Assembly (NCBI RefSeq): GCF_004345615.1 | Contig: NZ_SLWK01000001.1 | Location: forward strand, 1 to 64,000 | Source of the DNA: Natronoflexus pectinivorans | GTDB taxonomy: Bacteria > Bacteroidota > Bacteroidia > Bacteroidales > Marinilabiliaceae | Direction of reading: 5' to 3' | Length of the DNA: 64,000 bases | Part shown: piece after piece, positions 1-64,000 of the stretch | Numbering within the stretch: position 1 is the stretch's first letter | How the letters are laid out: each line of letters starts with the position of its first letter | Notes under the pieces: model-generated | The model's database searches: none | Told to the model about the DNA's origin: nothing | Seen by the model: only the letters and a program-made list of their open reading frames with translations | Made by a program: the position numbers and the translations under genes

Positions 1-38
1 CTAGCGTTCATCCTGAGCCAGGATCAAACTCTTCGTTG
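1..38 (-). rRNA. rrs: 16S rRNA, 5' end only
   Basis: Read on the minus strand, the first bases give AGAGTTTGATCCTGGCTCAG followed by GATGAACGCTAG. This is the universal 16S 27F region, preceded by ACAACGA as in Bacteroidetes 16S genes. Only the 5' terminus is inside the window; the gene runs off the left edge. The exact mature 5' end (about 38) is estimated. Confidence 0.95.
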
Positions 39-224
39 TATAAAAAAGTTGGTGGCTACTTTCATAGCCTAATTTCCTGACATATCTCAAAAAAAATTGA
101 CTCAAGGATCTTGCTAAATTAAATTTTTGTCTAACCTTAGATCTTTTGGTATTGCATCAATATTGTCAAAGAACGTTTTCTTTTCAAAACAAATTCGCCA
201 AACATTTTTTGGCGAAAGAGGTTG

Positions 225-257
225 CAAAGATAACAAATTTTTCACTTAATCTCCAAA
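225..257 (-). promoter_or_regulatory. rrn promoter, proximal
   Basis: On the minus strand TTTG (254-257) is followed after 21 nt by TATCTTTG (225-232). This matches the Bacteroidetes -33 TTTG / -7 TAnnTTTG consensus, about 190 bp upstream of 16S. Transcription would start near 218. Confidence 0.75.
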
Positions 258-364
258 TTAATTTTCAAAATAATTTTTCAAATAAATCGGGACTGTGTTT
301 TTCAATAATCATCTTTTCACAACCTCATTTGGTTTGTGGCTTTCGTTATTATCAAAAGCGGGTG

Positions 365-396
365 CAAAAGTAGAAGAAGAAAGGTTATATTCCAAA
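365..396 (-). promoter_or_regulatory. rrn promoter, distal
   Basis: On the minus strand TTTG (393-396), 20 nt, then TACTTTTG (365-372). It is a second consensus Bacteroidetes promoter in tandem with the one at 225-257. Tandem promoters are normal for rRNA operons. Confidence 0.7.
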
Positions 397-485
397 CCTT
401 TTCGCAATCATTTTATATTAAAAAATGTAAAACACCTGACTTCCAACACTAATCATGAATAGGAAATGGTGAACTTTCTTGGAAA

Positions 486-519
486 TTGCATAAAATAACG
501 GGTAATTATAGTAACTTTG
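486..519 (+). promoter_or_regulatory. Probable era promoter
   Basis: TTG (486-488), 23 nt, TAACTTTG (512-519), ending 34 bp before the era start codon. The -7 box is perfect and the -33 box is short. The 14-mer TAACTTTGTGGCCT recurs in the promoter at 52899. Confidence 0.55.
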
Positions 520-553
520 TGGCCTCAAAATTTAATATGAACGGAGAAAAATT

Positions 554-1435
554 ATGGCACATAAATCCGGCTTTGTTAGTATTGTAGGGAATCCAAATGT
601 AGGTAAATCAACACTGATGAACCTCATGGTGGGAGAACGTCTGAGTATTATTACTTCCAAAGCACAAACAACACGACACAAAATAATAGGTATAGTTAAT
701 AAAGAGGAGTACCAGGTGGTATTTTCCGATACACCGGGTGTGCTGGAGCCAAATTATAAGTTACAGGAGTCCATGCTGAAATTCAGCAAATCGGCTCTGG
801 TTGATGCCGATGTGATATTATACATTACCGATACCGTTGAGACAGCGGGGAAAAACCAGAATTTTATTGATGAAGTAAACAAGAGTAAGGTTCCTGTTTT
901 GTTGGCGATCAACAAAATTGATCTTGCAGACCAGGGAAAACTGGAAGCCCTTGCCGATAAGTGGAAAGAACTTTTGCCAAAGGCGGAGATATTCCCAATA
1001 TCTGCGCTTCATAAATTCAATGCAGATAATCTCTTTAAAAGGATTTTGGATTTGATGCCTGAATGTCCCCCATTTTTTGACAAGGATGCATTGACGGACA
1101 AACCGGAACGGTTTTTCGTATCTGAAATTATACGAGAAAAAATATTGCTTTATTATCAAAAAGAGATTCCTTACTCTGTTGAGGTAAGCATTGAGTCATT
1201 TAAAGAACGTGAAAAACAGACCGAAATAAGCGCTAATATTCATGTTGCCCGGGATTCGCAAAAAGGAATCATCATTGGACATCAGGGTAAAGCTCTGAAA
1301 AAACTAGGTACAGAAGCAAGAAAGGATATCGAAACATTTCTGGATAAGAAGGTATATCTGCAACTTTATGTAAAAGTTGCAAAAAACTGGCGGGATCAGG
1401 ACAATATGCTTAAGCAGTTTGGATACGATGGTTAA
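554..1435 (+). CDS. era: GTPase Era
   Basis: Era is an essential GTPase that binds the 3' end of 16S rRNA and helps 30S subunit maturation in the cytoplasm. The 293-aa protein has the normal length. The P-loop GNPNVGKS is at about residues 12-19, the G3 motif DTPG at 59-62 and the G4 motif NKID at 120-123. A C-terminal KH domain carries the IIIGHQGKALKK signature at about 239-250. ATG at 554 follows GGAGAAAAATT and is the only start that leaves a full G domain. It is followed, after 246 bp, by another ribosome-assembly GTPase, der. Beside an rrn operon the placement is apt, though probably coincidental. Confidence 0.97.
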   Translation: MAHKSGFVSIVGNPNVGKSTLMNLMVGERLSIITSKAQTTRHKIIGIVNKEEYQVVFSDTPGVLEPNYKLQESMLKFSKSALVDADVILYITDTVETAGKNQNFIDEVNKSKVPVLLAINKIDLADQGKLEALADKWKELLPKAEIFPISALHKFNADNLFKRILDLMPECPPFFDKDALTDKPERFFVSEIIREKILLYYQKEIPYSVEVSIESFKEREKQTEISANIHVARDSQKGIIIGHQGKALKKLGTEARKDIETFLDKKVYLQLYVKVAKNWRDQDNMLKQFGYDG

Positions 1436-1527
1436 TCCATCGTATTTCATCCAAAACATTTGAGATCCGTGCTCCTGTTGCACCCGGATTTCAAAAACAT
1501 CATTTCGCGACAGATTAACAATAGAAC

Positions 1528-1668
1528 GTTAGACTTTTAGATTCTTAGATATTAGCTGCAGTAAGCTCCTTATTATTAACTGATTGAATAATACGGCTGC
1601 AAACTTACAAGCAGCTGATAATTAAGCAATTAAAGAATGATTAACGAACTATTAAGATTAATTTATAT
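1528..1668 (+). repeat. Dispersed intergenic repeat, copy A
   Basis: This segment between era and der shares many blocks in the same order with 35090-35215: GAACGTTAGA versus GATCGTTAGA, TCTTAGATATTAG versus ATTAGATATTAG, TTATTATTAACTGATTGA versus TTATTATCAACTGATTGA, CAATTA..AA and AATTAATAAACTATT-like ends. It has no coding potential. It looks like a degenerate family of intergenic elements about 130-140 bp long; no terminal inverted repeats or target duplication are obvious. Confidence 0.55.
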
Positions 1669-1681
1669 AGAATTATAAAAA

Positions 1682-2992
1682 ATGGGAAATATAGTTGCCA
1701 TAGTAGGACGTCCAAACGTTGGGAAGTCGACACTTTTTAATCGTCTGACCGGCCAGAGACATGCCATCGTAGATGAAATAAGCGGAGTGACCCGCGACAG
1801 GATATATGGGAAATCACATTGGAATGGCGCTGAGTTTTCCATTGTTGATACAGGTGGGTTCGCCATCAATTCAGAAGATCAGTTTGAGCAAGCCATTCGT
1901 GAGCAGGTTTTGATTGCCATTGAAGAGGCTGATATTCTTCTCTTTTTGGTGGATGTCAGCACCGGAATCACCGATTATGATGAGGCTGTGGCCGAAATTA
2001 TTCGAAAATCGGGTAAAAAAGCTTTCGTAGTAGTGAACAAGGTGGACACCCATGAGAGAATTCCTGAATCGTCATATTTTTACGCTTTAGGAGTTGATCA
2101 GCTATACCCTGTATCCGCAATAAACGGCTCCGGAACAGGAGATTTGCTGGATGCACTGGTAGAAGCCCTGCCAAATAAAACAGACCTTAGTGAAGAAGAG
2201 GAAGATTTGCCGAAATTTGCCATAGTTGGCAGACCAAATGCAGGGAAATCCTCAATTATTAATGCTTTCATCGGGGTTGACAGAAACATTGTCACCCCCA
2301 TATCAGGGACCACGCGTGACAGCATCCATACACGATACAACAAATTTGGTCACGATTTTTTACTGGTGGACACAGCCGGAATCAGAAAAAAGAACAAGGT
2401 GCACGAGAACCTTGAGTTCTACTCGGTGATGAGAGCCGTGCGTGCCATTGAAAATTCCGATGTATGTATATTATTGGTAGATGCCACACGAGGCTTTGAA
2501 GGACAGGACCAGAAGATATTTAACCTGATTGAGCGTAACCGAAAAGGAGTGGTGGTAGTGGTTAATAAATGGGACTTAATAGAAAAAGACACGCATTCGA
2601 CCAAACATTTTGAAGCTGAAATAAGGGAAAAAACAGCTCCTTACGTAGATTACCCCATCATATTTACATCGGCGTTAACAAAACAACGAATCTTTAAGGT
2701 GCTGGAAGATGCAGTAGCTGTTTATGAGAATAAAAAAATGCGGATCTCAACATCGCAGCTAAACGATTACATGCTGCCGGTGATTGAACACAACCCTCCC
2801 CCGTCTCACAAAGGAAAATATATTAAGATTAAATTTATAACACAACTACCATCAACAACTCCATCGTTTGCCTTTTTCTGTAATTTACCTCAATATGTTA
2901 AGGATCCGTACAAGCGGTTCCTTGAGAATAAAATCAGAAAGAAATGGAACTTAACAGGAGTTCCGGTAAATATCTTTTTAAGGAAAAAATAA
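1682..2992 (+). CDS. der: GTPase Der (EngA)
   Basis: Der is the tandem GTPase needed for 50S subunit maturation. The 436-aa protein has two G domains: P-loop GRPNVGKS from residue 9 with NKVD at about 119-122, and P-loop GRPNAGKSS from about 183 with NKWD at 295-298. A C-terminal KH-like domain starts near 350. Switch motifs DTGG and DTAG are both present. The length is typical of Bacteroidetes Der. The start ATG at 1682 gives the canonical [16 protein letters not shown] beginning. A terminator follows at 3007. Confidence 0.97.
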
Positions 2993-3006
2993 AGAGACAC
3001 AGAATG

Positions 3007-3030
3007 AAAAACTGACCTACGTCAGTTTTT
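3007..3030 (+). terminator. Intrinsic terminator after der
   Basis: The arms AAAAACTGAC and GTCAGTTTTT enclose the loop CTAC, giving a 10-bp stem whose 3' arm ends in T5. It lies 15 bp after the der stop. Confidence 0.85.
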
Positions 3031-3239
3031 CTGGTTAAAAGCGGTATCATAAAAATTGAAATAAGTACTTTTGTAATTGCAACAAAAAAAGGAGTAACAG
3101 TTTCAATTAATCTAGACCACCCTTTCCAGCCATAACGAGTCAGGAAATAGGTTTGGCTATAATGAAAAGCTAAACGAAGCATTCAAGAAAGTTAGAAAAT
3201 ATTGAAATCATTATTATAATAAAGTTTGATCAGTAAAAA

Positions 3240-4109
3240 ATGAGTACAAATCACAGTGCCACCGCAATCATCAGAATACACTGTCCGGATCAGCGGGGGA
3301 TCGTAGCGCGGGTAACGGACTTCATTCATCGCAACAATGGGAACATTGTGGCGCTGGATCAGCATACCGACCGCGACGAAAAACGTTTCTTTATGCGTGT
3401 AGAATGGGAGCTGGAAGGATTCGAGCTTAACAGGGAACAAATTGAACCTGCCTTTGAGTTTGCCATTGCCACCCCCTGCAAAATGAAGTGGAAACTTCAT
3501 TTCAGTGACAAAACACCCCGTATGGGGCTGTTTGTTTCAAAAATGTCGCACTGTTTATACGATATTTTGGCTCGCTATCAGAGTGGTGAAATGAAAGTTG
3601 AAATTCCCGTGATTATCAGTAACCACAAAGATTTGGAAGAGGTGGTTGGCAAGTTTGGAATTCCGTTTGTTCACGTGCCGGTTACATCTGATACCAAAAC
3701 ACAACAGGAACAAAAAGCGCTGGATGTACTGAAAGAACATGAAGTGGATTTTTTGGTATTGGCCAGGTATATGCAAATTTTATCGCCAAAATTTGTGGAT
3801 CACTACCCTGAAAGAATCATCAACATCCATCACTCATTTTTGCCGGCTTTTATTGGTGCAAAACCTTATCACGCAGCACATGCACGGGGAGTTAAAATCA
3901 TCGGAGCCACCAGCCATTATGTGACATCCGATTTGGATGCCGGCCCCATTATCGAGCAGGATGTGAGCCGCATCAGTCACCACGACACGGTTGAAAGACT
4001 CATTCAAAAAGGGCGAGATATAGAGAAGATTGTGCTATCGCGTGCGGTGATGGCTCACATTGAACGGAAAACACTGGTTTACAAAAACAGAACGGTGGTA
4101 TTCCAGTAA
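3240..4109 (+). CDS. purU: Formyltetrahydrofolate deformylase
   Basis: PurU hydrolyses 10-formyl-THF to formate and THF, balancing the one-carbon pool. It has an N-terminal ACT domain (about residues 7-80) and a C-terminal formyltransferase-fold domain. The catalytic triad is visible as N195, H197 (NIHHSFLP) and D233 (DLDAGPI), with the same spacing as N106/H108/D144 of PurN. The ACT domain separates it from PurN. Its 289 aa is the usual length. hisH starts 17 bp after its stop, so it is probably cotranscribed with the his genes, an unusual pairing although purine and histidine synthesis share AICAR. Confidence 0.93.
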   Translation: MSTNHSATAIIRIHCPDQRGIVARVTDFIHRNNGNIVALDQHTDRDEKRFFMRVEWELEGFELNREQIEPAFEFAIATPCKMKWKLHFSDKTPRMGLFVSKMSHCLYDILARYQSGEMKVEIPVIISNHKDLEEVVGKFGIPFVHVPVTSDTKTQQEQKALDVLKEHEVDFLVLARYMQILSPKFVDHYPERIINIHHSFLPAFIGAKPYHAAHARGVKIIGATSHYVTSDLDAGPIIEQDVSRISHHDTVERLIQKGRDIEKIVLSRAVMAHIERKTLVYKNRTVVFQ

Positions 4110-4126
4110 TAGAAAACAACACTTCC

Positions 4127-4735
4127 ATGACCAAACAGAATATTGTAATAATAAAATACAACGCCGGAAACATCCGCTCGGTTAACAACGCACTGCTGCG
4201 ATTGGAACAGGAGGGAGAAATTACAGCGGATCCGGAAAAGATCATTAAAGCGGATAAAGTTATATTTCCGGGTGTGGGGGAAGCCAGTACAACCATGAAA
4301 CATTTGAATGAAACCGGGCTGGCCGATCTCATAAAAACTTTAACACAACCGGTTTTGGGCATTTGTCTTGGAATGCAGCTGATGGGCAGCCACAGCGAAG
4401 AAGGTGATGTAAATTGTCTGGGCATTTTTGATGAGAAAGTAAAGAAATTTCAGCTTCCGGATCCCAATTCACAAAACCTGAAAATCCCGCAAATGGGATG
4501 GAATCAGATCACAGATTTAAAAAGCGACCTGTTTGATGTTTCACTTGAAGGAAAGTATGTCTATTTTGTTCACAGCTATTACGTTGCTCTGGGCAGCGAC
4601 ACAGCAGCCACCACAAATTATATACATCCTTACAGCTCGGCATTGCAACGCGACAATTTTTTTGCTACACAGTTTCACCCCGAAAAAAGCGGGCCTGTTG
4701 GCGAGAAAATTCTGAAAAACTTCCTGAAACTATGA
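4127..4735 (+). CDS. hisH: Imidazole glycerol phosphate synthase, glutaminase subunit
   Basis: HisH supplies ammonia from glutamine to HisF for IGP and AICAR formation in histidine biosynthesis. It is a class I glutamine amidotransferase of 202 aa. The nucleophile C80 lies in GICLGMQ, and H184 and E186 lie in FHPEKSG, completing the triad. Its stop overlaps the hisA start (ATGA), so translation is probably coupled. The partner HisF is encoded two genes downstream. Confidence 0.96.
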
Positions 4736-5460
4736 AGAAAATTGAACTGATACCGGCCATTGATATCATTGACGGGAAATGTGTGCGCCTGAGCAAAGGC
4801 GATTACGACACAAAAAAAGTATATAACGAACATCCTCTGGAAGTTGCCAAAGAGTTTGAAGCGCATGGAATATCTCGCCTTCATCTGGTAGATTTAGATG
4901 GGGCAAAAGCCGGTCGCATCATTAATTACAAAGTTTTGGAAACCATTGCATCCAAAACCAACCTGGAGATTGATTTTGGAGGAGGATTAAAATCAAACGC
5001 TGATTTAAAAATCGCCTTTGATAGCGGGGCGCAAATGGTAACCGGGGGTAGCATCGCCGTAAAAAACCCGCAGGAGTTTGAAAGTTGGATTTCAATTTAC
5101 GGAGCAGAGAAAATCATACTGGGGTCGGATGTAAAGGAGAGGAAAATTGCTGTTTCGGGCTGGTTGGAAACTTCCGAACTTGAACTGATGGATTTTCTTA
5201 GAGATTACACATCAAAAGGAATCACCAAAACCATTTGTACCGACATCAGCAAAGACGGAATGCTTCAGGGGCCTGCCATTGGACTATATCGAGAGGTGCT
5301 AAATCAGTTCCCCGACTTATACCTCATTGCCAGTGGTGGTGTTAGCTGTATGAAAGATATAGAGGACTTGCAAGAGGCCGGCTTACCTGCCGTAATTTTT
5401 GGCAAGGCAATATACGAGGGCAAAATCAGTTTAAAAGAACTGGAGCAATTTATTTCATAA
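4732..5460 (+). CDS. hisA: ProFAR isomerase
   Basis: HisA isomerises ProFAR to PRFAR. It is a 242-aa (beta/alpha)8 barrel. The first catalytic Asp is in PAIDIIDGK (D11) and the second is in [12 protein letters not shown]; the phosphate-binding motifs GGG and ASGGV are present. It starts inside the hisH stop codon. hisF begins 36 bp downstream, and the two barrels are recognisable half-barrel-duplicated paralogs. Confidence 0.96.
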
Positions 5461-5496
5461 ATTACTCATCCCCAATAACCTTAAAACAGAATCAAA

Positions 5497-6255
5497 ATGT
5501 TAGCAAAAAGAATCATCCCCTGCCTGGACATAAAAGACGGAATGACCGTTAAAGGCATTAAGTTTGTGGAGTTAAAAACAGTAGGCGACCCTGTAGAACT
5601 GGCCGCCGCTTATGCCGATCAAGGTGCCGACGAACTGGTATTTCTGGATATCACAGCATCTCACGAGGGTCGTAAGACCTTTGTTGATTTGGTGCATCGA
5701 ATTGCACGCCACATCAACATCCCCTTTACAGTTGGCGGAGGAATCTCAGAACTGTCAGATGCGGAAGCCCTGCTGAATGCAGGAGCCGATAAAATCAGCA
5801 TCAACTCATCGGCCGTTAGAAATCCACAATTGATTGACGATATGGCAAAAAACTTTGGCAGCCAGTTTGTTGTTGTTGCCATTGACGCCAAAAAAGAAGA
5901 AACCGGCAACGAATGGGCTGTAACGGTTAACGGGGGACGCATTTTCACAGAGAAGAGGCTTTTCTCATGGGCACGAGAGGCAGAGCAAAGAGGCGCCGGT
6001 GAAATTCTTTTCACAAGCATGGATCACGATGGCGTAAAACAAGGATTTGCCAACGAAGCCCTTGCCCAGTTAAGCGATGATCTTTCCATACCAATTATCG
6101 CATCGGGAGGAGCCGGAAATATGCAACATTTTAAAGATGCTTTTGAATTAGGGAAAGCTGATGCAGCATTGGCTGCCAGCGTCTTTCATTACAATGAAAT
6201 TTCGGTACCACAACTTAAGGAGTATCTTAGAAAAGAGGGAATAACGGTACGGTAG
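5497..6255 (+). CDS. hisF: Imidazole glycerol phosphate synthase, cyclase subunit
   Basis: HisF condenses PRFAR with HisH-derived ammonia to give IGP and AICAR. It is a 252-aa (beta/alpha)8 barrel. Catalytic Asp residues are seen in [14 protein letters not shown] (D11) and in [11 protein letters not shown]. The phosphate-binding GGGIS and ASGGAG are present. Length and motifs are canonical. An 84-bp gap containing a small GGTTGAT-type repeat separates it from hisIE. Confidence 0.97.
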
Positions 6256-6300
6256 GGGGTTTAGGGTTGATAGTTTATAGTTGGGGGTTGATGGTTGAAG
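6256..6300. repeat. GGTTGAT-rich intergenic repeat
   Basis: Between hisF and hisIE there are imperfect tandem copies: AGGGTTGATAGTT, TATAGTTGGG, GGGTTGATGGTTGAAG. The stretch is G+T-rich on the plus strand, unlike its surroundings. No function is apparent. Confidence 0.4.
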
Positions 6301-6339
6301 CAACGGAGGACATAATATTAAAAATAAAAACATAGAATA

Positions 6340-6939
6340 ATGAAGGTTGATTTTAGTAAAACACCTGATGGTTTGGTTCCGGCAATTATTCAGGACAGCA
6401 ATACCAATAAAGTATTAATGTTGGGCTATATGAATGAGGAAGCGCTGGAAAAAACAAAAAAAGAGGGCAAAGCAACTTTTTTTAGCAGGTCGAAACAACG
6501 CCTCTGGACAAAAGGTGAAGAGTCGGGCAATTTTTTAAATGTGGTTTCCATAGCTGTTGATTGCGATAACGACACATTATTGATTAAGTGTAATCCTGTA
6601 GGCCCAACCTGTCATACCGGCACGGACACTTGCTGGAGTGAGACCAATGAGGTTAGTGACCTGGATTTCCTTAAGCATCTTCAGGATTTTATTGACAAAC
6701 GAAAGGCAGAGATGCCTGAAGGCTCATACACCACCTCATTGTTCACAAAGGGAACCCGCAAAATAACTCAAAAAGTAGGAGAAGAAGCTGTTGAGACCAT
6801 CATTGGCGCCATGGCCAATGATGATGAAAATTTCCTCTACGAAGGGGCAGATTTGCTATATCATTTAGTCGTTTTATTAACACACAAGGGGTACAGAATT
6901 GAAGATTTAATAAAAGAACTAAAGAAACGCCATAAATAA
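6340..6939 (+). CDS. hisIE: Bifunctional PR-AMP cyclohydrolase / PR-ATP pyrophosphatase
   Basis: This fusion carries out the second and third steps of histidine synthesis. The N-terminal HisI domain (about 1-105) has the metal-binding cysteines in CDNDTLLIKC and GPTCHTGTDTCW. The C-terminal HisE domain (about 110-195) is an all-alpha MazG-like pyrophosphatase with the VGEEAVETIIGA motif. At 199 aa it matches other HisIE fusions. It is the last gene of the operon, with a strong terminator 35 bp downstream. Confidence 0.96.
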   Translation: MKVDFSKTPDGLVPAIIQDSNTNKVLMLGYMNEEALEKTKKEGKATFFSRSKQRLWTKGEESGNFLNVVSIAVDCDNDTLLIKCNPVGPTCHTGTDTCWSETNEVSDLDFLKHLQDFIDKRKAEMPEGSYTTSLFTKGTRKITQKVGEEAVETIIGAMANDDENFLYEGADLLYHLVVLLTHKGYRIEDLIKELKKRHK

Positions 6940-6973
6940 TGGGAATAATTTAAGGCACACCCCGTCACATCAC

Positions 6974-7019
6974 AAAAAAGCGCCAAAACACTTCTATTTC
7001 AGTGTTTTGGCGCTTTTTT
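6974..7019 (+). terminator. Intrinsic terminator after hisIE
   Basis: A 19-bp stem: the left arm AAAAAAGCGCC plus AAAACACT (6974-6992), loop TCTATTTC, and the complementary right arm ending in T6 (7001-7019). It is A/T-flanked on both sides and could work in both directions. The remaining sequence to 7255 shows no gene. Confidence 0.9.
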
Positions 7020-7255
7020 CATCATCCGGTTTATCATTAAAACAAGCTTCCAATATTATTCCATATTTCTGAAAAAAAGTAAAAAATACGATTTCGCTTC
7101 CTCAAAAGTGGAAATTTCTGTGATTATAGAGTAAATAATTACAAAAGCCGTTAATTATTGTTTCAATCATATTAAATTTGACATACCATAACAGAACGGT
7201 ATTGCATTTATTGGAAATAAAAATAGTCACTAACGAATCTTAATTATTAAATTTT

Positions 7256-8767
7256 ATGAGTTCCGCAACTGAGAAGATCTCTGTAAAGGAGAAAATTGGT
7301 TATAGTCTTGGAGACTTTGCAGCCAATCTTATTTTTCAAACTCTAATGACCTTCCTGGCATATTTCTACACCGATGTATTTAAAATACAAGGTGACATTG
7401 CAGCAGTCATCATATTTGTAGGGGGTATGACAGGGGCTTTCTTTACTCCAATTATGGGAGTTATCGCTGACCGAACCAATACGCGTTGGGGAAAGTTCCG
7501 TCCTTGGATTTTGTGGACTTCTGTTCCATTTGGTGTGATCGCATTATTGGCATTTACAACACCAAACTTCAGTCCATCCGGAAGAATTGCTTATGCTTTA
7601 ATTACCTATATTTTATTGGTAATAGTGTATACCGCAAATAACCTACCTTATGCAACTTTAAGTGGAGTGCTAACCGGAAACATGTCCGAGCGTAACAGTA
7701 TATCCTCTTATCGTTTTACCGCGGTAACCGTTGCTCAGTTCATTATCCAGGTAATCTTATTGCCATTAGTTCTTATCGTTGGTGATGGGGACCGCGCTGT
7801 TGGTTTTGAATATGTAATGGGAATATTTGCCTTTATAGGCGTTGTTTGCTTTATCATTACGTTTCTTACAACCAAGGAAAGAATTGCTCCTCCCGCTGAG
7901 CAAAAAACAAGTGTTAAGCAGGATTTGATAGACCTTTCGAAGAACAGGCCCTGGGTAATTATGTTGATTGTTACTATTTTTATCTTTATTACGCTAGCGT
8001 TAAAAGGTGGTAACTACATATACTACTTCGAGAATTATTTAAGTCAAAACGACTTAAATGAATTCCTTCAATTTATTGGTTTCTTTGGAGTGGTAGAAGG
8101 ATTCAACAGTTTTCTGATTGGAATGGGATTAACTCCTGTAACCCTTCCTGAAGATCCGGCCTCTATAGGGTTTGGAATATTTAACGGATCGGGAATTATT
8201 CTAATGATCATTGCCATTGCCTTATCAAAACCCATTGCCGATAAATACGGAAAAAGAGACTTGTTTATTGTTGCACTTTCTGTTGCCACTTTGTCTCAGT
8301 TCCTGTTCTTATTCATCCCGGCTCAGAACGTTGGATGGGTATTTATCTGTCAAATTGTTCACGGTTTCTCATATGGTCTTACCATTCCACTTTTATGGGC
8401 TATGATTGCTGATGTTGCTGACTGGTCGGAATGGAAAAATAACCGACGCGCCACAGCCATCATTTTCTCTGCCATGCTGTTTGGATTAAAAGCCGGATTG
8501 GCGATTGGTGGTTCATTGGTTGCAGCCATCCTTTCTTTCTACGGATACCAACCTCCGGCAGAAGGGACTGTTATCGTTCAATCAGAGCAGGCCATTAATG
8601 GTATTTTGATGACCATGAGTGTTTATCCTGCCATTACCTTCCTCGTGGCTCTTGTTGCCTTGTTCTTCTATGAAATTAATAAATCAACAGAAGTATTGCT
8701 TGAAGGAGAACTTGGAAAAAGAAGACAAGAAGGATTAGAGACTCTGGAACAGGAGAATCTTAAATAG
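7256..8767 (+). CDS. GPH-family sugar:cation symporter (XynP-like)
   Basis: This is a twelve-helix major-facilitator transporter of the glycoside-pentoside-hexuronide family. Family features visible are the N-terminal KEKIGYSLGDFAANL (helix 1), the loop DRTNTRWGKFRPW after helix 2, and SISSYR- and NRRATA-type loops. Its 503 aa exceeds the usual 450-470 because of an extra segment between helices 7 and 8 (about residues 255-300), common in Bacteroidetes members. The GH10 and GH43 genes next to it suggest uptake of xylose or xylo-oligosaccharides with Na+ or H+. The substrate is inferred from context only. Confidence 0.87.
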   Translation: MSSATEKISVKEKIGYSLGDFAANLIFQTLMTFLAYFYTDVFKIQGDIAAVIIFVGGMTGAFFTPIMGVIADRTNTRWGKFRPWILWTSVPFGVIALLAFTTPNFSPSGRIAYALITYILLVIVYTANNLPYATLSGVLTGNMSERNSISSYRFTAVTVAQFIIQVILLPLVLIVGDGDRAVGFEYVMGIFAFIGVVCFIITFLTTKERIAPPAEQKTSVKQDLIDLSKNRPWVIMLIVTIFIFITLALKGGNYIYYFENYLSQNDLNEFLQFIGFFGVVEGFNSFLIGMGLTPVTLPEDPASIGFGIFNGSGIILMIIAIALSKPIADKYGKRDLFIVALSVATLSQFLFLFIPAQNVGWVFICQIVHGFSYGLTIPLLWAMIADVADWSEWKNNRRATAIIFSAMLFGLKAGLAIGGSLVAAILSFYGYQPPAEGTVIVQSEQAINGILMTMSVYPAITFLVALVALFFYEINKSTEVLLEGELGKRRQEGLETLEQENLK

Positions 8768-8805
8768 AGGGATAGTTAGCTTATTTAAAAAAGTTTTTAT
8801 CATAG

Positions 8806-8835
8806 AACGAGTCCCGAAACTTCGGGACTCGTTTT
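8806..8835 (+). terminator. Terminator between symporter and xylanase
   Basis: A 13-bp perfect stem (AACGAGTCCCGAA, 8806-8818; complement 8821-8833), then TT. It lies 39 bp after the symporter stop. The T-run is short, so it may attenuate rather than fully stop transcription. Confidence 0.75.
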
Positions 8836-8876
8836 ACCGAAACATCAGGAGTAAATTAAAATCAAATAATAGACAC

Positions 8877-10007
8877 ATGAAAACATTAAGGAAACTAGCA
8901 ACAATTGCTTTCGCAATTATCCTAATGGGTAGCTGCACAGCGCAAGAAGAGGCAACAACATTAAAAGATGCATTAAAGGATTACTTTTACATAGGGACAG
9001 CCTTAAATGTACCTCAGGTTGCAGGACAAGATCCTCAAGCCATCGAAATAGTAAAAACACATTTCAATTCCGTTGTAGCAGAGAACTGCATGAAAATGAT
9101 GTACCTTCAACCTGAAGAAGGAGTCTTCTTTTGGGATGAAGCCGATGCTTTTATTGAGTTTGCAGAAGCTAACGATATGCAAATTATTGGACACACCCTG
9201 GTTTGGCACTCTCAAGCTCCAAGATGGATGTTTGTTGACGAAAACGGGGATGAAGTATCACGCGAGCGTCTTATTGAGAGGATGAAAACCCATGTACAAA
9301 CAGTTGTAGAGCGCTACAAAGGACGTGTTCACGGCTGGGATGTTGTTAATGAAACCATTCTCGACGATGGATCATGGAGACAAAGTCCATGGGTAAGAAT
9401 CATTGGTCCTGAATTTGTTCAAATGGCATTTGAATTTGCACATGAAATCGATCCCGATGTAGAGCTGTATTATAACGATTATTCAGTATCTCGTCCGGAG
9501 AAAAGAGATGGAATTTACAACATGGTAAAAGACCTGATTGACAATGGCGTAAAAATTGATGCAGTAGGACTGCAAGGTCATTTATCTATGGATTTTCCAA
9601 CTGTAGAGATGAAAGAAGAGGCTTTACAAAAATTAGCAAGCCTGGGTGTTAAAGTAATGGTTACAGAATTGGACATAACCGTTTTACCATGGCCATCAAG
9701 AAGGCATAGTGCAGAAGTTTCTTTAAATTATGAAATCTCTGATGAATACAACCCATATCCTAATGGGCTTACTGAGGAAGCATATACCGCACTGATGGAC
9801 AAATATGTTGACTTTTTTGAAATGTTCATGAGAAATAAGGATATCATCTCCCGTGTAACAGTATGGGGAGTTGACGACAACCAGTCGTGGAGAAACAACT
9901 GGCCAATTCGCGGTAGAACTGATTATCCATTGTTATTCGACAGAGATTATCAGCCTAAATCAGCTGTTACCAGAATTATTGAACTGGCAAACGCAAAAAA
10001 ACAATAA
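8877..10007 (+). CDS. GH10 endo-1,4-beta-xylanase, lipoprotein
   Basis: It cleaves the xylan backbone with retention of configuration. A hydrophobic leader ends in LMGSC with Cys20, so it is probably a lipoprotein anchored in the periplasm or on the cell surface. The GH10 barrel covers about residues 28-370. The acid/base Glu is E159 in WDVVNETI and the nucleophile is E264 in VTELDIT. The motif GHTLVWHSQ and the late tryptophan motif TVWGVDDNQSW also fit. There is no carbohydrate-binding module. It lies between a symporter and a GH43 gene, giving a minimal xylan-use set without SusC/SusD here. Confidence 0.95.
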   Translation: MKTLRKLATIAFAIILMGSCTAQEEATTLKDALKDYFYIGTALNVPQVAGQDPQAIEIVKTHFNSVVAENCMKMMYLQPEEGVFFWDEADAFIEFAEANDMQIIGHTLVWHSQAPRWMFVDENGDEVSRERLIERMKTHVQTVVERYKGRVHGWDVVNETILDDGSWRQSPWVRIIGPEFVQMAFEFAHEIDPDVELYYNDYSVSRPEKRDGIYNMVKDLIDNGVKIDAVGLQGHLSMDFPTVEMKEEALQKLASLGVKVMVTELDITVLPWPSRRHSAEVSLNYEISDEYNPYPNGLTEEAYTALMDKYVDFFEMFMRNKDIISRVTVWGVDDNQSWRNNWPIRGRTDYPLLFDRDYQPKSAVTRIIELANAKKQ

Positions 10008-10035
10008 TTTTTTCTGACTCGTTTATTTTGGGATC

Positions 10036-10068
10036 GAACCATCCGGATTGAGCCGGGTGGTTCTTTTT
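10036..10068 (+). terminator. Terminator after the GH10 gene
   Basis: Stem GAACCATCCGG / CCGGGTGGTTC (one G-U pair) with loop ATTGAG, followed by TTTTT. It lies 29 bp after the stop. Confidence 0.88.
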
Positions 10069-10098
10069 AACAAGTAGGAATTTTAAAACTATATAATT

Positions 10099-11067
10099 AT
10101 GGTAAGAAAGCATTTTTTAAAGGACATGTACATTGCTGACCCTCATGCACATGTATTTAATGGAAAATTATACATCTACCCTTCGCATGACTACGAAGCA
10201 GGGATTCCTGAAGATGATCTTGGATCGCATTTCGCCATGAAAGATTATCATGTATTTTCTCTTGAAAACATCGATGATGAGATCACCGACCATGGAAAAG
10301 CTCTGGATGTAGATGATATTCAATGGGCAGGTCGCCAATTATGGGATTGTGATGTTGCCGAAAAAGATGGAAAATACTATATGTATTTCCCATTAAAGGA
10401 TAAAACCGACATATTCCGATTGGGTATTGCCATCAGCGACAAACCTGAAGGTCCATTTAAGCCACTGCCAACCCCAATGGACGGAAGTTACTCCATTGAT
10501 CCCGCAGTATTTAAAGATGATGATGGAAAGCACTACATGTACTTTGGTGGTATTTGGGGTGGTCAGTTACAACGTTACCGTAACAACAAAGCCATAGAAT
10601 GTGGCCACCAGCCTGCCGATAATGAGCCTGCTTTGTGTGCAAAAGTGGCCGTTATGAGCGATGACATGCTCAATTTTGGCGAAGAACCAAAAGATCTTGT
10701 AATCCTTGATGAAAACGGAAAACCTTTATTGGCCGGAGACAACGATCGCCGCTTCTTTGAAGCATCATGGATGCACAAATATAAAGGGAAATACTATTTC
10801 TCATATTCCACCGGTGACACTCACAAAATTTGCTATGCAACAGGTGACAATCCTTATGGACCATTTACCTATCAGGGAGTGATCTTAAATCCTGTTGTTG
10901 GATGGACAACTCACCATTCAATTGTTGAATATAAAGGGAAATGGTATCTGTTCTTCCACGATTCGGAAATTTCCGGAAAAACCTGGTTGAGAAGTGCCAG
11001 AGTTGCTGATCTTAACCATTTACCTGATGGCAGCATAGAAACCATCACGGTTGAATACGATAAATAA
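10099..11067 (+). CDS. GH43 glycoside hydrolase (beta-xylosidase/arabinofuranosidase type)
   Basis: An inverting five-bladed beta-propeller enzyme acting on xylo-oligosaccharides or arabinoxylan side chains. The three GH43 acidic residues are visible: base D14 in IADPHAHVF, pKa modulator D134 in SIDPAVF, and acid E221 in FFEASW. The HHSIVEYKGKWYLF strand is typical. It is 322 aa with only the catalytic domain and no signal peptide, so it is probably cytoplasmic and acts on imported oligosaccharides. Whether it favours xylose or arabinose ends cannot be read from the sequence. Confidence 0.93.
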   Translation: MVRKHFLKDMYIADPHAHVFNGKLYIYPSHDYEAGIPEDDLGSHFAMKDYHVFSLENIDDEITDHGKALDVDDIQWAGRQLWDCDVAEKDGKYYMYFPLKDKTDIFRLGIAISDKPEGPFKPLPTPMDGSYSIDPAVFKDDDGKHYMYFGGIWGGQLQRYRNNKAIECGHQPADNEPALCAKVAVMSDDMLNFGEEPKDLVILDENGKPLLAGDNDRRFFEASWMHKYKGKYYFSYSTGDTHKICYATGDNPYGPFTYQGVILNPVVGWTTHHSIVEYKGKWYLFFHDSEISGKTWLRSARVADLNHLPDGSIETITVEYDK

Positions 11068-11094
11068 TTCATTATTTTGATTTAGTTAATTTTT

Positions 11095-11121
11095 CAGGCC
11101 GTTCCTTTTAGGAACGGCCTG
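11095..11121 (+). terminator. Terminator after the GH43 gene
   Basis: A 12-bp perfect stem (CAGGCCGTTCCT and its complement, loop TTT), followed by ATTCTTTAT. The U-tract is imperfect. Confidence 0.8.
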
Positions 11122-11271
11122 ATTCTTTATAGAAGCATTCTTAATTAAACAAATATCCTTTCAACGGGTTAAACTGATAAAGACAAAGAATTAATTCTAC
11201 AAAAGAAGCAGCTAGTCTTCCCATTCCAGCAGAATCCCTTTAGCAGAAATATTCTTCAAAAAAACAGAACC

Positions 11272-11787
11272 ATGCAAAAAAACATCATCATTGTACTTTT
11301 ATCGATTCTGGTAATCTTTTTAATTGTCAAGTTAACACTCCAAACTTCTGAAAACAGGCATGACCACAAGCCTATTCCGCAACCGGAAAAACTCTATCAG
11401 CTTCCGGATGGTACATACCGCGGAGGTTTTTACGACCTTGGGGCCATTCAGATGAACATTCAGTTTATTTTGGAAGATGGCATTGTAAAAGAGGCTGAAT
11501 TCAGGCATATGTGGCGAGATGAGAACTACTATATGGAAACAGAAACAGAGCCTTACAAATCGGTGATTGCTCAATATGAAGAAGCCTTACAATATTTGGT
11601 CGGAAAAAAGCTAAGCGATCACCTGGAAGATCTGCACGAGCCCGGGAACGTTGTTTCCCTAGAAGTTGACGGCTATTCAGCCGCAACGTTGCGCACCCAG
11701 AAAATCATAGCATCCATTCGAGAAGCTGTTATAAAAGGTGTTTATCGCTTTGAAGAACCGGAAGAATCTCTTACAAGAAGTGAATAA
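11272..11787 (+). CDS. Membrane-anchored FMN-binding-domain-like protein
   Basis: A 171-aa protein with one N-terminal membrane segment (residues 4-22, IIIVLLSILVIFLIVKLTL) and an outer soluble domain. From residue 42 (PDGTYRGGFYDLG) it reads like the FMN_bind family, and it ends in the pattern VDGYSAATLRTQKI. D133-G-Y-S-A-A-T139 fits the Dxx[ST][GA]AT motif in which ApbE attaches FMN to Thr, so T139 could carry a covalent flavin. That would make it an extracytosolic electron carrier. No ApbE, Nqr or Rnf gene is in the window. Family assignment is by eye. Confidence 0.6.
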   Translation: MQKNIIIVLLSILVIFLIVKLTLQTSENRHDHKPIPQPEKLYQLPDGTYRGGFYDLGAIQMNIQFILEDGIVKEAEFRHMWRDENYYMETETEPYKSVIAQYEEALQYLVGKKLSDHLEDLHEPGNVVSLEVDGYSAATLRTQKIIASIREAVIKGVYRFEEPEESLTRSE

Positions 11788-11958
11788 CTTTAGATTGCCC
11801 CTTTCTAAACCTATTGCATAAAAGATTCGCTATAAGTGTGAGGTAACCCCTTTTAGTTTGGCGGGGAGAATATTCCACCGGTCATCAACAATTACTTTCC
11901 TGACAATTTCATTGCTTTTGTCTATATTTGTTCAAACAGAACAAATAAATTAAATAAC

Positions 11959-12348
11959 ATGTCGCTAAAAGAACTCAAAACACGGGTAAAAATTAAAGCC
12001 GAAGCGGAAGATGTATATGCAGCATTCACCAATTCGTTTACCATTGAGCTTTGGTCGGGATATCCGGCTGTGATGCCTACCGAAACCGGACAGGAATTTT
12101 CCATGTGGGAAGGCGACATCCAAGGACGCCTTTTAGAGCTGGTGCCGGAAAGCAAAATTGTACAAGAGTGGTATTTTGGCGACCAGGATGAACCATCTAT
12201 AGCCACCATAAAACTATTCCCGGCAGGTTCAAAAGTGCAGGTAGATGTGGTTCACACCAACATCCCTGAAGAAGCTTTTGACGATATAGTCGAAGGATGG
12301 ACAGAATATATGCTTGGAGCCATTAAGGAGTTTTTGGAGGTGGAGTGA
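11959..12348 (+). CDS. SRPBCC / AHSA1-like domain protein
   Basis: A 129-aa single-domain protein of the START-like helix-grip fold (activator of Hsp90 ATPase homolog 1 family). It shows the typical start VKIKAEAEDVYAAFTNSFTIELWSG, the central strand pair GRLLELVPESKIVQEW, and the C-terminal helix EGWTEYMLGAIKEFLE. The ligand is unknown. A possible promoter -7 box TATATTTG is at 11923-11930. It stands alone between the FMN-binding-like gene and the transposase. Confidence 0.8.
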   Translation: MSLKELKTRVKIKAEAEDVYAAFTNSFTIELWSGYPAVMPTETGQEFSMWEGDIQGRLLELVPESKIVQEWYFGDQDEPSIATIKLFPAGSKVQVDVVHTNIPEEAFDDIVEGWTEYMLGAIKEFLEVE

Positions 12349-12549
12349 GGAGGGATTGATTCCTCTCGCAGCCTTATAGGCTGATACTATTGGGCGATAC
12401 CTCTGCTATGGCTCATGGCTTACGCTTCGGAGCCTTGATACCCTCTTCTACGGGCGATGCCCTCTTTCTACGGGCGATGCCCGTAGTTATGAACTCTCAG
12501 ACCGATGGTCTGAATAGATATGATGTAAATAAATTCTAAAGAGAGCATT
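12349..12549. repeat. RAYT-associated palindrome cluster, left side
   Basis: A series of short hairpins with different stems but similar small loops: CAGCC/GGCTG (about 12369), CTACGGGC-GAT-GCCCGTAG (about 12467-12486), TCAGACC-GAT-GGTCTGA (about 12498-12514), plus a near tandem duplication of TCTACGGGCGATGCC. Many small dyads around a Y1 transposase gene are characteristic of REP/RAYT elements in Bacteroidetes. Confidence 0.7.
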
Positions 12550-13005
12550 ATGGGACAATCGCTATCACAGATGTACATCCATCTGGTTTTTAGCACAAAA
12601 GGAAGGAAGGCATATATAACTCCCCGTATAGAGAAAAGGGTGCACGATTATATGGCGGCCACTCTTATAGAATATCAAAGCCCGGCATTGGTCATTAATT
12701 CAGTCCCTGATCACATACACATCCTATTTCGATTATCTAAAAATTATGCCTTAGCCAAAATTGTTGAAGAGGTCAAAAAACAGTCGTCCAAATGGATAAA
12801 AACCATTGAGGGCGGAACTTCTGAATTCAAATGGCAAATTGGTTATGGTGCTTTTTCGGTAAGCACCTCTAAGATCGACGTCGTTAAAAGATACATTAAT
12901 AACCAAAAAGAACACCACGGCTATCATACCTTTCAGCAGGAGGTAGAAGAATTTGTAAAAGAATATGACATCATAGAATACGATCCGGAATTTTTCTGGG
13001 AATGA
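12550..13005 (+). CDS. REP-associated tyrosine (IS200-like, Y1) transposase
   Basis: A 151-aa HUH single-strand transposase of the IS200/TnpA superfamily. The HUH motif is H55-I-H57 in VPDHIHIL, and the catalytic tyrosine is Y115 in VKRYINNQKEHH. The opening MYIHLVFSTKGR and the ending DIIEYDPEFFW are complete, so the gene looks intact. There is no tnpB. Palindromes on both sides suggest a RAYT, which handles REP-type hairpins, rather than a free insertion sequence. It directly precedes the CRISPR locus. Confidence 0.92.
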   Translation: MGQSLSQMYIHLVFSTKGRKAYITPRIEKRVHDYMAATLIEYQSPALVINSVPDHIHILFRLSKNYALAKIVEEVKKQSSKWIKTIEGGTSEFKWQIGYGAFSVSTSKIDVVKRYINNQKEHHGYHTFQQEVEEFVKEYDIIEYDPEFFWE

Positions 13006-13150
13006 TCCATCTTCAGGCTGAAGGCCTGAGAGTAGATAACTATGGGCACCGTCCATAGAGAATAGCCCGCAGAGCGGGACATCGTCCGAAACTCAGGACA
13101 CCAGACCGAAGAGTATGCACCATCCATAGGGTAAGACTCCCTCATCCGCG
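13006..13150. repeat. RAYT-associated palindrome cluster, right side
   Basis: Short dyads follow one another: TCAGGC-TGAA-GGCCTGA (about 13014-13030), CTATGGG-CACC-GTCCATAG (about 13041-13060), CCCGC-AGA-GCGGG (about 13066-13078), then decayed copies containing CAGACCGAAG and CATCCATAGGG. They resemble the left-side cluster in style, not in exact sequence. Confidence 0.65.
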
Positions 13151-13233
13151 CAGGGGAATATCCAAAGAGTAAGATACTTCATAGAACAAAACATCGATCA
13201 TATACCAGGACTTAGTCCACAATATGTAAAATA

Positions 13234-13264
13234 AACCGGGTTTCTCTTAAAGAGAAACCCGGTT
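13234..13264. terminator. Hairpin between the RAYT region and tracrRNA
   Basis: A 14-bp perfect stem, AACCGGGTTTCTCT and its complement, around loop TAA. Plus-strand continuation is CTATATT and minus-strand continuation is TATTTTAC, so neither side has a strong U-tract. It may insulate the CRISPR locus from the transposase region in both directions. Confidence 0.6.
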
Positions 13265-13331
13265 CTATATTATGAAATCAAACCTTTAAACTGAAATTGG
13301 GAATTTGGATAAAATTGTTAAATTGCAAAAT

Positions 13332-13418
13332 AACAAAAGCGAGACAAATTGCTTTGCCCCGCCTTAAATGTTTTCACAACGGAATAATCCTTATTGTGAA
13401 TTGCTTCAAATTGTATAA
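13332..13418 (-). ncRNA. tracrRNA of the type II CRISPR locus
   Basis: On the minus strand, 13416 down to 13393 is an anti-repeat (ATACAATTTGAAG then CAATTCACAAT). It can pair with CRISPR-repeat nt 1-25 in 24 base pairs, with one bulged U (repeat GCTTTC against GAAGC) and a terminal G-U. Next come the short nexus-like stem GGATTATTCC, the single-stranded GTTGTGAAAACATTTAA, and a terminator hairpin at 13339-13362 followed by TTTTGTTATTTT. The RNA is about 85 nt. It is transcribed away from cas9. Both ends are estimated to within a few bases. Confidence 0.88.
13339..13362 (-). terminator. tracrRNA 3' terminator hairpin
   Basis: Minus strand: GCGGGGCAAA, loop GCAA, TTTGTCTCGC. This gives 10 pairs including two G-U, then TTTTGTTATTTT. 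It is both the last tracrRNA stem and the terminator. Confidence 0.85.
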
Positions 13419-13449
13419 CAATATTACAAAATCAAAATATAAATTCAAA
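13419..13449 (-). promoter_or_regulatory. Candidate tracrRNA promoter
   Basis: Minus strand: TTTG (13446-13449), 19 nt, TAATATTG (13419-13426). The second box differs from TAnnTTTG at one base. A start 6-8 nt downstream would place the RNA 5' end at the anti-repeat. Confidence 0.45.
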
Positions 13450-13506
13450 AAATAAATTCCTCCAATGGCTTTAAGTTGTTTGGAGAATACCATAAAATTG
13501 TTTGTT

Positions 13507-16500
13507 ATGAAAAAAGTTTTAGGTCTTGATTTAGGAACAAATTCTATTGGCTGGGCATTGATTGAAGGAAGTTTTGAAGAAAAAAAAGGTAAAATACTGG
13601 GATTAGGAAGCAGAATAATACCAATGAGCCAGGATATTATTGGAGACTTTGGAAAAGGGAACTCTGTTTCCCAAACAGCAGAAAGAACAGCCTACAGAAG
13701 CGTTAGAAGACTAAGGGAACGACACTTGCTTCGTAGAGAAAGAATACACCGTGTATTAAATATTTTGAAGTTTTTACCTGAACATTACGCAAAACAAATT
13801 GATTTTAAAGAAAAACTAGGACAGTTTATCCCTGGTACGGAACCAAAATTAGCCTTCAACATAAATCGTTTCATCTTTATTGATTCCTTTAATGAAATGG
13901 TAGAAGACTTTCGTAATAAACAACCAGACTTGCTAATAAACGAAAATGGAAAGCCAAGATTAATTCCCTACGACTGGACGATCTACTATTTAAGAAAAAA
14001 AGCACTCACGCAAAAAATTAAAAAAGAAGAACTTGCCTGGATAATATTGAATTTTAACCAAAAAAGAGGGTATTATCAATTGAGGGGTGAAGAAGAGGAA
14101 GAAAATAAAAATAAGTTGGTTGAATTCTATTCGCTAAAAGTGGTTGATGTTGTAGCTGATGAAAAGCCGAATAGCAAAGGTGAAGTTTGGTATTCATTGC
14201 ATCTTAATAACGGCTGGATTTATCGTCGTTCAAGTAAGACACCTCTATATGACTGGAAGAATAAAACTCGTGATTTTATTGTAACCACAGACTTAAATGA
14301 TGATGGTAGTGTTAAAACCGATAAAGAAGGTGCAGAGAAGCGTAGCTTTCGGGCTCCGAAAGAAGATGACTGGACTCTTTTGAAAAAGAAAACGGAAAAA
14401 GAAATCAATAATTCATCTGAAACTGTTGGTTCCTATATCTACGAAAACTTACTAATCGACCCATCCCAAAAAATTAAAGGAGATTTAGTTAAAACCATTG
14501 AGCGCAAGTTTTACAAAGATGAATTAGAACAGATTCTAAATAAGCAAAAAGATTTCCACCCGGAACTAAAAAACGAAAACCTATACTACGATTCAATCAG
14601 AGAACTTTACCGAAACAATGAAGGTCACCAGCTTAATTTGAAAACAAAGGATTTTGTTCATCTTATTGTAGAAGATATTATTTTTTACCAACGACCATTG
14701 CGAAGCCAAAAATCAACCATTAGCAATTGTCCTTTAGAATATAGAACATACAAACATAACGGAGAAACCAAAAAGAAACACCTCAAAGCCATTCCTAAAT
14801 CCCACCCCCTTTATCAGGAATTCAGGGTTTGGCAATGGATGTATAATTTAAAAATATACCGAAAAGATGATGATTTTGAGGTGACAAATCTATTTATAAA
14901 ATCAACAGAGGACTATGAAAACCTGTTTGATTTTCTGATGCAACAAAAAGAAGCAGACCATAAAACAATTCTAAAATACTTTTTAAGTGCCGAAGGTTTG
15001 AAAGGCAAAGCATTGAATTCTGAAATTGCGAAATACAGGTGGAACTATGTTTACGACTCTGTTAAGGATGAATCAAAAAAGTATCCCTGCAACGAAACTG
15101 GATACGATATAAGAAGCCGATTAAAAAAAGTTGATGACATTACCCCTGAATTTCTCACCAAAGAGAAAGAAATTAGTTTATGGCACATCATATATTCAGT
15201 CACCGATAAAAAGGATTATGAAAAAGCATTAAAATCTTATGCAACTAAAAATGAACTGGAAATTGAATCTTTTGTAGAAGCATTTTTAAAATTCCCTCCA
15301 TTTAAAAGTGATTATGGAAGTTACTCTGAAAAGGCAATAAAAAGACTTCTGCCATTAATGCGGATAGGAAAATATTGGGAATGGGATAATATTGACATAA
15401 GAACCCGCGAACGCATCAATAAATTTATTACCGGAGAGTATGACGAAAATATAAAAGACAAAGTACGAGAAAAAGCAATAAAACTGGAAAAAGAAGATGA
15501 TTTCCAAGGCCTACAACTTTGGCTTGCAGGCTACGTTGTTTATGATCGGCATTCTGAAGCCGGTGATGTAGCAAAATGGAATTCGGTGGATGAAATGGAT
15601 AAATTTATCAGTCAATTTAAACAACACTCATTACGCAATCCAATTGTTGAACAAGTAGTTACTGAAACGCTAAGAGTAGTGAGAGATATTTGGCAACATT
15701 ATGGTAACGGAGAAAAGAATTTCTTTAATGAGATTCATGTTGAATTGGGTCGTGATTTGAAAAACAATGCAGAAGAACGAAAAAGACTAACGACAATTGT
15801 TTCTGAGAACGAAAACACCAATCAAAGGATTAAAGCCTTACTGATTGAAATGATGAACGACAGCTCCGTTGAGAATGTGCGTCCATACTCTCCCGTGCAA
15901 CAGGAAATTTTAAAAATTTATGAGGATGGCGTATTAAACTCTGATATTGAAATTGAAGACGACATCCAGAAAATAAGCAAGAAAGCAGAACCAACAAAAT
16001 CAGAATTACAACGCTACAAACTCTGGCTCGAACAGAAGTACCGGTCGCCGTACACCGGACAAATCATTCCTTTGAACAAATTATTTACTCCGGAATATGA
16101 GATTGAACATGTCATTCCACAAAGTCGGTACTTTGACGATGGTTTTACGAACAAAGTTATTTGCGAAGCAGCGGTAAATAAACTTAAGGACAATCAACTG
16201 GGGTTAGAATTTATTAAAAATCATTATGGACAGAAGGTTTCAATAGGCTTTGGAAAAGAAGTTGAAGTTTTCACGGAATCGCAATATAAAGAATTTGTAG
16301 ATAAGCACTATGCAAAAAGCCCGGGCAAACGGAACAAATTGCTTCTGGAAGAAATTCCGGAAAAGATGATTCTAAGGCAGCTGAATGACTCCCGCTATAT
16401 AAGCAAATACATCTGTTCAATTTTATCTAATATTGTGCGTGAAGAAAACAACGATGATGGCATAAATTCCAAGAATCTACTTCCCGGTAACGGGAAAGTT

Positions 16501-17871
16501 ACGAATCAATTAAAACAGGACTGGGGTTTAAACGATGTTTGGAATGAGTTGATTTTACCCCGCTTCGAAAGAATGAACGCCATTACCAAGAGCGAACTTT
16601 TCACTACCTATAGTAAAAATCATCAAAAAAAGTTGCCTTCTGTACCACACGAATATAGCAAGGGTTTCAACAAAAAACGTATAGATCACAGACATCATGC
16701 TGTTGACGCATTAATCATTGCATGTGCAACCAGAGACCACATAAACCTATTAAGTAATAAGCATGCAAAATCAAAAGAACGATTTGATTTAAACAGAAAA
16801 CTAAGGAATTACGAAAAAAGAGTTTTTATAAGAGACGGTGAACGTGTAGAAAAAGAAGTCCCCGTCAACTTCATAAAGCCCTGGTCAAATTTTACCGTTG
16901 ACGCGAAAACTTCATTAGAAAAAATGGTGGTTAGCTTTAAGCTTAATCAACGTATAATAAATAAAGCAACCAACCGCTATCAGAAATGGGTAGTTAAGAA
17001 CGGTAAAAAGACCAAAGAATTGGTTGAGCAGGAAGGTCAAAATTGGGCCGTAAGAAAACCCATGCACAAAGAAACCGTATCCGGGAAGGTTCATTTAAAC
17101 AATGTAAAAGTACCAAAAGATAAGATACTAACTGCAACACGTAAAAACATTGATCCTTCATTTAATCATAAAACGATAAAATCAATTACCGATAAAGGGA
17201 TACAAGCGATTTTAGATAATTACCTCACCAGCAGAGGCAATAATTCTGAACTGGCCTTTTCACCTGAAGGACTTGAAGAATTAAATAATAATATACGGCA
17301 CTTTAATAATGGAAAAAATCACCACCCGATTTATAAAGTTCGGGTATATGAAGTGGGTAGTAAATTCAAGCTGGGCGAAAACGGAAATAAAAAGGACAAA
17401 TATGTGGAAGCTGCAAAAGGAACCAACCTCTTCTTTACTGTTTACGAAGACGAAAACGGAAAAAGAAATTATGAAACCATCCCCTTAAACGAAGTCATTG
17501 AACATCAAAAATGGAGAGCCACGCTTTCAAAAGAGGAACAAGCTGAAACACCAATGATACCGGTAAAAAACGACAGGGGGAAATTTCTATTCAGCCTGTC
17601 GCCAAACGATCTGGTATATGTACCCGACGAAGATGAAGATATCAGCACAATAGATCTTAAAAATCCATCGAAAGAACAGGCTGAAAGGATTTATAAGATG
17701 GTTAGCTCTTCAGGAAGCCAATGTTTCTTCATAAAACATGAGGTTGCTAATTCGATTGTGAATAAAATTGAGTATTCAACGTTAAACAAAATGGAAAGAG
17801 ACATAAATGGAATAATGATAAAAGATAAATGTATAAAACTAAATGTGGATAGGTTAGGCAATATCCAGTAA
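13507..17871 (+). CDS. cas9: CRISPR-associated endonuclease Cas9 (type II-C)
   Basis: An RNA-guided DNA nuclease of 1454 aa. ATG at 13507 is chosen because it gives MKKVLGLDLGTNSIGW with RuvC-I D8; the ATG at 13465 would add 14 unrelated residues. The Arg-rich bridge helix is at about 58-85 (RTAYRSVRRLRERHLLRR). RuvC-II E746 is in IHVELGRD. In HNH, H868 is in YEIEHVIPQS and N891 in AVNKLKDNQ, 23 residues apart as in SpCas9; Glu867 replaces the usual Asp before His. RuvC-III H1064 and D1067 are in HHAVDAL. It looks intact. No csn2 or cas4 is nearby, hence II-C. The length is well above the roughly 1000-1100 aa of compact II-C Cas9s but usual for Bacteroidetes. The PAM cannot be read. Confidence 0.97.
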   Translation: MKKVLGLDLGTNSIGWALIEGSFEEKKGKILGLGSRIIPMSQDIIGDFGKGNSVSQTAERTAYRSVRRLRERHLLRRERIHRVLNILKFLPEHYAKQIDFKEKLGQFIPGTEPKLAFNINRFIFIDSFNEMVEDFRNKQPDLLINENGKPRLIPYDWTIYYLRKKALTQKIKKEELAWIILNFNQKRGYYQLRGEEEEENKNKLVEFYSLKVVDVVADEKPNSKGEVWYSLHLNNGWIYRRSSKTPLYDWKNKTRDFIVTTDLNDDGSVKTDKEGAEKRSFRAPKEDDWTLLKKKTEKEINNSSETVGSYIYENLLIDPSQKIKGDLVKTIERKFYKDELEQILNKQKDFHPELKNENLYYDSIRELYRNNEGHQLNLKTKDFVHLIVEDIIFYQRPLRSQKSTISNCPLEYRTYKHNGETKKKHLKAIPKSHPLYQEFRVWQWMYNLKIYRKDDDFEVTNLFIKSTEDYENLFDFLMQQKEADHKTILKYFLSAEGLKGKALNSEIAKYRWNYVYDSVKDESKKYPCNETGYDIRSRLKKVDDITPEFLTKEKEISLWHIIYSVTDKKDYEKALKSYATKNELEIESFVEAFLKFPPFKSDYGSYSEKAIKRLLPLMRIGKYWEWDNIDIRTRERINKFITGEYDENIKDKVREKAIKLEKEDDFQGLQLWLAGYVVYDRHSEAGDVAKWNSVDEMDKFISQFKQHSLRNPIVEQVVTETLRVVRDIWQHYGNGEKNFFNEIHVELGRDLKNNAEERKRLTTIVSENENTNQRIKALLIEMMNDSSVENVRPYSPVQQEILKIYEDGVLNSDIEIEDDIQKISKKAEPTKSELQRYKLWLEQKYRSPYTGQIIPLNKLFTPEYEIEHVIPQSRYFDDGFTNKVICEAAVNKLKDNQLGLEFIKNHYGQKVSIGFGKEVEVFTESQYKEFVDKHYAKSPGKRNKLLLEEIPEKMILRQLNDSRYISKYICSILSNIVREENNDDGINSKNLLPGNGKVTNQLKQDWGLNDVWNELILPRFERMNAITKSELFTTYSKNHQKKLPSVPHEYSKGFNKKRIDHRHHAVDALIIACATRDHINLLSNKHAKSKERFDLNRKLRNYEKRVFIRDGERVEKEVPVNFIKPWSNFTVDAKTSLEKMVVSFKLNQRIINKATNRYQKWVVKNGKKTKELVEQEGQNWAVRKPMHKETVSGKVHLNNVKVPKDKILTATRKNIDPSFNHKTIKSITDKGIQAILDNYLTSRGNNSELAFSPEGLEELNNNIRHFNNGKNHHPIYKVRVYEVGSKFKLGENGNKKDKYVEAAKGTNLFFTVYEDENGKRNYETIPLNEVIEHQKWRATLSKEEQAETPMIPVKNDRGKFLFSLSPNDLVYVPDEDEDISTIDLKNPSKEQAERIYKMVSSSGSQCFFIKHEVANSIVNKIEYSTLNKMERDINGIMIKDKCIKLNVDRLGNIQ

Positions 17872-17901
17872 AAACCTTACTTTCAAGACAGCTAATTTTA
17901 T

Positions 17902-17934
17902 ACTGAGTGCTTCACTTGCAGTGAAGCACTCAGT
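17902..17934 (+). terminator. Perfect hairpin after cas9
   Basis: ACTGAGTGCTTCACT, loop TGC, AGTGAAGCACTCAGT: a 15-bp perfect stem 30 bp after the cas9 stop. It is followed by TCAAAATAAA, so there is no U-tract. It may be a terminator acting with a factor, or an RNA-stabilising or processing site. Confidence 0.6.
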
Positions 17935-18353
17935 TCAAAATAAACGACCAACCTCATCAATATAACCCCCTTGATTTTTTTATAGAAAGCCAGAACTATA
18001 ATCTCTGAAATTAAGGGAAAAAATCGCAACAAAACTTTAGCAAAGACAACTACCCCTTCTATCTAAACAATCCTATATCAACACATTATCATTACGCGGA
18101 TAATTTTATCTGATGCCTTATTTCAAATCACTTTCGTTTGATTTCAAGGGCGAATCGGAGCCTTCGAATAAAATATATTCCATTGTCTGTAATTGTGTTT
18201 AAAAGCATCTTTTATAACCCTTTGCCGAATTCCTGCGTATCAGAAATTACAGCATAAGAACATATAACTTCTTATGGTTATTTGAACGCAGTAACTTAAA
18301 AATGGTATATAAAACCATTGACGACTGATTTTGAGTTTTTCCGTGCAAATTGA

Positions 18354-18382
18354 TCATCGGATAACTTGAAATCATCCGATGA
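18354..18382 (+). promoter_or_regulatory. Inverted repeat upstream of cas1
   Basis: TCATCGGAT (18354-18362) and ATCCGATGA (18374-18382) form a 9-bp dyad separated by 11 bp and ending 12 bp before the cas1 ATG. It could be an operator or a 5' UTR hairpin limiting cas1-cas2 expression. The role is inference. Confidence 0.5.
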
Positions 18383-18394
18383 ACAATAAACGCC

Positions 18395-19315
18395 ATGATA
18401 AAAAAAACTCTCTACTTTGGAAATCCCGTCTATTTAAGCACCCGCAACGAGCAGCTGGTTATCAACTTTCCCGATGCCAAGGGACTTGATAATGAATCAG
18501 GGAAAAACACCATCCCCATTGAAGACATTGGAATGGTTATAACGGATCACAAACAGATTACCATTACCCACGCTCTGATTCAGAAGCTTTTGGCCAACAA
18601 TTGTGCCGTTGTAACCTGCGATAACTCACACATGCCACATGGACTTTTGTTAACGCTTAGCGGAAATTCAGTTCAGACTGAAAGATATGAGCAACAGATC
18701 AAAGCATCCATTCCGTTAAAGAAACAGTTGTGGCAACAAACCATTAAATGTAAAATCAGTAACCAAAGCACCCTATTGTCCCGGTTAAGAGGAATCAGAA
18801 CAGATAACATGCAACACTGGGCATCCAGCGTGACATCCGGCGACAGTGAAAACCATGAGGCGAGAGCAGCAGCGTTCTACTGGGCAAATTTCTTTCCCAT
18901 TGATGGTTTCAAAAGAGGACGCGAAGAGGAGCCACCTAACAATCTTCTGAATTACGGTTATGCCATTTTGCGGGCAATTATTGCACGTTCGCTTGTTTCC
19001 AGCGGACTGATGCCAACTTTAGGCATTCATCATCATAACCGATACAATGCCTATTGCCTGGCAGATGACATCATGGAGCCGTACCGACCGTTTGTGGATA
19101 AAATAGTTTATAACATTGTGGATTCCGGCATTGATTATACGCAACTATCCAAAGAGGTGAAGTGGCAACTGCTGAGCATACCACAAACCGATGTGATGAT
19201 TAATGACAAACGAAGCCCTTTGATGATTGCTGCTTCTCAAACCACGGCATCGCTCTTTAATTGTTTCGAAGGCAGCGCCAGAAGAATTGCTTATCCAAAA
19301 TTTACCGAAACATGA
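18395..19315 (+). CDS. cas1: CRISPR integrase Cas1 (type II)
   Basis: Cas1, with Cas2, inserts new spacers into the array. The 306-aa protein has the N-terminal beta domain ([24 protein letters not shown]) and the C-terminal helical domain. Likely metal ligands are E155 ([12 protein letters not shown]), a His in the [14 protein letters not shown] cluster at 212-214, and an acidic residue near 226-229 (DDIMEPYRP). This is the type II branch of Cas1, without fusion. The stop overlaps the cas2 start (ATGA). Confidence 0.96.
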
Positions 19316-19644
19316 ACCGATTAAATGAATTCAGAGTTATGTGGGTAATGGTACTGTTTGATTTGCCAACAGAGACAAAAAAAGACCGGAAAATATCCGG
19401 CGATTTCAGAAAAAAAATGTTGAAAGATGGATTCGTGATGTTTCAATTCTCCATCTACTTGAGGCACTGCCCCAGCCGCGAAAATGCAGAAGTACATATT
19501 AAACGGGTAAAAAAAATGCTGCCGCCCAAGGGACATGTTGGCATTTTAAGAATTACCGACAAACAGTTTGGCGACATGGAACTGTTTATGGGAAAAGAGC
19601 CGGATAAAAAAGAGACGCCATATCTGCAACTGGAGCTTTTTTAA
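19312..19644 (+). CDS. cas2: CRISPR-associated Cas2
   Basis: Cas2 forms the structural centre of the Cas1-Cas2 integrase. The 110-aa protein has a ferredoxin-like fold with the family signature [16 protein letters not shown] and [17 protein letters not shown] at 19312 overlaps the cas1 stop by 4 bp and gives the normal Cas2 length; an upstream in-frame ATG at 19261 lies inside cas1 and is rejected. The bidirectional terminator at 19702 and the array follow. Confidence 0.96.
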
Positions 19645-19701
19645 CGTAGCTCTTAAATTTAAGGTCGCTCAATTTGTCATCGACTCAACAAATCATGCAA
19701 C

Positions 19702-19730
19702 AAAAAAAGTCCGGTGGCCGGACTTTTTTT
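19702..19730. terminator. Bidirectional terminator between cas2 and the array
   Basis: Stem GTCCGG-TGG-CCGGAC, extended by A7 on the left and T7 on the right. It can stop cas transcripts on the plus strand and crRNA-array transcripts on the minus strand, which fits the opposing directions proposed here. Confidence 0.9.
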
Positions 19731-20535
19731 GCATTTCGCAACAGCTCATTTTTTTATCCTAAATATTGGCACAAACAACTCAATGACAACCCTTTGAATA
19801 GAGGTCTGCTGTTACCAATATGTCAAAGATACAATTTGAAAGCAATTCACAACTGCCAAAAGAAGTTTCCAGTACCTCTGTTAGCTGTTACCAATATGTC
19901 AAAGATACAATTTGAAAGCAATTCACAACGCTGAAATATGCAGTCCGTCCCCAGTAGTCGCTGTTACCAATATGTCAAAGATACAATTTGAAAGCAATTC
20001 ACAACTCGCCCTGCCGTTCTGCGAAAATTGAAGGGGCTGTTACCAATATGTCAAAGATACAATTTGAAAGCAATTCACAACTCAAATCGCTTTTCCCATA
20101 ATCCGTAGTTTGCTGTTACCAATATGTCAAAGATACAATTTGAAAGCAATTCACAACTACGGCAACGAGAGTTTACCGTCAAACGTTGCTGTTACCAATA
20201 TGTCAAAGATACAATTTGAAAGCAATTCACAACGCCTACTCGCAAATCGGTTATATTGCTGCGCTGTTACCAATATGTCAAAGATACAATTTGAAAGCAA
20301 TTCACAACTGTTTTAAATTCACTGATTTCTTCTTTAAGGCTGTTACCAATATGTCAAAGATACAATTTGAAAGCAATTCACAACAGATTTTGATAAGAAC
20401 TATTTTTCTGTGACGCTGTTACCAATATGTCAAAGATACAATTTGAAAGCAATTCACAACAGGGAGGTGTTTTATACACAGAAAACTATGCTGTTACCAA
20501 TATGTCAAAGATACAATTTGAAAGCAATTCACAAC

Positions 20536-20565
20536 CTCCTGCTGATACTGTATCAGCAGAGCAGA
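20536..20565 (-). other. Palindromic spacer
   Basis: Within this spacer, 20539-20559 is CTGCTGATAC-T-GTATCAGCAG, two perfect 10-bp arms around one central base. No other spacer shows this. Confidence 0.85.
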
Positions 20566-21095
20566 GCTGTTACCAATATGTCAAAGATACAATTTGAAAG
20601 CAATTCACAACGCGCTCTAAAAACAAAATATCAATTTAAAGCTGTTACCAATATGTCAAAGATACAATTTGAAAGCAATTCACAACGCCATAATTAAAGC
20701 ATTTAAACGGTTTAATGCTGTTACCAATATGTCAAAGATACAATTTGAAAGCAATTCACAACATTAGACGCTCAGAACCCGAATAAAGTCAGCTGTTACC
20801 AATATGTCAAAGATACAATTTGAAAGCAATTCACAACCCGGCTTAGAATCTGTTACTAATTGGGATAGCTGTTACCAATATGTCAAAGATACAATTTGAA
20901 AGCAATTCACAACACAATCCCGGCAAATGACAAGTCTGAAATAGCTGTTACCAATATGTCAAAGATACAATTTGAAAGCAATTCACAACAGGTAAATGGA
21001 CTTGAAGAAAGTATCGAAGGCTGTTACCAATATGTCAAAGATACAATTTGAAAGCAATTCACAACACCGGTAATGAGGTAGATTTATTCATGTTG

Positions 21096-21171
21096 GCTGT
21101 TACCAATATGTCAAAGATACAATTTGAATTGGAGCGAAGCGGAAATCGGTGGAGCCAAAGCAATTCACAAC
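21096..21171 (-). repeat. Terminal CRISPR repeat with a 30-bp insert
   Basis: The last repeat keeps its first 33 plus-strand bases (to TTTGAA) and its last 13 (AGCAATTCACAAC). They are separated by 30 bp starting TTGGAGCGAAGCGG and ending GGTGGAGCCAA. The total is 76 bp, exactly one repeat plus one spacer length. The insert separates TTG from TATCTTTG of the repeat-borne promoter. This repeat is at the crRNA 5' end and so is not used as the 3' handle of any crRNA. Confidence 0.9.
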
Positions 21172-21744
21172 TGCCTAATAGGTAATATAGCAAAGACATA
21201 GTTTCCTGCTAAACTGACTTTAATAATTTATTTGTATATATTTGAAGTGTTACTGGGGATGCGTCCCCGGGAAGCCGTAAAACGGTAATTATAAATATAA
21301 TTACCGTTTTGCCTTTCTAATTAAAGACTGTTAATCAAGACTTCCCTGTTTCCTTGAATACCACTAATTTGAGAATACCAGCAAATTATAAATATAATCA
21401 AAGTTTCCCTTTAAAACACATTAATCATCTTGAGACTGTTTCAAAATATATTGAATTAATCATCAAAGCTGAATTTAACAGATACATCATTTTTTGCAAT
21501 TTTGGTCTGTATTCGATGTGCAGCTGGTGAATTCAAATTGAATTTTCGGCTCGTGTTACAAATAAATATCAGCCATTAATCAAAGGATTTGAGCAGTTCA
21601 TCATTTTAAAATTGATTCAAACATCTAAATTGTAGTAACTTGCAATAACAACAACACCCCCATTGATCGCATGATCATTTTTTTTTACTCTTTTTCGGTA
21701 TTTCGGTACTGTTTTGAATTTTATATTAACTTAAAACATCAGTT
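21172..21744. other. Array flank / possible leader, no gene
   Basis: 573 bp of A+T-rich sequence between the interrupted repeat and the T9SS gene. It contains GGGGA-TGCG-TCCCC (21255-21268) and a perfect 13-bp hairpin (21279-21310). The rest shows no ORF of note. If the array is read from this side, this is the leader; by analogy with other II-C loci it may instead be the trailer. Confidence 0.55.
21279..21310. terminator. Perfect hairpin beside the array
   Basis: AAAACGGTAATTA, loop TAAATA, TAATTACCGTTTT. A 13-bp perfect stem flanked by A and T runs on both strands, so it can act as an intrinsic terminator in either direction, perhaps insulating the array. Confidence 0.65.
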
Positions 21745-23679
21745 ATGAAAACAATTTTTACTCTTCTATTGCTATTTATTATAGCTTCAAGTTCCCTGGC
21801 GGGAGGTATAATTCTAGAACAGGCCAATGTTCGGGAAACTTCTCTCGATGTGAGTAGCGAACAGATAGTAGCTGAAATTCCTATGGAATTTGATGAACCC
21901 GGGAAAGTTGTGGTTCGTTTTGACGGGGTAGCTAACACATCAGAAGGTGACCGAATAATACTTGCTGCAAGCAATACCGGTGTGTTTGGAATCAATAACG
22001 GACATGTATCGGTACAGGCAACAGATGCAAACAACAACCGGAATAGTTTTTCGCATACCATGGTATATGATGTGGGTGAAGGTAGCTACACATTTTACGC
22101 CTCGGTGATGCAAAGTGTTGTGCAGAATGCAGGAAGCGGCATTGTTTCTGTTTACGGAAGTCTGACTGCAAAATACATTCCATCATCATCTCCCGTAATT
22201 TTGCATAATAGGGAAATAGCCGAAACGCTGATTGATGTAAGTGAGACAGTTGCATTTGCCGAAGTTACGCTAAACGCTTCTGAATCCGGACGGGTTAAAG
22301 TCCGATTTGATGGAACTGCTATTTCATCACATGGTGATGAAATTTTGCTGGCAGCTAATGACAGAATTGACTGGGAAGTAAATAATGGACATGTAGCGGC
22401 TCACGCTACCAGTGAAAGTGTAACACGGAGCAGTTTTTCTCATACAAGGGTGTTTGATGTCGACCCAGGGGAGCACACATTTTATGCAACAGGGACACAA
22501 AGCATAGTTTTTAATGATGGAGACGGAATTGCAACTATTTACGGAGCATTAACAGTCGAATTCATCCCAAATAGTTATGCGCATCAGATTATTTATCATG
22601 AAGACATTAATCTAACCCATGCAGACGTAAGTGAAGCATTGCTTATTGCATCGCAAATTGATATGGATGCCATTGCAGATGGCAAATTGCTGGCCAACTT
22701 TGATGGATTCGCAGTAATATCGCCGGGAGACCGAATCATTCTTGCAGCCAGCGACCGTCCTGACTGGGACACTAATGAAGGTAATATTTCATTAAGAGTT
22801 GCTGCCGGAACACTTAACACTCATTCCTTCTCCCATTCCAGGCTCTACAACATTCAAGGAGGAGACAATTCCTTTTATGCTGTAGCAGAAAGGTTTATTG
22901 GTGAAGCGAATGGTTCCGGACTGGTATCCATTTATGGAAGGCTAACTCTGACCTATATTCCTGAAATCATCGAAGAGTGTGTGGAACCAGATCAAAGTCA
23001 AAACAACCCTGTAGGAGGAATTATGCTATCCCATAACATACCCAGATGGCAGGAATTCATACCAACGTTGAATAAACTACGCCGTGTTGACTTATATATT
23101 GATCCTGCCGGAAGTGCAGGAGGTCTGGAGCTTCAGATTACAAACATTAACAATGAAGTATTGGGAACAGCATCAATTAGTGAAGAGCATCTCGTATATG
23201 GATGGAACGAATTCCATTTAGCAGAGGAAGTCATACTCATTCCGGGTAATGCGTACAGAATAAACTTAACCACAACCATTGCCGTTACGGGGCCCTCCGA
23301 CAGACACTTTTGGTATGGATCCAACACAGGTGATTACCCGGATGGACTGGCAGATCCAAATGATCAAATGCCAAATTTTTCTTATTCGTTTAGAACTTTT
23401 GGATGCATGATTGACGTCCCCAACTTCATCCCTCAAACAAAAGAAAGCACCATTACAATTTACCCAAATCCAGCATCAGAAAACATTGTTGTGTCTAACA
23501 TAACTAAACCTTCTACAGTAAGTATTTACTCAATTGCCGGTGAACTTATACACTCAGGGTTCGCAGATTCTATTTCAGTAACTTTGAATGTTTCGTCCTA
23601 CCCCGATGGAATATATATTCTTACAATTCAAAACAATAACACCATCGTCAATAAGAAATTTTTAATTAAGAATCGATAA
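21745..23679 (+). CDS. Secreted repeat protein with T9SS type A sorting domain
   Basis: A 644-aa exported protein. A signal peptide (MKTIFTLLLLFIIASSSLAGG) is followed by three homologous segments of about 120 aa (about 29-148, 158-275, 288-406). Each has a V..FDG....GDRI(I)LAAS core, an SFSHTR.Y.V..G...FYA centre and an I(V)SIYG.LT..(Y/F)IP end, probably beta-sandwiches. A jelly-roll-like segment (about 410-565) comes next. The C-terminal T9SS domain (about 568-644) reads ITIYPNPASENIVVS ... YPDGIYILTI. It is expected at the surface or released. The binding target is unknown. Confidence 0.85.
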   Translation: MKTIFTLLLLFIIASSSLAGGIILEQANVRETSLDVSSEQIVAEIPMEFDEPGKVVVRFDGVANTSEGDRIILAASNTGVFGINNGHVSVQATDANNNRNSFSHTMVYDVGEGSYTFYASVMQSVVQNAGSGIVSVYGSLTAKYIPSSSPVILHNREIAETLIDVSETVAFAEVTLNASESGRVKVRFDGTAISSHGDEILLAANDRIDWEVNNGHVAAHATSESVTRSSFSHTRVFDVDPGEHTFYATGTQSIVFNDGDGIATIYGALTVEFIPNSYAHQIIYHEDINLTHADVSEALLIASQIDMDAIADGKLLANFDGFAVISPGDRIILAASDRPDWDTNEGNISLRVAAGTLNTHSFSHSRLYNIQGGDNSFYAVAERFIGEANGSGLVSIYGRLTLTYIPEIIEECVEPDQSQNNPVGGIMLSHNIPRWQEFIPTLNKLRRVDLYIDPAGSAGGLELQITNINNEVLGTASISEEHLVYGWNEFHLAEEVILIPGNAYRINLTTTIAVTGPSDRHFWYGSNTGDYPDGLADPNDQMPNFSYSFRTFGCMIDVPNFIPQTKESTITIYPNPASENIVVSNITKPSTVSIYSIAGELIHSGFADSISVTLNVSSYPDGIYILTIQNNNTIVNKKFLIKNR

Positions 23680-23710
23680 TCACAATCAAAGTAAATCATT
23701 AATTGAAATC

Positions 23711-23746
23711 AGCAAGCTGTTTCCATATGAATGGAAACAGCTTGCT
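23711..23746 (+). terminator. Terminator after the T9SS protein gene
   Basis: A 15-bp perfect stem (AGCAAGCTGTTTCCA and its complement, loop TATGAA), 32 bp after the stop, then ACATTTGT. The U-tract is weak. Confidence 0.75.
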
Positions 23747-23823
23747 ACATTTGTACCAAAAAATTACTAAATTGACATCCAATAATGTTTCAAATATAAT
23801 TATAGCATATCAAAACCTAAATT

Positions 23824-24180
23824 ATGAAACCAACCATCATCTATCTAAAACTAGAAAAGGGAGAATTAATCTATCGTGATTCACAAAATAATTCAGGTAG
23901 AACAATAACTACTCATCTTGCTCCCGGCAGCAGAGTTATATGGAAACTAGACAAATGTCCGGACATTTCTGAAATCAACCAGATAACTATTGAAGGGGAT
24001 ACTAGCATATTAAAAACAAAACCTCACAAAATTGATTTTGACTTATGGGAAGCTGAAGGTGCTGATAGAGGGGACGGAGAAATTTCGTACAAAGTAGAGG
24101 TAACAAAATGTGCAGAAGAAACGGCATTTAATGAAATAATAAGAAGCGAACCAAAACCACCAACCCTGAGAATGCCGTAA
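23824..24180 (+). CDS. Hypothetical protein, 118 aa
   Basis: I do not recognise this protein. It has no signal peptide or membrane segment. Predicted strands (TIIYLKLEKGELIYRDSQ, SRVIWKLDKCPDI, GEISYKVEVTKC) and the turn PHKIDFDLWEAEGADRGDGE suggest a small beta-sandwich, followed by a Pro-rich tail (EPKPPTLRMP). It lies 75 bp before the TPR kinase gene on the same strand, so the two may be cotranscribed. The codon pattern and intact frame support a real gene. Confidence 0.6.
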   Translation: MKPTIIYLKLEKGELIYRDSQNNSGRTITTHLAPGSRVIWKLDKCPDISEINQITIEGDTSILKTKPHKIDFDLWEAEGADRGDGEISYKVEVTKCAEETAFNEIIRSEPKPPTLRMP

Positions 24181-24255
24181 TAATATTACAAGTTTCCTTG
24201 AGGTTGCATCAAACAACCTTTGCCCAACTCATGTCAAACACAATAACAGGCTATC

Positions 24256-26199
24256 ATGTTTAGACAACCCATAATTCTTGCGATGTTTCTCAGCCTTACT
24301 TTTATATGTTATGGCAGAAATCGGGTTGCTGTAGATAGTTGTCTGCAAATTCTCAACAGTCAAACAAATCTGTCTATTGATGAACAAAGTCGGCTAATAC
24401 TGAAGATCATCCAAAATTCAGATTATGAAGATCCGTTTTTTGATTATACATCACAGCTTCGGGAAATAGCAGAAAAATCAGGTGATACTTATTACTTATT
24501 TTATTCCTGGTACGAAGAAGGTCAGGCTCTCATAAACAAGGGAAGTTACGAAGATGCCACATCGCATTTAATCAAAAGTCTTGAAATAGCCAGAGAGAAT
24601 AACTTAATTGAAGAAACCGGACTAGCCAAATATGCTTTGAGTGTAGTTTTCTATACAACGAATAATCATGAGGCTGCCATCAGGTATATTAAAGATGCCA
24701 TAAACATATACTCAAAACTGGATCAGAGCCATCATTTCCTTGGAGGGAGCTACTATCAATTAGGGAATATCTACCTTGTTTTAAAAGAGCCCGATTCTGC
24801 GCTCTACAACTATCATCTTGCCAGTCAACATTTCGATCCTGATATTGCTCCACATGCATTTGCGTATATCCAGGGCAATATTGGAACAATTCATTTTCAA
24901 CAGAATAGAACAGATTCAGCCAGAGCAAACCTCAATAAAGCGATCAGTATCCTCTCTGAGTTGAATGATTATTTAGCGCTTGTTCCGTTGCTAATTTATA
25001 ACAGTCAAAATGAGATTATATCCGGAAATAATCAGAAGGCCTTAAAACTAGCAAATGATGCCATGAAGCATGCCAGAGTTGCAAAAAGTGCAGAGAGAAA
25101 AAGAGATGCATATAAAAATATGGCTAAGATATATTTTGAAAATCATGATTTTCAAAATGCCTACATGAATCTTATTCGTTATATGCACCTAAGCGATAGC
25201 ATCATTAATCTTGAAACAATAACAGAAATGGCCAACCTACGTACCGATTATGAAATCGGCCTAAAACAGGCAGAAGTTGACCAACTGATTGTTACAAACC
25301 GCTATGCAAGCCGCATTATTTTGCTGGTTACATTCACTCTTATTCTGGTAACATTTTTCCTGTTTGTAATTTGGCGACAAAATCGTCAGAAAAACTTGCT
25401 TAATCTGGAACTGCGCCAGAAGGCCGATGAACTGATCATAAACAAACGGGAGTTGGAAATTTCAAACCAATCCAAAGACAAACTTTTTTCTATTCTTGCA
25501 CATGATTTGAGAGGACCTGTAGGTGCCATCACTTCTCTCTCCCGATATTTGCTTGAGGCATTAAACAATAACAACATGAAAGATGCTAAAGAAATAGCCT
25601 TCTCCATGTCAGACGCTTCAAAACAAGTTACATTTCTTCTTAATAATCTGCTTCACTGGAGTATTAGTCAACAAAATATATATCTGCCAGTAAAGAAGCC
25701 ATTAAACATGACCGACCTTGTTACACATATCATCCAGTTGTATAAACCAACAGCCATAGAGAAAGATATAGAGATTACTTACTCAAGCCCCTACTTTGAA
25801 ATAATTGCAGAAACCGACACCAATTGTTGGGCTACAATAATCAGGAACCTGTTGAACAACGCAATTAAATTTACCGAAAAAGGGGGCACCATCAACATCA
25901 GTCTTAATCATCACTCAGGAAAGCTATGGCTGGAAGTAAAGGATAGTGGCATTGGGATGACCAAAAGTCAGATTGACTCATTATTTAAACCAGACAGCAT
26001 AAAAAGTTCATGGGGTACAATGAACGAAAAAGGTCAGGGATTGGGTTTGATTCTTGTTCATGATTTTGTGACCATTAATAAGGGCACGATAGAAGTAGAT
26101 AGTAAACCAAATCATGGAACTGTTTTTGTAGTAGCCATCCCCGCAGACCTACTGAAAAAAGGGGAAAACTCTGAAATAATCACCAACGTAAAAAAATAA
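24256..26199 (+). CDS. TPR-repeat sensor histidine kinase
   Basis: A 647-aa membrane kinase. A signal peptide (1-20) leads to an extracytoplasmic tetratricopeptide region (about 75-325). One transmembrane helix (about 350-372, IILLVTFTLILVTFFLFVIW) and a coiled coil follow. HisKA has H416 in ILAHDLRGP, and the HATPase domain runs from about 535, with NLLNNAIKFTEKGG, DSGIGM and GQGLGLIL. The G1 and G2 boxes are intact, so it should be active. There is no receiver domain and no adjacent regulator gene, so it is an orphan kinase. rmuC starts at the base after its stop. Confidence 0.9.
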   Translation: MFRQPIILAMFLSLTFICYGRNRVAVDSCLQILNSQTNLSIDEQSRLILKIIQNSDYEDPFFDYTSQLREIAEKSGDTYYLFYSWYEEGQALINKGSYEDATSHLIKSLEIARENNLIEETGLAKYALSVVFYTTNNHEAAIRYIKDAINIYSKLDQSHHFLGGSYYQLGNIYLVLKEPDSALYNYHLASQHFDPDIAPHAFAYIQGNIGTIHFQQNRTDSARANLNKAISILSELNDYLALVPLLIYNSQNEIISGNNQKALKLANDAMKHARVAKSAERKRDAYKNMAKIYFENHDFQNAYMNLIRYMHLSDSIINLETITEMANLRTDYEIGLKQAEVDQLIVTNRYASRIILLVTFTLILVTFFLFVIWRQNRQKNLLNLELRQKADELIINKRELEISNQSKDKLFSILAHDLRGPVGAITSLSRYLLEALNNNNMKDAKEIAFSMSDASKQVTFLLNNLLHWSISQQNIYLPVKKPLNMTDLVTHIIQLYKPTAIEKDIEITYSSPYFEIIAETDTNCWATIIRNLLNNAIKFTEKGGTINISLNHHSGKLWLEVKDSGIGMTKSQIDSLFKPDSIKSSWGTMNEKGQGLGLILVHDFVTINKGTIEVDSKPNHGTVFVVAIPADLLKKGENSEIITNVKK

Positions 26200-27534
26200 A
26201 TGCAATTGTTCATGGAAATCACTCTGATCATCATTCTACTTTTCATCCTGATCATTTTTCAAATCATCATTCTCATCCGCAAGCCAAATAAAACCGATGC
26301 TGTTCTTGACCCGTTTCAGGATCTGCTTAAAAAACTACAAAATGAGAGCCGATCGGAGTTGGCCACCTCTCTTTTACAGAACCGGGAAGAACTGGCCAAC
26401 AATCTGGAAAGGCTCTCGCTGAGGCTGGAGCAGCGTCTTTCAAAAATGCAGGAGAGTAACGACAAATCAGCCTGGCTGGCAAGAGAGGAGATGACAAGAG
26501 GATTCAATGTTTTTCGGGAATCATTTACTGCCAGCGTTAATGAATTTAACACTCTTCAAAAACAAAAATTTGAGGAGATGACTAAAAGACAGGACGCACT
26601 GGTTCAATCCACAGAGAAGAAACTGGAGGAGATGCGCATCACTGTTGACGAAAAGCTGCATAAAACCCTTGAAGAAAGACTGTCTCAGTCGTTCAAGCAG
26701 GTGAGTGAACGTCTGGAAGCTGTGCAAAAAGGATTGGGAGAGATGCAAACCCTGGCCAGTGGAGTTGGCGACTTGAAAAAAGTACTGACCAATGTAAAAA
26801 CACGAGGTGTTCTGGGTGAAATACAATTGGGAAACATTCTGGAACAAATTATGGCTCCGGAACAATACGAATCCAATGTAAGAATCGTGCCCAACTCGGC
26901 CGACCATGTGGAGTATGCCATAAAACTTCCGGGCAAGGATCATTCCGGCACGCCGGTTTATTTACCCATAGATGCCAAGTTCCCGCAGGAAGATTACCTG
27001 CGACTTTACGAAGCCTATGAACAGGCAGATAAAAACATCATTGAGGCTGAAACCCGCAACCTGGTTGCGGCTATTAAGAAGAGTGCAAAGGATATACGTG
27101 ATAAATACATTCACCCGCCTTACACCACCGATTTTGCAATTATGTTTTTACCTGTGGAGGGATTGTATGCAGAAATAGTGCGACAACCTGCGCTCATAAC
27201 TCAATTGCAAAGCGAGTACAAAGTCATCATAACCGGCCCCACCACCCTGGCAGCCATGCTCAACAGTCTGCAAATGGGATTTAAAACCCTTGCCATTCAA
27301 AAACGAAGCAGTGAAGTGTGGGAAGTACTGGCATCGGTGAAGAAGCAGTTCGGAGAGTTTGGGAAGGTTCTGAAAAAGGCCCAGGATCGTATTCGTCAGG
27401 CCAATGATGAAATAGAGACACTGGTTACCACCCGCACCAATGTGATGATGAGTAAGCTAAAAAACATAGATGCACTCCCGCAGGAAACCAAAACAGAAAC
27501 TGAGGAGGGAACTACAGATGAGATAAATATTTAA
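26200..27534 (+). CDS. rmuC: DNA recombination protein RmuC
   Basis: RmuC limits inversions at short inverted repeats and has a nuclease-like core. The 444-aa protein begins with a membrane helix (about 5-25, ITLIIILLFILIIFQIIILI). A long coiled coil covers about 35-190, and the conserved RmuC domain about 195-400 includes TRGVLGEIQLGNILEQ, IDAKFPQEDY and the FLPVEGLYAE segment. The ATG directly follows the kinase TAA; a second ATG at 26212 is equally possible and would remove four residues. It ends in a hairpin shared with the convergent nadC. Confidence 0.94.
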   Translation: MQLFMEITLIIILLFILIIFQIIILIRKPNKTDAVLDPFQDLLKKLQNESRSELATSLLQNREELANNLERLSLRLEQRLSKMQESNDKSAWLAREEMTRGFNVFRESFTASVNEFNTLQKQKFEEMTKRQDALVQSTEKKLEEMRITVDEKLHKTLEERLSQSFKQVSERLEAVQKGLGEMQTLASGVGDLKKVLTNVKTRGVLGEIQLGNILEQIMAPEQYESNVRIVPNSADHVEYAIKLPGKDHSGTPVYLPIDAKFPQEDYLRLYEAYEQADKNIIEAETRNLVAAIKKSAKDIRDKYIHPPYTTDFAIMFLPVEGLYAEIVRQPALITQLQSEYKVIITGPTTLAAMLNSLQMGFKTLAIQKRSSEVWEVLASVKKQFGEFGKVLKKAQDRIRQANDEIETLVTTRTNVMMSKLKNIDALPQETKTETEEGTTDEINI

Positions 27535-27555
27535 AAGCCACTACGTGGCTTTTAA
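27531..27555. terminator. Shared bidirectional terminator of rmuC and nadC
   Basis: TTAAAAGCCAC, loop TAC, GTGGCTTTTAA: an 11-bp stem containing the stop codons of both convergent genes (TAA 27532-27534; TAG on the minus strand 27541-27543). The A/T ends give U-tracts on both strands. Confidence 0.75.
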
Positions 27556-28383
27556 ACTTAAATCGAGACTACTGATTTGGTGCGTCAACGCTCCAACAGA
27601 GACAAAGTCCACTCCTGTTTCAGCATAATCCCGTATGGTGTCAAGTGTTATGTTTCCGGAAGATTCAATTTCATAAGCCCCATCAATGATGGCAACAGCT
27701 TCCTTTGTATCTTCTACAGTAAAATTATCCAGCATGATTCGATCAACACCTCCTACCCTTAAAACCTCTTTCAGCTCATCGAAATTTCTTACTTCAACTT
27801 CAATTTTAAGCTCTTTGTTGTGTTCTTTTAAGTAGGATTTTGTTCGGGTAATGGCATTTTCAATACCACCAGCAAAATCAATATGATTATCCTTGAGCAT
27901 GATCATATCATACAACCCGATGCGATGATTGGTTCCACCTCCTATCAAAACGGCCTGCTTTTCAAGCAGTCTCATGCCCGGTGTGGTTTTGCGGGTATCC
28001 AAAACTTTTGTATTAAGACCCTTCAAACGCCTTACATATTGATTGGTTTTTGTTGCAACACCGCTCAATCGTTGCATGATGTTAAGAACCAACCTTTCTG
28101 CCTTAAGCAGCGTATGAACGCTTGCTTCAACCTCAAACACCTTGTCCCCCGGGCGCACAACTGTACCATCCTTAATGAAAACATCGATTTTCGAAGCCGG
28201 TTCTACATATTTAAAGATGGTCTCCGCAATTTCAACACCCGCGATGATGCCTGCCTCTTTAGCTAAAAGGACTGCTTTACCTTTTGCATTTTGTGGAATA
28301 CAGGCCAATGAAGAGTGGTCTCCATCTCCGATATCCTCTTGTAGTGCTGATTTTATGAAATTTTTTAACCAATCGTTAGTCAT
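27541..28383 (-). CDS. nadC: Nicotinate-nucleotide pyrophosphorylase (carboxylating)
   Basis: NadC (quinolinate phosphoribosyltransferase) converts quinolinate and PRPP to nicotinate mononucleotide in de novo NAD synthesis. The 280-aa protein has the N-terminal open-sandwich domain (EDIGDGDHSS near 16) and the C-terminal barrel. Signature segments are LNIMQRLSGVAT, DTRKTTPGMR, GGGTNHRIGLYDMIMLKDNHI and ESSGNI. The start overlaps the end of the upstream DUF4783 gene by 8 bp. nadA and nadB are not in the window. Confidence 0.96.
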   Translation of the reverse strand: MTNDWLKNFIKSALQEDIGDGDHSSLACIPQNAKGKAVLLAKEAGIIAGVEIAETIFKYVEPASKIDVFIKDGTVVRPGDKVFEVEASVHTLLKAERLVLNIMQRLSGVATKTNQYVRRLKGLNTKVLDTRKTTPGMRLLEKQAVLIGGGTNHRIGLYDMIMLKDNHIDFAGGIENAITRTKSYLKEHNKELKIEVEVRNFDELKEVLRVGGVDRIMLDNFTVEDTKEAVAIIDGAYEIESSGNITLDTIRDYAETGVDFVSVGALTHQISSLDLSLKAT

Positions 28384-28780
28384 CCTGCCGCTCTACTCTA
28401 ATTTGGTGAATTAATGTTTTATCGCCTGCTCTTTTGGTCAGAAACAATATTCTGAATTGCCCAGTGTTAAAATGATATCTGCCAATGGCGAATGTTGCAT
28501 TCTCTCTAACTCCTTGGTGTATCACCTGAAAGGATACGGGAGGATGCGAGTCAAAAAAATCTTTAACTAAAAAACGAGCCTGCTCACGACTATAAACGCC
28601 GGACTGACCCGGCAATACCAGTTCAATCCTGTCGTTGAAGTATTGTGAAAGTTGACCAGAATCACCATTTCTGGTGGCCACAACTATTTCATCCTGCAAT
28701 TTGCCCTCTGTTTGTCCATGTATCAAAACTGAGACTGAGCAAAACAGAAAAGTAAAAAGAATCAATTTTTTAAGTTTCAT
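28376..28780 (-). CDS. DUF4783-type exported protein
   Basis: A 134-aa exported protein. The signal peptide is at 1-22 (KKLILFTFLFCSVSVLIHG), followed by an NTF2-like domain: LSQYFNDRIELVLPGQSG, REQARFLVKDFFDSHPPVSFQVIHQG and FAIGRYHFNTGQFRILFL fit DUF4783 proteins of Bacteroidetes, often found beside nadC. The function is unknown. It overlaps nadC by 8 bp, so the two are probably one operon. Confidence 0.8.
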   Translation of the reverse strand: MKLKKLILFTFLFCSVSVLIHGQTEGKLQDEIVVATRNGDSGQLSQYFNDRIELVLPGQSGVYSREQARFLVKDFFDSHPPVSFQVIHQGVRENATFAIGRYHFNTGQFRILFLTKRAGDKTLIHQIRVERQDD

Positions 28781-29045
28781 AATGAGTATTTTTTAGGAGT
28801 TAAGTTCATGATTTATTCGAATATAGAATTCATCCTTCTGTCACTATTGCATCATTTGGTTTTGCTTTCAAAAAAGCAAAACACCCATCTTCAAACAAGT
28901 GGCGATCAGAATACATCTATCTAACTATCAATGTCTACAATAAGCTCACGAACCAATTCCGCCACTCAAATCTACAAAAACCAAACCATATATTTGGAAA
29001 CCGTGTTCAAAATTCGTTTTTTGGCACATTAAATCGTTATACGTA
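28781..29045. other. Divergent intergenic region
   Basis: 265 bp between the DUF4783 gene and rlmH, which point apart. A 10-bp hairpin GTTTTGCTTT-CAAA-AAAGCAAAAC lies at 28859-28882. No gene is visible. Confidence 0.5.
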
Positions 29046-29519
29046 ATGAAAACAAATTTGGTTATGGTTGGACGCACCTCCGACCCCTGGTTGAACACCG
29101 GTATTTCCGATTACTATAAAAGAATCTCAAGGTACATCCCCTTTCAGGACATTGTTATTCCCGACATAAAAAAGGCTAAAAATTTATCAGAGAATCTTCT
29201 GAAAGAGAAAGAAGGAGAGTTGATTCTTAAGAACATTTTACCGGGCGATGTTCTTGTTTTATTGGATGAGAAAGGACGTGAATTCACATCCCGGCAATTT
29301 GCACAATGGATGGAGAAACAAATGGCTTCAGGAATTAAAAACCTATGGTTTGTTATTGGCGGCGCATATGGATTCTCACCAGAAGTGTATAAAAGAGCTG
29401 ATTTCAAAATCAGTTTGTCGCAAATGACCTTTTCCCACCAAATGGTTCGTCTTTTTTTTGCAGAGCAGCTTTATCGCTCACTAACAATACTCAACAACGA
29501 GCCCTATCATCACGATTAA
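29046..29519 (+). CDS. rlmH: 23S rRNA pseudouridine-1915 N3-methyltransferase
   Basis: RlmH methylates pseudouridine 1915 in helix 69 of 23S rRNA using SAM. The 157-aa SPOUT-fold protein has the knot motifs VLLDEKGREFTS, FVIGGAYGFSPEV and LSQMTFSHQMVRLFFAEQLYR, ending in EPYHHD as in the family. A weak hairpin and T7 follow the stop (about 29505-29540). Confidence 0.96.
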   Translation: MKTNLVMVGRTSDPWLNTGISDYYKRISRYIPFQDIVIPDIKKAKNLSENLLKEKEGELILKNILPGDVLVLLDEKGREFTSRQFAQWMEKQMASGIKNLWFVIGGAYGFSPEVYKRADFKISLSQMTFSHQMVRLFFAEQLYRSLTILNNEPYHHD

Positions 29520-29596
29520 TGATGATTGAGTGTTTTTTTAAGATATATATTCACTATTTTGCACAATAATTGTAAATAGAGAGACAAAAAACAGGC

Positions 29597-32500
29597 ATGT
29601 ACAAGAATTACCCAAAATTCCTTCCTCAAATATTGCTATTTCTATTCTTTCTAATTTTGGGAGAAGGATTAAGGTATCTGTCTGAACTGCGGCCTGAAAG
29701 ACCATTCGCTTCTCAGCGGATAGAAAAAACAGTGAATTCTATCCGCCAAAAAATGTCTGATCAGTTGGATCAGATACCAATTGAATCCTATACCACGCAC
29801 GAAGAGTTATGGCGGGGACTTGATTCTCTTCAAAAAAGAGATTTTGATTACCTGATTTTTCAGGGCCATGAGTTGGTTGCCTGGAACAACCACATACTTC
29901 CTGTTGAAGGTATAAACCCTCAGTATTTCAGGAATCCATTGGTAAGATTAGATAATGGCTGGTATTTAACATCGTATCGTCAACACGGTTCTATACTCGC
30001 CGTTGGCTTTACCCTCTTTAAACAGGAATATCCTTACGAAAACCAGTTTTTGAGAAATGGATTTTCAACAAAATTTGACCTCGAACCTACTGTTCTCATC
30101 TCACGTGAACAATCATCTACTCATGTTGGCATTCATGATTCAAACGGGGAGTTTCTGTTCAGCCTCATCCCCAATGGTGCCGAAAAGGATCAATCTGCCA
30201 TTATGCAAATGAGCAGAATCTCATTTTTAATTTCTATTCTGTTTCTTTGGCTTTTAGTACACAGAATCCAGTTCCGGTTTTCAAACACTGGTGCGACAAA
30301 CAGATTATTTTTTCTGGCTTCAGGACTATTTGCACTGGTATACTATCTCGTTATATGGCAAAAGAATGCCATCATACCGGACAATTCTGCACTTTTTTCG
30401 CCCAGGTATTTTGCCATGTCGGAGTTTCTTCCGTCACTGGGTCATTTTTTATTATATTCCATTCTGATATTCTCGGTTTCGTTCTGGTTTTTTAAGTTTT
30501 TCAGGCTACCGGATAATATTGGATACGGAAAAAGAAGACACTTAAAAACCTATGTCGCATTGGGGTTATTCCTGGCAATAAGCGCCCTATTCATTATATA
30601 TATCAACCAGTTGTTTTATTTGCTTGCTAAACATTCTGCAGGATCTCTAATTATTACTAAGGTTATTGATTTCGATCTGGTTGCATTTACCAAAATGCTC
30701 ATTGTGGCGCTACTGTTGCTCTCTTTTCTTATGGTTTTAGAGCGCATCGTAGTGATGTTTCTGTTGCATCTCACGCGCTGGCAAATATTCACCGGTTTCT
30801 TTATTACGTTTTTCCTGCTCTGCTTGATTTTTAGAGGCATTGGAATTGGTGCCAGTGACTGGGCATTTCTTCTGTTTTTCGCTTGCAGCAGTCTGCTGAT
30901 TTTTTCAAAACGCCGGCCTCACCTTACACATTCATATTCAACCTTTTTATGGTTTGCAGGATTGTTTGCCATTTATGCCGGGGTAGTTCTTATGGATTTA
31001 TCCATTCGCAAAGAGGAATCAGGCAGGGAACTACTCATTGAAAACCTAGCCTTTCAACTAATGCGTGATGAAGACCCGGTGGCCGAAATGTATCTTTCTG
31101 AAATTGAAAAACAAATCTCCTCTGATGCCACCCTCTCACGAATACTTGATCAACCCGAACCTGATCCGGAGGCTATACGGAATCATCTTGTGAAGTTCTA
31201 CTTTTACGGATTCTGGAATCGCTATGACATGCAAATCATTCCATGCTGGCCGCAGGGAGATTTATATATTGAAGAGACAGGCGAAATTTATAACTGCTAC
31301 CAATATTTCTTCCACATGCTGGATCAGTATGCATACACCATTCCAGGAAGCAACCATTTTCATTATCTTGATAACGTGAATGGACGAGTTTCCTATTTTG
31401 GTGTTTTCCGTTTTTTTCCAAACGATCCGAATCGGGAAATATCACTATTTATAGAACTTCATTCCAAAGCCAATTTTGAAGGGTTGGGATACCCCGAACT
31501 ACTGATAAGCGAACGCGAATACGGAAGATTAAGAATTTTCAGGGACTACAGTTATGCAAAATATCTCAACGGCAGGCTGGTAAGACGTTCCGGAGACTAC
31601 TTGTTTAAAAATGAATTATCCTGGCTACCACTTGCTACAGGAACAAAGGTATTTATGAAGGAGAGCGACCACTCTCATTTGCTTTATCAGCATTCCGACC
31701 AAATGGCCGTTATGTTAAGTCGTCAGGATTTCCCCATTTGGGATGTATTCATGGCCTTCTCCATATTCTTTATCTTCTTCTTTCTCACAGGTGCACTCAT
31801 TATATTAATCATGCAATGGCGCTCCGCCGGATTCTCATTCAGAATATCCATTCAGAAAAGAATACAGGTAGCATTTGTGATGCTTTTATTGTTGATGCTT
31901 GTAATCGTTGCCATTGGAACGGTGTACTACACCGTTCAGCAGTTCGAGAGAAAACATCTCGAACTTTTAGAGAGCAAAATACAATCCATCCTGCTGGAAC
32001 TGGAATACAAAGTTGGTTTGGAAGGCCCCGAAACCACAAATCCCGGTGAGTATCTTAATTATCAACTCCAAATGATATCCAACGTATTTCATGCAGACAT
32101 CAATTTATACGGAGTTGATGGTAAATTGACAGGAACATCCAGACCGGAATTGTTCCACAATGGGTTGGCAGGTCACCAGATGAATCCAAACGCATATTTC
32201 AACCTGGCATATACTGATGCCGTAAGGTATTTGGCCGAAGAACGTATTGGCAACCTCAATTACATCTCGTTTTATGTGCCGGTGATAACTGCTGACAACA
32301 GACTTGCAGGATTCGTAAACCTACCTTATTTTGTGGGCAACAATGAATTACGCGACGAAATTTCTTCAGTTATTGTTACCGTGATTAACTTCTACCTAGT
32401 TTTCTCATTTTTGGTAGTTGGATTTGCAGTATTCCTGGCCCGACAAATCACCAGGCCTTTGTTGTTGTTGCAGGAAAGGATATCCAGCTTAAAACTAGAT

Positions 32501-33322
32501 CACCTGAACGAAAAAATTGATTATAAGGGTGAAGATGAAATCGGAAGTCTGGTGAAAGAGTATAATCGCATGGTTGACGAACTGGCCATTAGTGCGGAAA
32601 AGCTGGCCAAATCGGAACGCGATTTGGCCTGGAGAGAGATGGCCAAACAGATAGCTCATGAAATCAAAAATCCTCTGACTCCAATGAAATTAAGCATTCA
32701 GTATCTTCAACGAGCCTGGAACGATCAAGTTGAGGATTTTGATAGCTACATGAAAAAAGTTACTCAAACGCTAATCGAGCAGATCAATAATCTCTCATCC
32801 ATTGCGTCGGAGTTTTCAAAATTTGCTCAAATGCCCTCGGCAAAAACTGAGATTGTAAACCTGATTGAAAAGATTGAAAACAGCAGAACCCTGTTTGCCA
32901 ACTCCACAAAAATCCCCATCGAATTTATCAATCTGGCAGGCGACCCGGTATATGTAAAAGCCGATGGAGAGCAACTTTTGGGGGTGTTTAACAACCTCAT
33001 CAAAAATGCAATACAGGCCATCCCTTCAAGCAAACTGGGTAAAATTGAAATCATTGTAACCAATGAAGGTCATGGCGTGAGAGTTGCCATTAAGGATAAT
33101 GGGAAAGGGATTCCGGATGAAATCACAGACAAACTCTTTGTCCCAAGTTTCACTACAAAAACCGGAGGGATGGGTCTTGGTTTAGCCATAGCACGCAGAA
33201 TCATTGAAAATGCAGGTGGCCACATCTGGTTCGAAACAGAGATTAATAAAGGTTCAGTATTTTATGTGCAACTGCCTTACAAGGAAGAATCTTCACTCTC
33301 GGGATTCTCATCTGAGGTATAA
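29597..33322 (+). CDS. Large NtrY-like sensor histidine kinase
   Basis: A 1241-aa multi-pass membrane kinase. TM1 is near 6-25, then an outer segment to about 205, a cluster of helices (about 207-470), a large outer domain (about 470-712), TM near 715-740 and 757-782, a second outer domain (about 785-920) and a last TM (about 922-943). A HAMP domain (about 945-1000, ARQITRPLLLLQERI) precedes HisKA with H1021 (IAHEIKNPLTPMKLSIQYL), then HATPase with NNLIKNAIQAI, DNGKGIPDE and GGMGLGLAI. The kinase core resembles NtrY. No NtrX-type regulator is adjacent. The last 46 bp overlap the convergent RDD gene. Confidence 0.9.
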   Translation: MYKNYPKFLPQILLFLFFLILGEGLRYLSELRPERPFASQRIEKTVNSIRQKMSDQLDQIPIESYTTHEELWRGLDSLQKRDFDYLIFQGHELVAWNNHILPVEGINPQYFRNPLVRLDNGWYLTSYRQHGSILAVGFTLFKQEYPYENQFLRNGFSTKFDLEPTVLISREQSSTHVGIHDSNGEFLFSLIPNGAEKDQSAIMQMSRISFLISILFLWLLVHRIQFRFSNTGATNRLFFLASGLFALVYYLVIWQKNAIIPDNSALFSPRYFAMSEFLPSLGHFLLYSILIFSVSFWFFKFFRLPDNIGYGKRRHLKTYVALGLFLAISALFIIYINQLFYLLAKHSAGSLIITKVIDFDLVAFTKMLIVALLLLSFLMVLERIVVMFLLHLTRWQIFTGFFITFFLLCLIFRGIGIGASDWAFLLFFACSSLLIFSKRRPHLTHSYSTFLWFAGLFAIYAGVVLMDLSIRKEESGRELLIENLAFQLMRDEDPVAEMYLSEIEKQISSDATLSRILDQPEPDPEAIRNHLVKFYFYGFWNRYDMQIIPCWPQGDLYIEETGEIYNCYQYFFHMLDQYAYTIPGSNHFHYLDNVNGRVSYFGVFRFFPNDPNREISLFIELHSKANFEGLGYPELLISEREYGRLRIFRDYSYAKYLNGRLVRRSGDYLFKNELSWLPLATGTKVFMKESDHSHLLYQHSDQMAVMLSRQDFPIWDVFMAFSIFFIFFFLTGALIILIMQWRSAGFSFRISIQKRIQVAFVMLLLLMLVIVAIGTVYYTVQQFERKHLELLESKIQSILLELEYKVGLEGPETTNPGEYLNYQLQMISNVFHADINLYGVDGKLTGTSRPELFHNGLAGHQMNPNAYFNLAYTDAVRYLAEERIGNLNYISFYVPVITADNRLAGFVNLPYFVGNNELRDEISSVIVTVINFYLVFSFLVVGFAVFLARQITRPLLLLQERISSLKLDHLNEKIDYKGEDEIGSLVKEYNRMVDELAISAEKLAKSERDLAWREMAKQIAHEIKNPLTPMKLSIQYLQRAWNDQVEDFDSYMKKVTQTLIEQINNLSSIASEFSKFAQMPSAKTEIVNLIEKIENSRTLFANSTKIPIEFINLAGDPVYVKADGEQLLGVFNNLIKNAIQAIPSSKLGKIEIIVTNEGHGVRVAIKDNGKGIPDEITDKLFVPSFTTKTGGMGLGLAIARRIIENAGGHIWFETEINKGSVFYVQLPYKEESSLSGFSSEV

Positions 33323-33714
33323 ATGACTGAAGTTTGAGCCCAATAATCGGCCAACCTGCTGCCCTTGGTAAAAAAATACCAGATATCAACCAGATTTAAT
33401 CCCGGAATAAGAAGAACCAGTCCTCGGATGACAGACTTTTCGGGATGACGAACCAGACTCCTGTTGTCAGGACGCGTAATGACCTTTATGCGCATTAAAT
33501 GCTTCCCGAAACTCTGACCTTTTAAAAAAGGCAGTGAATCCTTGGTCAGATGATAAATAATTCCGATCATCCAACCAACACGGGGAAAGAAAAACAGTCC
33601 TGTTACTATTACGATGTCTATTACTGCAGCTATAATGCGCTCCATATGAGGCGCATTTAAAACCGCATCGGGTTGTCCGCTTGTTGCCATGGTTCTATAA
33701 TTCTTAAATTGCAA
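33277..33714 (-). CDS. RDD-family membrane protein
   Basis: A 145-aa protein with RDD features: MERIIAAVIDIVIVTGLFFF (Arg and Asp in TM1), LPFLKGQSFGKHLMRIKVI before a charged loop, and RGLVLLIPGLNLVDIWYFF (last TM). RDD proteins are poorly understood; some are transporters. The 3' end overlaps the kinase gene by 46 bp in tail-to-tail orientation. Confidence 0.85.
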   Translation of the reverse strand: MQFKNYRTMATSGQPDAVLNAPHMERIIAAVIDIVIVTGLFFFPRVGWMIGIIYHLTKDSLPFLKGQSFGKHLMRIKVITRPDNRSLVRHPEKSVIRGLVLLIPGLNLVDIWYFFTKGSRLADYWAQTSVIYTSDENPESEDSSL

Positions 33715-33738
33715 TGATACAAAAAGCAGCCATACAAT

Positions 33739-34314
33739 TTATGAAATATCTTCCATTTTTATCAACCCGTTTATAATGGCATAAACAGTAAGACCAGACA
33801 CACTCTTGATGTCCAATTTCCGGGTAATGTTTTTTCGATGAGAGATAACCGTATGTGTACTGATATGGAGTTGTGTGGCAATCTCTTTATTGGTGCGCCC
33901 GAGAGCCACATTTTTCAGAATCAGCTTTTCTCGTGGTGTCAGTTCTTCTGATTCTTCAGGTTCTTTTACTTTTCCTGCACCCTTTATATATGGGGCAAGC
34001 TTTCGTGTGATAGAAATTTTTGAATCAAAAACAGAAAACTGATTTTCTGGAGATTCATATGGCAAAGCCGTTCCAATAACATATATCACGCGGGATGAAT
34101 CACCCAACAATCCTTTTACCTTTTCATCTGCAATCAGCGATGCAAGAGAAGTGTTAATGATTAATATATCCGGCATGAAATGTTCCAGCACCTCTTCAAC
34201 CCCAAGATGTGAGCCCAGAATCTCTATCTTAGCAATTTCAGGAAACTGTTTTAGTATATGGATGATTCCTTTTCTTACAAGGTATGATTGTTCAACTATT
34301 AATATTTTTACCAT
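33739..34314 (-). CDS. LuxR-family regulator with degenerate receiver domain
   Basis: A 191-aa regulator with an N-terminal receiver-like domain (1-115) and a C-terminal LuxR/NarL helix-turn-helix (about 127-187: LTPREKLILKNVALGR, NKEIATQLHIS, HTVISHRKNI). The phospho-acceptor Asp is replaced by Asn54 (MPDILIINTS), and the acidic pair is reduced to one Glu (VEQS), so normal phosphorylation is unlikely. The hemerythrin gene is 32 bp upstream on the same strand, so the pair is probably an operon responding to oxygen, NO or another redox signal. Context only supports that role. Confidence 0.85.
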   Translation of the reverse strand: MVKILIVEQSYLVRKGIIHILKQFPEIAKIEILGSHLGVEEVLEHFMPDILIINTSLASLIADEKVKGLLGDSSRVIYVIGTALPYESPENQFSVFDSKISITRKLAPYIKGAGKVKEPEESEELTPREKLILKNVALGRTNKEIATQLHISTHTVISHRKNITRKLDIKSVSGLTVYAIINGLIKMEDIS

Positions 34315-34346
34315 TACCTATTGATTGATTTAATAATAGTCGATCA

Positions 34347-35084
34347 TTAAAAAAACGATGGTCGTTGTTTTAATTCAGCCTCCATTTGACGAACTTTGGG
34401 AATTAACACATTCTCCTCTAATATGGTATGATCTTTCAAATCCTTGCCTAATCGATAAAACTCAAGAAGTAGGTTTGTAAAATGGCAATTATCGGATGGA
34501 GGCGACATATACTTTAATAAAATACTCTGCATATCAAAAATCTTCTCCTCCAAATCGCTGTGATGATCAAGATATTTGTCAATTGAGTACTCTGAATATT
34601 TGTTGCGAAACTGCTCCGAAGTCATTTCCCCATTTATGGCTTTTTCCAGATCAAGAACGTAAGGAAAAGTGACCTGCTCTTCATCGTCAAGGTGTTCGGA
34701 AAACTCCTTGATGTATTCTTTGAAGAACCGAATCATTAACGCAGCCGTTTGGTCGGGTATTTCGGTCATAGACTCCAACTGCTCTATCTCCTTTTCAATT
34801 CTCGGAATCTGGTAATTGATATAGCACTGATGAGTATTATGCAAATAGGTTACCAACCAATGAGGAGGATGATCAATCAGTTGTTGCTGAGGAAAGTTTT
34901 CCCTCTCGTTAAACCATTGTGCCAGTTGCAGAAAAAAATCAACATTTATATTACTCTCCCTGCATACTGTTTCAATGGATTTGTCCTTAAAACCAAAAGG
35001 GATTTGAAGTCGCTGAATAACGGCAAGTATTTCAAAATTGAATTGCACCAGATCAGCCATCTTCATTTTTGCATGAATCCTCAT
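34347..35084 (-). CDS. Hemerythrin-domain protein (RIC/ScdA-like)
   Basis: A 245-aa cytoplasmic protein. The first 80 residues (DLVQFNFEILAVIQRLQIPFG, ETVCRESNINVDFFLQL) resemble the ScdA-N and adjoining region of iron-sulfur repair proteins. From about 80 a HHE four-helix bundle has candidate diiron ligands in THQCY, FSEHLDDEEQVTF, LDHHSDLEEKIF, CHFTNLL and LKDHTILEENVL. It may repair Fe-S clusters or sense O2/NO. It is upstream of the LuxR-type gene. Start choice among M1, M6 and M8 is uncertain. Confidence 0.85.
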   Translation of the reverse strand: MRIHAKMKMADLVQFNFEILAVIQRLQIPFGFKDKSIETVCRESNINVDFFLQLAQWFNERENFPQQQLIDHPPHWLVTYLHNTHQCYINYQIPRIEKEIEQLESMTEIPDQTAALMIRFFKEYIKEFSEHLDDEEQVTFPYVLDLEKAINGEMTSEQFRNKYSEYSIDKYLDHHSDLEEKIFDMQSILLKYMSPPSDNCHFTNLLLEFYRLGKDLKDHTILEENVLIPKVRQMEAELKQRPSFF

Positions 35085-35089
35085 AGCAA

Positions 35090-35215
35090 TAGATCGTTAG
35101 ATTATTAGATATTAGATACAAGTATGTTTCTTATTATCAACTGATTGAGCAATACTATAGCGATTTCATAAACGTTTGACAATTAGTTAAATAGAAGAAA
35201 TTAATAAACTATTGA
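35090..35215 (+). repeat. Dispersed intergenic repeat, copy B
   Basis: This shares ordered blocks with 1528-1668: GATCGTTAGATTATTAG, ATATTAGAT, TTATTATCAACTGATTGA, CAATACTAT, GACAATTAG and GAAATTAATAAACTATTGA. It is about 70-75% similar by eye with small gaps. It lies upstream of the hemerythrin gene, in the same plus-strand orientation as copy A. Confidence 0.55.
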
Positions 35216-35509
35216 TTTTTTAGAGCCTGTCTAAATTTATCCCCGTATTGTGGGATAAGATTTTAGACCGATAAACAAGACAAGATAGCATGCCAATTGT
35301 CTATAACAATCATTTTAAATATTCTATCAGTCTAATCCCGAATGTCTCGGGATAATGATCTATAATCTAAAAAAAATCTTCAAACTAAATTCAATCTGTT
35401 ACTTTTATCACTCCACAAAAACTAAGCAGTTCACAGAGCCGCTTATTTAGAATCAGTAAAAATAGTGTTTTGTTACCAAAACACAAAATCAGAATCTGCA
35501 ATTCCTTCA
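35216..35509. other. Gene-free region with small dyads
   Basis: This contains TTATCCC..GGGATAA (35237-35258) and ATCCCGA-ATGTC-TCGGGAT (35335-35353). The second is close in sequence to the dyad at 61774. The terminator for the hydrolase gene is at its right end. No gene is visible. Confidence 0.45.
35465..35484 (-). terminator. Terminator of the alpha/beta hydrolase gene
   Basis: GTGTTTTG-TTAC-CAAAACAC stem (8 bp), followed on the minus strand by TATTTTTAC. It lies 25 bp past the stop. Confidence 0.75.
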
Positions 35510-36316
35510 TTAATCCTCAATGAGGTAGCGAAGCGTTTTCATGAAAAGTTCAGGTTGATCGGCATGCAACCAATGTCCGGCATCAGGGATGGTAACCATT
35601 TGGGTTCCCGGGAAAAACCGATTAAAAACCAGGGTATCCTCATCTGCCACATAAGGAGATTGCTCACCCCTGATTAAAAAAACCGGGAAACTACCCCCTG
35701 AATTGACGGACTGAATGTTTGAAAAGCCATCCATTATTTCAGGCATCTCTTCTTTTAACACAGGCAAGTTCAATTGCCACGAATATCCTCCTGTTTTATT
35801 GCGTTTCACATTCTTAAGCAAAAACTGTCTCAGTTTTTTTGAAGGCAAATCATTTGACAACGCCCGATCCATCTCTCCCCTATTCGACATTTTGTCGATG
35901 GATATCTGAATAAGTGAATCCAAAATTTTGAGGTGATTGGTAGTAGTTTGCGCAAAATTTGAAAAGGTTCCGTAATCCTTGGGAGCTATGTCCAACACCA
36001 CCAGTTTGCTAACTATTTCAGGATTTTTTAGAGCCAATCGCATAACTGTTTTCCCGCCCATGGAGTGACCAACCAGAATCACCTTTTCATTGGTTTTGCT
36101 GCGGATAAGTTCCAGCAAGTCATTGGCCATTGCTTCATAGGTATGGATTTTATTATGTGGACTTTGACCATGATTACGCTGATCAGGAATAATGATCCGG
36201 TAATCATTTTCAAACTGCCGTGCCACTGTCAACCAATTATCTGACTCTCCATAAAGTCCATGCACAATCACCATAACCGGCCCCTTGGCACCCAATTCTC
36301 TTGCAAACAGCTCCAT
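35510..36316 (-). CDS. Alpha/beta hydrolase (YbfF-like esterase)
   Basis: A 268-aa cytoplasmic alpha/beta-hydrolase. The nucleophile S85 is in VGHSMGGKT, the oxyanion region is HGLYGESDNW (19-28), the motif DQRNHGQSPH (45-54) is typical of YbfF-type acyl-CoA/ester hydrolases, and the catalytic His is in DAGHWLHADQP near 250. The substrate is unknown. It follows pdxJ by 1 bp on the same strand, so they are cotranscribed. Confidence 0.9.
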   Translation of the reverse strand: MELFARELGAKGPVMVIVHGLYGESDNWLTVARQFENDYRIIIPDQRNHGQSPHNKIHTYEAMANDLLELIRSKTNEKVILVGHSMGGKTVMRLALKNPEIVSKLVVLDIAPKDYGTFSNFAQTTTNHLKILDSLIQISIDKMSNRGEMDRALSNDLPSKKLRQFLLKNVKRNKTGGYSWQLNLPVLKEEMPEIMDGFSNIQSVNSGGSFPVFLIRGEQSPYVADEDTLVFNRFFPGTQMVTIPDAGHWLHADQPELFMKTLRYLIED

Positions 36317-36317
36317 G

Positions 36318-37037
36318 TTAGTTCTTTTTCAAAAGCGCCTTATAACTTGCAATGGTTCTCTCAAGCCCCATGTACAAGGCATCGGCAATAAGCGCATGGC
36401 CAATTGAAACCTCTTTTAAAAAGGGGATGCATTCATTGAAATATTTAAGGTTTTCGAGGTTGAGATCATGACCGGCATTTACTTTCATTCCAAGTTTATT
36501 AGCCAGGTTCGCCGCTACTACAAAAGGCGCTACAGCTTTTTCCCGATCTTTGGCATAACCTGTTGCATAAGGTTCGGTATAAAGCTCAACCCTGTCGGTA
36601 TCAGTTTCAACAGCTTTGGCAATCATCTCTTCTACCGGATCAATAAAGATAGAAGTTCTGATGCCACTTTCCTTAAATTCGGAAATAACTTCCTGCAGAA
36701 ACGAGAAATGAGCGATGGTGTCCCAACCTGAACTTGACGTGATGGCTTCCGGAGGATCGGGCACCAGGGTAACCTGGTGCGGTTTAACGCTCTTAACAAG
36801 ATCTATAAACTCCCGGGAGGGATATCCTTCAATATTAAACTCCGTTTTAATCACAGGCCGGATATTGTGGACATCCTTCCTGGTAATGTGACGTTCATCC
36901 GGGCGCGGATGAACAGTAACGCCATCGGCTCCAAACAACTGCACATCCACTGCTGCTTTAACAACATCAGGAATAAATCCTCCGCGTGAATTGCGTAATG
37001 TAGCTATTTTATTTATGTTTACACTAAGTTTAGTCAT
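36318..37037 (-). CDS. pdxJ: Pyridoxine 5'-phosphate synthase
   Basis: PdxJ condenses 1-deoxyxylulose 5-phosphate with 3-amino-2-oxopropyl phosphate to pyridoxine phosphate (DXP-dependent vitamin B6 route). The 239-aa barrel shows LSVNINKIATLRNSRGG, GADGVTVHPRPDERHI, FNIEGYPSREFI, ELYTEPYA and NAGHDLNLENL. The length is standard. It heads the operon with the alpha/beta hydrolase and is divergent from the CBS gene. Confidence 0.97.
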   Translation of the reverse strand: MTKLSVNINKIATLRNSRGGFIPDVVKAAVDVQLFGADGVTVHPRPDERHITRKDVHNIRPVIKTEFNIEGYPSREFIDLVKSVKPHQVTLVPDPPEAITSSSGWDTIAHFSFLQEVISEFKESGIRTSIFIDPVEEMIAKAVETDTDRVELYTEPYATGYAKDREKAVAPFVVAANLANKLGMKVNAGHDLNLENLKYFNECIPFLKEVSIGHALIADALYMGLERTIASYKALLKKN

Positions 37038-37198
37038 TTTCGGTATTTAATTTGTAGCAACTTTTGTTTAAATTGAAGCCAAAAGTTATTTATCTTTTTT
37101 ATTTAACAACAGAACTATTTTCTGCATAAAAAGGTTTAACTTTAAATATAAGCTTGCAGAGCACAAAGTTATAAAGTATTTCGTTATTACTGATTTTT

Positions 37199-37864
37199 AT
37201 GCTGGCAAAAGATCTCATATCTGACATAATCCCTGCATTAAAAACCTCTGACACAGGTTTGGATGCACTTAACTGGATGGAAGCCTTTAAGGTTTCTCAT
37301 CTACCCATTGTTAATAACAAAGTGTTCCTGGGGCTAGTTTCAGACACCGACATTTATGAACTGAACACTGCCGGAGAACCGCTGGGAAATCACCGGTTAT
37401 CATTGATGAAACCTTACATCTTCGCTCATCAACACATATATGATGTGATTGAGATAGCCTCCAGATTGAAACTGAGCATTGTTCCTGTTTTAACCATTGA
37501 ACAGGAATATACCGGTGTGATTACGCAATACGATTTAATGCAACAGTTTAGTGAATTAATAGCAGCGCACACCCCCGGCGGAATCATACAAATTGAGATT
37601 GCACCGCGCGACTATGCTCTCTCCGAACTGGCCAGAATAGTAGAAGACTCTGACAGCAAAATACTAAGTTTATATGTAACACAAGAGCCGCTATCCGGTC
37701 AGTTGTTCATTACCATAAAACTAAATCGAACCGATTTACAACCTGTAATTAATGGTTTTGAAAGATACGGTTATAAAATAAGAGCCGAATATGGCTCCGA
37801 AAGTCATATGGATGAAACAGCCAAACGAAATTACGAATCGTTGATTCGTTATTTGAGCGTATAG
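37199..37864 (+). CDS. CBS-domain protein
   Basis: A 221-aa protein with a CBS pair in residues 1-120 (LPIVNNKVFLGLVSDTDIYEL; IVPVLTIEQEYTGVITQYDLMQ) and an ACT-like C-terminal domain (about 128-195). It probably binds an adenine nucleotide or similar ligand. This gene is found between pdxJ and nadK in many Bacteroidetes, and its function there is unknown. The envelope gene run follows at short spacing. Confidence 0.85.
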   Translation: MLAKDLISDIIPALKTSDTGLDALNWMEAFKVSHLPIVNNKVFLGLVSDTDIYELNTAGEPLGNHRLSLMKPYIFAHQHIYDVIEIASRLKLSIVPVLTIEQEYTGVITQYDLMQQFSELIAAHTPGGIIQIEIAPRDYALSELARIVEDSDSKILSLYVTQEPLSGQLFITIKLNRTDLQPVINGFERYGYKIRAEYGSESHMDETAKRNYESLIRYLSV

Positions 37865-37889
37865 GTCAGGTTTTGATATTCTTGGTGGG

Positions 37890-39305
37890 ATGGGATGGAA
37901 ATGTGCAGATATATATTTTGGGCTAATCATAGCTATTTTCCTTTACTCAATACCGGCATCAGCCGGAATTGAGGTTCAATCTTCATATGATGAATACCGC
38001 CAGGTAAGCAGCATTTACATTTCCGGAAATCACAGCACCCGTGAAATAACCATTTTAACTGAGTTGCCGTTTGAAACCGGCAACCTCATCAAAGAAAAAG
38101 ATATTCTTGCTCTTGCCAGGCGCGCAGAACAAAACCTGCTGAATACATCCCTTTTTAACTTTGTTGAGATAGATGTGATTTACCCCGACAGAAGAACCGT
38201 AAGCTTTCATATTGATGTTGAAGAGAGATGGTACATATGGGCTTTCCCGGTATTTGAACAGGAAGGACGCAACTTCAGTGATTTTCTTCGAATAAACGAT
38301 GGCTCCCATTTCAATTATGGCGTTTACCTCAAACACGACAATTTCAGAGGGAGAAACGAGACTCTTAAACTGAGAATGGTAACCGGATATCGCTCCCAGG
38401 TACTTTTTGAGTTTAAAAAACCCGGATTTAACCAGCAATCCGGTTGGGGCTTTAGCGCAGGATGGCTCTCGTATGACCAAACGGCCTATAACACCATGTA
38501 CGACAAGCAAGTATTTATAAAAACCTCAGGGTCCAGACTTTTAAGACAATCAACATTTGAGTTCAATTACTTCTACAGACATCAACTTGACCATCACCAC
38601 CAAATCACCGTCACCTATGAAAATTTAAATGCTGCAGATACTTTGCGAAAAATTAATCCCGATTTTTTGCCATCAAACTCCAACAACAATCAATCCATCG
38701 ATGCCGAATATAAATATAAGTACGACAGGAGAGATTCAAAAATCTATCCGTTACGGGGAAATAAATATCAATTCTCGTTTGCCAGACGGGGATTCAGCGT
38801 CGACAATGGCTATGAAGGTTTTTTTCAGACAACCGCCACAGCATCATTCCAATACCCGTTGACCAATCGAATATTTGCCGGAAGTAAAACACATTTGTCT
38901 GCCATCGATAAAGATCAGGTTCCTTATGTTTTCAGAACAGGTCTTGGTTACAGAGAGTATCTGAATGGTTTTGAATACCGGGTAATAGATGGAGCATCTT
39001 ATGGTTATGTTCAAAACAGATTATTGTATGAGATCATTCCCAGAACAGAGAGAAACATCAACTGGATACCTGTTTCTCAGTTTTCGAGAGTTCACTATGC
39101 ATTATACTTCAGACTTCACTTTGATGCAGGTTACGTTCTTAATGATAGAGCCATAAGCTATAATCAAATGGCAAACAGTTTACTAATGGGTTATGGATTT
39201 GGGTTTGATATGGTAACTTTTTATGATAAAATTTTGAGTCTGAATTATTCTTTTAATAATTTTGGCGAACATGGGATTTTTGTACATTTTAACCTATCCA
39301 TGTAA
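37890..39305 (+). CDS. POTRA / beta-barrel outer-membrane protein (BamA/TamA-like)
   Basis: A 471-aa outer-membrane protein. The signal peptide (about 1-25) precedes one POTRA-like domain (about 35-115: VSSIYISGNHSTREITILTELPFETGNLI, LLNTSLFNFVEIDVIYPD) and a barrel (about 130-471) ending in a beta-strand, GIFVHFNLSM. The YKYKYDRRDSKIYPLRGNKYQFSF segment resembles the Omp85 barrel. It is far shorter than BamA (41845-44415) and not its duplicate. It sits between the CBS gene and nadK. A role in inserting or moving proteins or lipids is inference. Confidence 0.8.
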   Translation: MGWKCADIYFGLIIAIFLYSIPASAGIEVQSSYDEYRQVSSIYISGNHSTREITILTELPFETGNLIKEKDILALARRAEQNLLNTSLFNFVEIDVIYPDRRTVSFHIDVEERWYIWAFPVFEQEGRNFSDFLRINDGSHFNYGVYLKHDNFRGRNETLKLRMVTGYRSQVLFEFKKPGFNQQSGWGFSAGWLSYDQTAYNTMYDKQVFIKTSGSRLLRQSTFEFNYFYRHQLDHHHQITVTYENLNAADTLRKINPDFLPSNSNNNQSIDAEYKYKYDRRDSKIYPLRGNKYQFSFARRGFSVDNGYEGFFQTTATASFQYPLTNRIFAGSKTHLSAIDKDQVPYVFRTGLGYREYLNGFEYRVIDGASYGYVQNRLLYEIIPRTERNINWIPVSQFSRVHYALYFRLHFDAGYVLNDRAISYNQMANSLLMGYGFGFDMVTFYDKILSLNYSFNNFGEHGIFVHFNLSM

Positions 39306-39320
39306 GCAAACCTGAAAAAA

Positions 39321-40199
39321 ATGAAAATAGCTATTTATGGCAAACAATTTGGAAAATTGTTTTATGAACGATGCACCAGTCTGTTCAATCACTTGGCTGA
39401 ACAAAAAATTGACTTCTGTATATACGCTCCATTCTACAATTTCCTGACCCAAACAGCCGGCATTCATCCTAAAACCGACAAACTGTTCAACAATCATCAT
39501 GATCTGCCGGAATCAGATCTAATGTTCAGCATTGGAGGAGACGGCACTTTTTTGGATGCTGTGACCATGATTCGCAACAAAAAAATCCCTATGGCAGGGA
39601 TTAACAGTGGCCGATTAGGGTTTCTGGCAGACATTTCGATGGAGGAGTTGCCAAAAGCACTAGATGATATTTTAAACAAACGCTTCAGGGTAAAACAACT
39701 GGATTTGCTAAAACTTGTTACAGAAATCCCTGAATTTGGTGAATTCAGATGTGCTTTAAACGAATTAGCCATCCAAAAAAGAGATGGATCATCAATGATA
39801 ACCATCCATACCTATTTAAACGATGAATTTTTAAACTCCTATTGGGCAGATGGCCTTATTGTGGCCACTCCCACAGGCTCCACTGCATATTCATTAAGCG
39901 TTGGTGGCCCTATATTGCATCCCTCGTCTCAGGATTTCGTGATAACCCCAATTGCTCCTCATAATTTAACGGTGCGACCACTTGTGGTGCCAAATGATGT
40001 AGAGTTAAAATTAAAAGTTGAAGGACGCGGAGGCACCTACCTGGCATCACTCGACTCAAGAAGCTGTATTTTAGATGAAGAGACTGAATTGATCATAAGA
40101 AAAGCCGGTTTTTCAGTTTCAGTAATTGAACCCGAAGGACATACATTTTACTCTACGTTGCGCTCCAAGCTAATGTGGGGAGCCGATAAAAGAAACTGA
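39321..40199 (+). CDS. nadK: NAD kinase
   Basis: NadK phosphorylates NAD to NADP. The 292-aa protein has the GGDGTFLDA motif at about residues 72-80, NSGRLGFLAD near 95-104, the NE/D region ALNELAIQKRDGSSM and the catalytic-domain motif ADGLIVATPTGSTAYSLS. It starts 15 bp after the POTRA-barrel gene, so both are likely in the same operon. Confidence 0.97.
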   Translation: MKIAIYGKQFGKLFYERCTSLFNHLAEQKIDFCIYAPFYNFLTQTAGIHPKTDKLFNNHHDLPESDLMFSIGGDGTFLDAVTMIRNKKIPMAGINSGRLGFLADISMEELPKALDDILNKRFRVKQLDLLKLVTEIPEFGEFRCALNELAIQKRDGSSMITIHTYLNDEFLNSYWADGLIVATPTGSTAYSLSVGGPILHPSSQDFVITPIAPHNLTVRPLVVPNDVELKLKVEGRGGTYLASLDSRSCILDEETELIIRKAGFSVSVIEPEGHTFYSTLRSKLMWGADKRN

Positions 40200-40313
40200 C
40201 TTCATTATAGATGTTTCCCCAATGGCAATAAGAGCAATAAATCAAACCTGTTATCGTTTTTATTATTTATAAAAACGGACTTAATAATCAAGGTAATCTT
40301 CATAACTCTATCA

Positions 40314-41093
40314 ATGCAAAAACCAGAATCGTATAACAGTCTATACAAACACCTGAAATCAGGCTTATTTTTGGCATTTCTATTCATTGGTTTTTTATCA
40401 GCTCCGGTAGAAGCACAAACAAAAATAGAAGGAGGTCCGTTTCTTGGAATTTCCTGGTATAACGGAGATCTGAATCCTGACAGAATGTTTTACAACATCC
40501 ATCCTTCCATAGGAGGTATTATAAGATATAATGTTAACGACCGAATTGCATTCAGAGGCGGATTGCAACTGGCCGGTCTCAGCGGCTCTTACCCCGAGTT
40601 TAATGACGTACATTTGCGCGAATATGATTCTGCCCCATACTCTTTCAAAAGAAATGTGATAGATTTATCTACGCTTTTGGAAATTAATTTTTTCTCATTT
40701 GACCATCCACACCGGCCTGAAACCATCTTTACTCCTTATGTTGCTTTAGGTGTGGCATCTACTTTTTACACAAGATATGAAGAAGTAGATGATAATCACT
40801 CTGAAAAACCGACTTTTGTATTATCTTTGCCGTTCGGTGCAGGAGTAAAATGGAAAGTTACCGATTGGTTCAAACTTGGAGCAGAATGGACTTTCCGTAA
40901 AACTTTCACCGATGATTTAGATGTAGTTGGAACCGATTTTCCTGTCAACCCGGGTGACCCGTTTGGCTTTGGAAGATCGAATTGGACGCATAATAATGAC
41001 TGGTATTCCATTGTTGGTGTATATGCTACCTTCAATATATTTACCAGAGATGCAAAATGTTATGATGGTTTCCACAACAGAGGAAGAAGATAG
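40314..41093 (+). CDS. DUF6089 outer-membrane barrel protein
   Basis: A 259-aa exported protein with an N-terminal signal anchor (about 16-35, GLFLAFLFIGFLSAPVEA) and an eight-strand-type barrel: GGPFLGISWYNGDLNP, YNVNDRIAFRGGLQLAGLSG, TPYVALGVASTFYTRYEE, PFGAGVKWKVTDWFKLGAEWTFR. DUF6089 proteins precede uppS and bamA in Bacteroidetes; the exact role is unknown. The uppS start is 1 bp after its stop. Confidence 0.85.
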   Translation: MQKPESYNSLYKHLKSGLFLAFLFIGFLSAPVEAQTKIEGGPFLGISWYNGDLNPDRMFYNIHPSIGGIIRYNVNDRIAFRGGLQLAGLSGSYPEFNDVHLREYDSAPYSFKRNVIDLSTLLEINFFSFDHPHRPETIFTPYVALGVASTFYTRYEEVDDNHSEKPTFVLSLPFGAGVKWKVTDWFKLGAEWTFRKTFTDDLDVVGTDFPVNPGDPFGFGRSNWTHNNDWYSIVGVYATFNIFTRDAKCYDGFHNRGRR

Positions 41094-41094
41094 T

Positions 41095-41841
41095 ATGCTT
41101 TTAAAAGAACAATTGAACCGGGAAAAATTACCACGCCATGTAGCCATTATCATGGACGGCAATGGGCGTTGGGCAAAAAAAAGAGGTAACGTGAGGGTCT
41201 TTGGCCATCAAAATGGAGTAAAAGCTGTACGGGAAGTCACAGAAGCCGCAGCAGAACTGGGCATTGAATTTCTAACTCTTTATGCTTTCTCAACAGAGAA
41301 TTGGACCCGACCGAAGAATGAAGTTGATGCACTGATGTCACTTTTGGTTTCCACCATTGCATCGGAAACCAAAACCCTGATGAAAAACAACGTAAAATTA
41401 AAATCCATAGGCTGTAAAAAAAGTTTGCCCGGAAATGTTATTGACAAACTCAATTCCTGCATCGAAAAAACGTCGAACAATACAGGGTTGACTTTGGTTT
41501 TAGCGCTGAGTTACAGCTCCAGATGGGAAATAATTCAGGGCATTAAGCAGTTGGCCGAAGATGTTAAAAACAATAAAATTAATTCAGACGAAATAAACGA
41601 TCATTTGTTTAGCCAATATTTGGAAACGAAAAACATGCCTGATCCTGAGCTTCTTATAAGAACCAGCGGAGAATTAAGAATAAGTAATTTCCTGCTTTGG
41701 CAGATTGCTTATTCAGAATTATACTTTTCTGATGTATTATGGCCTGATTTTCGCAAGGAACATTTCCATGAAGCACTTTTAAATTATCAACAAAGAGAAA
41801 GACGTTTCGGAAAAACAAGTGATCAGTTAATACTTAAATAA
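41095..41841 (+). CDS. uppS: Undecaprenyl diphosphate synthase (cis-isoprenyl transferase)
   Basis: UppS makes the C55 lipid carrier for peptidoglycan and O-antigen. From ATG 41095 the protein is 248 aa, starting MLLKEQLNREKLPRHVAIIMDGNGRWAKKRG with D21 as the catalytic Asp; a start at 41062 would overlap the previous gene. Further motifs are LTLYAFSTENW, LALSYSSRWEI, PDPELLIRTSGELRISNFLLWQ and AYSELYF. bamA follows after 3 bp. Confidence 0.95.
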   Translation: MLLKEQLNREKLPRHVAIIMDGNGRWAKKRGNVRVFGHQNGVKAVREVTEAAAELGIEFLTLYAFSTENWTRPKNEVDALMSLLVSTIASETKTLMKNNVKLKSIGCKKSLPGNVIDKLNSCIEKTSNNTGLTLVLALSYSSRWEIIQGIKQLAEDVKNNKINSDEINDHLFSQYLETKNMPDPELLIRTSGELRISNFLLWQIAYSELYFSDVLWPDFRKEHFHEALLNYQQRERRFGKTSDQLILK

Positions 41842-41844
41842 ACA

Positions 41845-44415
41845 ATGATGTTGCAACGTTTCAGTACAATTCTTTTCCTTTTTATCATTTCAATTTTAAC
41901 GCTTAACGGACAAACGTCCACCCCTGAAATATCTTATTCAGGTACTCCCAGAAGCTACACAATTGCCGGAATCGAAGTTGTCGGTGATCTCAACAATGAT
42001 CCGCAAATTCTTGCGAATTTATCAGGATTAAGAGTTGGTCAACAGATCACAGTTCCCGGAGATGATATTACCAATGCCATCAAAAAGTATTGGGACTACG
42101 GACTTTTTTCCGATGTAAAAATTTCTGCAGCCAAAATAGAAGGTCGCCAAATTTGGCTGGAAATTTACCTTCAGGAACGACCACGATTATCTGAAATTAA
42201 CTATACAGGACTGCGCCGCTCAGAAATTGACGCGGTAAACGACAGAGTCGCCATGATGCGAGGCAGCCAGGTTACTCCATACCTTATTGACAGAGCACAG
42301 CGATTCATTAGGAGTCATTTTGTTGAAAGAGGATTCTACAATACGGAAGTCTCGATTGTGCAACGTGACGATACAGCCAGAGTAAACCATGTTATACTGG
42401 ATGTACACGTAGATAAAAAAGAGAGAGTAAAAGTTAACAGTCTGACTTTTGAAGGAAACGAAGAGTTTACTGATAACCGTTTGAACCGAATTATGAAGAA
42501 GACCAATCAACGACGTCGACTTCGTAACTTTTTCAGGACCAAACGTTTTGTTGAAGAAAACTACAGAAACGACCTGCGCGCCATTATAGAAAAATACAAT
42601 GAAAGAGGTTATCGCGATGCATACATCATAGAAGAATCAGTTACAAGAGCTGACGATAATACAGTTGACATAAATATAAAAATTGAGGAAGGTGACCAAT
42701 ATTACTTTGGAAATATAACCTGGATCGGTAATACCATTTATCCAGGTGAGTATCTTGGCCATGTATTAAGAATCCAAAAAGGGGATATTTTTAATCAGAC
42801 AAGACTTGATGAAAGACTATTTATAGACGACGATGCGGTTCATAATCTCTATATGAATAACGGATACCTTTTCAGCCGAATCATCCCGGTGGATGTGCGC
42901 ATTGAAAATGATACCGTTGATTTGGAGATGAGAATTTTTGAAGGAGATCAGGCAACAATTAACAACGTCATTATTCGGGGGAACACCAAAACTCACGAAC
43001 ATGTTGTTCGCAGGGAATTAAGAACCAAACCAGGTGAGTTGTTCAACAAAGCGCTCCTGATACGTACAGTCCGGGAATTAGCCCAATTAGGCCATTTCGA
43101 CCCGGAAAAAATTCGACCTGTTCCATTGCCTGATCCCGATAAAGGAACGGTTGATCTGGAATATAACCTGGAAGAAAAAGCAAACGACCAGATAGAGCTT
43201 TCCGGGGGTTGGGGAGCAGGAATGTTTGTAGGTTCATTGGGATTACGATTCACAAACTTCTCGGTAAGAAACTTTTTTAACGGTGAAGCATGGCGACCAC
43301 TTCCAACAGGTGATGGGCAAACTTTATCACTCAGAGCACAAACAAACGGCCGATATTACCAGGCATATAGCGTCAGTTTTATGGAACCATGGTTGGGTGG
43401 TAGTAAGCCAAACTCACTGAGTGTTTCCTTACACAGATCAATACAAACAGGTGTAAGCAGTAGGTATGGCAGTATGTTCAATATGTATGGAATGCGACAG
43501 GATCCTTTTGCCTTAAGAGGAGACGACTCCCGACATTTCAAAACTTTTGGAATGTCAGTGGGATTAGGAAGAAGGCTCACCTGGCCCGATGACTACTTTG
43601 TATTATATAATGAATTAAGCTATCAGCATTACGATATGAAAAGGTGGCATTTTCTTATGTCAAACGGTCGTGCCAATAATATAAAATTTAGAACAGTCCT
43701 ATCACGTCGCTCAATTGATAACCCACTTTATACCAGATCGGGATCTGACTTTAGTTTAGGGCTTGAATTTACCCCACCGTATTCCTGGTTTAGTGATAAA
43801 GACTATTCAACCGTAACCAATCAACAAGAATTATATCGCTTCATTGAGTACCATAAGTGGAGTTTTAAAGGAAGTATGTTTAAAACTCTGGATAATGCAA
43901 ACAAATTGGTTATTATGCCGCGTATAGAAGCTGGTTTTCTCGGGTATTACAATAAACATCGACGCTCACCTTTAGAGCAGTACACTATGGGTGGCGACGG
44001 TATGGCTATGAATTTCAGCTACTACGGCAGCGAAAACGTCGGTTTGAGAGGATATGAAAACAACTCTTTAACAGCTTTTAGTATAATTCCCGATGAAACA
44101 CAGTCTTCTGGCTTCCGACAAGTGGCAAACGCAAACATATATAACAAGATGACTCTGGAAATGAGATATCCTTTAACCCTTCAGCCATCGGCCACGGTTT
44201 ACGGATTAGTTTTTGCTGAGGCCGGAAACTCATGGGCAGAGTTTAGTGATTACAACCCGTTTCAACTATACAGGTCGGCAGGTGTTGGACTGAGAATCTT
44301 CCTTCCAATGTTCGGTCTGTTGGGAATTGACTGGGGTTATGGTTTCGATCAAAACCCATATAATCCCAATGCAAACGGCAGTAACTTCCATTTCGTAATG
44401 GGACAGAATTTTTAA
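41845..44415 (+). CDS. bamA: Outer-membrane assembly factor BamA
   Basis: BamA is the central barrel that inserts outer-membrane proteins. The 856-aa protein has a signal peptide (1-23), five POTRA domains (about 35-445) and an Omp85 barrel (about 450-856) ending in VMGQNF with the C-terminal Phe. Typical segments are EIYLQERPRLSEINYTG, YNERGYRDAYIIEESV and AGNSWAEFSDYNPFQLYRSAGVGLRIFLPMFGLLGIDWGYGF (lid-type motif). Three OmpH/Skp chaperone genes follow. Confidence 0.95.
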   Translation: MMLQRFSTILFLFIISILTLNGQTSTPEISYSGTPRSYTIAGIEVVGDLNNDPQILANLSGLRVGQQITVPGDDITNAIKKYWDYGLFSDVKISAAKIEGRQIWLEIYLQERPRLSEINYTGLRRSEIDAVNDRVAMMRGSQVTPYLIDRAQRFIRSHFVERGFYNTEVSIVQRDDTARVNHVILDVHVDKKERVKVNSLTFEGNEEFTDNRLNRIMKKTNQRRRLRNFFRTKRFVEENYRNDLRAIIEKYNERGYRDAYIIEESVTRADDNTVDINIKIEEGDQYYFGNITWIGNTIYPGEYLGHVLRIQKGDIFNQTRLDERLFIDDDAVHNLYMNNGYLFSRIIPVDVRIENDTVDLEMRIFEGDQATINNVIIRGNTKTHEHVVRRELRTKPGELFNKALLIRTVRELAQLGHFDPEKIRPVPLPDPDKGTVDLEYNLEEKANDQIELSGGWGAGMFVGSLGLRFTNFSVRNFFNGEAWRPLPTGDGQTLSLRAQTNGRYYQAYSVSFMEPWLGGSKPNSLSVSLHRSIQTGVSSRYGSMFNMYGMRQDPFALRGDDSRHFKTFGMSVGLGRRLTWPDDYFVLYNELSYQHYDMKRWHFLMSNGRANNIKFRTVLSRRSIDNPLYTRSGSDFSLGLEFTPPYSWFSDKDYSTVTNQQELYRFIEYHKWSFKGSMFKTLDNANKLVIMPRIEAGFLGYYNKHRRSPLEQYTMGGDGMAMNFSYYGSENVGLRGYENNSLTAFSIIPDETQSSGFRQVANANIYNKMTLEMRYPLTLQPSATVYGLVFAEAGNSWAEFSDYNPFQLYRSAGVGLRIFLPMFGLLGIDWGYGFDQNPYNPNANGSNFHFVMGQNF

Positions 44416-44496
44416 TATTAAAAAATGGTTTAGTTTTTGTATTACCTGTAAATAATTGCATTAGCTTTAAACCAAGAACGATAAAATTTTTGTCAT

Positions 44497-45006
44497 ATGA
44501 AGAAGACAATTTTAATTTTGCTGGCAATAATAGGTTTGCAAACCACAACCTATGCACAACGATATGCCTTTGTTGATACTGACTACGTATTACGAAACAT
44601 TCCGGCCTTTCAGGCAGCTCAGGAACAATTAAACCAATTGTCTACCCGCTGGCAGGCCGAGATAGAAGAAATTTATCAGGAAGTTGCACGTATGTATCAG
44701 AACTATCAAACAGAAAGTGTATTTTTATCTGCCGAAATGCGAACAAGCAGAGAAGAGGCCATAATAGCAAAAGAAAGAGAAGCTAAAATGCTTCAGCATA
44801 AATATTTTGGGGCTGAAGGAGAAATGGCTAAACGACAGGAGACATTGATACAACCGATTCAAGAGCAAGTATCAAATGCCATACGTGAAATAGCAAGAGA
44901 AGAAGATCTGGCCGCAGTATTTGATAAAGCCAACGGAGTATTATATCTTGATCCGAGACACGACAGAAGCGACCAGGTGCTACAAAGACTTGGCCATAGA
45001 AGATAA
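44497..45006 (+). CDS. Skp/OmpH-family periplasmic chaperone 1
   Basis: A 169-aa periplasmic protein. The signal peptide (1-20, IGLQTTTYAQ) is followed by the OmpH core: YAFVDTDYVLRNIPAFQAAQEQL, a long coiled-coil hairpin (about 45-115) and the closing helix. Skp-type trimers hold unfolded outer-membrane proteins for BamA. It is the first of three tandem paralogs. Confidence 0.9.
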   Translation: MKKTILILLAIIGLQTTTYAQRYAFVDTDYVLRNIPAFQAAQEQLNQLSTRWQAEIEEIYQEVARMYQNYQTESVFLSAEMRTSREEAIIAKEREAKMLQHKYFGAEGEMAKRQETLIQPIQEQVSNAIREIAREEDLAAVFDKANGVLYLDPRHDRSDQVLQRLGHRR

Positions 45007-45023
45007 ACATAAACCAGATATCA

Positions 45024-45542
45024 ATGAGATTAATTAGAAACAGCGGGCTGATTATTATTGCCTTATTAATGTCCTTTGGAGTTTCGGCACAATCCCCGAA
45101 ATTCGGACATGTCAGCGTTGCCGACATTATTCTTCAAATGCCTGAATACCAACAAATAGGCAAAACCATGGAAGATGAAACCTCTGTGCTGGAAAGACAA
45201 TTCACATCCATGAGAGAAGAACTCAACCGTATTGAAATTGAGTATGAAACCAATTTTGACACTTACACTCCAGCTCAACGAACAGCTAAGGAGGAAGAGT
45301 ATGCTCAGCTTCAACAAAGGGTTCAGGAGTTTTTTACCAATTCTCAGCAAACCCTACAAAGAAGACAGGAAGAATTGCAAATACCTGTTCTCAATAAACT
45401 ATTCTCTGCCATAGAAGAGGTAGGAAATGAACATGGCTTTTTGTACATCTTCGAGATAAATTCAGGCTTAACTCTTTTTGAGTCGCCAACCAGCGTGGAT
45501 GTAACCCCGCTTGTAAAACAAAAATTAGGAATTCAGAATTAA
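45024..45542 (+). CDS. Skp/OmpH-family periplasmic chaperone 2
   Basis: A 172-aa paralog starting 18 bp after the first. Signal peptide 1-22 (VSAQ), then KFGHVSVADIILQMPEYQQIGK, a coiled-coil hairpin (about 55-120) and the end FLYIFEINSGLTLFESPTSVDVTPLVKQKLG. It is closer to copy 3 than to copy 1, sharing the KFGH.....I..MPE start and the DVTPLVK/DCAPLVK end. Confidence 0.9.
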   Translation: MRLIRNSGLIIIALLMSFGVSAQSPKFGHVSVADIILQMPEYQQIGKTMEDETSVLERQFTSMREELNRIEIEYETNFDTYTPAQRTAKEEEYAQLQQRVQEFFTNSQQTLQRRQEELQIPVLNKLFSAIEEVGNEHGFLYIFEINSGLTLFESPTSVDVTPLVKQKLGIQN

Positions 45543-45557
45543 TGTTGAATAATAATA

Positions 45558-46085
45558 ATGCATCGTAATATGAAACTTTTAAAACTTTCTGTTGTAATCA
45601 CTCTGTTGTTGATTACTCCTTTGATATCCTCAGCCCAGGAATTGAAGTTTGGACACATCGATATGCAGGAACTAATCATGCATATGCCTGAAAAGCAGGA
45701 AGCAGACAGGCGACTCCAACAAGAGGCACAAACTCTTCAGAACAGAATGCGTGTAATGAGCGAGGAGCACGAACGCAAATTCCGTGAATATTTAGCCGAA
45801 CGCGAAAACATGCCTGAACTCATCAGAGCCACCATGGAAAAAGAGATACAGGAAATTGAACAACGACTACAGAACTTCCAGTCCATGGCACAACAAACGC
45901 TTTCCAGAAAAGAGCAGGAATTATATCAGCCCATCCTGGAAAAACTACAAAGAGCCATTGATGCTGTAGGAGAAGAGAATGGATTCATCTACATTTTCGA
46001 TGTTAGCTCACAGGTGGTGCTGTTTCACTCTGACGACAGTGTTGACTGTGCCCCGCTTGTGAAAGCAAAACTTGGAATTAATTAA
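45558..46085 (+). CDS. Skp/OmpH-family periplasmic chaperone 3
   Basis: A third paralog, 175 aa; ATG at 45570 (MKLLKLSVVITLLL) may be the true start, giving 171 aa. It has a signal peptide ending in SSAQ, then LKFGHIDMQELIMHMPEKQEAD, a coiled-coil hairpin and FIYIFDVSSQVVLFHSDDSVDCAPLVKAKLG. It is followed by the long hairpin at 46114-46183. Confidence 0.9.
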   Translation: MHRNMKLLKLSVVITLLLITPLISSAQELKFGHIDMQELIMHMPEKQEADRRLQQEAQTLQNRMRVMSEEHERKFREYLAERENMPELIRATMEKEIQEIEQRLQNFQSMAQQTLSRKEQELYQPILEKLQRAIDAVGEENGFIYIFDVSSQVVLFHSDDSVDCAPLVKAKLGIN

Positions 46086-46113
46086 CGAGGTAAGATATTT
46101 TTACTTATTTTAG

Positions 46114-46183
46114 AGGAGGTTTTTCCTGAATATTTATTGCAAACGTAGTTCGTTTGCAATAAATGTTTAAAGGGAAGCCTCCT
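46114..46183 (+). terminator. Long two-part terminator hairpin after the OmpH genes
   Basis: The outer arms are AGGAGGTTTTTCC (46114 on) and GGGAAGCCTCCT (to 46183), followed by TTTTC. The inner perfect 14-bp stem is ATTTATTGCAAACG, loop TAGTT, complement (46132-46164). It covers the ATG at 46163, arguing against that start for murI. Confidence 0.8.
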
Positions 46184-46213
46184 TTTTCATTATATCAAAG
46201 ATATTTCCAGAAC

Positions 46214-47038
46214 ATGCATCAACCGGGGCCTATTGCAGTATTTGATTCGGGATATGGAGGACTTACCATCCTTAATGATCTTTTATCCTCTTTTCCTGAA
46301 TATGACTTTACCTATTTGGGCGACAATGCCAGATCGCCCTATGGAGGCCGATCTTTTGATGTGGTGTATCGTTATACTTTGCAAGCTGTAAAATCGCTTT
46401 TCGCAATGGGTTCTCCACTTGTAATTCTCGCCTGCAATACCGCATCGGCAAAAGCGCTAAGAACCATTCAACAAATTGATTTGCCTCACATTGATGCTTC
46501 CAGAAGGGTATTAGGAGTTATCCGTCCAAGTGCGGAAAAAATCGGAGAACTAACACAATCAGGATGTGTGGGTGTTTTAGGTACCACTGGCACCGTGCTT
46601 TCAGAATCATACCCACTGGAAATAAAAAAATTGTTTCCTCATATCAGGGTAGAACAGGAGGCATGTCCAATGTGGGTTCCATTGGTTGAAAACAATGAGC
46701 ACCTGTCGGAAGGAGCGCACTTCTTTGTAAAAAAGAATATTGAGAATCTGTTTAAAAAAGCCCCTGAAACGGACACCATAATACTTGGATGCACCCATTA
46801 TCCTCTGCTCAAACCAGTTATTAAAAAACACGTTCCCGCAGGTGTAAGAATTATTTCGCAGGGGCCAATTGTTGCCGAAAGTCTGAAAGACTATTTTGCA
46901 CGCCATCCTGAAATGGAGTCAAGAATTTCAAGGAACAATCGTTGCCTATTTTACACCACTGAACATCCCAACAAATTTTCACAAACCGCCTCGATATTTA
47001 TGGACAGGGAGATAACAGCAATAAGGTTGGAGTACTAA
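46214..47038 (+). CDS. murI: Glutamate racemase
   Basis: MurI makes D-glutamate for peptidoglycan. From ATG 46214 the protein is 274 aa, beginning MHQPGPIAVFDSGYGGLTIL; the upstream in-frame ATG at 46163 lies inside a terminator hairpin and adds 17 unconserved residues. Catalytic cysteines are C74 (LACNTASAKALR) and C193 (LGCTHYPLL), with FDSGYGG and the LGDNARSPYGGRS loop present. It follows the Skp cluster as in many Bacteroidetes, but the hairpin suggests partly separate expression. Confidence 0.95.
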   Translation: MHQPGPIAVFDSGYGGLTILNDLLSSFPEYDFTYLGDNARSPYGGRSFDVVYRYTLQAVKSLFAMGSPLVILACNTASAKALRTIQQIDLPHIDASRRVLGVIRPSAEKIGELTQSGCVGVLGTTGTVLSESYPLEIKKLFPHIRVEQEACPMWVPLVENNEHLSEGAHFFVKKNIENLFKKAPETDTIILGCTHYPLLKPVIKKHVPAGVRIISQGPIVAESLKDYFARHPEMESRISRNNRCLFYTTEHPNKFSQTASIFMDREITAIRLEY

Positions 47039-47043
47039 TAGAA

Positions 47044-47571
47044 TCAGTTTCCACCATCCTCAGAATACCATCCTGCATACATCAGGTAATTGTTGGCAAT
47101 TTTATGAATCATATCTTTGGATTGCCCAGGTTCAATCTCTTTAACTTTTTTAGCAGGTACGCCTGCATAAACGCTGTTAGGTTCCACAATGGTTCCGGTG
47201 AGCACCAAAGAATTAGCAGCTATGATTGAATTTGAGCCAATCACTGCATGATCCAGAATTGTCGCCCCTATACCTATAAGAACATTGTCCTCAATTTTTG
47301 CTCCGTGAATGGTCACATTGTGTCCTACTGAAACATTATCACCAATCTCAACCACCGATTTTTGATATAAAGTATGCAATACAGTGCCATCCTGAATATT
47401 TACCCGATTACCGATTCTAATGGAGTTAACATCGCCTCGTAAAACAGCATTATACCAGATGCTGCACTCATCTCCAATGACAACGTCTCCTATGATGGTG
47501 GCGTTTTCCGCCAGGAAAACGTCTTTACCTATTTTGGGTGTAAATCCTCTGACTTCTCTTACTAATGCCAT
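47044..47571 (-). CDS. Gamma-carbonic anhydrase-like hexapeptide protein
   Basis: A 175-aa left-handed beta-helix protein (YrdA/PaaY type). Hexapeptide repeats run from about 10 to 140 (IIGDVVIGDECSIWYNAVLRGD, RIGNRVNIQDGTVLH). Candidate zinc His residues are in TVLHTL, VGHNVTIHG. The active-site Arg is in LRGDV and the Gln in NIQDG. Catalytic activity in this subgroup is variable. It is convergent with murI. Confidence 0.9.
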   Translation of the reverse strand: MALVREVRGFTPKIGKDVFLAENATIIGDVVIGDECSIWYNAVLRGDVNSIRIGNRVNIQDGTVLHTLYQKSVVEIGDNVSVGHNVTIHGAKIEDNVLIGIGATILDHAVIGSNSIIAANSLVLTGTIVEPNSVYAGVPAKKVKEIEPGQSKDMIHKIANNYLMYAGWYSEDGGN

Positions 47572-47767
47572 GACTTGATTATTTAATTTCCAGACAAAGA
47601 TAACTAATTATACTCTGCAACCTGCCAACTGGATTTTCTGTTGATAAAAATCATAGAAAAAGCACGACACCAGAGCACTCTCGTCATTGTATTATAACAA
47701 ATAAATCGGTAAATTGGTTTTAATACATTCAGGCATCAAATACACAAATACATAAACCAGGGTCACG
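47572..47767. other. Divergent intergenic region before korA
   Basis: 196 bp between the divergent gamma-carbonic-anhydrase and korA genes. It is A+T-rich. I see no gene and no consensus promoter that I would defend. Confidence 0.4.
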
Positions 47768-49618
47768 ATGCAAAGAAGATCTAAAATAATTGATGCAAAC
47801 AGGATCGCCGTCAGATTCTCCGGAGATTCCGGAGATGGTATGCAACTCACCGGATCGTTGTTTTCACTAACTACCGCCGCTTTTGGCAATGACATATCCA
47901 CCTTTCCCGATTTCCCGGCTGATATACGTGCACCACAAGGAACCATCAGCGGAGTTTCCGGTTTTCAGGTACATTTTGGTAAGGGTGTATGTACACCTGC
48001 TGATTTAACAGATGTGTTAGTTGCAATGAACCCGGCAGCATTAAAATCCAACGTAAGTTTCATGAGTCCAGGCGGCACCATCATCATGGATGTTGACAAC
48101 TTCGACAAAAAGAACCTTGTAAAAGCAGGCTATGAGACCGACGACCCAATTATTGAAGACAAACTTCAAGGGTTTAACATCGTAAAGGCACCCATCACCT
48201 CTCTCAGCCAGGAATGCACCAAAGATTTAAAACTCGACAGGAAAAGCATTCTGCGAAGCAAAAACATGTTTGCTCTTGGCCTGATCAACTGGATGTTCAA
48301 CCGACCTATTGACTATACCAGAAAATATATACGCCATAAGTTCAGCCATAAACCTGAGGTTATGGAGGCGAATTTGAGAATTCTGGAAACAGGATTTAAT
48401 TATGGTAATATCATACAGGCAGGTACGCCCTCTTTTCACATTACTACAACAGAACCTCAAAAGGGACTTTACAGAAATTTAAGCGGTAACAAGGCTGTGG
48501 CCTGGGGATTTCTTTTGGCTGCCGAAAAAAGCGGCCTGCAATTGTTCCTCGGCTCGTATCCGATTACACCTGCAACAGAAATATTGCAAGAACTGGCCGG
48601 CAGAAAAGATTTAGGAGTAAAGGTTTTTCAGGCCGAAGATGAAATAGCTGCCATTGCATCGGCCATTGGAGCCTCATATGCTGGCGCACTTGGTATTACC
48701 AATACATCCGGGCCGGGATTATCTCTAAAAAGTGAGGCTCTGGGATTGGCAGTCATGGCAGAAGTGCCATTGGTGGTGGTCAATGTTCAGCGAGGTGGCC
48801 CATCAACAGGGTTGCCAACCAAAACAGAGCAGTCGGATCTTATGCAGGCACTTTATGGCAGAAACGGTGAGAGCCCTCTGGTTGTGATGGCTGCAAGCAC
48901 ACCGGTAAACTGTTTCGATTATGCATTTTACGCCTCTAAAATTGCTCTTGAACATATGATCCCGGTGATACTGCTTACCGACAGCTTTCTGGCAAACGGT
49001 TCTCAACAATGGAAGGTTCCGGAAGAGGGAGACTTTCCAAATATTGAGATTCCTGTTAGCAGGCAAAAACCCGGTGAATTTTCACCCTATCTCAGAAATT
49101 CCGAAAAATTAAACCGCGATTGGGTTTGCCCAGGAATGGAAGGTTTTGAACATCGCATCGGCAGTCTGGAAAAAGATGCCGAAACCGGAGCTGTATCGCA
49201 TGATGGACCCAACCATGAAATCATGGTTCATTTAAGAGAGGAAAAACTTAAACGGGTGGCAAATTTTATTCCTCCACTTACAGTGGAGGGAAAAACAGAG
49301 GCAGAAGTTCTCGTGGTAGGTTGGGGCAGCACATATGGCCATTTACATACAGCCATTGAGGAGTTAACCAACGAGGGACATCAGATTGCATTCGCACAAT
49401 TTAATTACATCAATCCGCTTCCAAAAAACACCGGTGAAATTTTGAGTAAATACAAGACCATTATTGTATGTGAATTAAACTTAGGGCAGTTTGCAGCCTG
49501 GTTGCGGAACCATTTCCCACAACACCGTTACATTCAATATAATAAAGTACAGGGATTACCATTCACCATTAAAGAACTCAAAGAGTTCTTTAGAAAAAAT
49601 CTGGAGGAACTGAAATGA
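47768..49618 (+). CDS. korA: 2-oxoglutarate:ferredoxin oxidoreductase, alpha subunit
   Basis: KorA with KorB converts 2-oxoglutarate, CoA and oxidised ferredoxin to succinyl-CoA, or the reverse. The 616-aa protein is a fusion of the gamma domain (about 10-190: IAVRFSGDSGDGMQLTG) and the alpha (PFOR N-terminal) domain (about 220-616: LFLGSYPITPATEIL, FQAEDEIAAIASAIGASYAG, NTSGPGLSLKSEALG). No ferredoxin domain is fused. Its stop overlaps the korB start (ATGA). Confidence 0.94.
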   Translation: MQRRSKIIDANRIAVRFSGDSGDGMQLTGSLFSLTTAAFGNDISTFPDFPADIRAPQGTISGVSGFQVHFGKGVCTPADLTDVLVAMNPAALKSNVSFMSPGGTIIMDVDNFDKKNLVKAGYETDDPIIEDKLQGFNIVKAPITSLSQECTKDLKLDRKSILRSKNMFALGLINWMFNRPIDYTRKYIRHKFSHKPEVMEANLRILETGFNYGNIIQAGTPSFHITTTEPQKGLYRNLSGNKAVAWGFLLAAEKSGLQLFLGSYPITPATEILQELAGRKDLGVKVFQAEDEIAAIASAIGASYAGALGITNTSGPGLSLKSEALGLAVMAEVPLVVVNVQRGGPSTGLPTKTEQSDLMQALYGRNGESPLVVMAASTPVNCFDYAFYASKIALEHMIPVILLTDSFLANGSQQWKVPEEGDFPNIEIPVSRQKPGEFSPYLRNSEKLNRDWVCPGMEGFEHRIGSLEKDAETGAVSHDGPNHEIMVHLREEKLKRVANFIPPLTVEGKTEAEVLVVGWGSTYGHLHTAIEELTNEGHQIAFAQFNYINPLPKNTGEILSKYKTIIVCELNLGQFAAWLRNHFPQHRYIQYNKVQGLPFTIKELKEFFRKNLEELK

Positions 49619-50634
49619 ATAATCCACATACCATCATTCAAAAAGAGGAATATAAAAGCAGTCAAAACGTAAGATGGTGTCCCGGTTGCGGAGATCATGC
49701 CATACTCAACAGTGTGCAAAAAGCCATGGCCGAACTAAACCTAAAACGTGAAGAGGTGGTGGTAGTTTCAGGAATCGGGTGTTCGTCGCGATTTACATAC
49801 TATATGAACACCTTCGGGTTTCATACCATACATGGAAGGGGTTCAGCCATAGCTTCAGGTGTAAAAATTGCCAACCCAAATCTGAAAGTCTGGCAAATCA
49901 CCGGAGACGGCGATGCTTTGGCCATTGGAGGGAATCATTTTATTCATACCATCAGGCGAAACATCGATTTAAACATCATCCTGTTCAACAACCAAATATA
50001 TGGACTGACCAAAGGACAGTTTTCCCCTACTTCCAAGCGGGGTTTCATCTCAAAAACCTCTCCTTTTGGAACCATTGAGCATCCTTTCAGACCCGGAGAA
50101 CTGGCCATTGGGGCGCGGGGGAATTTCTTTGCCCGCACCATTGACCGCAAACTAAATTTATGCACTGAGGTATTTAAGGAGGCTGCCATGCACAGCGGAA
50201 CATCCATTGTTGAAGTGCTGCAAAATTGTGTGATTTATAATGATAAAACCCACGAAGAACTGACCGACAAGGAGGAAAAGCATGACCGCACCATTATTCT
50301 GAAACATGGTGAACCCATGATATTTGGAAAAAACAGCGACAAAGGGCTTGTTCTTGATGGCATGCAGTTAAAGGTGGTAAAAATTGGAGAGAACGGAATT
50401 ACAAAGGATCATTTACTGGTGCACGATGCCGAATGTCAGGACTCCTTCCTTCACCTGAAACTGACAAATATGGAGTACCCGGAATTTCCCGTTGCCCTGG
50501 GTGTTATCAGAAAAGTAAAAGCCCCGGTTTACGATCAGGAAGTTATCCACCAGATTGAAAGAGTACAATCATCGTCTAACATCAAAACTTTTCGGGATTT
50601 GGCAGTTGAGGGTGATGTGTGGGAGGTGGAATAG
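49615..50634 (+). CDS. korB: 2-oxoglutarate:ferredoxin oxidoreductase, beta subunit
   Basis: KorB binds thiamine diphosphate and a [4Fe-4S] cluster. The 339-aa protein has VRWCPGCGDHAIL (CxxC near 23-26), SGIGCSSRF, the TPP motif GDGDALAIGGNHFIH, then FNNQIYGLTKGQFSPTS. A later cysteine (LQNCVIYND) completes the likely cluster ligands. It makes an obligate complex with KorA. Confidence 0.95.
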   Translation: MNNPHTIIQKEEYKSSQNVRWCPGCGDHAILNSVQKAMAELNLKREEVVVVSGIGCSSRFTYYMNTFGFHTIHGRGSAIASGVKIANPNLKVWQITGDGDALAIGGNHFIHTIRRNIDLNIILFNNQIYGLTKGQFSPTSKRGFISKTSPFGTIEHPFRPGELAIGARGNFFARTIDRKLNLCTEVFKEAAMHSGTSIVEVLQNCVIYNDKTHEELTDKEEKHDRTIILKHGEPMIFGKNSDKGLVLDGMQLKVVKIGENGITKDHLLVHDAECQDSFLHLKLTNMEYPEFPVALGVIRKVKAPVYDQEVIHQIERVQSSSNIKTFRDLAVEGDVWEVE

Positions 50635-50802
50635 TGATTCCATTACTCTGACTAAGCAGGAAATTAAACCCTTACTTCTTATATAAATAACGAATGATAT
50701 TCGTTATTTTTGCAGGTAATCACAACCATTAACAAAACCAACCCTAAACGAATTGCACATTCATACTCCATGGTTGTGGATTTTTCAATATATTTGCCCT
50801 GC

Positions 50803-52866
50803 ATGAGAAGTCTCCTGATTCTGATATCGTATATTCTTTTGAGTGTGTTTACACTCAATGCGCAAATTATGCCTGACCGGGAATTAGTTCCTGGTGGCGG
50901 GAGAACGCCTGCTCAACAGGAAGGTCATACAGATGACCATCATCACGACCATGACCACAGTCATGACCATGGAGAAGTATCTGAGCCTCGTCAGCAACCT
51001 GTAGAACATAAAATAACCAATTGGTTTTTAAAGGATTTAGGCACTCGCCGGGATACCGTTTCCATCGATACACTTTCACAGGGTTTTCAGATACACAACC
51101 CGGCAAACAGAGAAGCCATCGCTAGTGTGCAGTTGGGAAATATAGGAGCACCTTGGCAACCTGCCATGGTTTCAAAAATGCCAATCTATTCCCGCTTTAT
51201 GTTTGCCGATAATCTTCGTTCTTTTTTTAAAGAGCCGGAGGAGTGGCGTTACTACAACACTAAAACCCCCTACACCAATCTATATTACCAGTATGCCGCA
51301 CCTAAACGAAGGTCAGAAGAGGTTGTCGGGGTGCTTTTTACTCAAAATGTCAATAAAAGATGGAATGTTGGGTTTGATTATCAGCTGATATCATCCATTG
51401 GAAGATACGAAGCTCAACAAGTTGAAAACCGCCATTTCCGTTTTTTTTCAAGTTATAACGGACCTAGGTATGAAGTTCACGGATCATACGTGTACAACAA
51501 AACCGACCAATTGGAAAATGCCGGAATTGAAGATGATGATTTTGTTCTTAACCCTCAAAGATATGATTACGATGAGAAGGAGAATATTCCTGTTAGATTC
51601 TATGATGCCAGCAATCGCATCGACAATCATCAAATCTTTGTCAATCAGGCTTTAAACATTGGTAATATAACCGTGAGCCGGCGTGAAGGCGAACGTGTTG
51701 AGCTGCCTGTTGGAACTGCCATTCATACCTTTCATCTTGATAGGAACAGGAGACAACATCGCATTGAAAATTTACGTAACTCCTTCTCTCCTAATGAGCC
51801 GTTTTTCTATGACAACATCTATATAGACACAACAAAAACAAGAGATTACCTCTATTATACATCAATAAAAAACACGTTTCAACTAAGGTTTAACGAAGAA
51901 GCAAACCCGCTTCTTCAGTTCGGCTTAAGAGCATTCATCACCAACGAAGTTGAACAATTCACCTTCCCGGCCTTGCCGGAAGTTGAAGGCACTTTTACCA
52001 CTTCACCCGAATACATGTCGGAAGAAGAGCAATTAACGACCACACTGATTGGTGGACAGATTTTTAAAAACCTGGGTGAATCCTTTAGGTGGAATGCCGG
52101 GATGAGATTGTATTTTCAGGGTTATCGCACCGGCGACACTGAAATCACGGGAGCCATCAACAGTCAGTTCCGATTAGCCAACGACACAGCGGGAATATTT
52201 GCCGATGGTGGATTGTATCTTGTTTCTCCGGGATTTTTCGAATCCCGGTATACATCCAACCACTTCATATGGGACGAAAGGTTTGACCAGGTAAAAACCC
52301 TGAGATTGCGCGGGGCGGTTAAAATACCCACCAGGAAGTTTGAACTTTCGGCTGAAACCAGGCTCATTAACGACTACTTCTATTGGGATCAGAATGCCAT
52401 GCCAACCCAATCAGGATCTTTCCTGAGAGCGGTTGAATTCCGACTGTTTAAGCATTTCAACCTGGGTAATTTCCACAATCACAACACCATCCTTTACCAG
52501 TTAACCAGCAACTCAGAATTAATGCCATTGCCTGAATGGTCACTATACAGTTCATTGTATTATCAGAACACTTTATTCGAAGTGCTGTTCGTTCAATTGG
52601 GGTTTGATTTAAGATACAACACCCGCTGGTATTCTCCGGCATACATGCCGGCAACCGGACAGTTTCATGCTCAACGACAACGCAAAACCGGCGATTATCC
52701 CTATGTAGATCTGTTTCTGAACATGCAGCTGAAGCGTGCACGGATATTTATAAAAATGGATCACATCAATCAGGGTTATCCGAATAATGATTATTTTCAT
52801 ACTCTAAATTATCCTGCAAATCCCCGTGCAATAAGGTTTGGTCTCTCCTGGAATTTCTACGACTGA
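50803..52866 (+). CDS. Putative porin with His-rich N-terminus
   Basis: A beta-barrel outer-membrane protein. ATG at 50803 gives a proper signal peptide (MRSLLILISYILLSVFTLNAQ) and 687 aa; the ORF is open from 50710 but the first 31 residues are not signal-like. After the leader comes a His/Asp stretch, HTDDHHHDHDHSHDHGE (about residues 42-58), a likely metal-binding tail. The rest has alternating aromatic strands (FRLFKHFNLGNFHNHNTILYQ) and ends AIRFGLSWNFYD, typical of Bacteroidetes 'putative porin' proteins. The substrate is unknown. Confidence 0.8.
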   Translation: MRSLLILISYILLSVFTLNAQIMPDRELVPGGGRTPAQQEGHTDDHHHDHDHSHDHGEVSEPRQQPVEHKITNWFLKDLGTRRDTVSIDTLSQGFQIHNPANREAIASVQLGNIGAPWQPAMVSKMPIYSRFMFADNLRSFFKEPEEWRYYNTKTPYTNLYYQYAAPKRRSEEVVGVLFTQNVNKRWNVGFDYQLISSIGRYEAQQVENRHFRFFSSYNGPRYEVHGSYVYNKTDQLENAGIEDDDFVLNPQRYDYDEKENIPVRFYDASNRIDNHQIFVNQALNIGNITVSRREGERVELPVGTAIHTFHLDRNRRQHRIENLRNSFSPNEPFFYDNIYIDTTKTRDYLYYTSIKNTFQLRFNEEANPLLQFGLRAFITNEVEQFTFPALPEVEGTFTTSPEYMSEEEQLTTTLIGGQIFKNLGESFRWNAGMRLYFQGYRTGDTEITGAINSQFRLANDTAGIFADGGLYLVSPGFFESRYTSNHFIWDERFDQVKTLRLRGAVKIPTRKFELSAETRLINDYFYWDQNAMPTQSGSFLRAVEFRLFKHFNLGNFHNHNTILYQLTSNSELMPLPEWSLYSSLYYQNTLFEVLFVQLGFDLRYNTRWYSPAYMPATGQFHAQRQRKTGDYPYVDLFLNMQLKRARIFIKMDHINQGYPNNDYFHTLNYPANPRAIRFGLSWNFYD

Positions 52867-52874
52867 TTTTGGTG

Positions 52875-52906
52875 TTTGGGGTATCTCAAAATTCTGTGTA
52901 ACTTTG
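52875..52906 (+). promoter_or_regulatory. Probable mltF promoter
   Basis: TTTG (52875-52878), 20 nt, TAACTTTG (52899-52906): a full Bacteroidetes consensus 133 bp before the mltF start. It is followed by TGGCCT, as at the era promoter. Confidence 0.65.
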
Positions 52907-53039
52907 TGGCCTGCTTTTTGATAGAGCATTTTAGGAATTCGGCATTCTATGCAGAATTCATGGCTTTCCATTGTGATTTCAAAGTATAATGAACAAAGAA
53001 ATCAGGTTAGCCGGCGCATGTTGAACTTAATAGCGACAG

Positions 53040-54461
53040 ATGAGGCAACTTTTACTGATTTTACTTATTGCAATTATTACAACAGGATGCGGCAGTTCCG
53101 GCCCCAAAAAGGAAAGCAGCTACGTTTCCGCAAAAAACATTCCCGATTTACAACAAATACGGGAATCCGGACAAATCCGTGTAGTAACCAATTACAACTC
53201 CACCAACTATTTCGTTTATAAGGGTCAACCAATGGGTTACCAGTTTGAACTATTGCAGGAGTTTGCCAATTTTATGAACCTTCGTCTGGAAGTTTCAGTA
53301 AACAATAATCTTCAGGAGAACATTGACAGACTTGCAAATGGAGAACTTGACTTAATCGCAAGTAATCTTGCCGTTACCCGCGAAGGTGAACAAAAAGTAG
53401 CATTTACAGAACCTCACAGCTACAGCAGACAGGTATTGGTTCAACAGGCATACAGCCCCGAAAGACCCGGAAGAAGCGAACGCATCCACAAAGAATTAAT
53501 CCGAAATCAGTTGGATCTGGCCGGGAAAACCATATATGTTCAAAAAGGATCTGCATTTGTGCAACGTTTGAGAAGCCTATCCAACGAAATTGGCGACAGC
53601 ATTCATATTGTAGAAATCCCCGATTACGAGGTGGAACAATTAATTGAACTGGTGGCCGAAGGTGAAATAGAATACACGGTGTCAGATGAAAACCTGGCCA
53701 GGGTAAACCTTAATTTTTACCCCAACATTGACATCGAAACTGCCATCAGTTTTCCTCAGAAACAGGCATGGGCAGTAAACAGAAATTCACCAGAATTGCT
53801 AAATGCTGTTAACAACTGGATGGTAGGGTTCAAGAAAACAGCCAGATACCAAAGAATTCATAGAAAATATTTTGAGAACCGCCGTTCGGGACACATTGTA
53901 AACTCAGGATTTCATTCTATAAAAGGAGGACAGGTGTCTGTATACGATGAGATTATTCGTGCGGAAAGTGAACGCTTTGATTGGGACTGGCGTCTGATTG
54001 CTTCAATAATCTACCAGGAATCAAGGTTCATCCCTGACGCTGAAAGCTGGGCAGGTGCCATGGGGCTGATGCAATTGATGCCCCAAACAGCAGAGCGGTT
54101 TGGAGTTCATGCCATAACTTCACCACGCGAAAACATCAGAGGTGGGATGCAACTACTGCAATGGCTTGACGAAAGAATGTCATTGAGGATAGAGGATCCG
54201 GAAGAGCGCCTGAAGTTTGTTCTGGCATCTTACAATGTTGGCATCGGGCATGTATTGGATGGCATGCGATTGGCTGAGAAGTTTGGAAGATCTCCAATAA
54301 TCTGGTATGACAATGTGGACTATTATGTGTTAAATAAATCTAATCCTAAATACTACAACGATCCCGTTGTTCAATTTGGTTATTGCCGGGGAGAAGAGCC
54401 ATATCATTATGTTAGGGAGATTCTTGAGCGCTACGAGCATTACAAGAACGTACTTCGCTGA
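53040..54461 (+). CDS. MltF-like lytic transglycosylase lipoprotein
   Basis: A 473-aa lipoprotein (C17 in LIAIITTGCGSS). The N-terminal domain is a solute-binding type 3 domain (about 40-275: GQIRVVTNYNSTNYFVYKGQPMGYQFELL, LDLIASNLAVTREGEQKVAFTEP), probably regulatory. The C-terminal SLT domain has catalytic E327 in IIYQESRFIPDAESWAGAMGLMQLMPQTA and the ASYNVGIGHV motif. It cleaves peptidoglycan to 1,6-anhydro products at the outer-membrane inner face. The last 50 bp overlap the convergent NUDIX gene. Confidence 0.92.
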   Translation: MRQLLLILLIAIITTGCGSSGPKKESSYVSAKNIPDLQQIRESGQIRVVTNYNSTNYFVYKGQPMGYQFELLQEFANFMNLRLEVSVNNNLQENIDRLANGELDLIASNLAVTREGEQKVAFTEPHSYSRQVLVQQAYSPERPGRSERIHKELIRNQLDLAGKTIYVQKGSAFVQRLRSLSNEIGDSIHIVEIPDYEVEQLIELVAEGEIEYTVSDENLARVNLNFYPNIDIETAISFPQKQAWAVNRNSPELLNAVNNWMVGFKKTARYQRIHRKYFENRRSGHIVNSGFHSIKGGQVSVYDEIIRAESERFDWDWRLIASIIYQESRFIPDAESWAGAMGLMQLMPQTAERFGVHAITSPRENIRGGMQLLQWLDERMSLRIEDPEERLKFVLASYNVGIGHVLDGMRLAEKFGRSPIIWYDNVDYYVLNKSNPKYYNDPVVQFGYCRGEEPYHYVREILERYEHYKNVLR

Positions 54462-55089
54462 CCCAATCCGATGCATGATTTGTTAAAGCAACTGCAAACT
54501 CACTCATGATCATTGCTGTTGCTCCCCAAATCTGGCGCCCCTCAACATCAAAGTAAGGCGCCTCCAAACGGTGCCCGTTAATGTTCTTAATTAATGTATT
54601 ATTAATTGGTTCGAGAAAAACATTTAAGGGAACAGCAAAAACCTCCTTCACTTCAAACTGATTGGGCTGAAATAGAGGTTCCTCATCAAGGAATCCAACA
54701 TGTGGATAAACTATGTAGTTGCTGTTCGGGATATAAAGTGACGATAATTCGCCCAGTAAAGTAACATAATCGGGGTCAACACCCAACTCCTCATGGGTTT
54801 CTCTAAGAGCGGTGTCGTGATAACAGGCATCAGCCGGTTCACACTTCCCGCCGGGCAAACTAATCTGGCCTCCGTGTACACCGGCATACTCCGGTCGTTG
54901 AATAAACGGAATGGCAAGCCCCTTTGAGGACGGATAGAGAAGAATCAGAACACTGCTGAGCCGTGCCACTTTTCGGTCAGGCTCTTTTGTTCCGGTAAAC
55001 CTAACTGAAGGAGCCATTAATTCGTGAGCCACCTTTCCGGGTAATGGCTTTGCCAGCGCTTGTTTTATGATATCTCTCCAATCGTGCAT
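54412..55089 (-). CDS. NUDIX hydrolase, CoA pyrophosphatase type
   Basis: It probably hydrolyses CoA or related nucleotide diphosphates. From ATG 55089 (MHDWRDIIKQALAKPLPG) it has 225 aa; a longer frame from 55206 adds 39 atypical residues. The UPF0035-like segment SLPGGKCEPADACYHDTA overlaps the Nudix box (G..5..E..7..RETHEELG). Convergent overlap with mltF is 50 bp. Confidence 0.88.
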   Translation of the reverse strand: MHDWRDIIKQALAKPLPGKVAHELMAPSVRFTGTKEPDRKVARLSSVLILLYPSSKGLAIPFIQRPEYAGVHGGQISLPGGKCEPADACYHDTALRETHEELGVDPDYVTLLGELSSLYIPNSNYIVYPHVGFLDEEPLFQPNQFEVKEVFAVPLNVFLEPINNTLIKNINGHRLEAPYFDVEGRQIWGATAMIMSEFAVALTNHASDWVSEVRSCNARSAQESP

Positions 55090-55206
55090 AAAAATCACCT
55101 TGTAATAAAAGCAGAACAAGCTATCAGCAAGGTTGTTTAAACCATCCTCATAACAAGGCAAAATTAACAAAATCAGAACCAATCTACAATAAAAATGAAA
55201 AGCCAT

Positions 55207-55449
55207 TTCTTCACGTTTGAAGAAATGACTTTACATTTTTTTATCCTATTACTAACCTAAACCTATTACTTATATTATAAAAAGCATGCCATAAATGATT
55301 TTTGGGAATAAAAATCGACCAAAACCCCTCATCATACTGAATATCTAAAACTTAAATCAATCATTTTTTTTTGTAATAAAAACACCTGACTATTTCTGAA
55401 AACAAAACCGTTCGTTTTCGAACAGCAAGTGTTCGAAAACGTTTAAGAT
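55207..55449. other. A+T-rich intergenic region with two hairpins
   Basis: It contains ATTTCTTCA-CGTT-TGAAGAAAT (55205-55226) just upstream of the NUDIX region, and the terminator at 55413-55441. No gene is visible. Confidence 0.5.
55413..55441 (-). terminator. Terminator of the permease gene
   Basis: CGTTTTCGAAC, loop AGCAAGT, GTTCGAAAACG: an 11-bp stem, followed on the minus strand by AACGGTTTTGTTTT. It lies 8 bp past the permease stop. Confidence 0.75.
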
Positions 55450-56715
55450 TTAGTCGAAATGAATGGCTTTAACCGGAGTAATGCTTGTAGCTACATATGA
55501 TGGGCCAATCATCATTAAGAAAATGGCGATAATTGCACCCGCATTTAAAAGGAGAATATGCGACAAATTAATGTGAATAGGCACCGTATCAAGGAAGTAA
55601 CTGGCAGGATCCAGACTTACAATGCCAAACCTCATTTGAATGATCGCCAACCCAATCCCTACCAGATTTCCCCAAACCAATCCTCGTATGGCAATACGGA
55701 CAGCCAATGAAAGAAAAATCTTTCTCAGAGGCCAGTCGCTCATCCCGATGGCTTTGAGAATGCCAATCATATTGGTTCTTTCCAGTATCAAGATTAGCAA
55801 TCCCGTAATCATATTAAATCCGGCCACTAAAAGAATTAGAACGATGATTACCGCAATATTCATATCCAAAAGGTCCAGCCAACTAAAAATTTGCGGCTGA
55901 GTTTGCCTAATGGACTGAGCTCTTAACATGGCTCCGTCCGGAGAAATATAAGAAGCAGTCAAATCGTATATCTCATACCAGAGTTGATCCAAATTATCAA
56001 AATCGTTCAAAAGGACTTCATAACCGGCTATCTGGTCAGCATCCCAATTGTTTAATCGTTGAATATGCCTCAAGTCGGCCACCACAAACATCTTATCCAA
56101 ATCAGGAAGATTACTGTCGTAAATCCCCACAATGGTATATCGGCGCGCTCTAATTTGTTCCTGAAAAAAATACATAAAGACATCTTGCCCCAATTGCAAG
56201 TTCAAGATATTAGCAAGCGTAGATGATATTATTATTTCATTTGCCGGCGATTCTCCGGTAAAATCTGGCAAATTGCCCTCTTGCAAAATTGATTCAAGAA
56301 AAGTAGTATCATAATCGTCACCAATGCCTTTAAGCACCACCCCTTGCATCTCCTCTTCCGATTTAAGCAATCCGGGTTTAACCGCAAATCTCTGCACATT
56401 TCTAACTCCATCCAACTCTCCAATGGCGGTAAACAGATCCTCGTTCAAACGGATGGGGTTGGCTTCGTAGCTTAAGTTAAAATCGTAGTTCACAACCTGA
56501 ATATGACTGCCAAAACCCACAATTTTCTCTCTGATTTCCCTCTTAAAGCCAGTTCCAATGGCGATTGATAGTATCATCACCACCATACCCAGAATGATGC
56601 CTCCAACAGCCACCTTGAGAACAGGTCCTGCCAGTTTTCTTCCTGAAACTCCTCCCGATTGTATTTTGCCGGCTATGAAATATTCTGGTTTCAAAATCTG
56701 CTTGTTTTGCAGCAA
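55450..56715 (-). CDS. LolC/LolE-like ABC transporter permease
   Basis: A 421-aa permease of the lipoprotein-releasing (FtsX/MacB-type) family. It has four transmembrane helices: about 32-55 (VAVGGIILGMVVMILSIAIGTG), about 285-310 (NIAVIIVLILLVAGFNMITGLLIL), about 335-360 and about 385-410 (LLLNAGAIIAIFLMMIGPS). A periplasmic MacB-like domain lies between TM1 and TM2. No ATPase gene is adjacent. Its substrate is probably lipoproteins bound for the outer membrane; this is inference from family. Confidence 0.88.
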   Translation of the reverse strand: MLQNKQILKPEYFIAGKIQSGGVSGRKLAGPVLKVAVGGIILGMVVMILSIAIGTGFKREIREKIVGFGSHIQVVNYDFNLSYEANPIRLNEDLFTAIGELDGVRNVQRFAVKPGLLKSEEEMQGVVLKGIGDDYDTTFLESILQEGNLPDFTGESPANEIIISSTLANILNLQLGQDVFMYFFQEQIRARRYTIVGIYDSNLPDLDKMFVVADLRHIQRLNNWDADQIAGYEVLLNDFDNLDQLWYEIYDLTASYISPDGAMLRAQSIRQTQPQIFSWLDLLDMNIAVIIVLILLVAGFNMITGLLILILERTNMIGILKAIGMSDWPLRKIFLSLAVRIAIRGLVWGNLVGIGLAIIQMRFGIVSLDPASYFLDTVPIHINLSHILLLNAGAIIAIFLMMIGPSYVATSITPVKAIHFD

Positions 56716-56730
56716 AGATAATAAACTGAA

Positions 56731-57069
56731 TTAACAATGATACAACACTTCCACATCTTCAAGTGTAATAATACCTCCGGCATCTGCTTTTTCCATGAGG
56801 CGGCTGACTATCTGGGCGAAATCAGTTAATCTCTCCCGGTGATCCACCATTTCTATTACCACAGGAGCATCCGTCGCCAGCGAAAAGACTTTAATGCTTT
56901 GTACCAAACTACCGGAACCATAGTTTAGAATACCTCTGACAACTGTAGCTCCAGACAACTTATATTTCTTTGCAGCATAAACTATGGCTTCATATAAGGG
57001 ACGCTGATACACCTGATCACTCTCCCCTACTATAATTTTTAACCTCACTACTTTTCCGGATAGCTCCAT
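56731..57069 (-). CDS. DUF190 (PII-like) protein
   Basis: A 112-aa protein of the DUF190 family, with a PII-like ferredoxin fold: RLKIIVGESDQVYQRPLYEAIV, KKYKLSGATVVRGILNYG, PVVIEMVDHRERLTDFAQIV. Members often sit beside crcB fluoride channels, but none is here. It precedes the permease by 15 bp on the same strand. Confidence 0.85.
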   Translation of the reverse strand: MELSGKVVRLKIIVGESDQVYQRPLYEAIVYAAKKYKLSGATVVRGILNYGSGSLVQSIKVFSLATDAPVVIEMVDHRERLTDFAQIVSRLMEKADAGGIITLEDVEVLYHC

Positions 57070-57303
57070 GATTATGGGATTAATTTGTATTCAATATGTA
57101 ATTTAACAATAACATTACATAAATTCAAGTTCTCTTTGATTAATTCCCTCAATTTAAAAACCCAAAAAAAGTCAATTTTTGCCAATCAAGTTTAAGGGAT
57201 GAAACCTTGCATCTTAACCAAATATTATTAATTTTGAAGTCGTACCCTTATTTATTCCTTTTTTAGAACTCATAATTTATTAACCTTTTTAAATACATTT
57301 ACC

Positions 57304-59460
57304 ATGAAGGTGTATCAAACCAATCAAATAAAAAACATATCGCTGCTGGGAAGCAGCGGCTCGGGTAAGACCACCCTTGCAGAAGCGATGCTTTACGAGG
57401 GCGGGGTCATAAGCCGGAGAGGCGATGTAAATAGCAAGAATACTGTTTCGGATTACAACCGGGTAGAGCATGAATACGGCTACTCGGTTTTTTCGTCCGT
57501 TCTGTTCACTGAATGGCTTGAAAAAAAGCTGAACATCATCGACTGTCCGGGTTCAGATGACTTTATAAACGGAGCCATAACTTCCCTAAACGTTACCGAC
57601 ACGGCTTTAATGGTTATCAACGCCACGCAGGGCGTTGAAGTTGGCACCCAGAACTTGTTTCGATATACTGACAATTACAACAAACCTGTAATTTTTGTTG
57701 TCAATCAACTGGATCATGAAAAAGCCAATTATGAATCAACAGTTGAAAGCCTTCACGAATCTTTCGGAAAAAAGGCCATCATCGTACAATACCCTGTAAA
57801 TATAGGCCCCGGCTATGATGCCATGGTAGATGTATTAAAAATGAAATATTACAAATGGGGGCCAGATGGTGGAAAACCTGAGATATCTGAAATTCCAGAC
57901 AGTGAAAAAGATAAAGCAGAAGAACTTCACAATGCATTGGTTGAGGCAGCAGCCGAGAACGATGAAAACCTGATGGAGCTTTTCTTTGAGCAAGGAACGC
58001 TTAATGAGGATGAAATGCGTCAGGGAATGAAAAAAGGGATGATTGCCCGCGATTTATTCCCCATATTCTGTGTCTCTGCTGCAAAAGACATGGGTGTTCG
58101 CAGGCTGATGGAATTTCTTGGAAACATAGTTCCTTTTGTTGACGAAATGCCTAAAGCTCTAACTACAAGTGGAACAGAAGTTACGCCTGATGTTAACGGC
58201 CCCGCATCCATATTTGTCTTTAAAACCAGCATTGAACCACACCTTGGAGAGGTCAGTTACTTTAAGGTAATGTCAGGAAAAATCACCGAAGGGATGGATC
58301 TCATCAATGTGAACCGCGAAGCAAAAGAGCGTCTTTCTCAGCTCTATTGTGTAGCCGGCAGCACGCGTCAGAAAGTAAGCGAACTGGTTGCAGGGGATAT
58401 TGGTGCTACGGTAAAACTTAAAGAGACCAAAACCAACCATACTCTTAATGTAAAAGGATGTGACTATATTTTTGAACCTATTAAATATCCTGAACCAAAA
58501 TATCGCGTGGCCATTAAGCCTGCAAATGATGGTGACGAAGAAAAATTAGGTGAAATCTTAAGCCGTATTCATGAAGAAGACCCCACCATATCTGTTGAAT
58601 ATTCAAAAGAACTGAAACAAATCATTGTTTACGGACAGGGTGAGTTTCACCTGAGTACCATGAAGTGGCGTATCGAGAACAACGATAAGCTTCCGATTGA
58701 GTTTAAAAATCCAAAAATCCCTTACAGAGAAACCATCACCAAACAGGCAAGAGCCGACTACCGCCATAAGAAACAGTCGGGTGGAGCCGGACAGTTTGGT
58801 GAAGTTCACATGATTATAGAGCCATACGACGAAAACGCACCTGTTCCAACCATGTATAAATTTAATGTACAGGAATTTAAGGTAAATGTGCGCGACACGG
58901 ATGAAATAAAGCTTCCGTGGGGTGGGAAACTGGTATTCCACAACTGTATTGTAGGTGGCAGCATCGACAGCCGCTTTATGCCGGCCATTCTGAAAGGGCT
59001 CATGGAAAAGATGGAAGAAGGGCCGCTGACCGGTTCGTATGCGCGCGACATAAGAGTGTGTGTTTACGATGGAAAGATGCACCCGGTTGACTCCAATGAA
59101 ATTTCCTTTAAATTGGCAGGGCGAAACGCGTTCCGCACAGCATTTAAAGAGGCCGGGCCCAAAATTCTGGAGCCTGTTTATGACGTGGAAGTTCGTGTTC
59201 CGGGCGACCGCATGGGAGATGTTATGAGTGACCTACAAGGACGCCGTGCCACCATTGAGGGCATGAGCAGCGAAAAAGGCTTTGAAGTGATTAAAGCCAA
59301 AGTGCCTTTGAAGGAGATGAACAAATACTCCACATCCTTAAGTTCCATTACCGGAGGACGTGCATTCTACTCCATGAAGTTTGCCAAATACGACAAAGTT
59401 CCGCCTGAAGTGCAGGAGCAACTACTGGCTGCTTATGAAGCTGAACAAAGCGAAGATTAA
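57304..59460 (+). CDS. EF-G paralog (EF-G2-like), probably weak or inactive GTPase
   Basis: A 718-aa translation-factor GTPase with the five EF-G domains: G (about 1-280), II (about 300-390), III (about 400-475), IV (about 480-600) and V (about 610-700). The P-loop is GSSGSGKTTLAEAM. Switch II reads D80-C-P-G-S84-DDF, so the catalytic His of DTPGHVDF is replaced by Ser. The NKxD motif is NQLD. Domain IV keeps QSGGAGQFGEV and domain V GDRMGDVMSDLQGRR. A Bacteroides EF-G paralog that translocates without GTP hydrolysis has been described; this gene fits that group. The canonical fusA is not in the window. Confidence 0.9.
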   Translation: MKVYQTNQIKNISLLGSSGSGKTTLAEAMLYEGGVISRRGDVNSKNTVSDYNRVEHEYGYSVFSSVLFTEWLEKKLNIIDCPGSDDFINGAITSLNVTDTALMVINATQGVEVGTQNLFRYTDNYNKPVIFVVNQLDHEKANYESTVESLHESFGKKAIIVQYPVNIGPGYDAMVDVLKMKYYKWGPDGGKPEISEIPDSEKDKAEELHNALVEAAAENDENLMELFFEQGTLNEDEMRQGMKKGMIARDLFPIFCVSAAKDMGVRRLMEFLGNIVPFVDEMPKALTTSGTEVTPDVNGPASIFVFKTSIEPHLGEVSYFKVMSGKITEGMDLINVNREAKERLSQLYCVAGSTRQKVSELVAGDIGATVKLKETKTNHTLNVKGCDYIFEPIKYPEPKYRVAIKPANDGDEEKLGEILSRIHEEDPTISVEYSKELKQIIVYGQGEFHLSTMKWRIENNDKLPIEFKNPKIPYRETITKQARADYRHKKQSGGAGQFGEVHMIIEPYDENAPVPTMYKFNVQEFKVNVRDTDEIKLPWGGKLVFHNCIVGGSIDSRFMPAILKGLMEKMEEGPLTGSYARDIRVCVYDGKMHPVDSNEISFKLAGRNAFRTAFKEAGPKILEPVYDVEVRVPGDRMGDVMSDLQGRRATIEGMSSEKGFEVIKAKVPLKEMNKYSTSLSSITGGRAFYSMKFAKYDKVPPEVQEQLLAAYEAEQSED

Positions 59461-59479
59461 ACTTTTAATATTGCGAAAA

Positions 59480-59513
59480 CAACAAAGGCCACTCTTTCGA
59501 GTGGCCTTTGTTG
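59480..59513. terminator. Terminator after the EF-G2-like gene
   Basis: CAACAAAGGCCACT, loop CTTTCG, AGTGGCCTTTGTTG: a 14-bp perfect stem between the convergent EF-G2-like and trpA genes. The U-tract is weak (CTAATAATT). Confidence 0.8.
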
Positions 59514-59541
59514 CTAATAATTGAGAGCAAACTCTATGCTT

Positions 59542-60321
59542 TTAATCATTTCGTGGTTTTAGCGAACAAATAAATCCATCAATATCCTCAGCAATGTTGT
59601 TGCTGTTTTCAATCATCCTGATAAATGCACTTCCAACAATTGCACCATTTGCATATTTACATACTTCGCTAAAACTCTCCTGATTGCTGATGCCAAAACC
59701 GACCATTTTGGGAGATTTCAGTTCCATATCGCGAATTCGTGTAAAATAGTCTATCTGGAATTGATTTAATCCGGTTTTAGCACCGGTTACGGCAGCCGAT
59801 GAAACCATGTATAAAAATCCGGTGGTGTTTTCATCCAAAAGCCGCACCCTATCAGGTGGCGTTTGTGGAGTGATTAAAAAAGTGTTGCTGATGCCCCGTT
59901 CTTCAAATAGATGACTGTACTGTTCACGGTACATCTCAAAAGGCAAATCGGGAAGAATAACCCCGTCCACGCCCGTTTCCTTGCATTTATCAAGGAATCG
60001 TTCCACGCCAAATCTCAACACGGGGTTCAAATATCCCATCAAAACAATGGGCATGGAGACTTCACGACGAACATTCTCCAACTGCTTAAAAAGCACCGTT
60101 AAACTCATCCCGTTTTCCAAAGCGGTGGTACTGCTCTTTTGAATAACCGGCCCATCGGCCAATGGGTCTGAAAAAGGCATCCCAATTTCCACGAAATCCA
60201 CACCCGAAGTTTCCAATGCTTTTAAAATCGGAACAGTATCATCCAACCGAGGAAAACCGGCGGTAAAGTATATGGAGAGCAAATCTTTTTTATTTGCGAA
60301 AAGGCTATTTAAACGATTCAT
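59542..60321 (-). CDS. trpA: Tryptophan synthase alpha chain
   Basis: TrpA cleaves indole-3-glycerol phosphate and passes indole to TrpB. The 259-aa barrel has catalytic E45 (VEIGMPFSD) and D56 (PLADGPVIQ), and the phosphate loop GFGISNQE. It is the last gene of the trp operon here, 34 bp after trpB. Confidence 0.96.
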   Translation of the reverse strand: MNRLNSLFANKKDLLSIYFTAGFPRLDDTVPILKALETSGVDFVEIGMPFSDPLADGPVIQKSSTTALENGMSLTVLFKQLENVRREVSMPIVLMGYLNPVLRFGVERFLDKCKETGVDGVILPDLPFEMYREQYSHLFEERGISNTFLITPQTPPDRVRLLDENTTGFLYMVSSAAVTGAKTGLNQFQIDYFTRIRDMELKSPKMVGFGISNQESFSEVCKYANGAIVGSAFIRMIENSNNIAEDIDGFICSLKPRND

Positions 60322-60355
60322 TAGAAAATATTGTTTTTGTTAGTTGTATAATTTA

Positions 60356-61534
60356 CTACAGGTTAAAGCGCTCCATATAGGTTTTCATATCCTTGTCGCC
60401 ACGCCCCGAAACTGTAACCACCACATGATCGGATGTTTTCAGTTTCAGTTTTGGCAATACTGCCAAAGCATGAGCCGATTCCAGTGCAGGAATGATTCCT
60501 TCCAAACGGGTTAACTCCATCACGGCATCCAACGCTTCATCATCGGTTATCGGCATATAATCGGCACGCTTGCTGTCCTTTAAAAATGCATGCAAGGGAC
60601 CAATTCCGGGATAATCAAGTCCTGCCGAAATGGAATAAGGTTCGGTAATTTGGCCATCGTCGCTTTGCATCAGGTAGGTCATGCTTCCGTGGATGATGCC
60701 TTTATCGCCGCATGCCATGGAGGCAGCGGTTTCTCCACTATTCACACCCAAACCTGCTGCTTCGGTACCGATTAATTTCACCGATTCATCCTCCAAGAAA
60801 TGGTAAAAGCTTCCGGCAGCGTTGGAACCTCCACCCACGCATGCAATAACGTAATCGGGAAGATTGGTGCCAATTTTACTCTTTAACTGCTCCTTAATTT
60901 CTGAGCTGATAATCGCTTGCAAGCGAGCCACCATATCGGGATATGGATGTGGTCCAACCACTGAGCCTATGAGATAAAAAGTGTCAAGCGGATTGGCAAT
61001 CCAATCACGCAAAGCTTCATTGGTAGCATCTTTCAGCGTTTTATTGCCCGAAGTTGCTGGCCTCACCTCTGCTCCCAGCATTCGCATGCGAGCCACGTTA
61101 GGCGCCTGACGTTCTATATCGGTGGCACCCATATAAACCACGCAATCCAATCCCATGAGAGCGCATACAGTGGCTGTAGCCACACCATGCTGACCGGCAC
61201 CGGTTTCGGCAATGATGCGTTTACGCCCCATCTCACGTGCCAGCAAAATCTGTCCAATGGTGTTGTTCAATTTGTGCGAACCGGTATGATTCAGGTCTTC
61301 GCGTTTAAGCCATATATTAGCGTTATACTTGGCCGATAACCGTTCTGCCTTAAAAAGAGGCGATGGTCGCCCGGCATAATCACACAACAGAAGATGGTAC
61401 TCCTTGCGGAACGATTCTGAATTGAGAATATCCAGATATTTCGCCCGTAACTCTTCTATATTGGGTATGAGCATTTCGGGGATGTAAGCTCCCCCGTACT
61501 CTCCGTAAAAGCCTTTGTTGTTTGGTTCTATCAT
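60356..61534 (-). CDS. trpB: Tryptophan synthase beta chain
   Basis: TrpB joins indole and serine by PLP chemistry. The 392-aa protein has the PLP Lys at K88 ([13 protein letters not shown]), [12 protein letters not shown], the phosphate-binding GGGSNAAG and GRGDKDM. The FGGAYIPE-type start is present as EYGGAYIPE. It is separated from trpF by 412 bp of repeat-rich DNA. Confidence 0.97.
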
Positions 61535-61946
61535 TGATATTACTATTTTTTGATTTGTTTAATTGGTAAAAAGTTTAGGCTGATAAAATGCTTGCGCCCT
61601 TCAGGGTTTGAAATAGAATTACCCTTCCTTGAAAATATCTTCATATAATTCATTCGTATATAATTAAGTTAATTTATTGGACTCATGGAAGTTTCATGAG
61701 AAGTTATATACATGCTCTTGTTGTGTGTTTCTCACTCATGAAACTTTCATTTGTCTATAATTTGTTTTCATTAATTCCCGAAGACTCGGGAATCGTTTCA
61801 TCTCCACTTTCACCCTAAATTCCCGTTCGACTGAGACTTCCGTGTGAGACTTCGGTGTGAGCTCAGTCGAACACTCATGCAGAAGCCCAAAGGGGACTAT
61901 CCACCATTTTAACATGTTTGATGGGAGGATAGAAATATCATACACA
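61535..61946. other. trpF-trpB intergenic region rich in dyads
   Basis: 412 bp inside the trp operon without a believable gene. It contains AAGTTTCATGAGA..TCTCACTCATGAAACTT-type inverted repeats (about 61688-61751), ATTCCCGA-AGAC-TCGGGAAT (61774-61793) and the 48-bp dyad at 61825-61872. The 69-codon ORF at 61736-61945 is made of these repeats and is rejected. Confidence 0.55.
61825..61872. repeat. 48-bp inverted repeat with internal tandem copy
   Basis: The outer arms GTTCGACTGAG (61825-61835) and CTCAGTCGAAC (61862-61872) are perfect over 11 bp. Inside are two near copies of GAGACTTCCGTGT / GAGACTTCGGTGT. This looks like a dispersed small repeat rather than a terminator. Confidence 0.6.
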
Positions 61947-62564
61947 TCATCTGATTATATTAATGAATTCTTCTAATACAGCAACATCCTTTAATCCCGG
62001 CTCTATCTCAAACTTGCTGTTTATATCCACCCCGTGTGGGTGGATGTTTTTTAGATTAAGTAATGTTTCTGCATCATCAACTCCAATTCCACCACTTAAA
62101 AGGTATGGCAACTCTCCATTATATTTTTCGAGCAAATGCCAATCGAACTTTTGCCCGGTTCCTCCATGATTTACCGAAGGGGTATCAAACAACAACAAAT
62201 CGCATACATCGGTATATTCGTGCGCCAACGATGTCAGGTCGCCATCGGGACGCAAAGCTTTCAGGACTTTCAAACCTTCATTTTTCAAATCCAGGCACAA
62301 TTGGGGTGATTCATGTCCATGTAACTGAACGGCATCCAAGTGATATAGTTCAGCCAACTTCAATATTTCATTCTTGTCTGCATTTACAAATACCCCGGTT
62401 TTAACAATGTGGGCAGGAATCTCTTTAATGGTTTCGGGCAAAAGCGTTCCAACCACGTAACGTGGTGATGGAGGATAGAAGATGAACCCCATAAAATCGG
62501 GATTAAGTTCACAAACCTCTTCTATGTTTTTGGCATGTTTCATGCCACAAACCTTTATCAACAT
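61947..62564 (-). CDS. trpF: Phosphoribosylanthranilate isomerase
   Basis: TrpF converts PRA to CdRP. The 205-aa barrel has the catalytic Cys in IKVCGMKH (C6), an Asp in LLFDTPSVNHGGTGQKFDW, and the end motif LSGGI and GVDINSKFE. It is typical in length and lies 99 bp after trpC. Confidence 0.95.
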   Translation of the reverse strand: MLIKVCGMKHAKNIEEVCELNPDFMGFIFYPPSPRYVVGTLLPETIKEIPAHIVKTGVFVNADKNEILKLAELYHLDAVQLHGHESPQLCLDLKNEGLKVLKALRPDGDLTSLAHEYTDVCDLLLFDTPSVNHGGTGQKFDWHLLEKYNGELPYLLSGGIGVDDAETLLNLKNIHPHGVDINSKFEIEPGLKDVAVLEEFINIIR

Positions 62565-62600
62565 AGGCTATTTATGTTATAAATATACATCCAAATTTGC

Positions 62601-62640
62601 CACCACTCCACCCCTAACCCCCAAGGGGAGACTCAACCCC
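62601..62640. repeat. C-rich intergenic repeat between trpC and trpF
   Basis: CCACTCCACCCCTAACCCCC then AAGGGGAGACTCAACCCC. CCCCTAACCCCCAAGGGG has partial dyad symmetry. It is strikingly C-rich against an A+T-rich surround and looks like a small dispersed repeat inserted in the operon. Confidence 0.5.
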
Positions 62641-62663
62641 ACGCCATTTCATGGCAGATTTTA

Positions 62664-63467
62664 CTATACAGATTTTGTTGTCCGTTGTTTAACCTCTTGG
62701 CTGAACTCCAAACATGCGCCTGCCGGGTCGGATTGCTTCATGAAATATTCACCCATCAAGAATCCCTTAAAGCCGGCATTTTTAAGTTTCAGATAATCGT
62801 CCACCGAACCAATACCGCTTTCGGCAATGGGAATCATCTCCTCCGGAAGTTGTGCTGCCAGACGCATGGACTGTTCCAAATCTACCTCAAAAGTTTTCAG
62901 ATTGCGGTTATTGATGCCAACCATCTGTACGTAACTGTTTAGCAGTTCCAACTCATTTTCATCATGTATTTCGAAAAGTACTTGCATACCTAATGCATTG
63001 GCCAAAGCCGCCAGTTCCAATGCCAGCGTTTTATCCAGTATGGCACCAATCAGTAAAATGGCACTTGCTCCAATGGCTTTGGCCTCATAAACCTGGTATG
63101 GGTCGATGATGAACTCTTTGCGGATGATGGGCAGTTTACACAATTCCCGACCGCGGGTCAGGTCCTCATTGCAGCCACCGAAAAAATCATGGTCGGTTAA
63201 GATGGAGATACCTGAAACGCCTGCTGCGGCATACCCCGGAATGATGTCATCAACAACGGCCTTTCCATTGATATCGCCTTTAGAAGGCGATTTACGCTTG
63301 AACTCAGAAATAATCCCTGTGGAATTTTCTGCCAACAGGTGCTCAGTAAAAAGCGGCACCTGCTCATTGTAATGGCGATAGTACTTAAGTTCCTTCACAG
63401 AAACCATCTCCTGAGCCGCTGCGACTTCCTCTTTTTTTCTGGCAACAATTTTATCGAGAATGTTCAT
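62664..63467 (-). CDS. trpC: Indole-3-glycerol phosphate synthase
   Basis: TrpC closes the indole ring. The 267-aa barrel begins MNILDKIVARKKEEVA and has IISEFKRKSPSKGDIN, SILTDHDFFGG, IRKEFIIDPYQ, VGINNRNLKTFEVD and IAESGIGSVDDYL. The key Lys and Glu residues are conserved. It lies 25 bp after trpD and is a separate protein, not fused to TrpF. Confidence 0.97.
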   Translation of the reverse strand: MNILDKIVARKKEEVAAAQEMVSVKELKYYRHYNEQVPLFTEHLLAENSTGIISEFKRKSPSKGDINGKAVVDDIIPGYAAAGVSGISILTDHDFFGGCNEDLTRGRELCKLPIIRKEFIIDPYQVYEAKAIGASAILLIGAILDKTLALELAALANALGMQVLFEIHDENELELLNSYVQMVGINNRNLKTFEVDLEQSMRLAAQLPEEMIPIAESGIGSVDDYLKLKNAGFKGFLMGEYFMKQSDPAGACLEFSQEVKQRTTKSV

Positions 63468-63492
63468 TTCTTCTGATTTACAAATAAAAAAA

Positions 63493-64000
63493 CTAATTTA
63501 CCTCCAACAATCTCTTCAACACCTTTTCAGCACTTCCCGACAGGAGTGACTCTTTGGCCATATCCAGGCAAACATCCAGCTCTTTTTCGGGGTACATACA
63601 GTGAATGGCCAATCCGGCATTGGCAATAACTACATTGTTTTGCGGTTCGGTGCCTTGTCCTGACAATACTTTGGTAAATATTTTGGCGGCTTCATCCACT
63701 TCGTGCCCTCCCGAGATGGATTCGGGTGTGTTGGGTTTCATCTTTAGGTCTGCATGTGTCATCAATCTTTCTCCGTTTTGGGTAATGACTTTAAACGGTG
63801 CAGTTAACGACACCTCATCGTAGCCGTCGATGCTGTGAATGATGGCAAAACGCTTATCTCCCTGCTGATAAATATACTGGTAAATGCGAGCCAGCTCCAA
63901 ATCGAACACCCCAATCAACTGGCTGCCGGGATTAGATGGATTTACCATGGGACCCAGCATGTTGAAGAAAGTTTTTATACCCAACTCCCGCCTAATGGGA
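63493..64000 (-). CDS. trpD: Anthranilate phosphoribosyltransferase, partial
   Basis: The C-terminal half of TrpD, which joins anthranilate and PRPP. The frame is open to the window edge, with RRELGIKTFFNMLGPMVNPS and then DGYDEVSLTAP as in the family, and a normal C-terminus. The N-terminal glycine-rich PRPP loop lies outside the window. It is the first trp gene seen; trpE and trpG would be expected further upstream. Confidence 0.95.
   Translation of the reverse strand, partial: PIRRELGIKTFFNMLGPMVNPSNPGSQLIGVFDLELARIYQYIYQQGDKRFAIIHSIDGYDEVSLTAPFKVITQNGERLMTHADLKMKPNTPESISGGHEVDEAAKIFTKVLSGQGTEPQNNVVIANAGLAIHCMYPEKELDVCLDMAKESLLSGSAEKVLKRLLEVN

Follow-up and report, generated by a model that had tools for sequence, protein, structure and literature searches.

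Candidate sigma-A promoters within the repeats of Bacteroidota type II-C CRISPR arrays

The DNA analysed here (the window) is a stretch of 64,000 nucleotides from Natronoflexus pectinivorans, positions 1 to 64,000 of contig NZ_SLWK01000001.1, and its CRISPR array raises the question of where transcription of the crRNAs begins. An earlier note on this DNA had proposed that each repeat holds a Bacteroidetes-type promoter, a proposal now supported on comparative grounds: the motif is conserved, its core is constrained and pairing with the tracrRNA does not account for it. Judging from sequence comparison, this is very probably a type II-C locus in which every repeat doubles as a promoter for the Bacteroidota housekeeping sigma factor (sigma-A). 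RNA polymerase would start at about nt 35-36 of each repeat, and the transcript would consist of the last 11-12 nt of that repeat, the spacer and the next repeat, whose 5' half would pair with the tracrRNA for RNase III cutting and loading into Cas9. A promoter in the leader would not be needed. If this is right, segments of the repeat have separate jobs, with tracrRNA pairing in the 5' half and the promoter in the 3' half, and each stored phage memory (spacer) could be read on its own.

The locus and its repeat-borne box

The locus is of type II-C, as cas9, cas1 and cas2 are present with a tracrRNA anti-repeat near cas9, whereas csn2 and cas4 gave no match among the eight proteins scanned around it. 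An IS200-type (Y1) transposase gene (12550-13005, plus strand) precedes the tracrRNA-cas9 region. The main features are as follows.

13465..17871, plus strand: cas9, with RuvC_III, HNH_4 and the Cas9 bridge helix
18395..19315, plus strand: cas1 (Pfam Cas1)
19261..19644, plus strand: cas2 (Pfam Cas2)
19702..19730, no strand given: terminator-like hairpin AAAAAAAGTCCGG-CCA-CCGGACTTTTTTT in the leader, between array and cas2
19808..21171, minus strand (crRNA orientation): CRISPR array of 17 identical 46-bp repeats and one split first repeat, with spacers of 29-30 nt
21277..21312, no strand given: hairpin upstream of the array, a possible insulator against outside transcription

The 17 identical repeats run from 21065 down to 19808, and Rfam RF01362 (CRISPR-DR49) matches them with 41.9 bits, the cut-off being 41. 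Array and cas2 converge, with the leader hairpin between them; the outer stem of this hairpin is kept in the close relative L009, and a terminator scan did not flag it. The hairpin upstream of the array was called as a plus-strand terminator (0.8 expected in shuffles), with -22.7 kcal/mol for the 80-base stretch. Overall, the promoter and terminator scan, which uses sigma-70 motifs, returned 9 sites against 8.4 expected.

The promoter candidate within the repeat, and the host promoters to which it can be compared, lie at these positions.

19824..19831, minus strand: -7 box TATCTTTG, nt 23-30 of the leader-proximal repeat, common to all repeats and conserved across Bacteroidota II-C repeats
19900, 19976, 20052, 20128, 20204, 20279, 20355, 20431, 20506, 20582, 20657, 20733, 20808, 20884, 20960, 21036 and 21112, minus strand: starts of the other -7 boxes
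19850..19852, minus strand: TTG, nt 2-4 of the leader-proximal repeat, a candidate -33 element whose presence is seen and whose role is unsupported
21096..21171, minus strand: split upstream-most (18th) repeat, with nt 1-15 at 21157-21171, a 30-nt insert at 21127-21156 and nt 16-46 intact at 21096-21126
225..232, minus strand: rrn promoter box TATCTTTG, an internal yardstick for host promoter grammar
365-372, minus strand: second rrn box TACTTTTG, upstream of the 16S rRNA 5' end

On the crRNA strand, TATCTTTG is found in all 18 repeats of the window, the 17 perfect ones and the split 18th, in which the box is intact at 21112-21119. In the 46-bp minus-strand repeat it stands 18 nt from the TTG, with both elements exactly where the earlier note had placed them. 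That note had also likened the repeat box to the two rrn boxes, and the likeness holds: both lie upstream of the 16S rRNA 5' end, which lies at 1-39 on the minus strand (a truncated Rfam match of 27.6 bits, under the gathering score).

By itself, a box in one repeat is no evidence for a promoter, because TAnnTTTG occurs in the window at the chance rate (68 occurrences against 69.7 in shuffles); the window alone was accordingly rejected as evidence. The longer pattern TTG-N18-TAnnTTTG is found 17 times, always inside the array, against 1.8 in shuffles, but these matches are not independent, being 17 copies of a single repeat.

The insert of the split repeat carries a 26-base pattern for which a genome search at up to 3 mismatches returned no second copy. 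Upstream-most repeats are split after nt 14-15 in three arrays, with inserts of 30 nt (window), 29 nt (L116) and 54 nt (L147). Inserts of spacer length in two of three split first repeats, at nearly the same place, suggest either misplaced integration of spacers or a means of disabling first repeats that has recurred between arrays.

Conservation and constraint across the phylum

We examined 147 Bacteroidota loci, comprising the window and 22, 64 and 60 loci from separate samplings. The set of 64 derives from 65 genomes above the cut-off minus G338 (short contig), and the set of 60 from 92 genomes above the cut-off, 60 of them new and 14 already in the sample. Arrays were present in 109 loci, and 107 were usable after L166, L202 and a non-CRISPR repeat in L154 had been dropped; these gave 100 distinct repeats, 71 long (44-50 nt) and 29 short. 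The orientation of L083, L111, L150, L159 and L194 was set by hand. L014 and L146 are apparently the same contig (equal length, equal arrays), and each distinct repeat, like each distinct repeat end, entered the counts a single time. None of the counts draws on the Cas9 tree that was built. In 97 of the 109 arrays, crRNAs and cas9 are encoded on opposite strands and the downstream end faces cas9; ten of the 12 that deviate are 36-nt arrays. The 36-nt GATATT arrays L076, L077, L082, L083, L088, L089, L091, L108, L198 and L204 reverse the usual layout, with the crRNA strand that of cas9 and the leader end away from it.

The earlier note had called for a conservation test, and its outcome is positive for the -7 box. 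Exact TAnnTTTG is present on the crRNA strand in 32 of the 71 distinct long repeats and on the opposite strand in none of the 71. At least five of the six box bases are found in 65 of the 71, so that 39 lack the exact box and 6 have fewer than five of its bases. Among the first 41 long repeats sampled, 14 carry the exact box against 1.5 expected from dinucleotide shuffles of nt 16 to the end, a count reached in none of 1000 shuffles. Short repeats have it exactly in 4 of 29 and with at least five of six bases in 14 of 29; in the first set of 23, the 4 exact cases compare with 0.47 expected, and 1 in 1000 shuffles was as high.

Could the box recur only through descent of all these repeats from one ancestral repeat? 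Such descent would agree with the uniformity of the box, which reads TATCTTTG in 26 of the 32 exact long repeats, many of which share flanks. We therefore lessened shared ancestry by clustering the long repeats on their 3' part (nt 16 to the end, with <65% identity between clusters). The roughly 28 diverged clusters still have the exact box in 30% of cases against 3% in shuffles, the highest shuffle giving 18%. The box also starts at places between nt 17 and nt 32, and three related 36-nt repeats (L107, L111 and L112) keep TA and TTTG with GA, AT and GT, respectively, as the intervening nn.

Comparison of closely related repeats weighs further against descent alone. Nearest repeats were paired with the box anchored in one partner only; this one-sided test replaced a first version in which both partners had to match the box, which was biased by construction. 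Over 19 pairs, core bases change less than their neighbors: T-12 and A-11 were each substituted in 2 of 19, T-8 in 1 and T-7 in none, against 10/38 at nn and 30/114 and 35/114 in the six bases on either side (65/228 for the flanks). Fisher's test of this contrast gives p 2.7e-5, and p 7.6e-5 with a looser anchor giving 31 pairs. T-6 and G-5 were substituted in 4 of 19 each, not clearly under the flanks. Because T-12, A-11, T-8 and T-7 resist substitution and T-6 and G-5 do not clearly do so, the conserved core is TAnnTT, with a looser final TG. We give common descent as the sole cause very little chance of being correct, and read the box as a constrained promoter element.

Type I-C loci of Bacteroidota served as a control and have the box in 0 of 13 distinct repeats, though the control is weak because those repeats are GC-rich. 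The exact box sits at nt 24 in two Bacteroidales plasmid loci, from Phocaeicola (L205) and Prevotella nigrescens (L206), and a Persicobacter repeat (L207) has five of its six bases. One subgroup of long repeats (L064, L085, L090, L094, L115, L116, L012, L020 and L117) reads TTCTTTG without TA in front. By eye, several of these have a second box-like stretch further on (GATATTTG, TATATTTA, TAAGTTTG), possibly a shifted promoter register paired with a TTG at nt 9-11.

Among the 36-nt repeats of Bacteroidota, 16 of 29 distinct ones end in TACATT, TAGATT or GATATT and the other 13 end otherwise; an ending in TAnnAT occurs in none of the 29. They are weaker cases, because T-6 and G-5 would have to come from the spacer and T-12 is missing in 9 of the 16 (GATATT).

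Outside Bacteroidota, 15 Cas9 loci were taken from plasmid records, with the Cas9 subtype judged by annotated neighbors, and 8 had arrays. Tistrella (L214) and Limnohabitans (L216) had no clear orientation and were left out. The six remaining repeats, whose orientation rests on their 5' ends, end in TACAAT (Ilyobacter), TATGCT (Pigmentibacter), TAGAAT (Bosea), TACAAT (Azospirillum), TATAAT (Subdoligranulum) and TATAAT (Sphingobium), that is, in sigma-70-like boxes, TAnnnT in 6/6 and TAnnAT in 5/6, with exact TAnnTTTG from nt 16 to the end in 0/6. The best match outside the array is to the 3' half in five of the six, with a tie in Sphingobium, which would follow from a tracrRNA spanning the entire repeat but also from a wrongly assigned orientation.

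It is conceivable, though we lean slightly against it, that II-C repeats have been adapted to the host phylum's sigma factor, with TAnnTT(TG) filling the slot in Bacteroidota that TAnnAT or TAnnnT fills elsewhere; arrays moved between the two would then fall silent until their repeats change. In the long-repeat class, which is common in Bacteroidota, an extra turn of DNA would then put the start inside the repeat and give every crRNA a repeat-derived 5' tag of 11-12 nt plus the whole 30-nt spacer, unlike in Campylobacter. If the repeats are indeed promoters, a phylum-level barrier to the transfer of II-C arrays becomes testable.

The tracrRNA duplex and the predicted start

A box inside a repeat might instead be conserved for the repeat:anti-repeat duplex, on which the tracrRNA, RNase III and Cas9 depend, without any role in transcription. 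Conservation is strong in the 5' half of the repeat, which pairs with the tracrRNA. The tracrRNA gene in the window has two relevant features.

13394..13416, minus strand: tracrRNA anti-repeat upstream of cas9, matching repeat nt 2-25 unbroken save one missing T
13419..13426, minus strand: probable tracrRNA -7 box TAATATTG, with 5 of 6 bases

The anti-repeat, which is conserved in Alkalitalea (L009), covers the TAT of the box and leaves CTTTG unmatched; a gapped alignment carried the pairing on to nt 37. Its overlap with TAT favors a role in the duplex, as does the finding that in some 36-nt repeats (L097, L101, L103 and L104) the alignment with the anti-repeat extends as far as the 3' end or close to it. 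CTTTG is, however, unpaired in the window, and in the repeats compared above nn is more variable than TA and TT.

The tracrRNA genes appear to use the same grammar. In 35 long-repeat loci with a clear anti-repeat, exact TAnnTTTG lies 5-16 nt before the anti-repeat core in 15, against 0, 0 and 1 in three control intervals further upstream; at least five of six bases are found in 29, against 8, 12 and 7. We take the exact boxes, whose nn is varied, as putative tracrRNA promoters (L010, L011, L013, L018, L022, L023, L026, L063, L065, L071, L072, L075, L080, L120 and L121, among which the pairs L010/L011 and L013/L026 have near-identical repeats). With the start set five bases past the G of the box, the predicted tracrRNA 5' end would pair opposite repeat nt 15-26. 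In none of the 15 loci would it extend past the first base of the crRNA box, and for this reason duplex pairing does not explain the box; by this estimate, the tracrRNA in these long-repeat loci does not cover TTTG. We consider it highly improbable that the duplex alone maintains the box. In F. psychrophilum, the mechanism of tracrRNA transcription was not revealed, according to the available text of its paper (PMC10309648).

The reading of the box as a promoter also predicts where transcripts begin. Sigma-A (sigma-ABfr) promoters of Bacteroidota have a TAnnTTTG -7 box with the start 4-5 nt downstream (PMC6847099, PMC9723704), a spacing also given for start sites in F. johnsoniae, where the -33 element is weak too (PMC6847099). 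The promoters in those papers are ordinary gene promoters with a weak -33 and are not multiplied as CRISPR repeats. The window repeat contains the same -7 box, from which the start is placed as follows.

19818..19819, minus strand: predicted transcription start, nt 35-36 of the leader-proximal repeat, based on the box-to-start spacing and 11-12 nt before the repeat end

The start would lie inside the repeat because the box (nt 23-30 of the 46) stops 16 nt short of the repeat's end. The F. johnsoniae spacing (PMC6847099) moves it from the nt 36-38 given in the earlier note to nt 35-36. An A stands at the place of nt 35 in 21 of the 32 exact long repeats, where A makes up 43% of the 3' tail.

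The TTG at nt 2-4 had been assigned to the -33 element, and this part of the proposal is unsupported. It sits within the conserved tracrRNA-pairing half, and a TTG 17-20 nt before the box falls from 22/29 in consensus repeats to 4/29 in degenerate first repeats.

Repeat-borne promoters in II-C arrays are established, by dRNA-seq in the case of C. jejuni (PMC3656092), and N. meningitidis has a promoter in each repeat, as described in PMC3656092 and PMC5006608. Like these systems, the window locus has only cas9, cas1 and cas2, a tracrRNA, a candidate promoter element for each crRNA in the upstream repeat and spacers added downstream. The form differs, as in Campylobacter and Neisseria the -10 box lies in the 3' part of the repeat and the starts are drawn within the spacer (PMC3656092), whereas here TAnnTTTG is at nt 23-30 of 46 and the predicted start falls inside the repeat.

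Within the phylum, repeat-encoded promoters have already been proposed for Flavobacterium columnare and F. psychrophilum from TTG alone, which lies 33 bp or 35 bp upstream of the spacer; RNA-seq gave eight reads on the F. columnare array and reads also in F. psychrophilum (PMC8092290, PMC10309648). In the available text of these papers, TAnnTTTG is named at the Fp2Cas9 gene and not in the repeat. The Flavobacterium arrays share with ours the transcription towards the leader end, but the TTG is the very part that finds no support in the long-repeat comparison.

In the literature searched, with most subscription journals beyond reach, we found no report of TAnnTTTG in CRISPR repeats. What appears to be new is that the repeat holds the -7 box of this phylum, that this box lies at the limit of the tracrRNA duplex or outside it, and that the predicted start falls in the repeat and not in the spacer. 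If correct, crRNA and tracrRNA starts can be predicted for many Bacteroidota Cas9 systems, among them L156, which has the published B. fragilis II-C repeat (PMC9367070).

Array polarity and decay of the oldest repeat

At least one mismatch is found in the upstream-most repeat of 41 of 55 long arrays, but in the downstream-most repeat of only 2 of 72. These two are L194, with 2 mismatches at the last bases, and L014, whose 22 mismatches suggest that the array was extended spuriously. The old end is therefore upstream, and we infer from this decay that spacers are added downstream of crRNA transcription, where new spacers are known to enter II-C arrays (PMC12080349, PMC8092290). The split repeat at the upstream end of the window array is in line with such addition.

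This polarity bears on the most conventional alternative, in which one long precursor starts from a promoter outside the array and the box is a relic or incidental. Most CRISPR types are transcribed in this way, as is generally known (PMC8092290), and by eye the minus strand shows a weak box-like TGTCTTTG some 19 nt ahead of the first repeat. According to the available text, the R. anatipestifer study found no promoters in the repeats and predicted some in the leader, but those leader promoters were predicted with the BDGP neural-network tool and not with Bacteroidota motifs (PMC5006608). In the window the newest end faces cas2, downstream of crRNA transcription, so that a leader promoter would transcribe the wrong strand. 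A precursor would also leave unexplained both the constraint on TA and TT and the retention of the 3' half in the oldest repeats. We regard it as very improbable. The claim of the earlier note that the array needs no leader promoter fits the position of the newest end. If the repeats carry promoters, two earlier readings would be revised, that of no promoter in Riemerella and that of TTG only in Flavobacterium.

The decay itself is unevenly distributed. Across the upstream-most repeats of 55 long arrays, nt 1-22 are changed at 327/1210 positions and nt 23 to the end at 28/1344. T-12, A-11, T-8 and T-7 are all kept in 26 of the 29 degenerate first repeats with a recognizable box; the other three are L090, in which an insertion displaced the box (by eye), L151, which has lost it, and L173, with a changed T-12. 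Frames of the same shape are kept in 121/493 cases upstream of the box and in 253/276 downstream of it, and because of the latter, retention is shown for the whole 3' half and not for the box alone.

The fitted end of decay lies at or before nt 24 in 30 of 33 distinct long first repeats with at least 4 mismatches, and beyond it in L023, L090 and L151. Since break detection favors shallow breaks, short leftover 3' ends at spacer distance were also sought. Leftovers of at least 5 bases were found in four arrays (L061, L068, L118 and L160, the last with 14), against 0-1 at control distances, and L061, L068 and L118 may be deeper truncations of the first repeat. With these three counted as deep and L160 as shallow, there are 6/37 deep breaks, whereas breaks spread uniformly would give 17/41 (p 0.0013).

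The 3' half of the oldest repeat might also be kept for a reason other than a promoter, such as an unknown signal for 5' processing of spacer 1; retention of the whole half, and not of the box alone, speaks for this. RNase III processing in II-C systems uses the tracrRNA-paired part of the repeat, which is the 5' half, the part that is lost, and the retained motif matches the box at the rrn and tracrRNA genes. A reason other than a promoter seems very unlikely to us. Should the repeats be promoters, this would help to explain why decay of the oldest repeat falls mostly on its 5' half. Feussner et al. (2025) report that the first repeat of II-C arrays is the most mutated, mostly in its first 15 nt, and mention promoter retention in their discussion (PMC12080349). 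They read the degenerate repeat mainly as blocking an extraneous crRNA, whereas we compare how far decay reaches inwards with the position of the -7 box.

A collapsed array in the same genus (L224, genome G726) consists of a degenerate first repeat, one spacer and one further repeat, after which there is none. In its first repeat, nt 32 and 8 of the initial 13 bases differ and the box is intact, and by eye the upstream flank resembles that of the window array.
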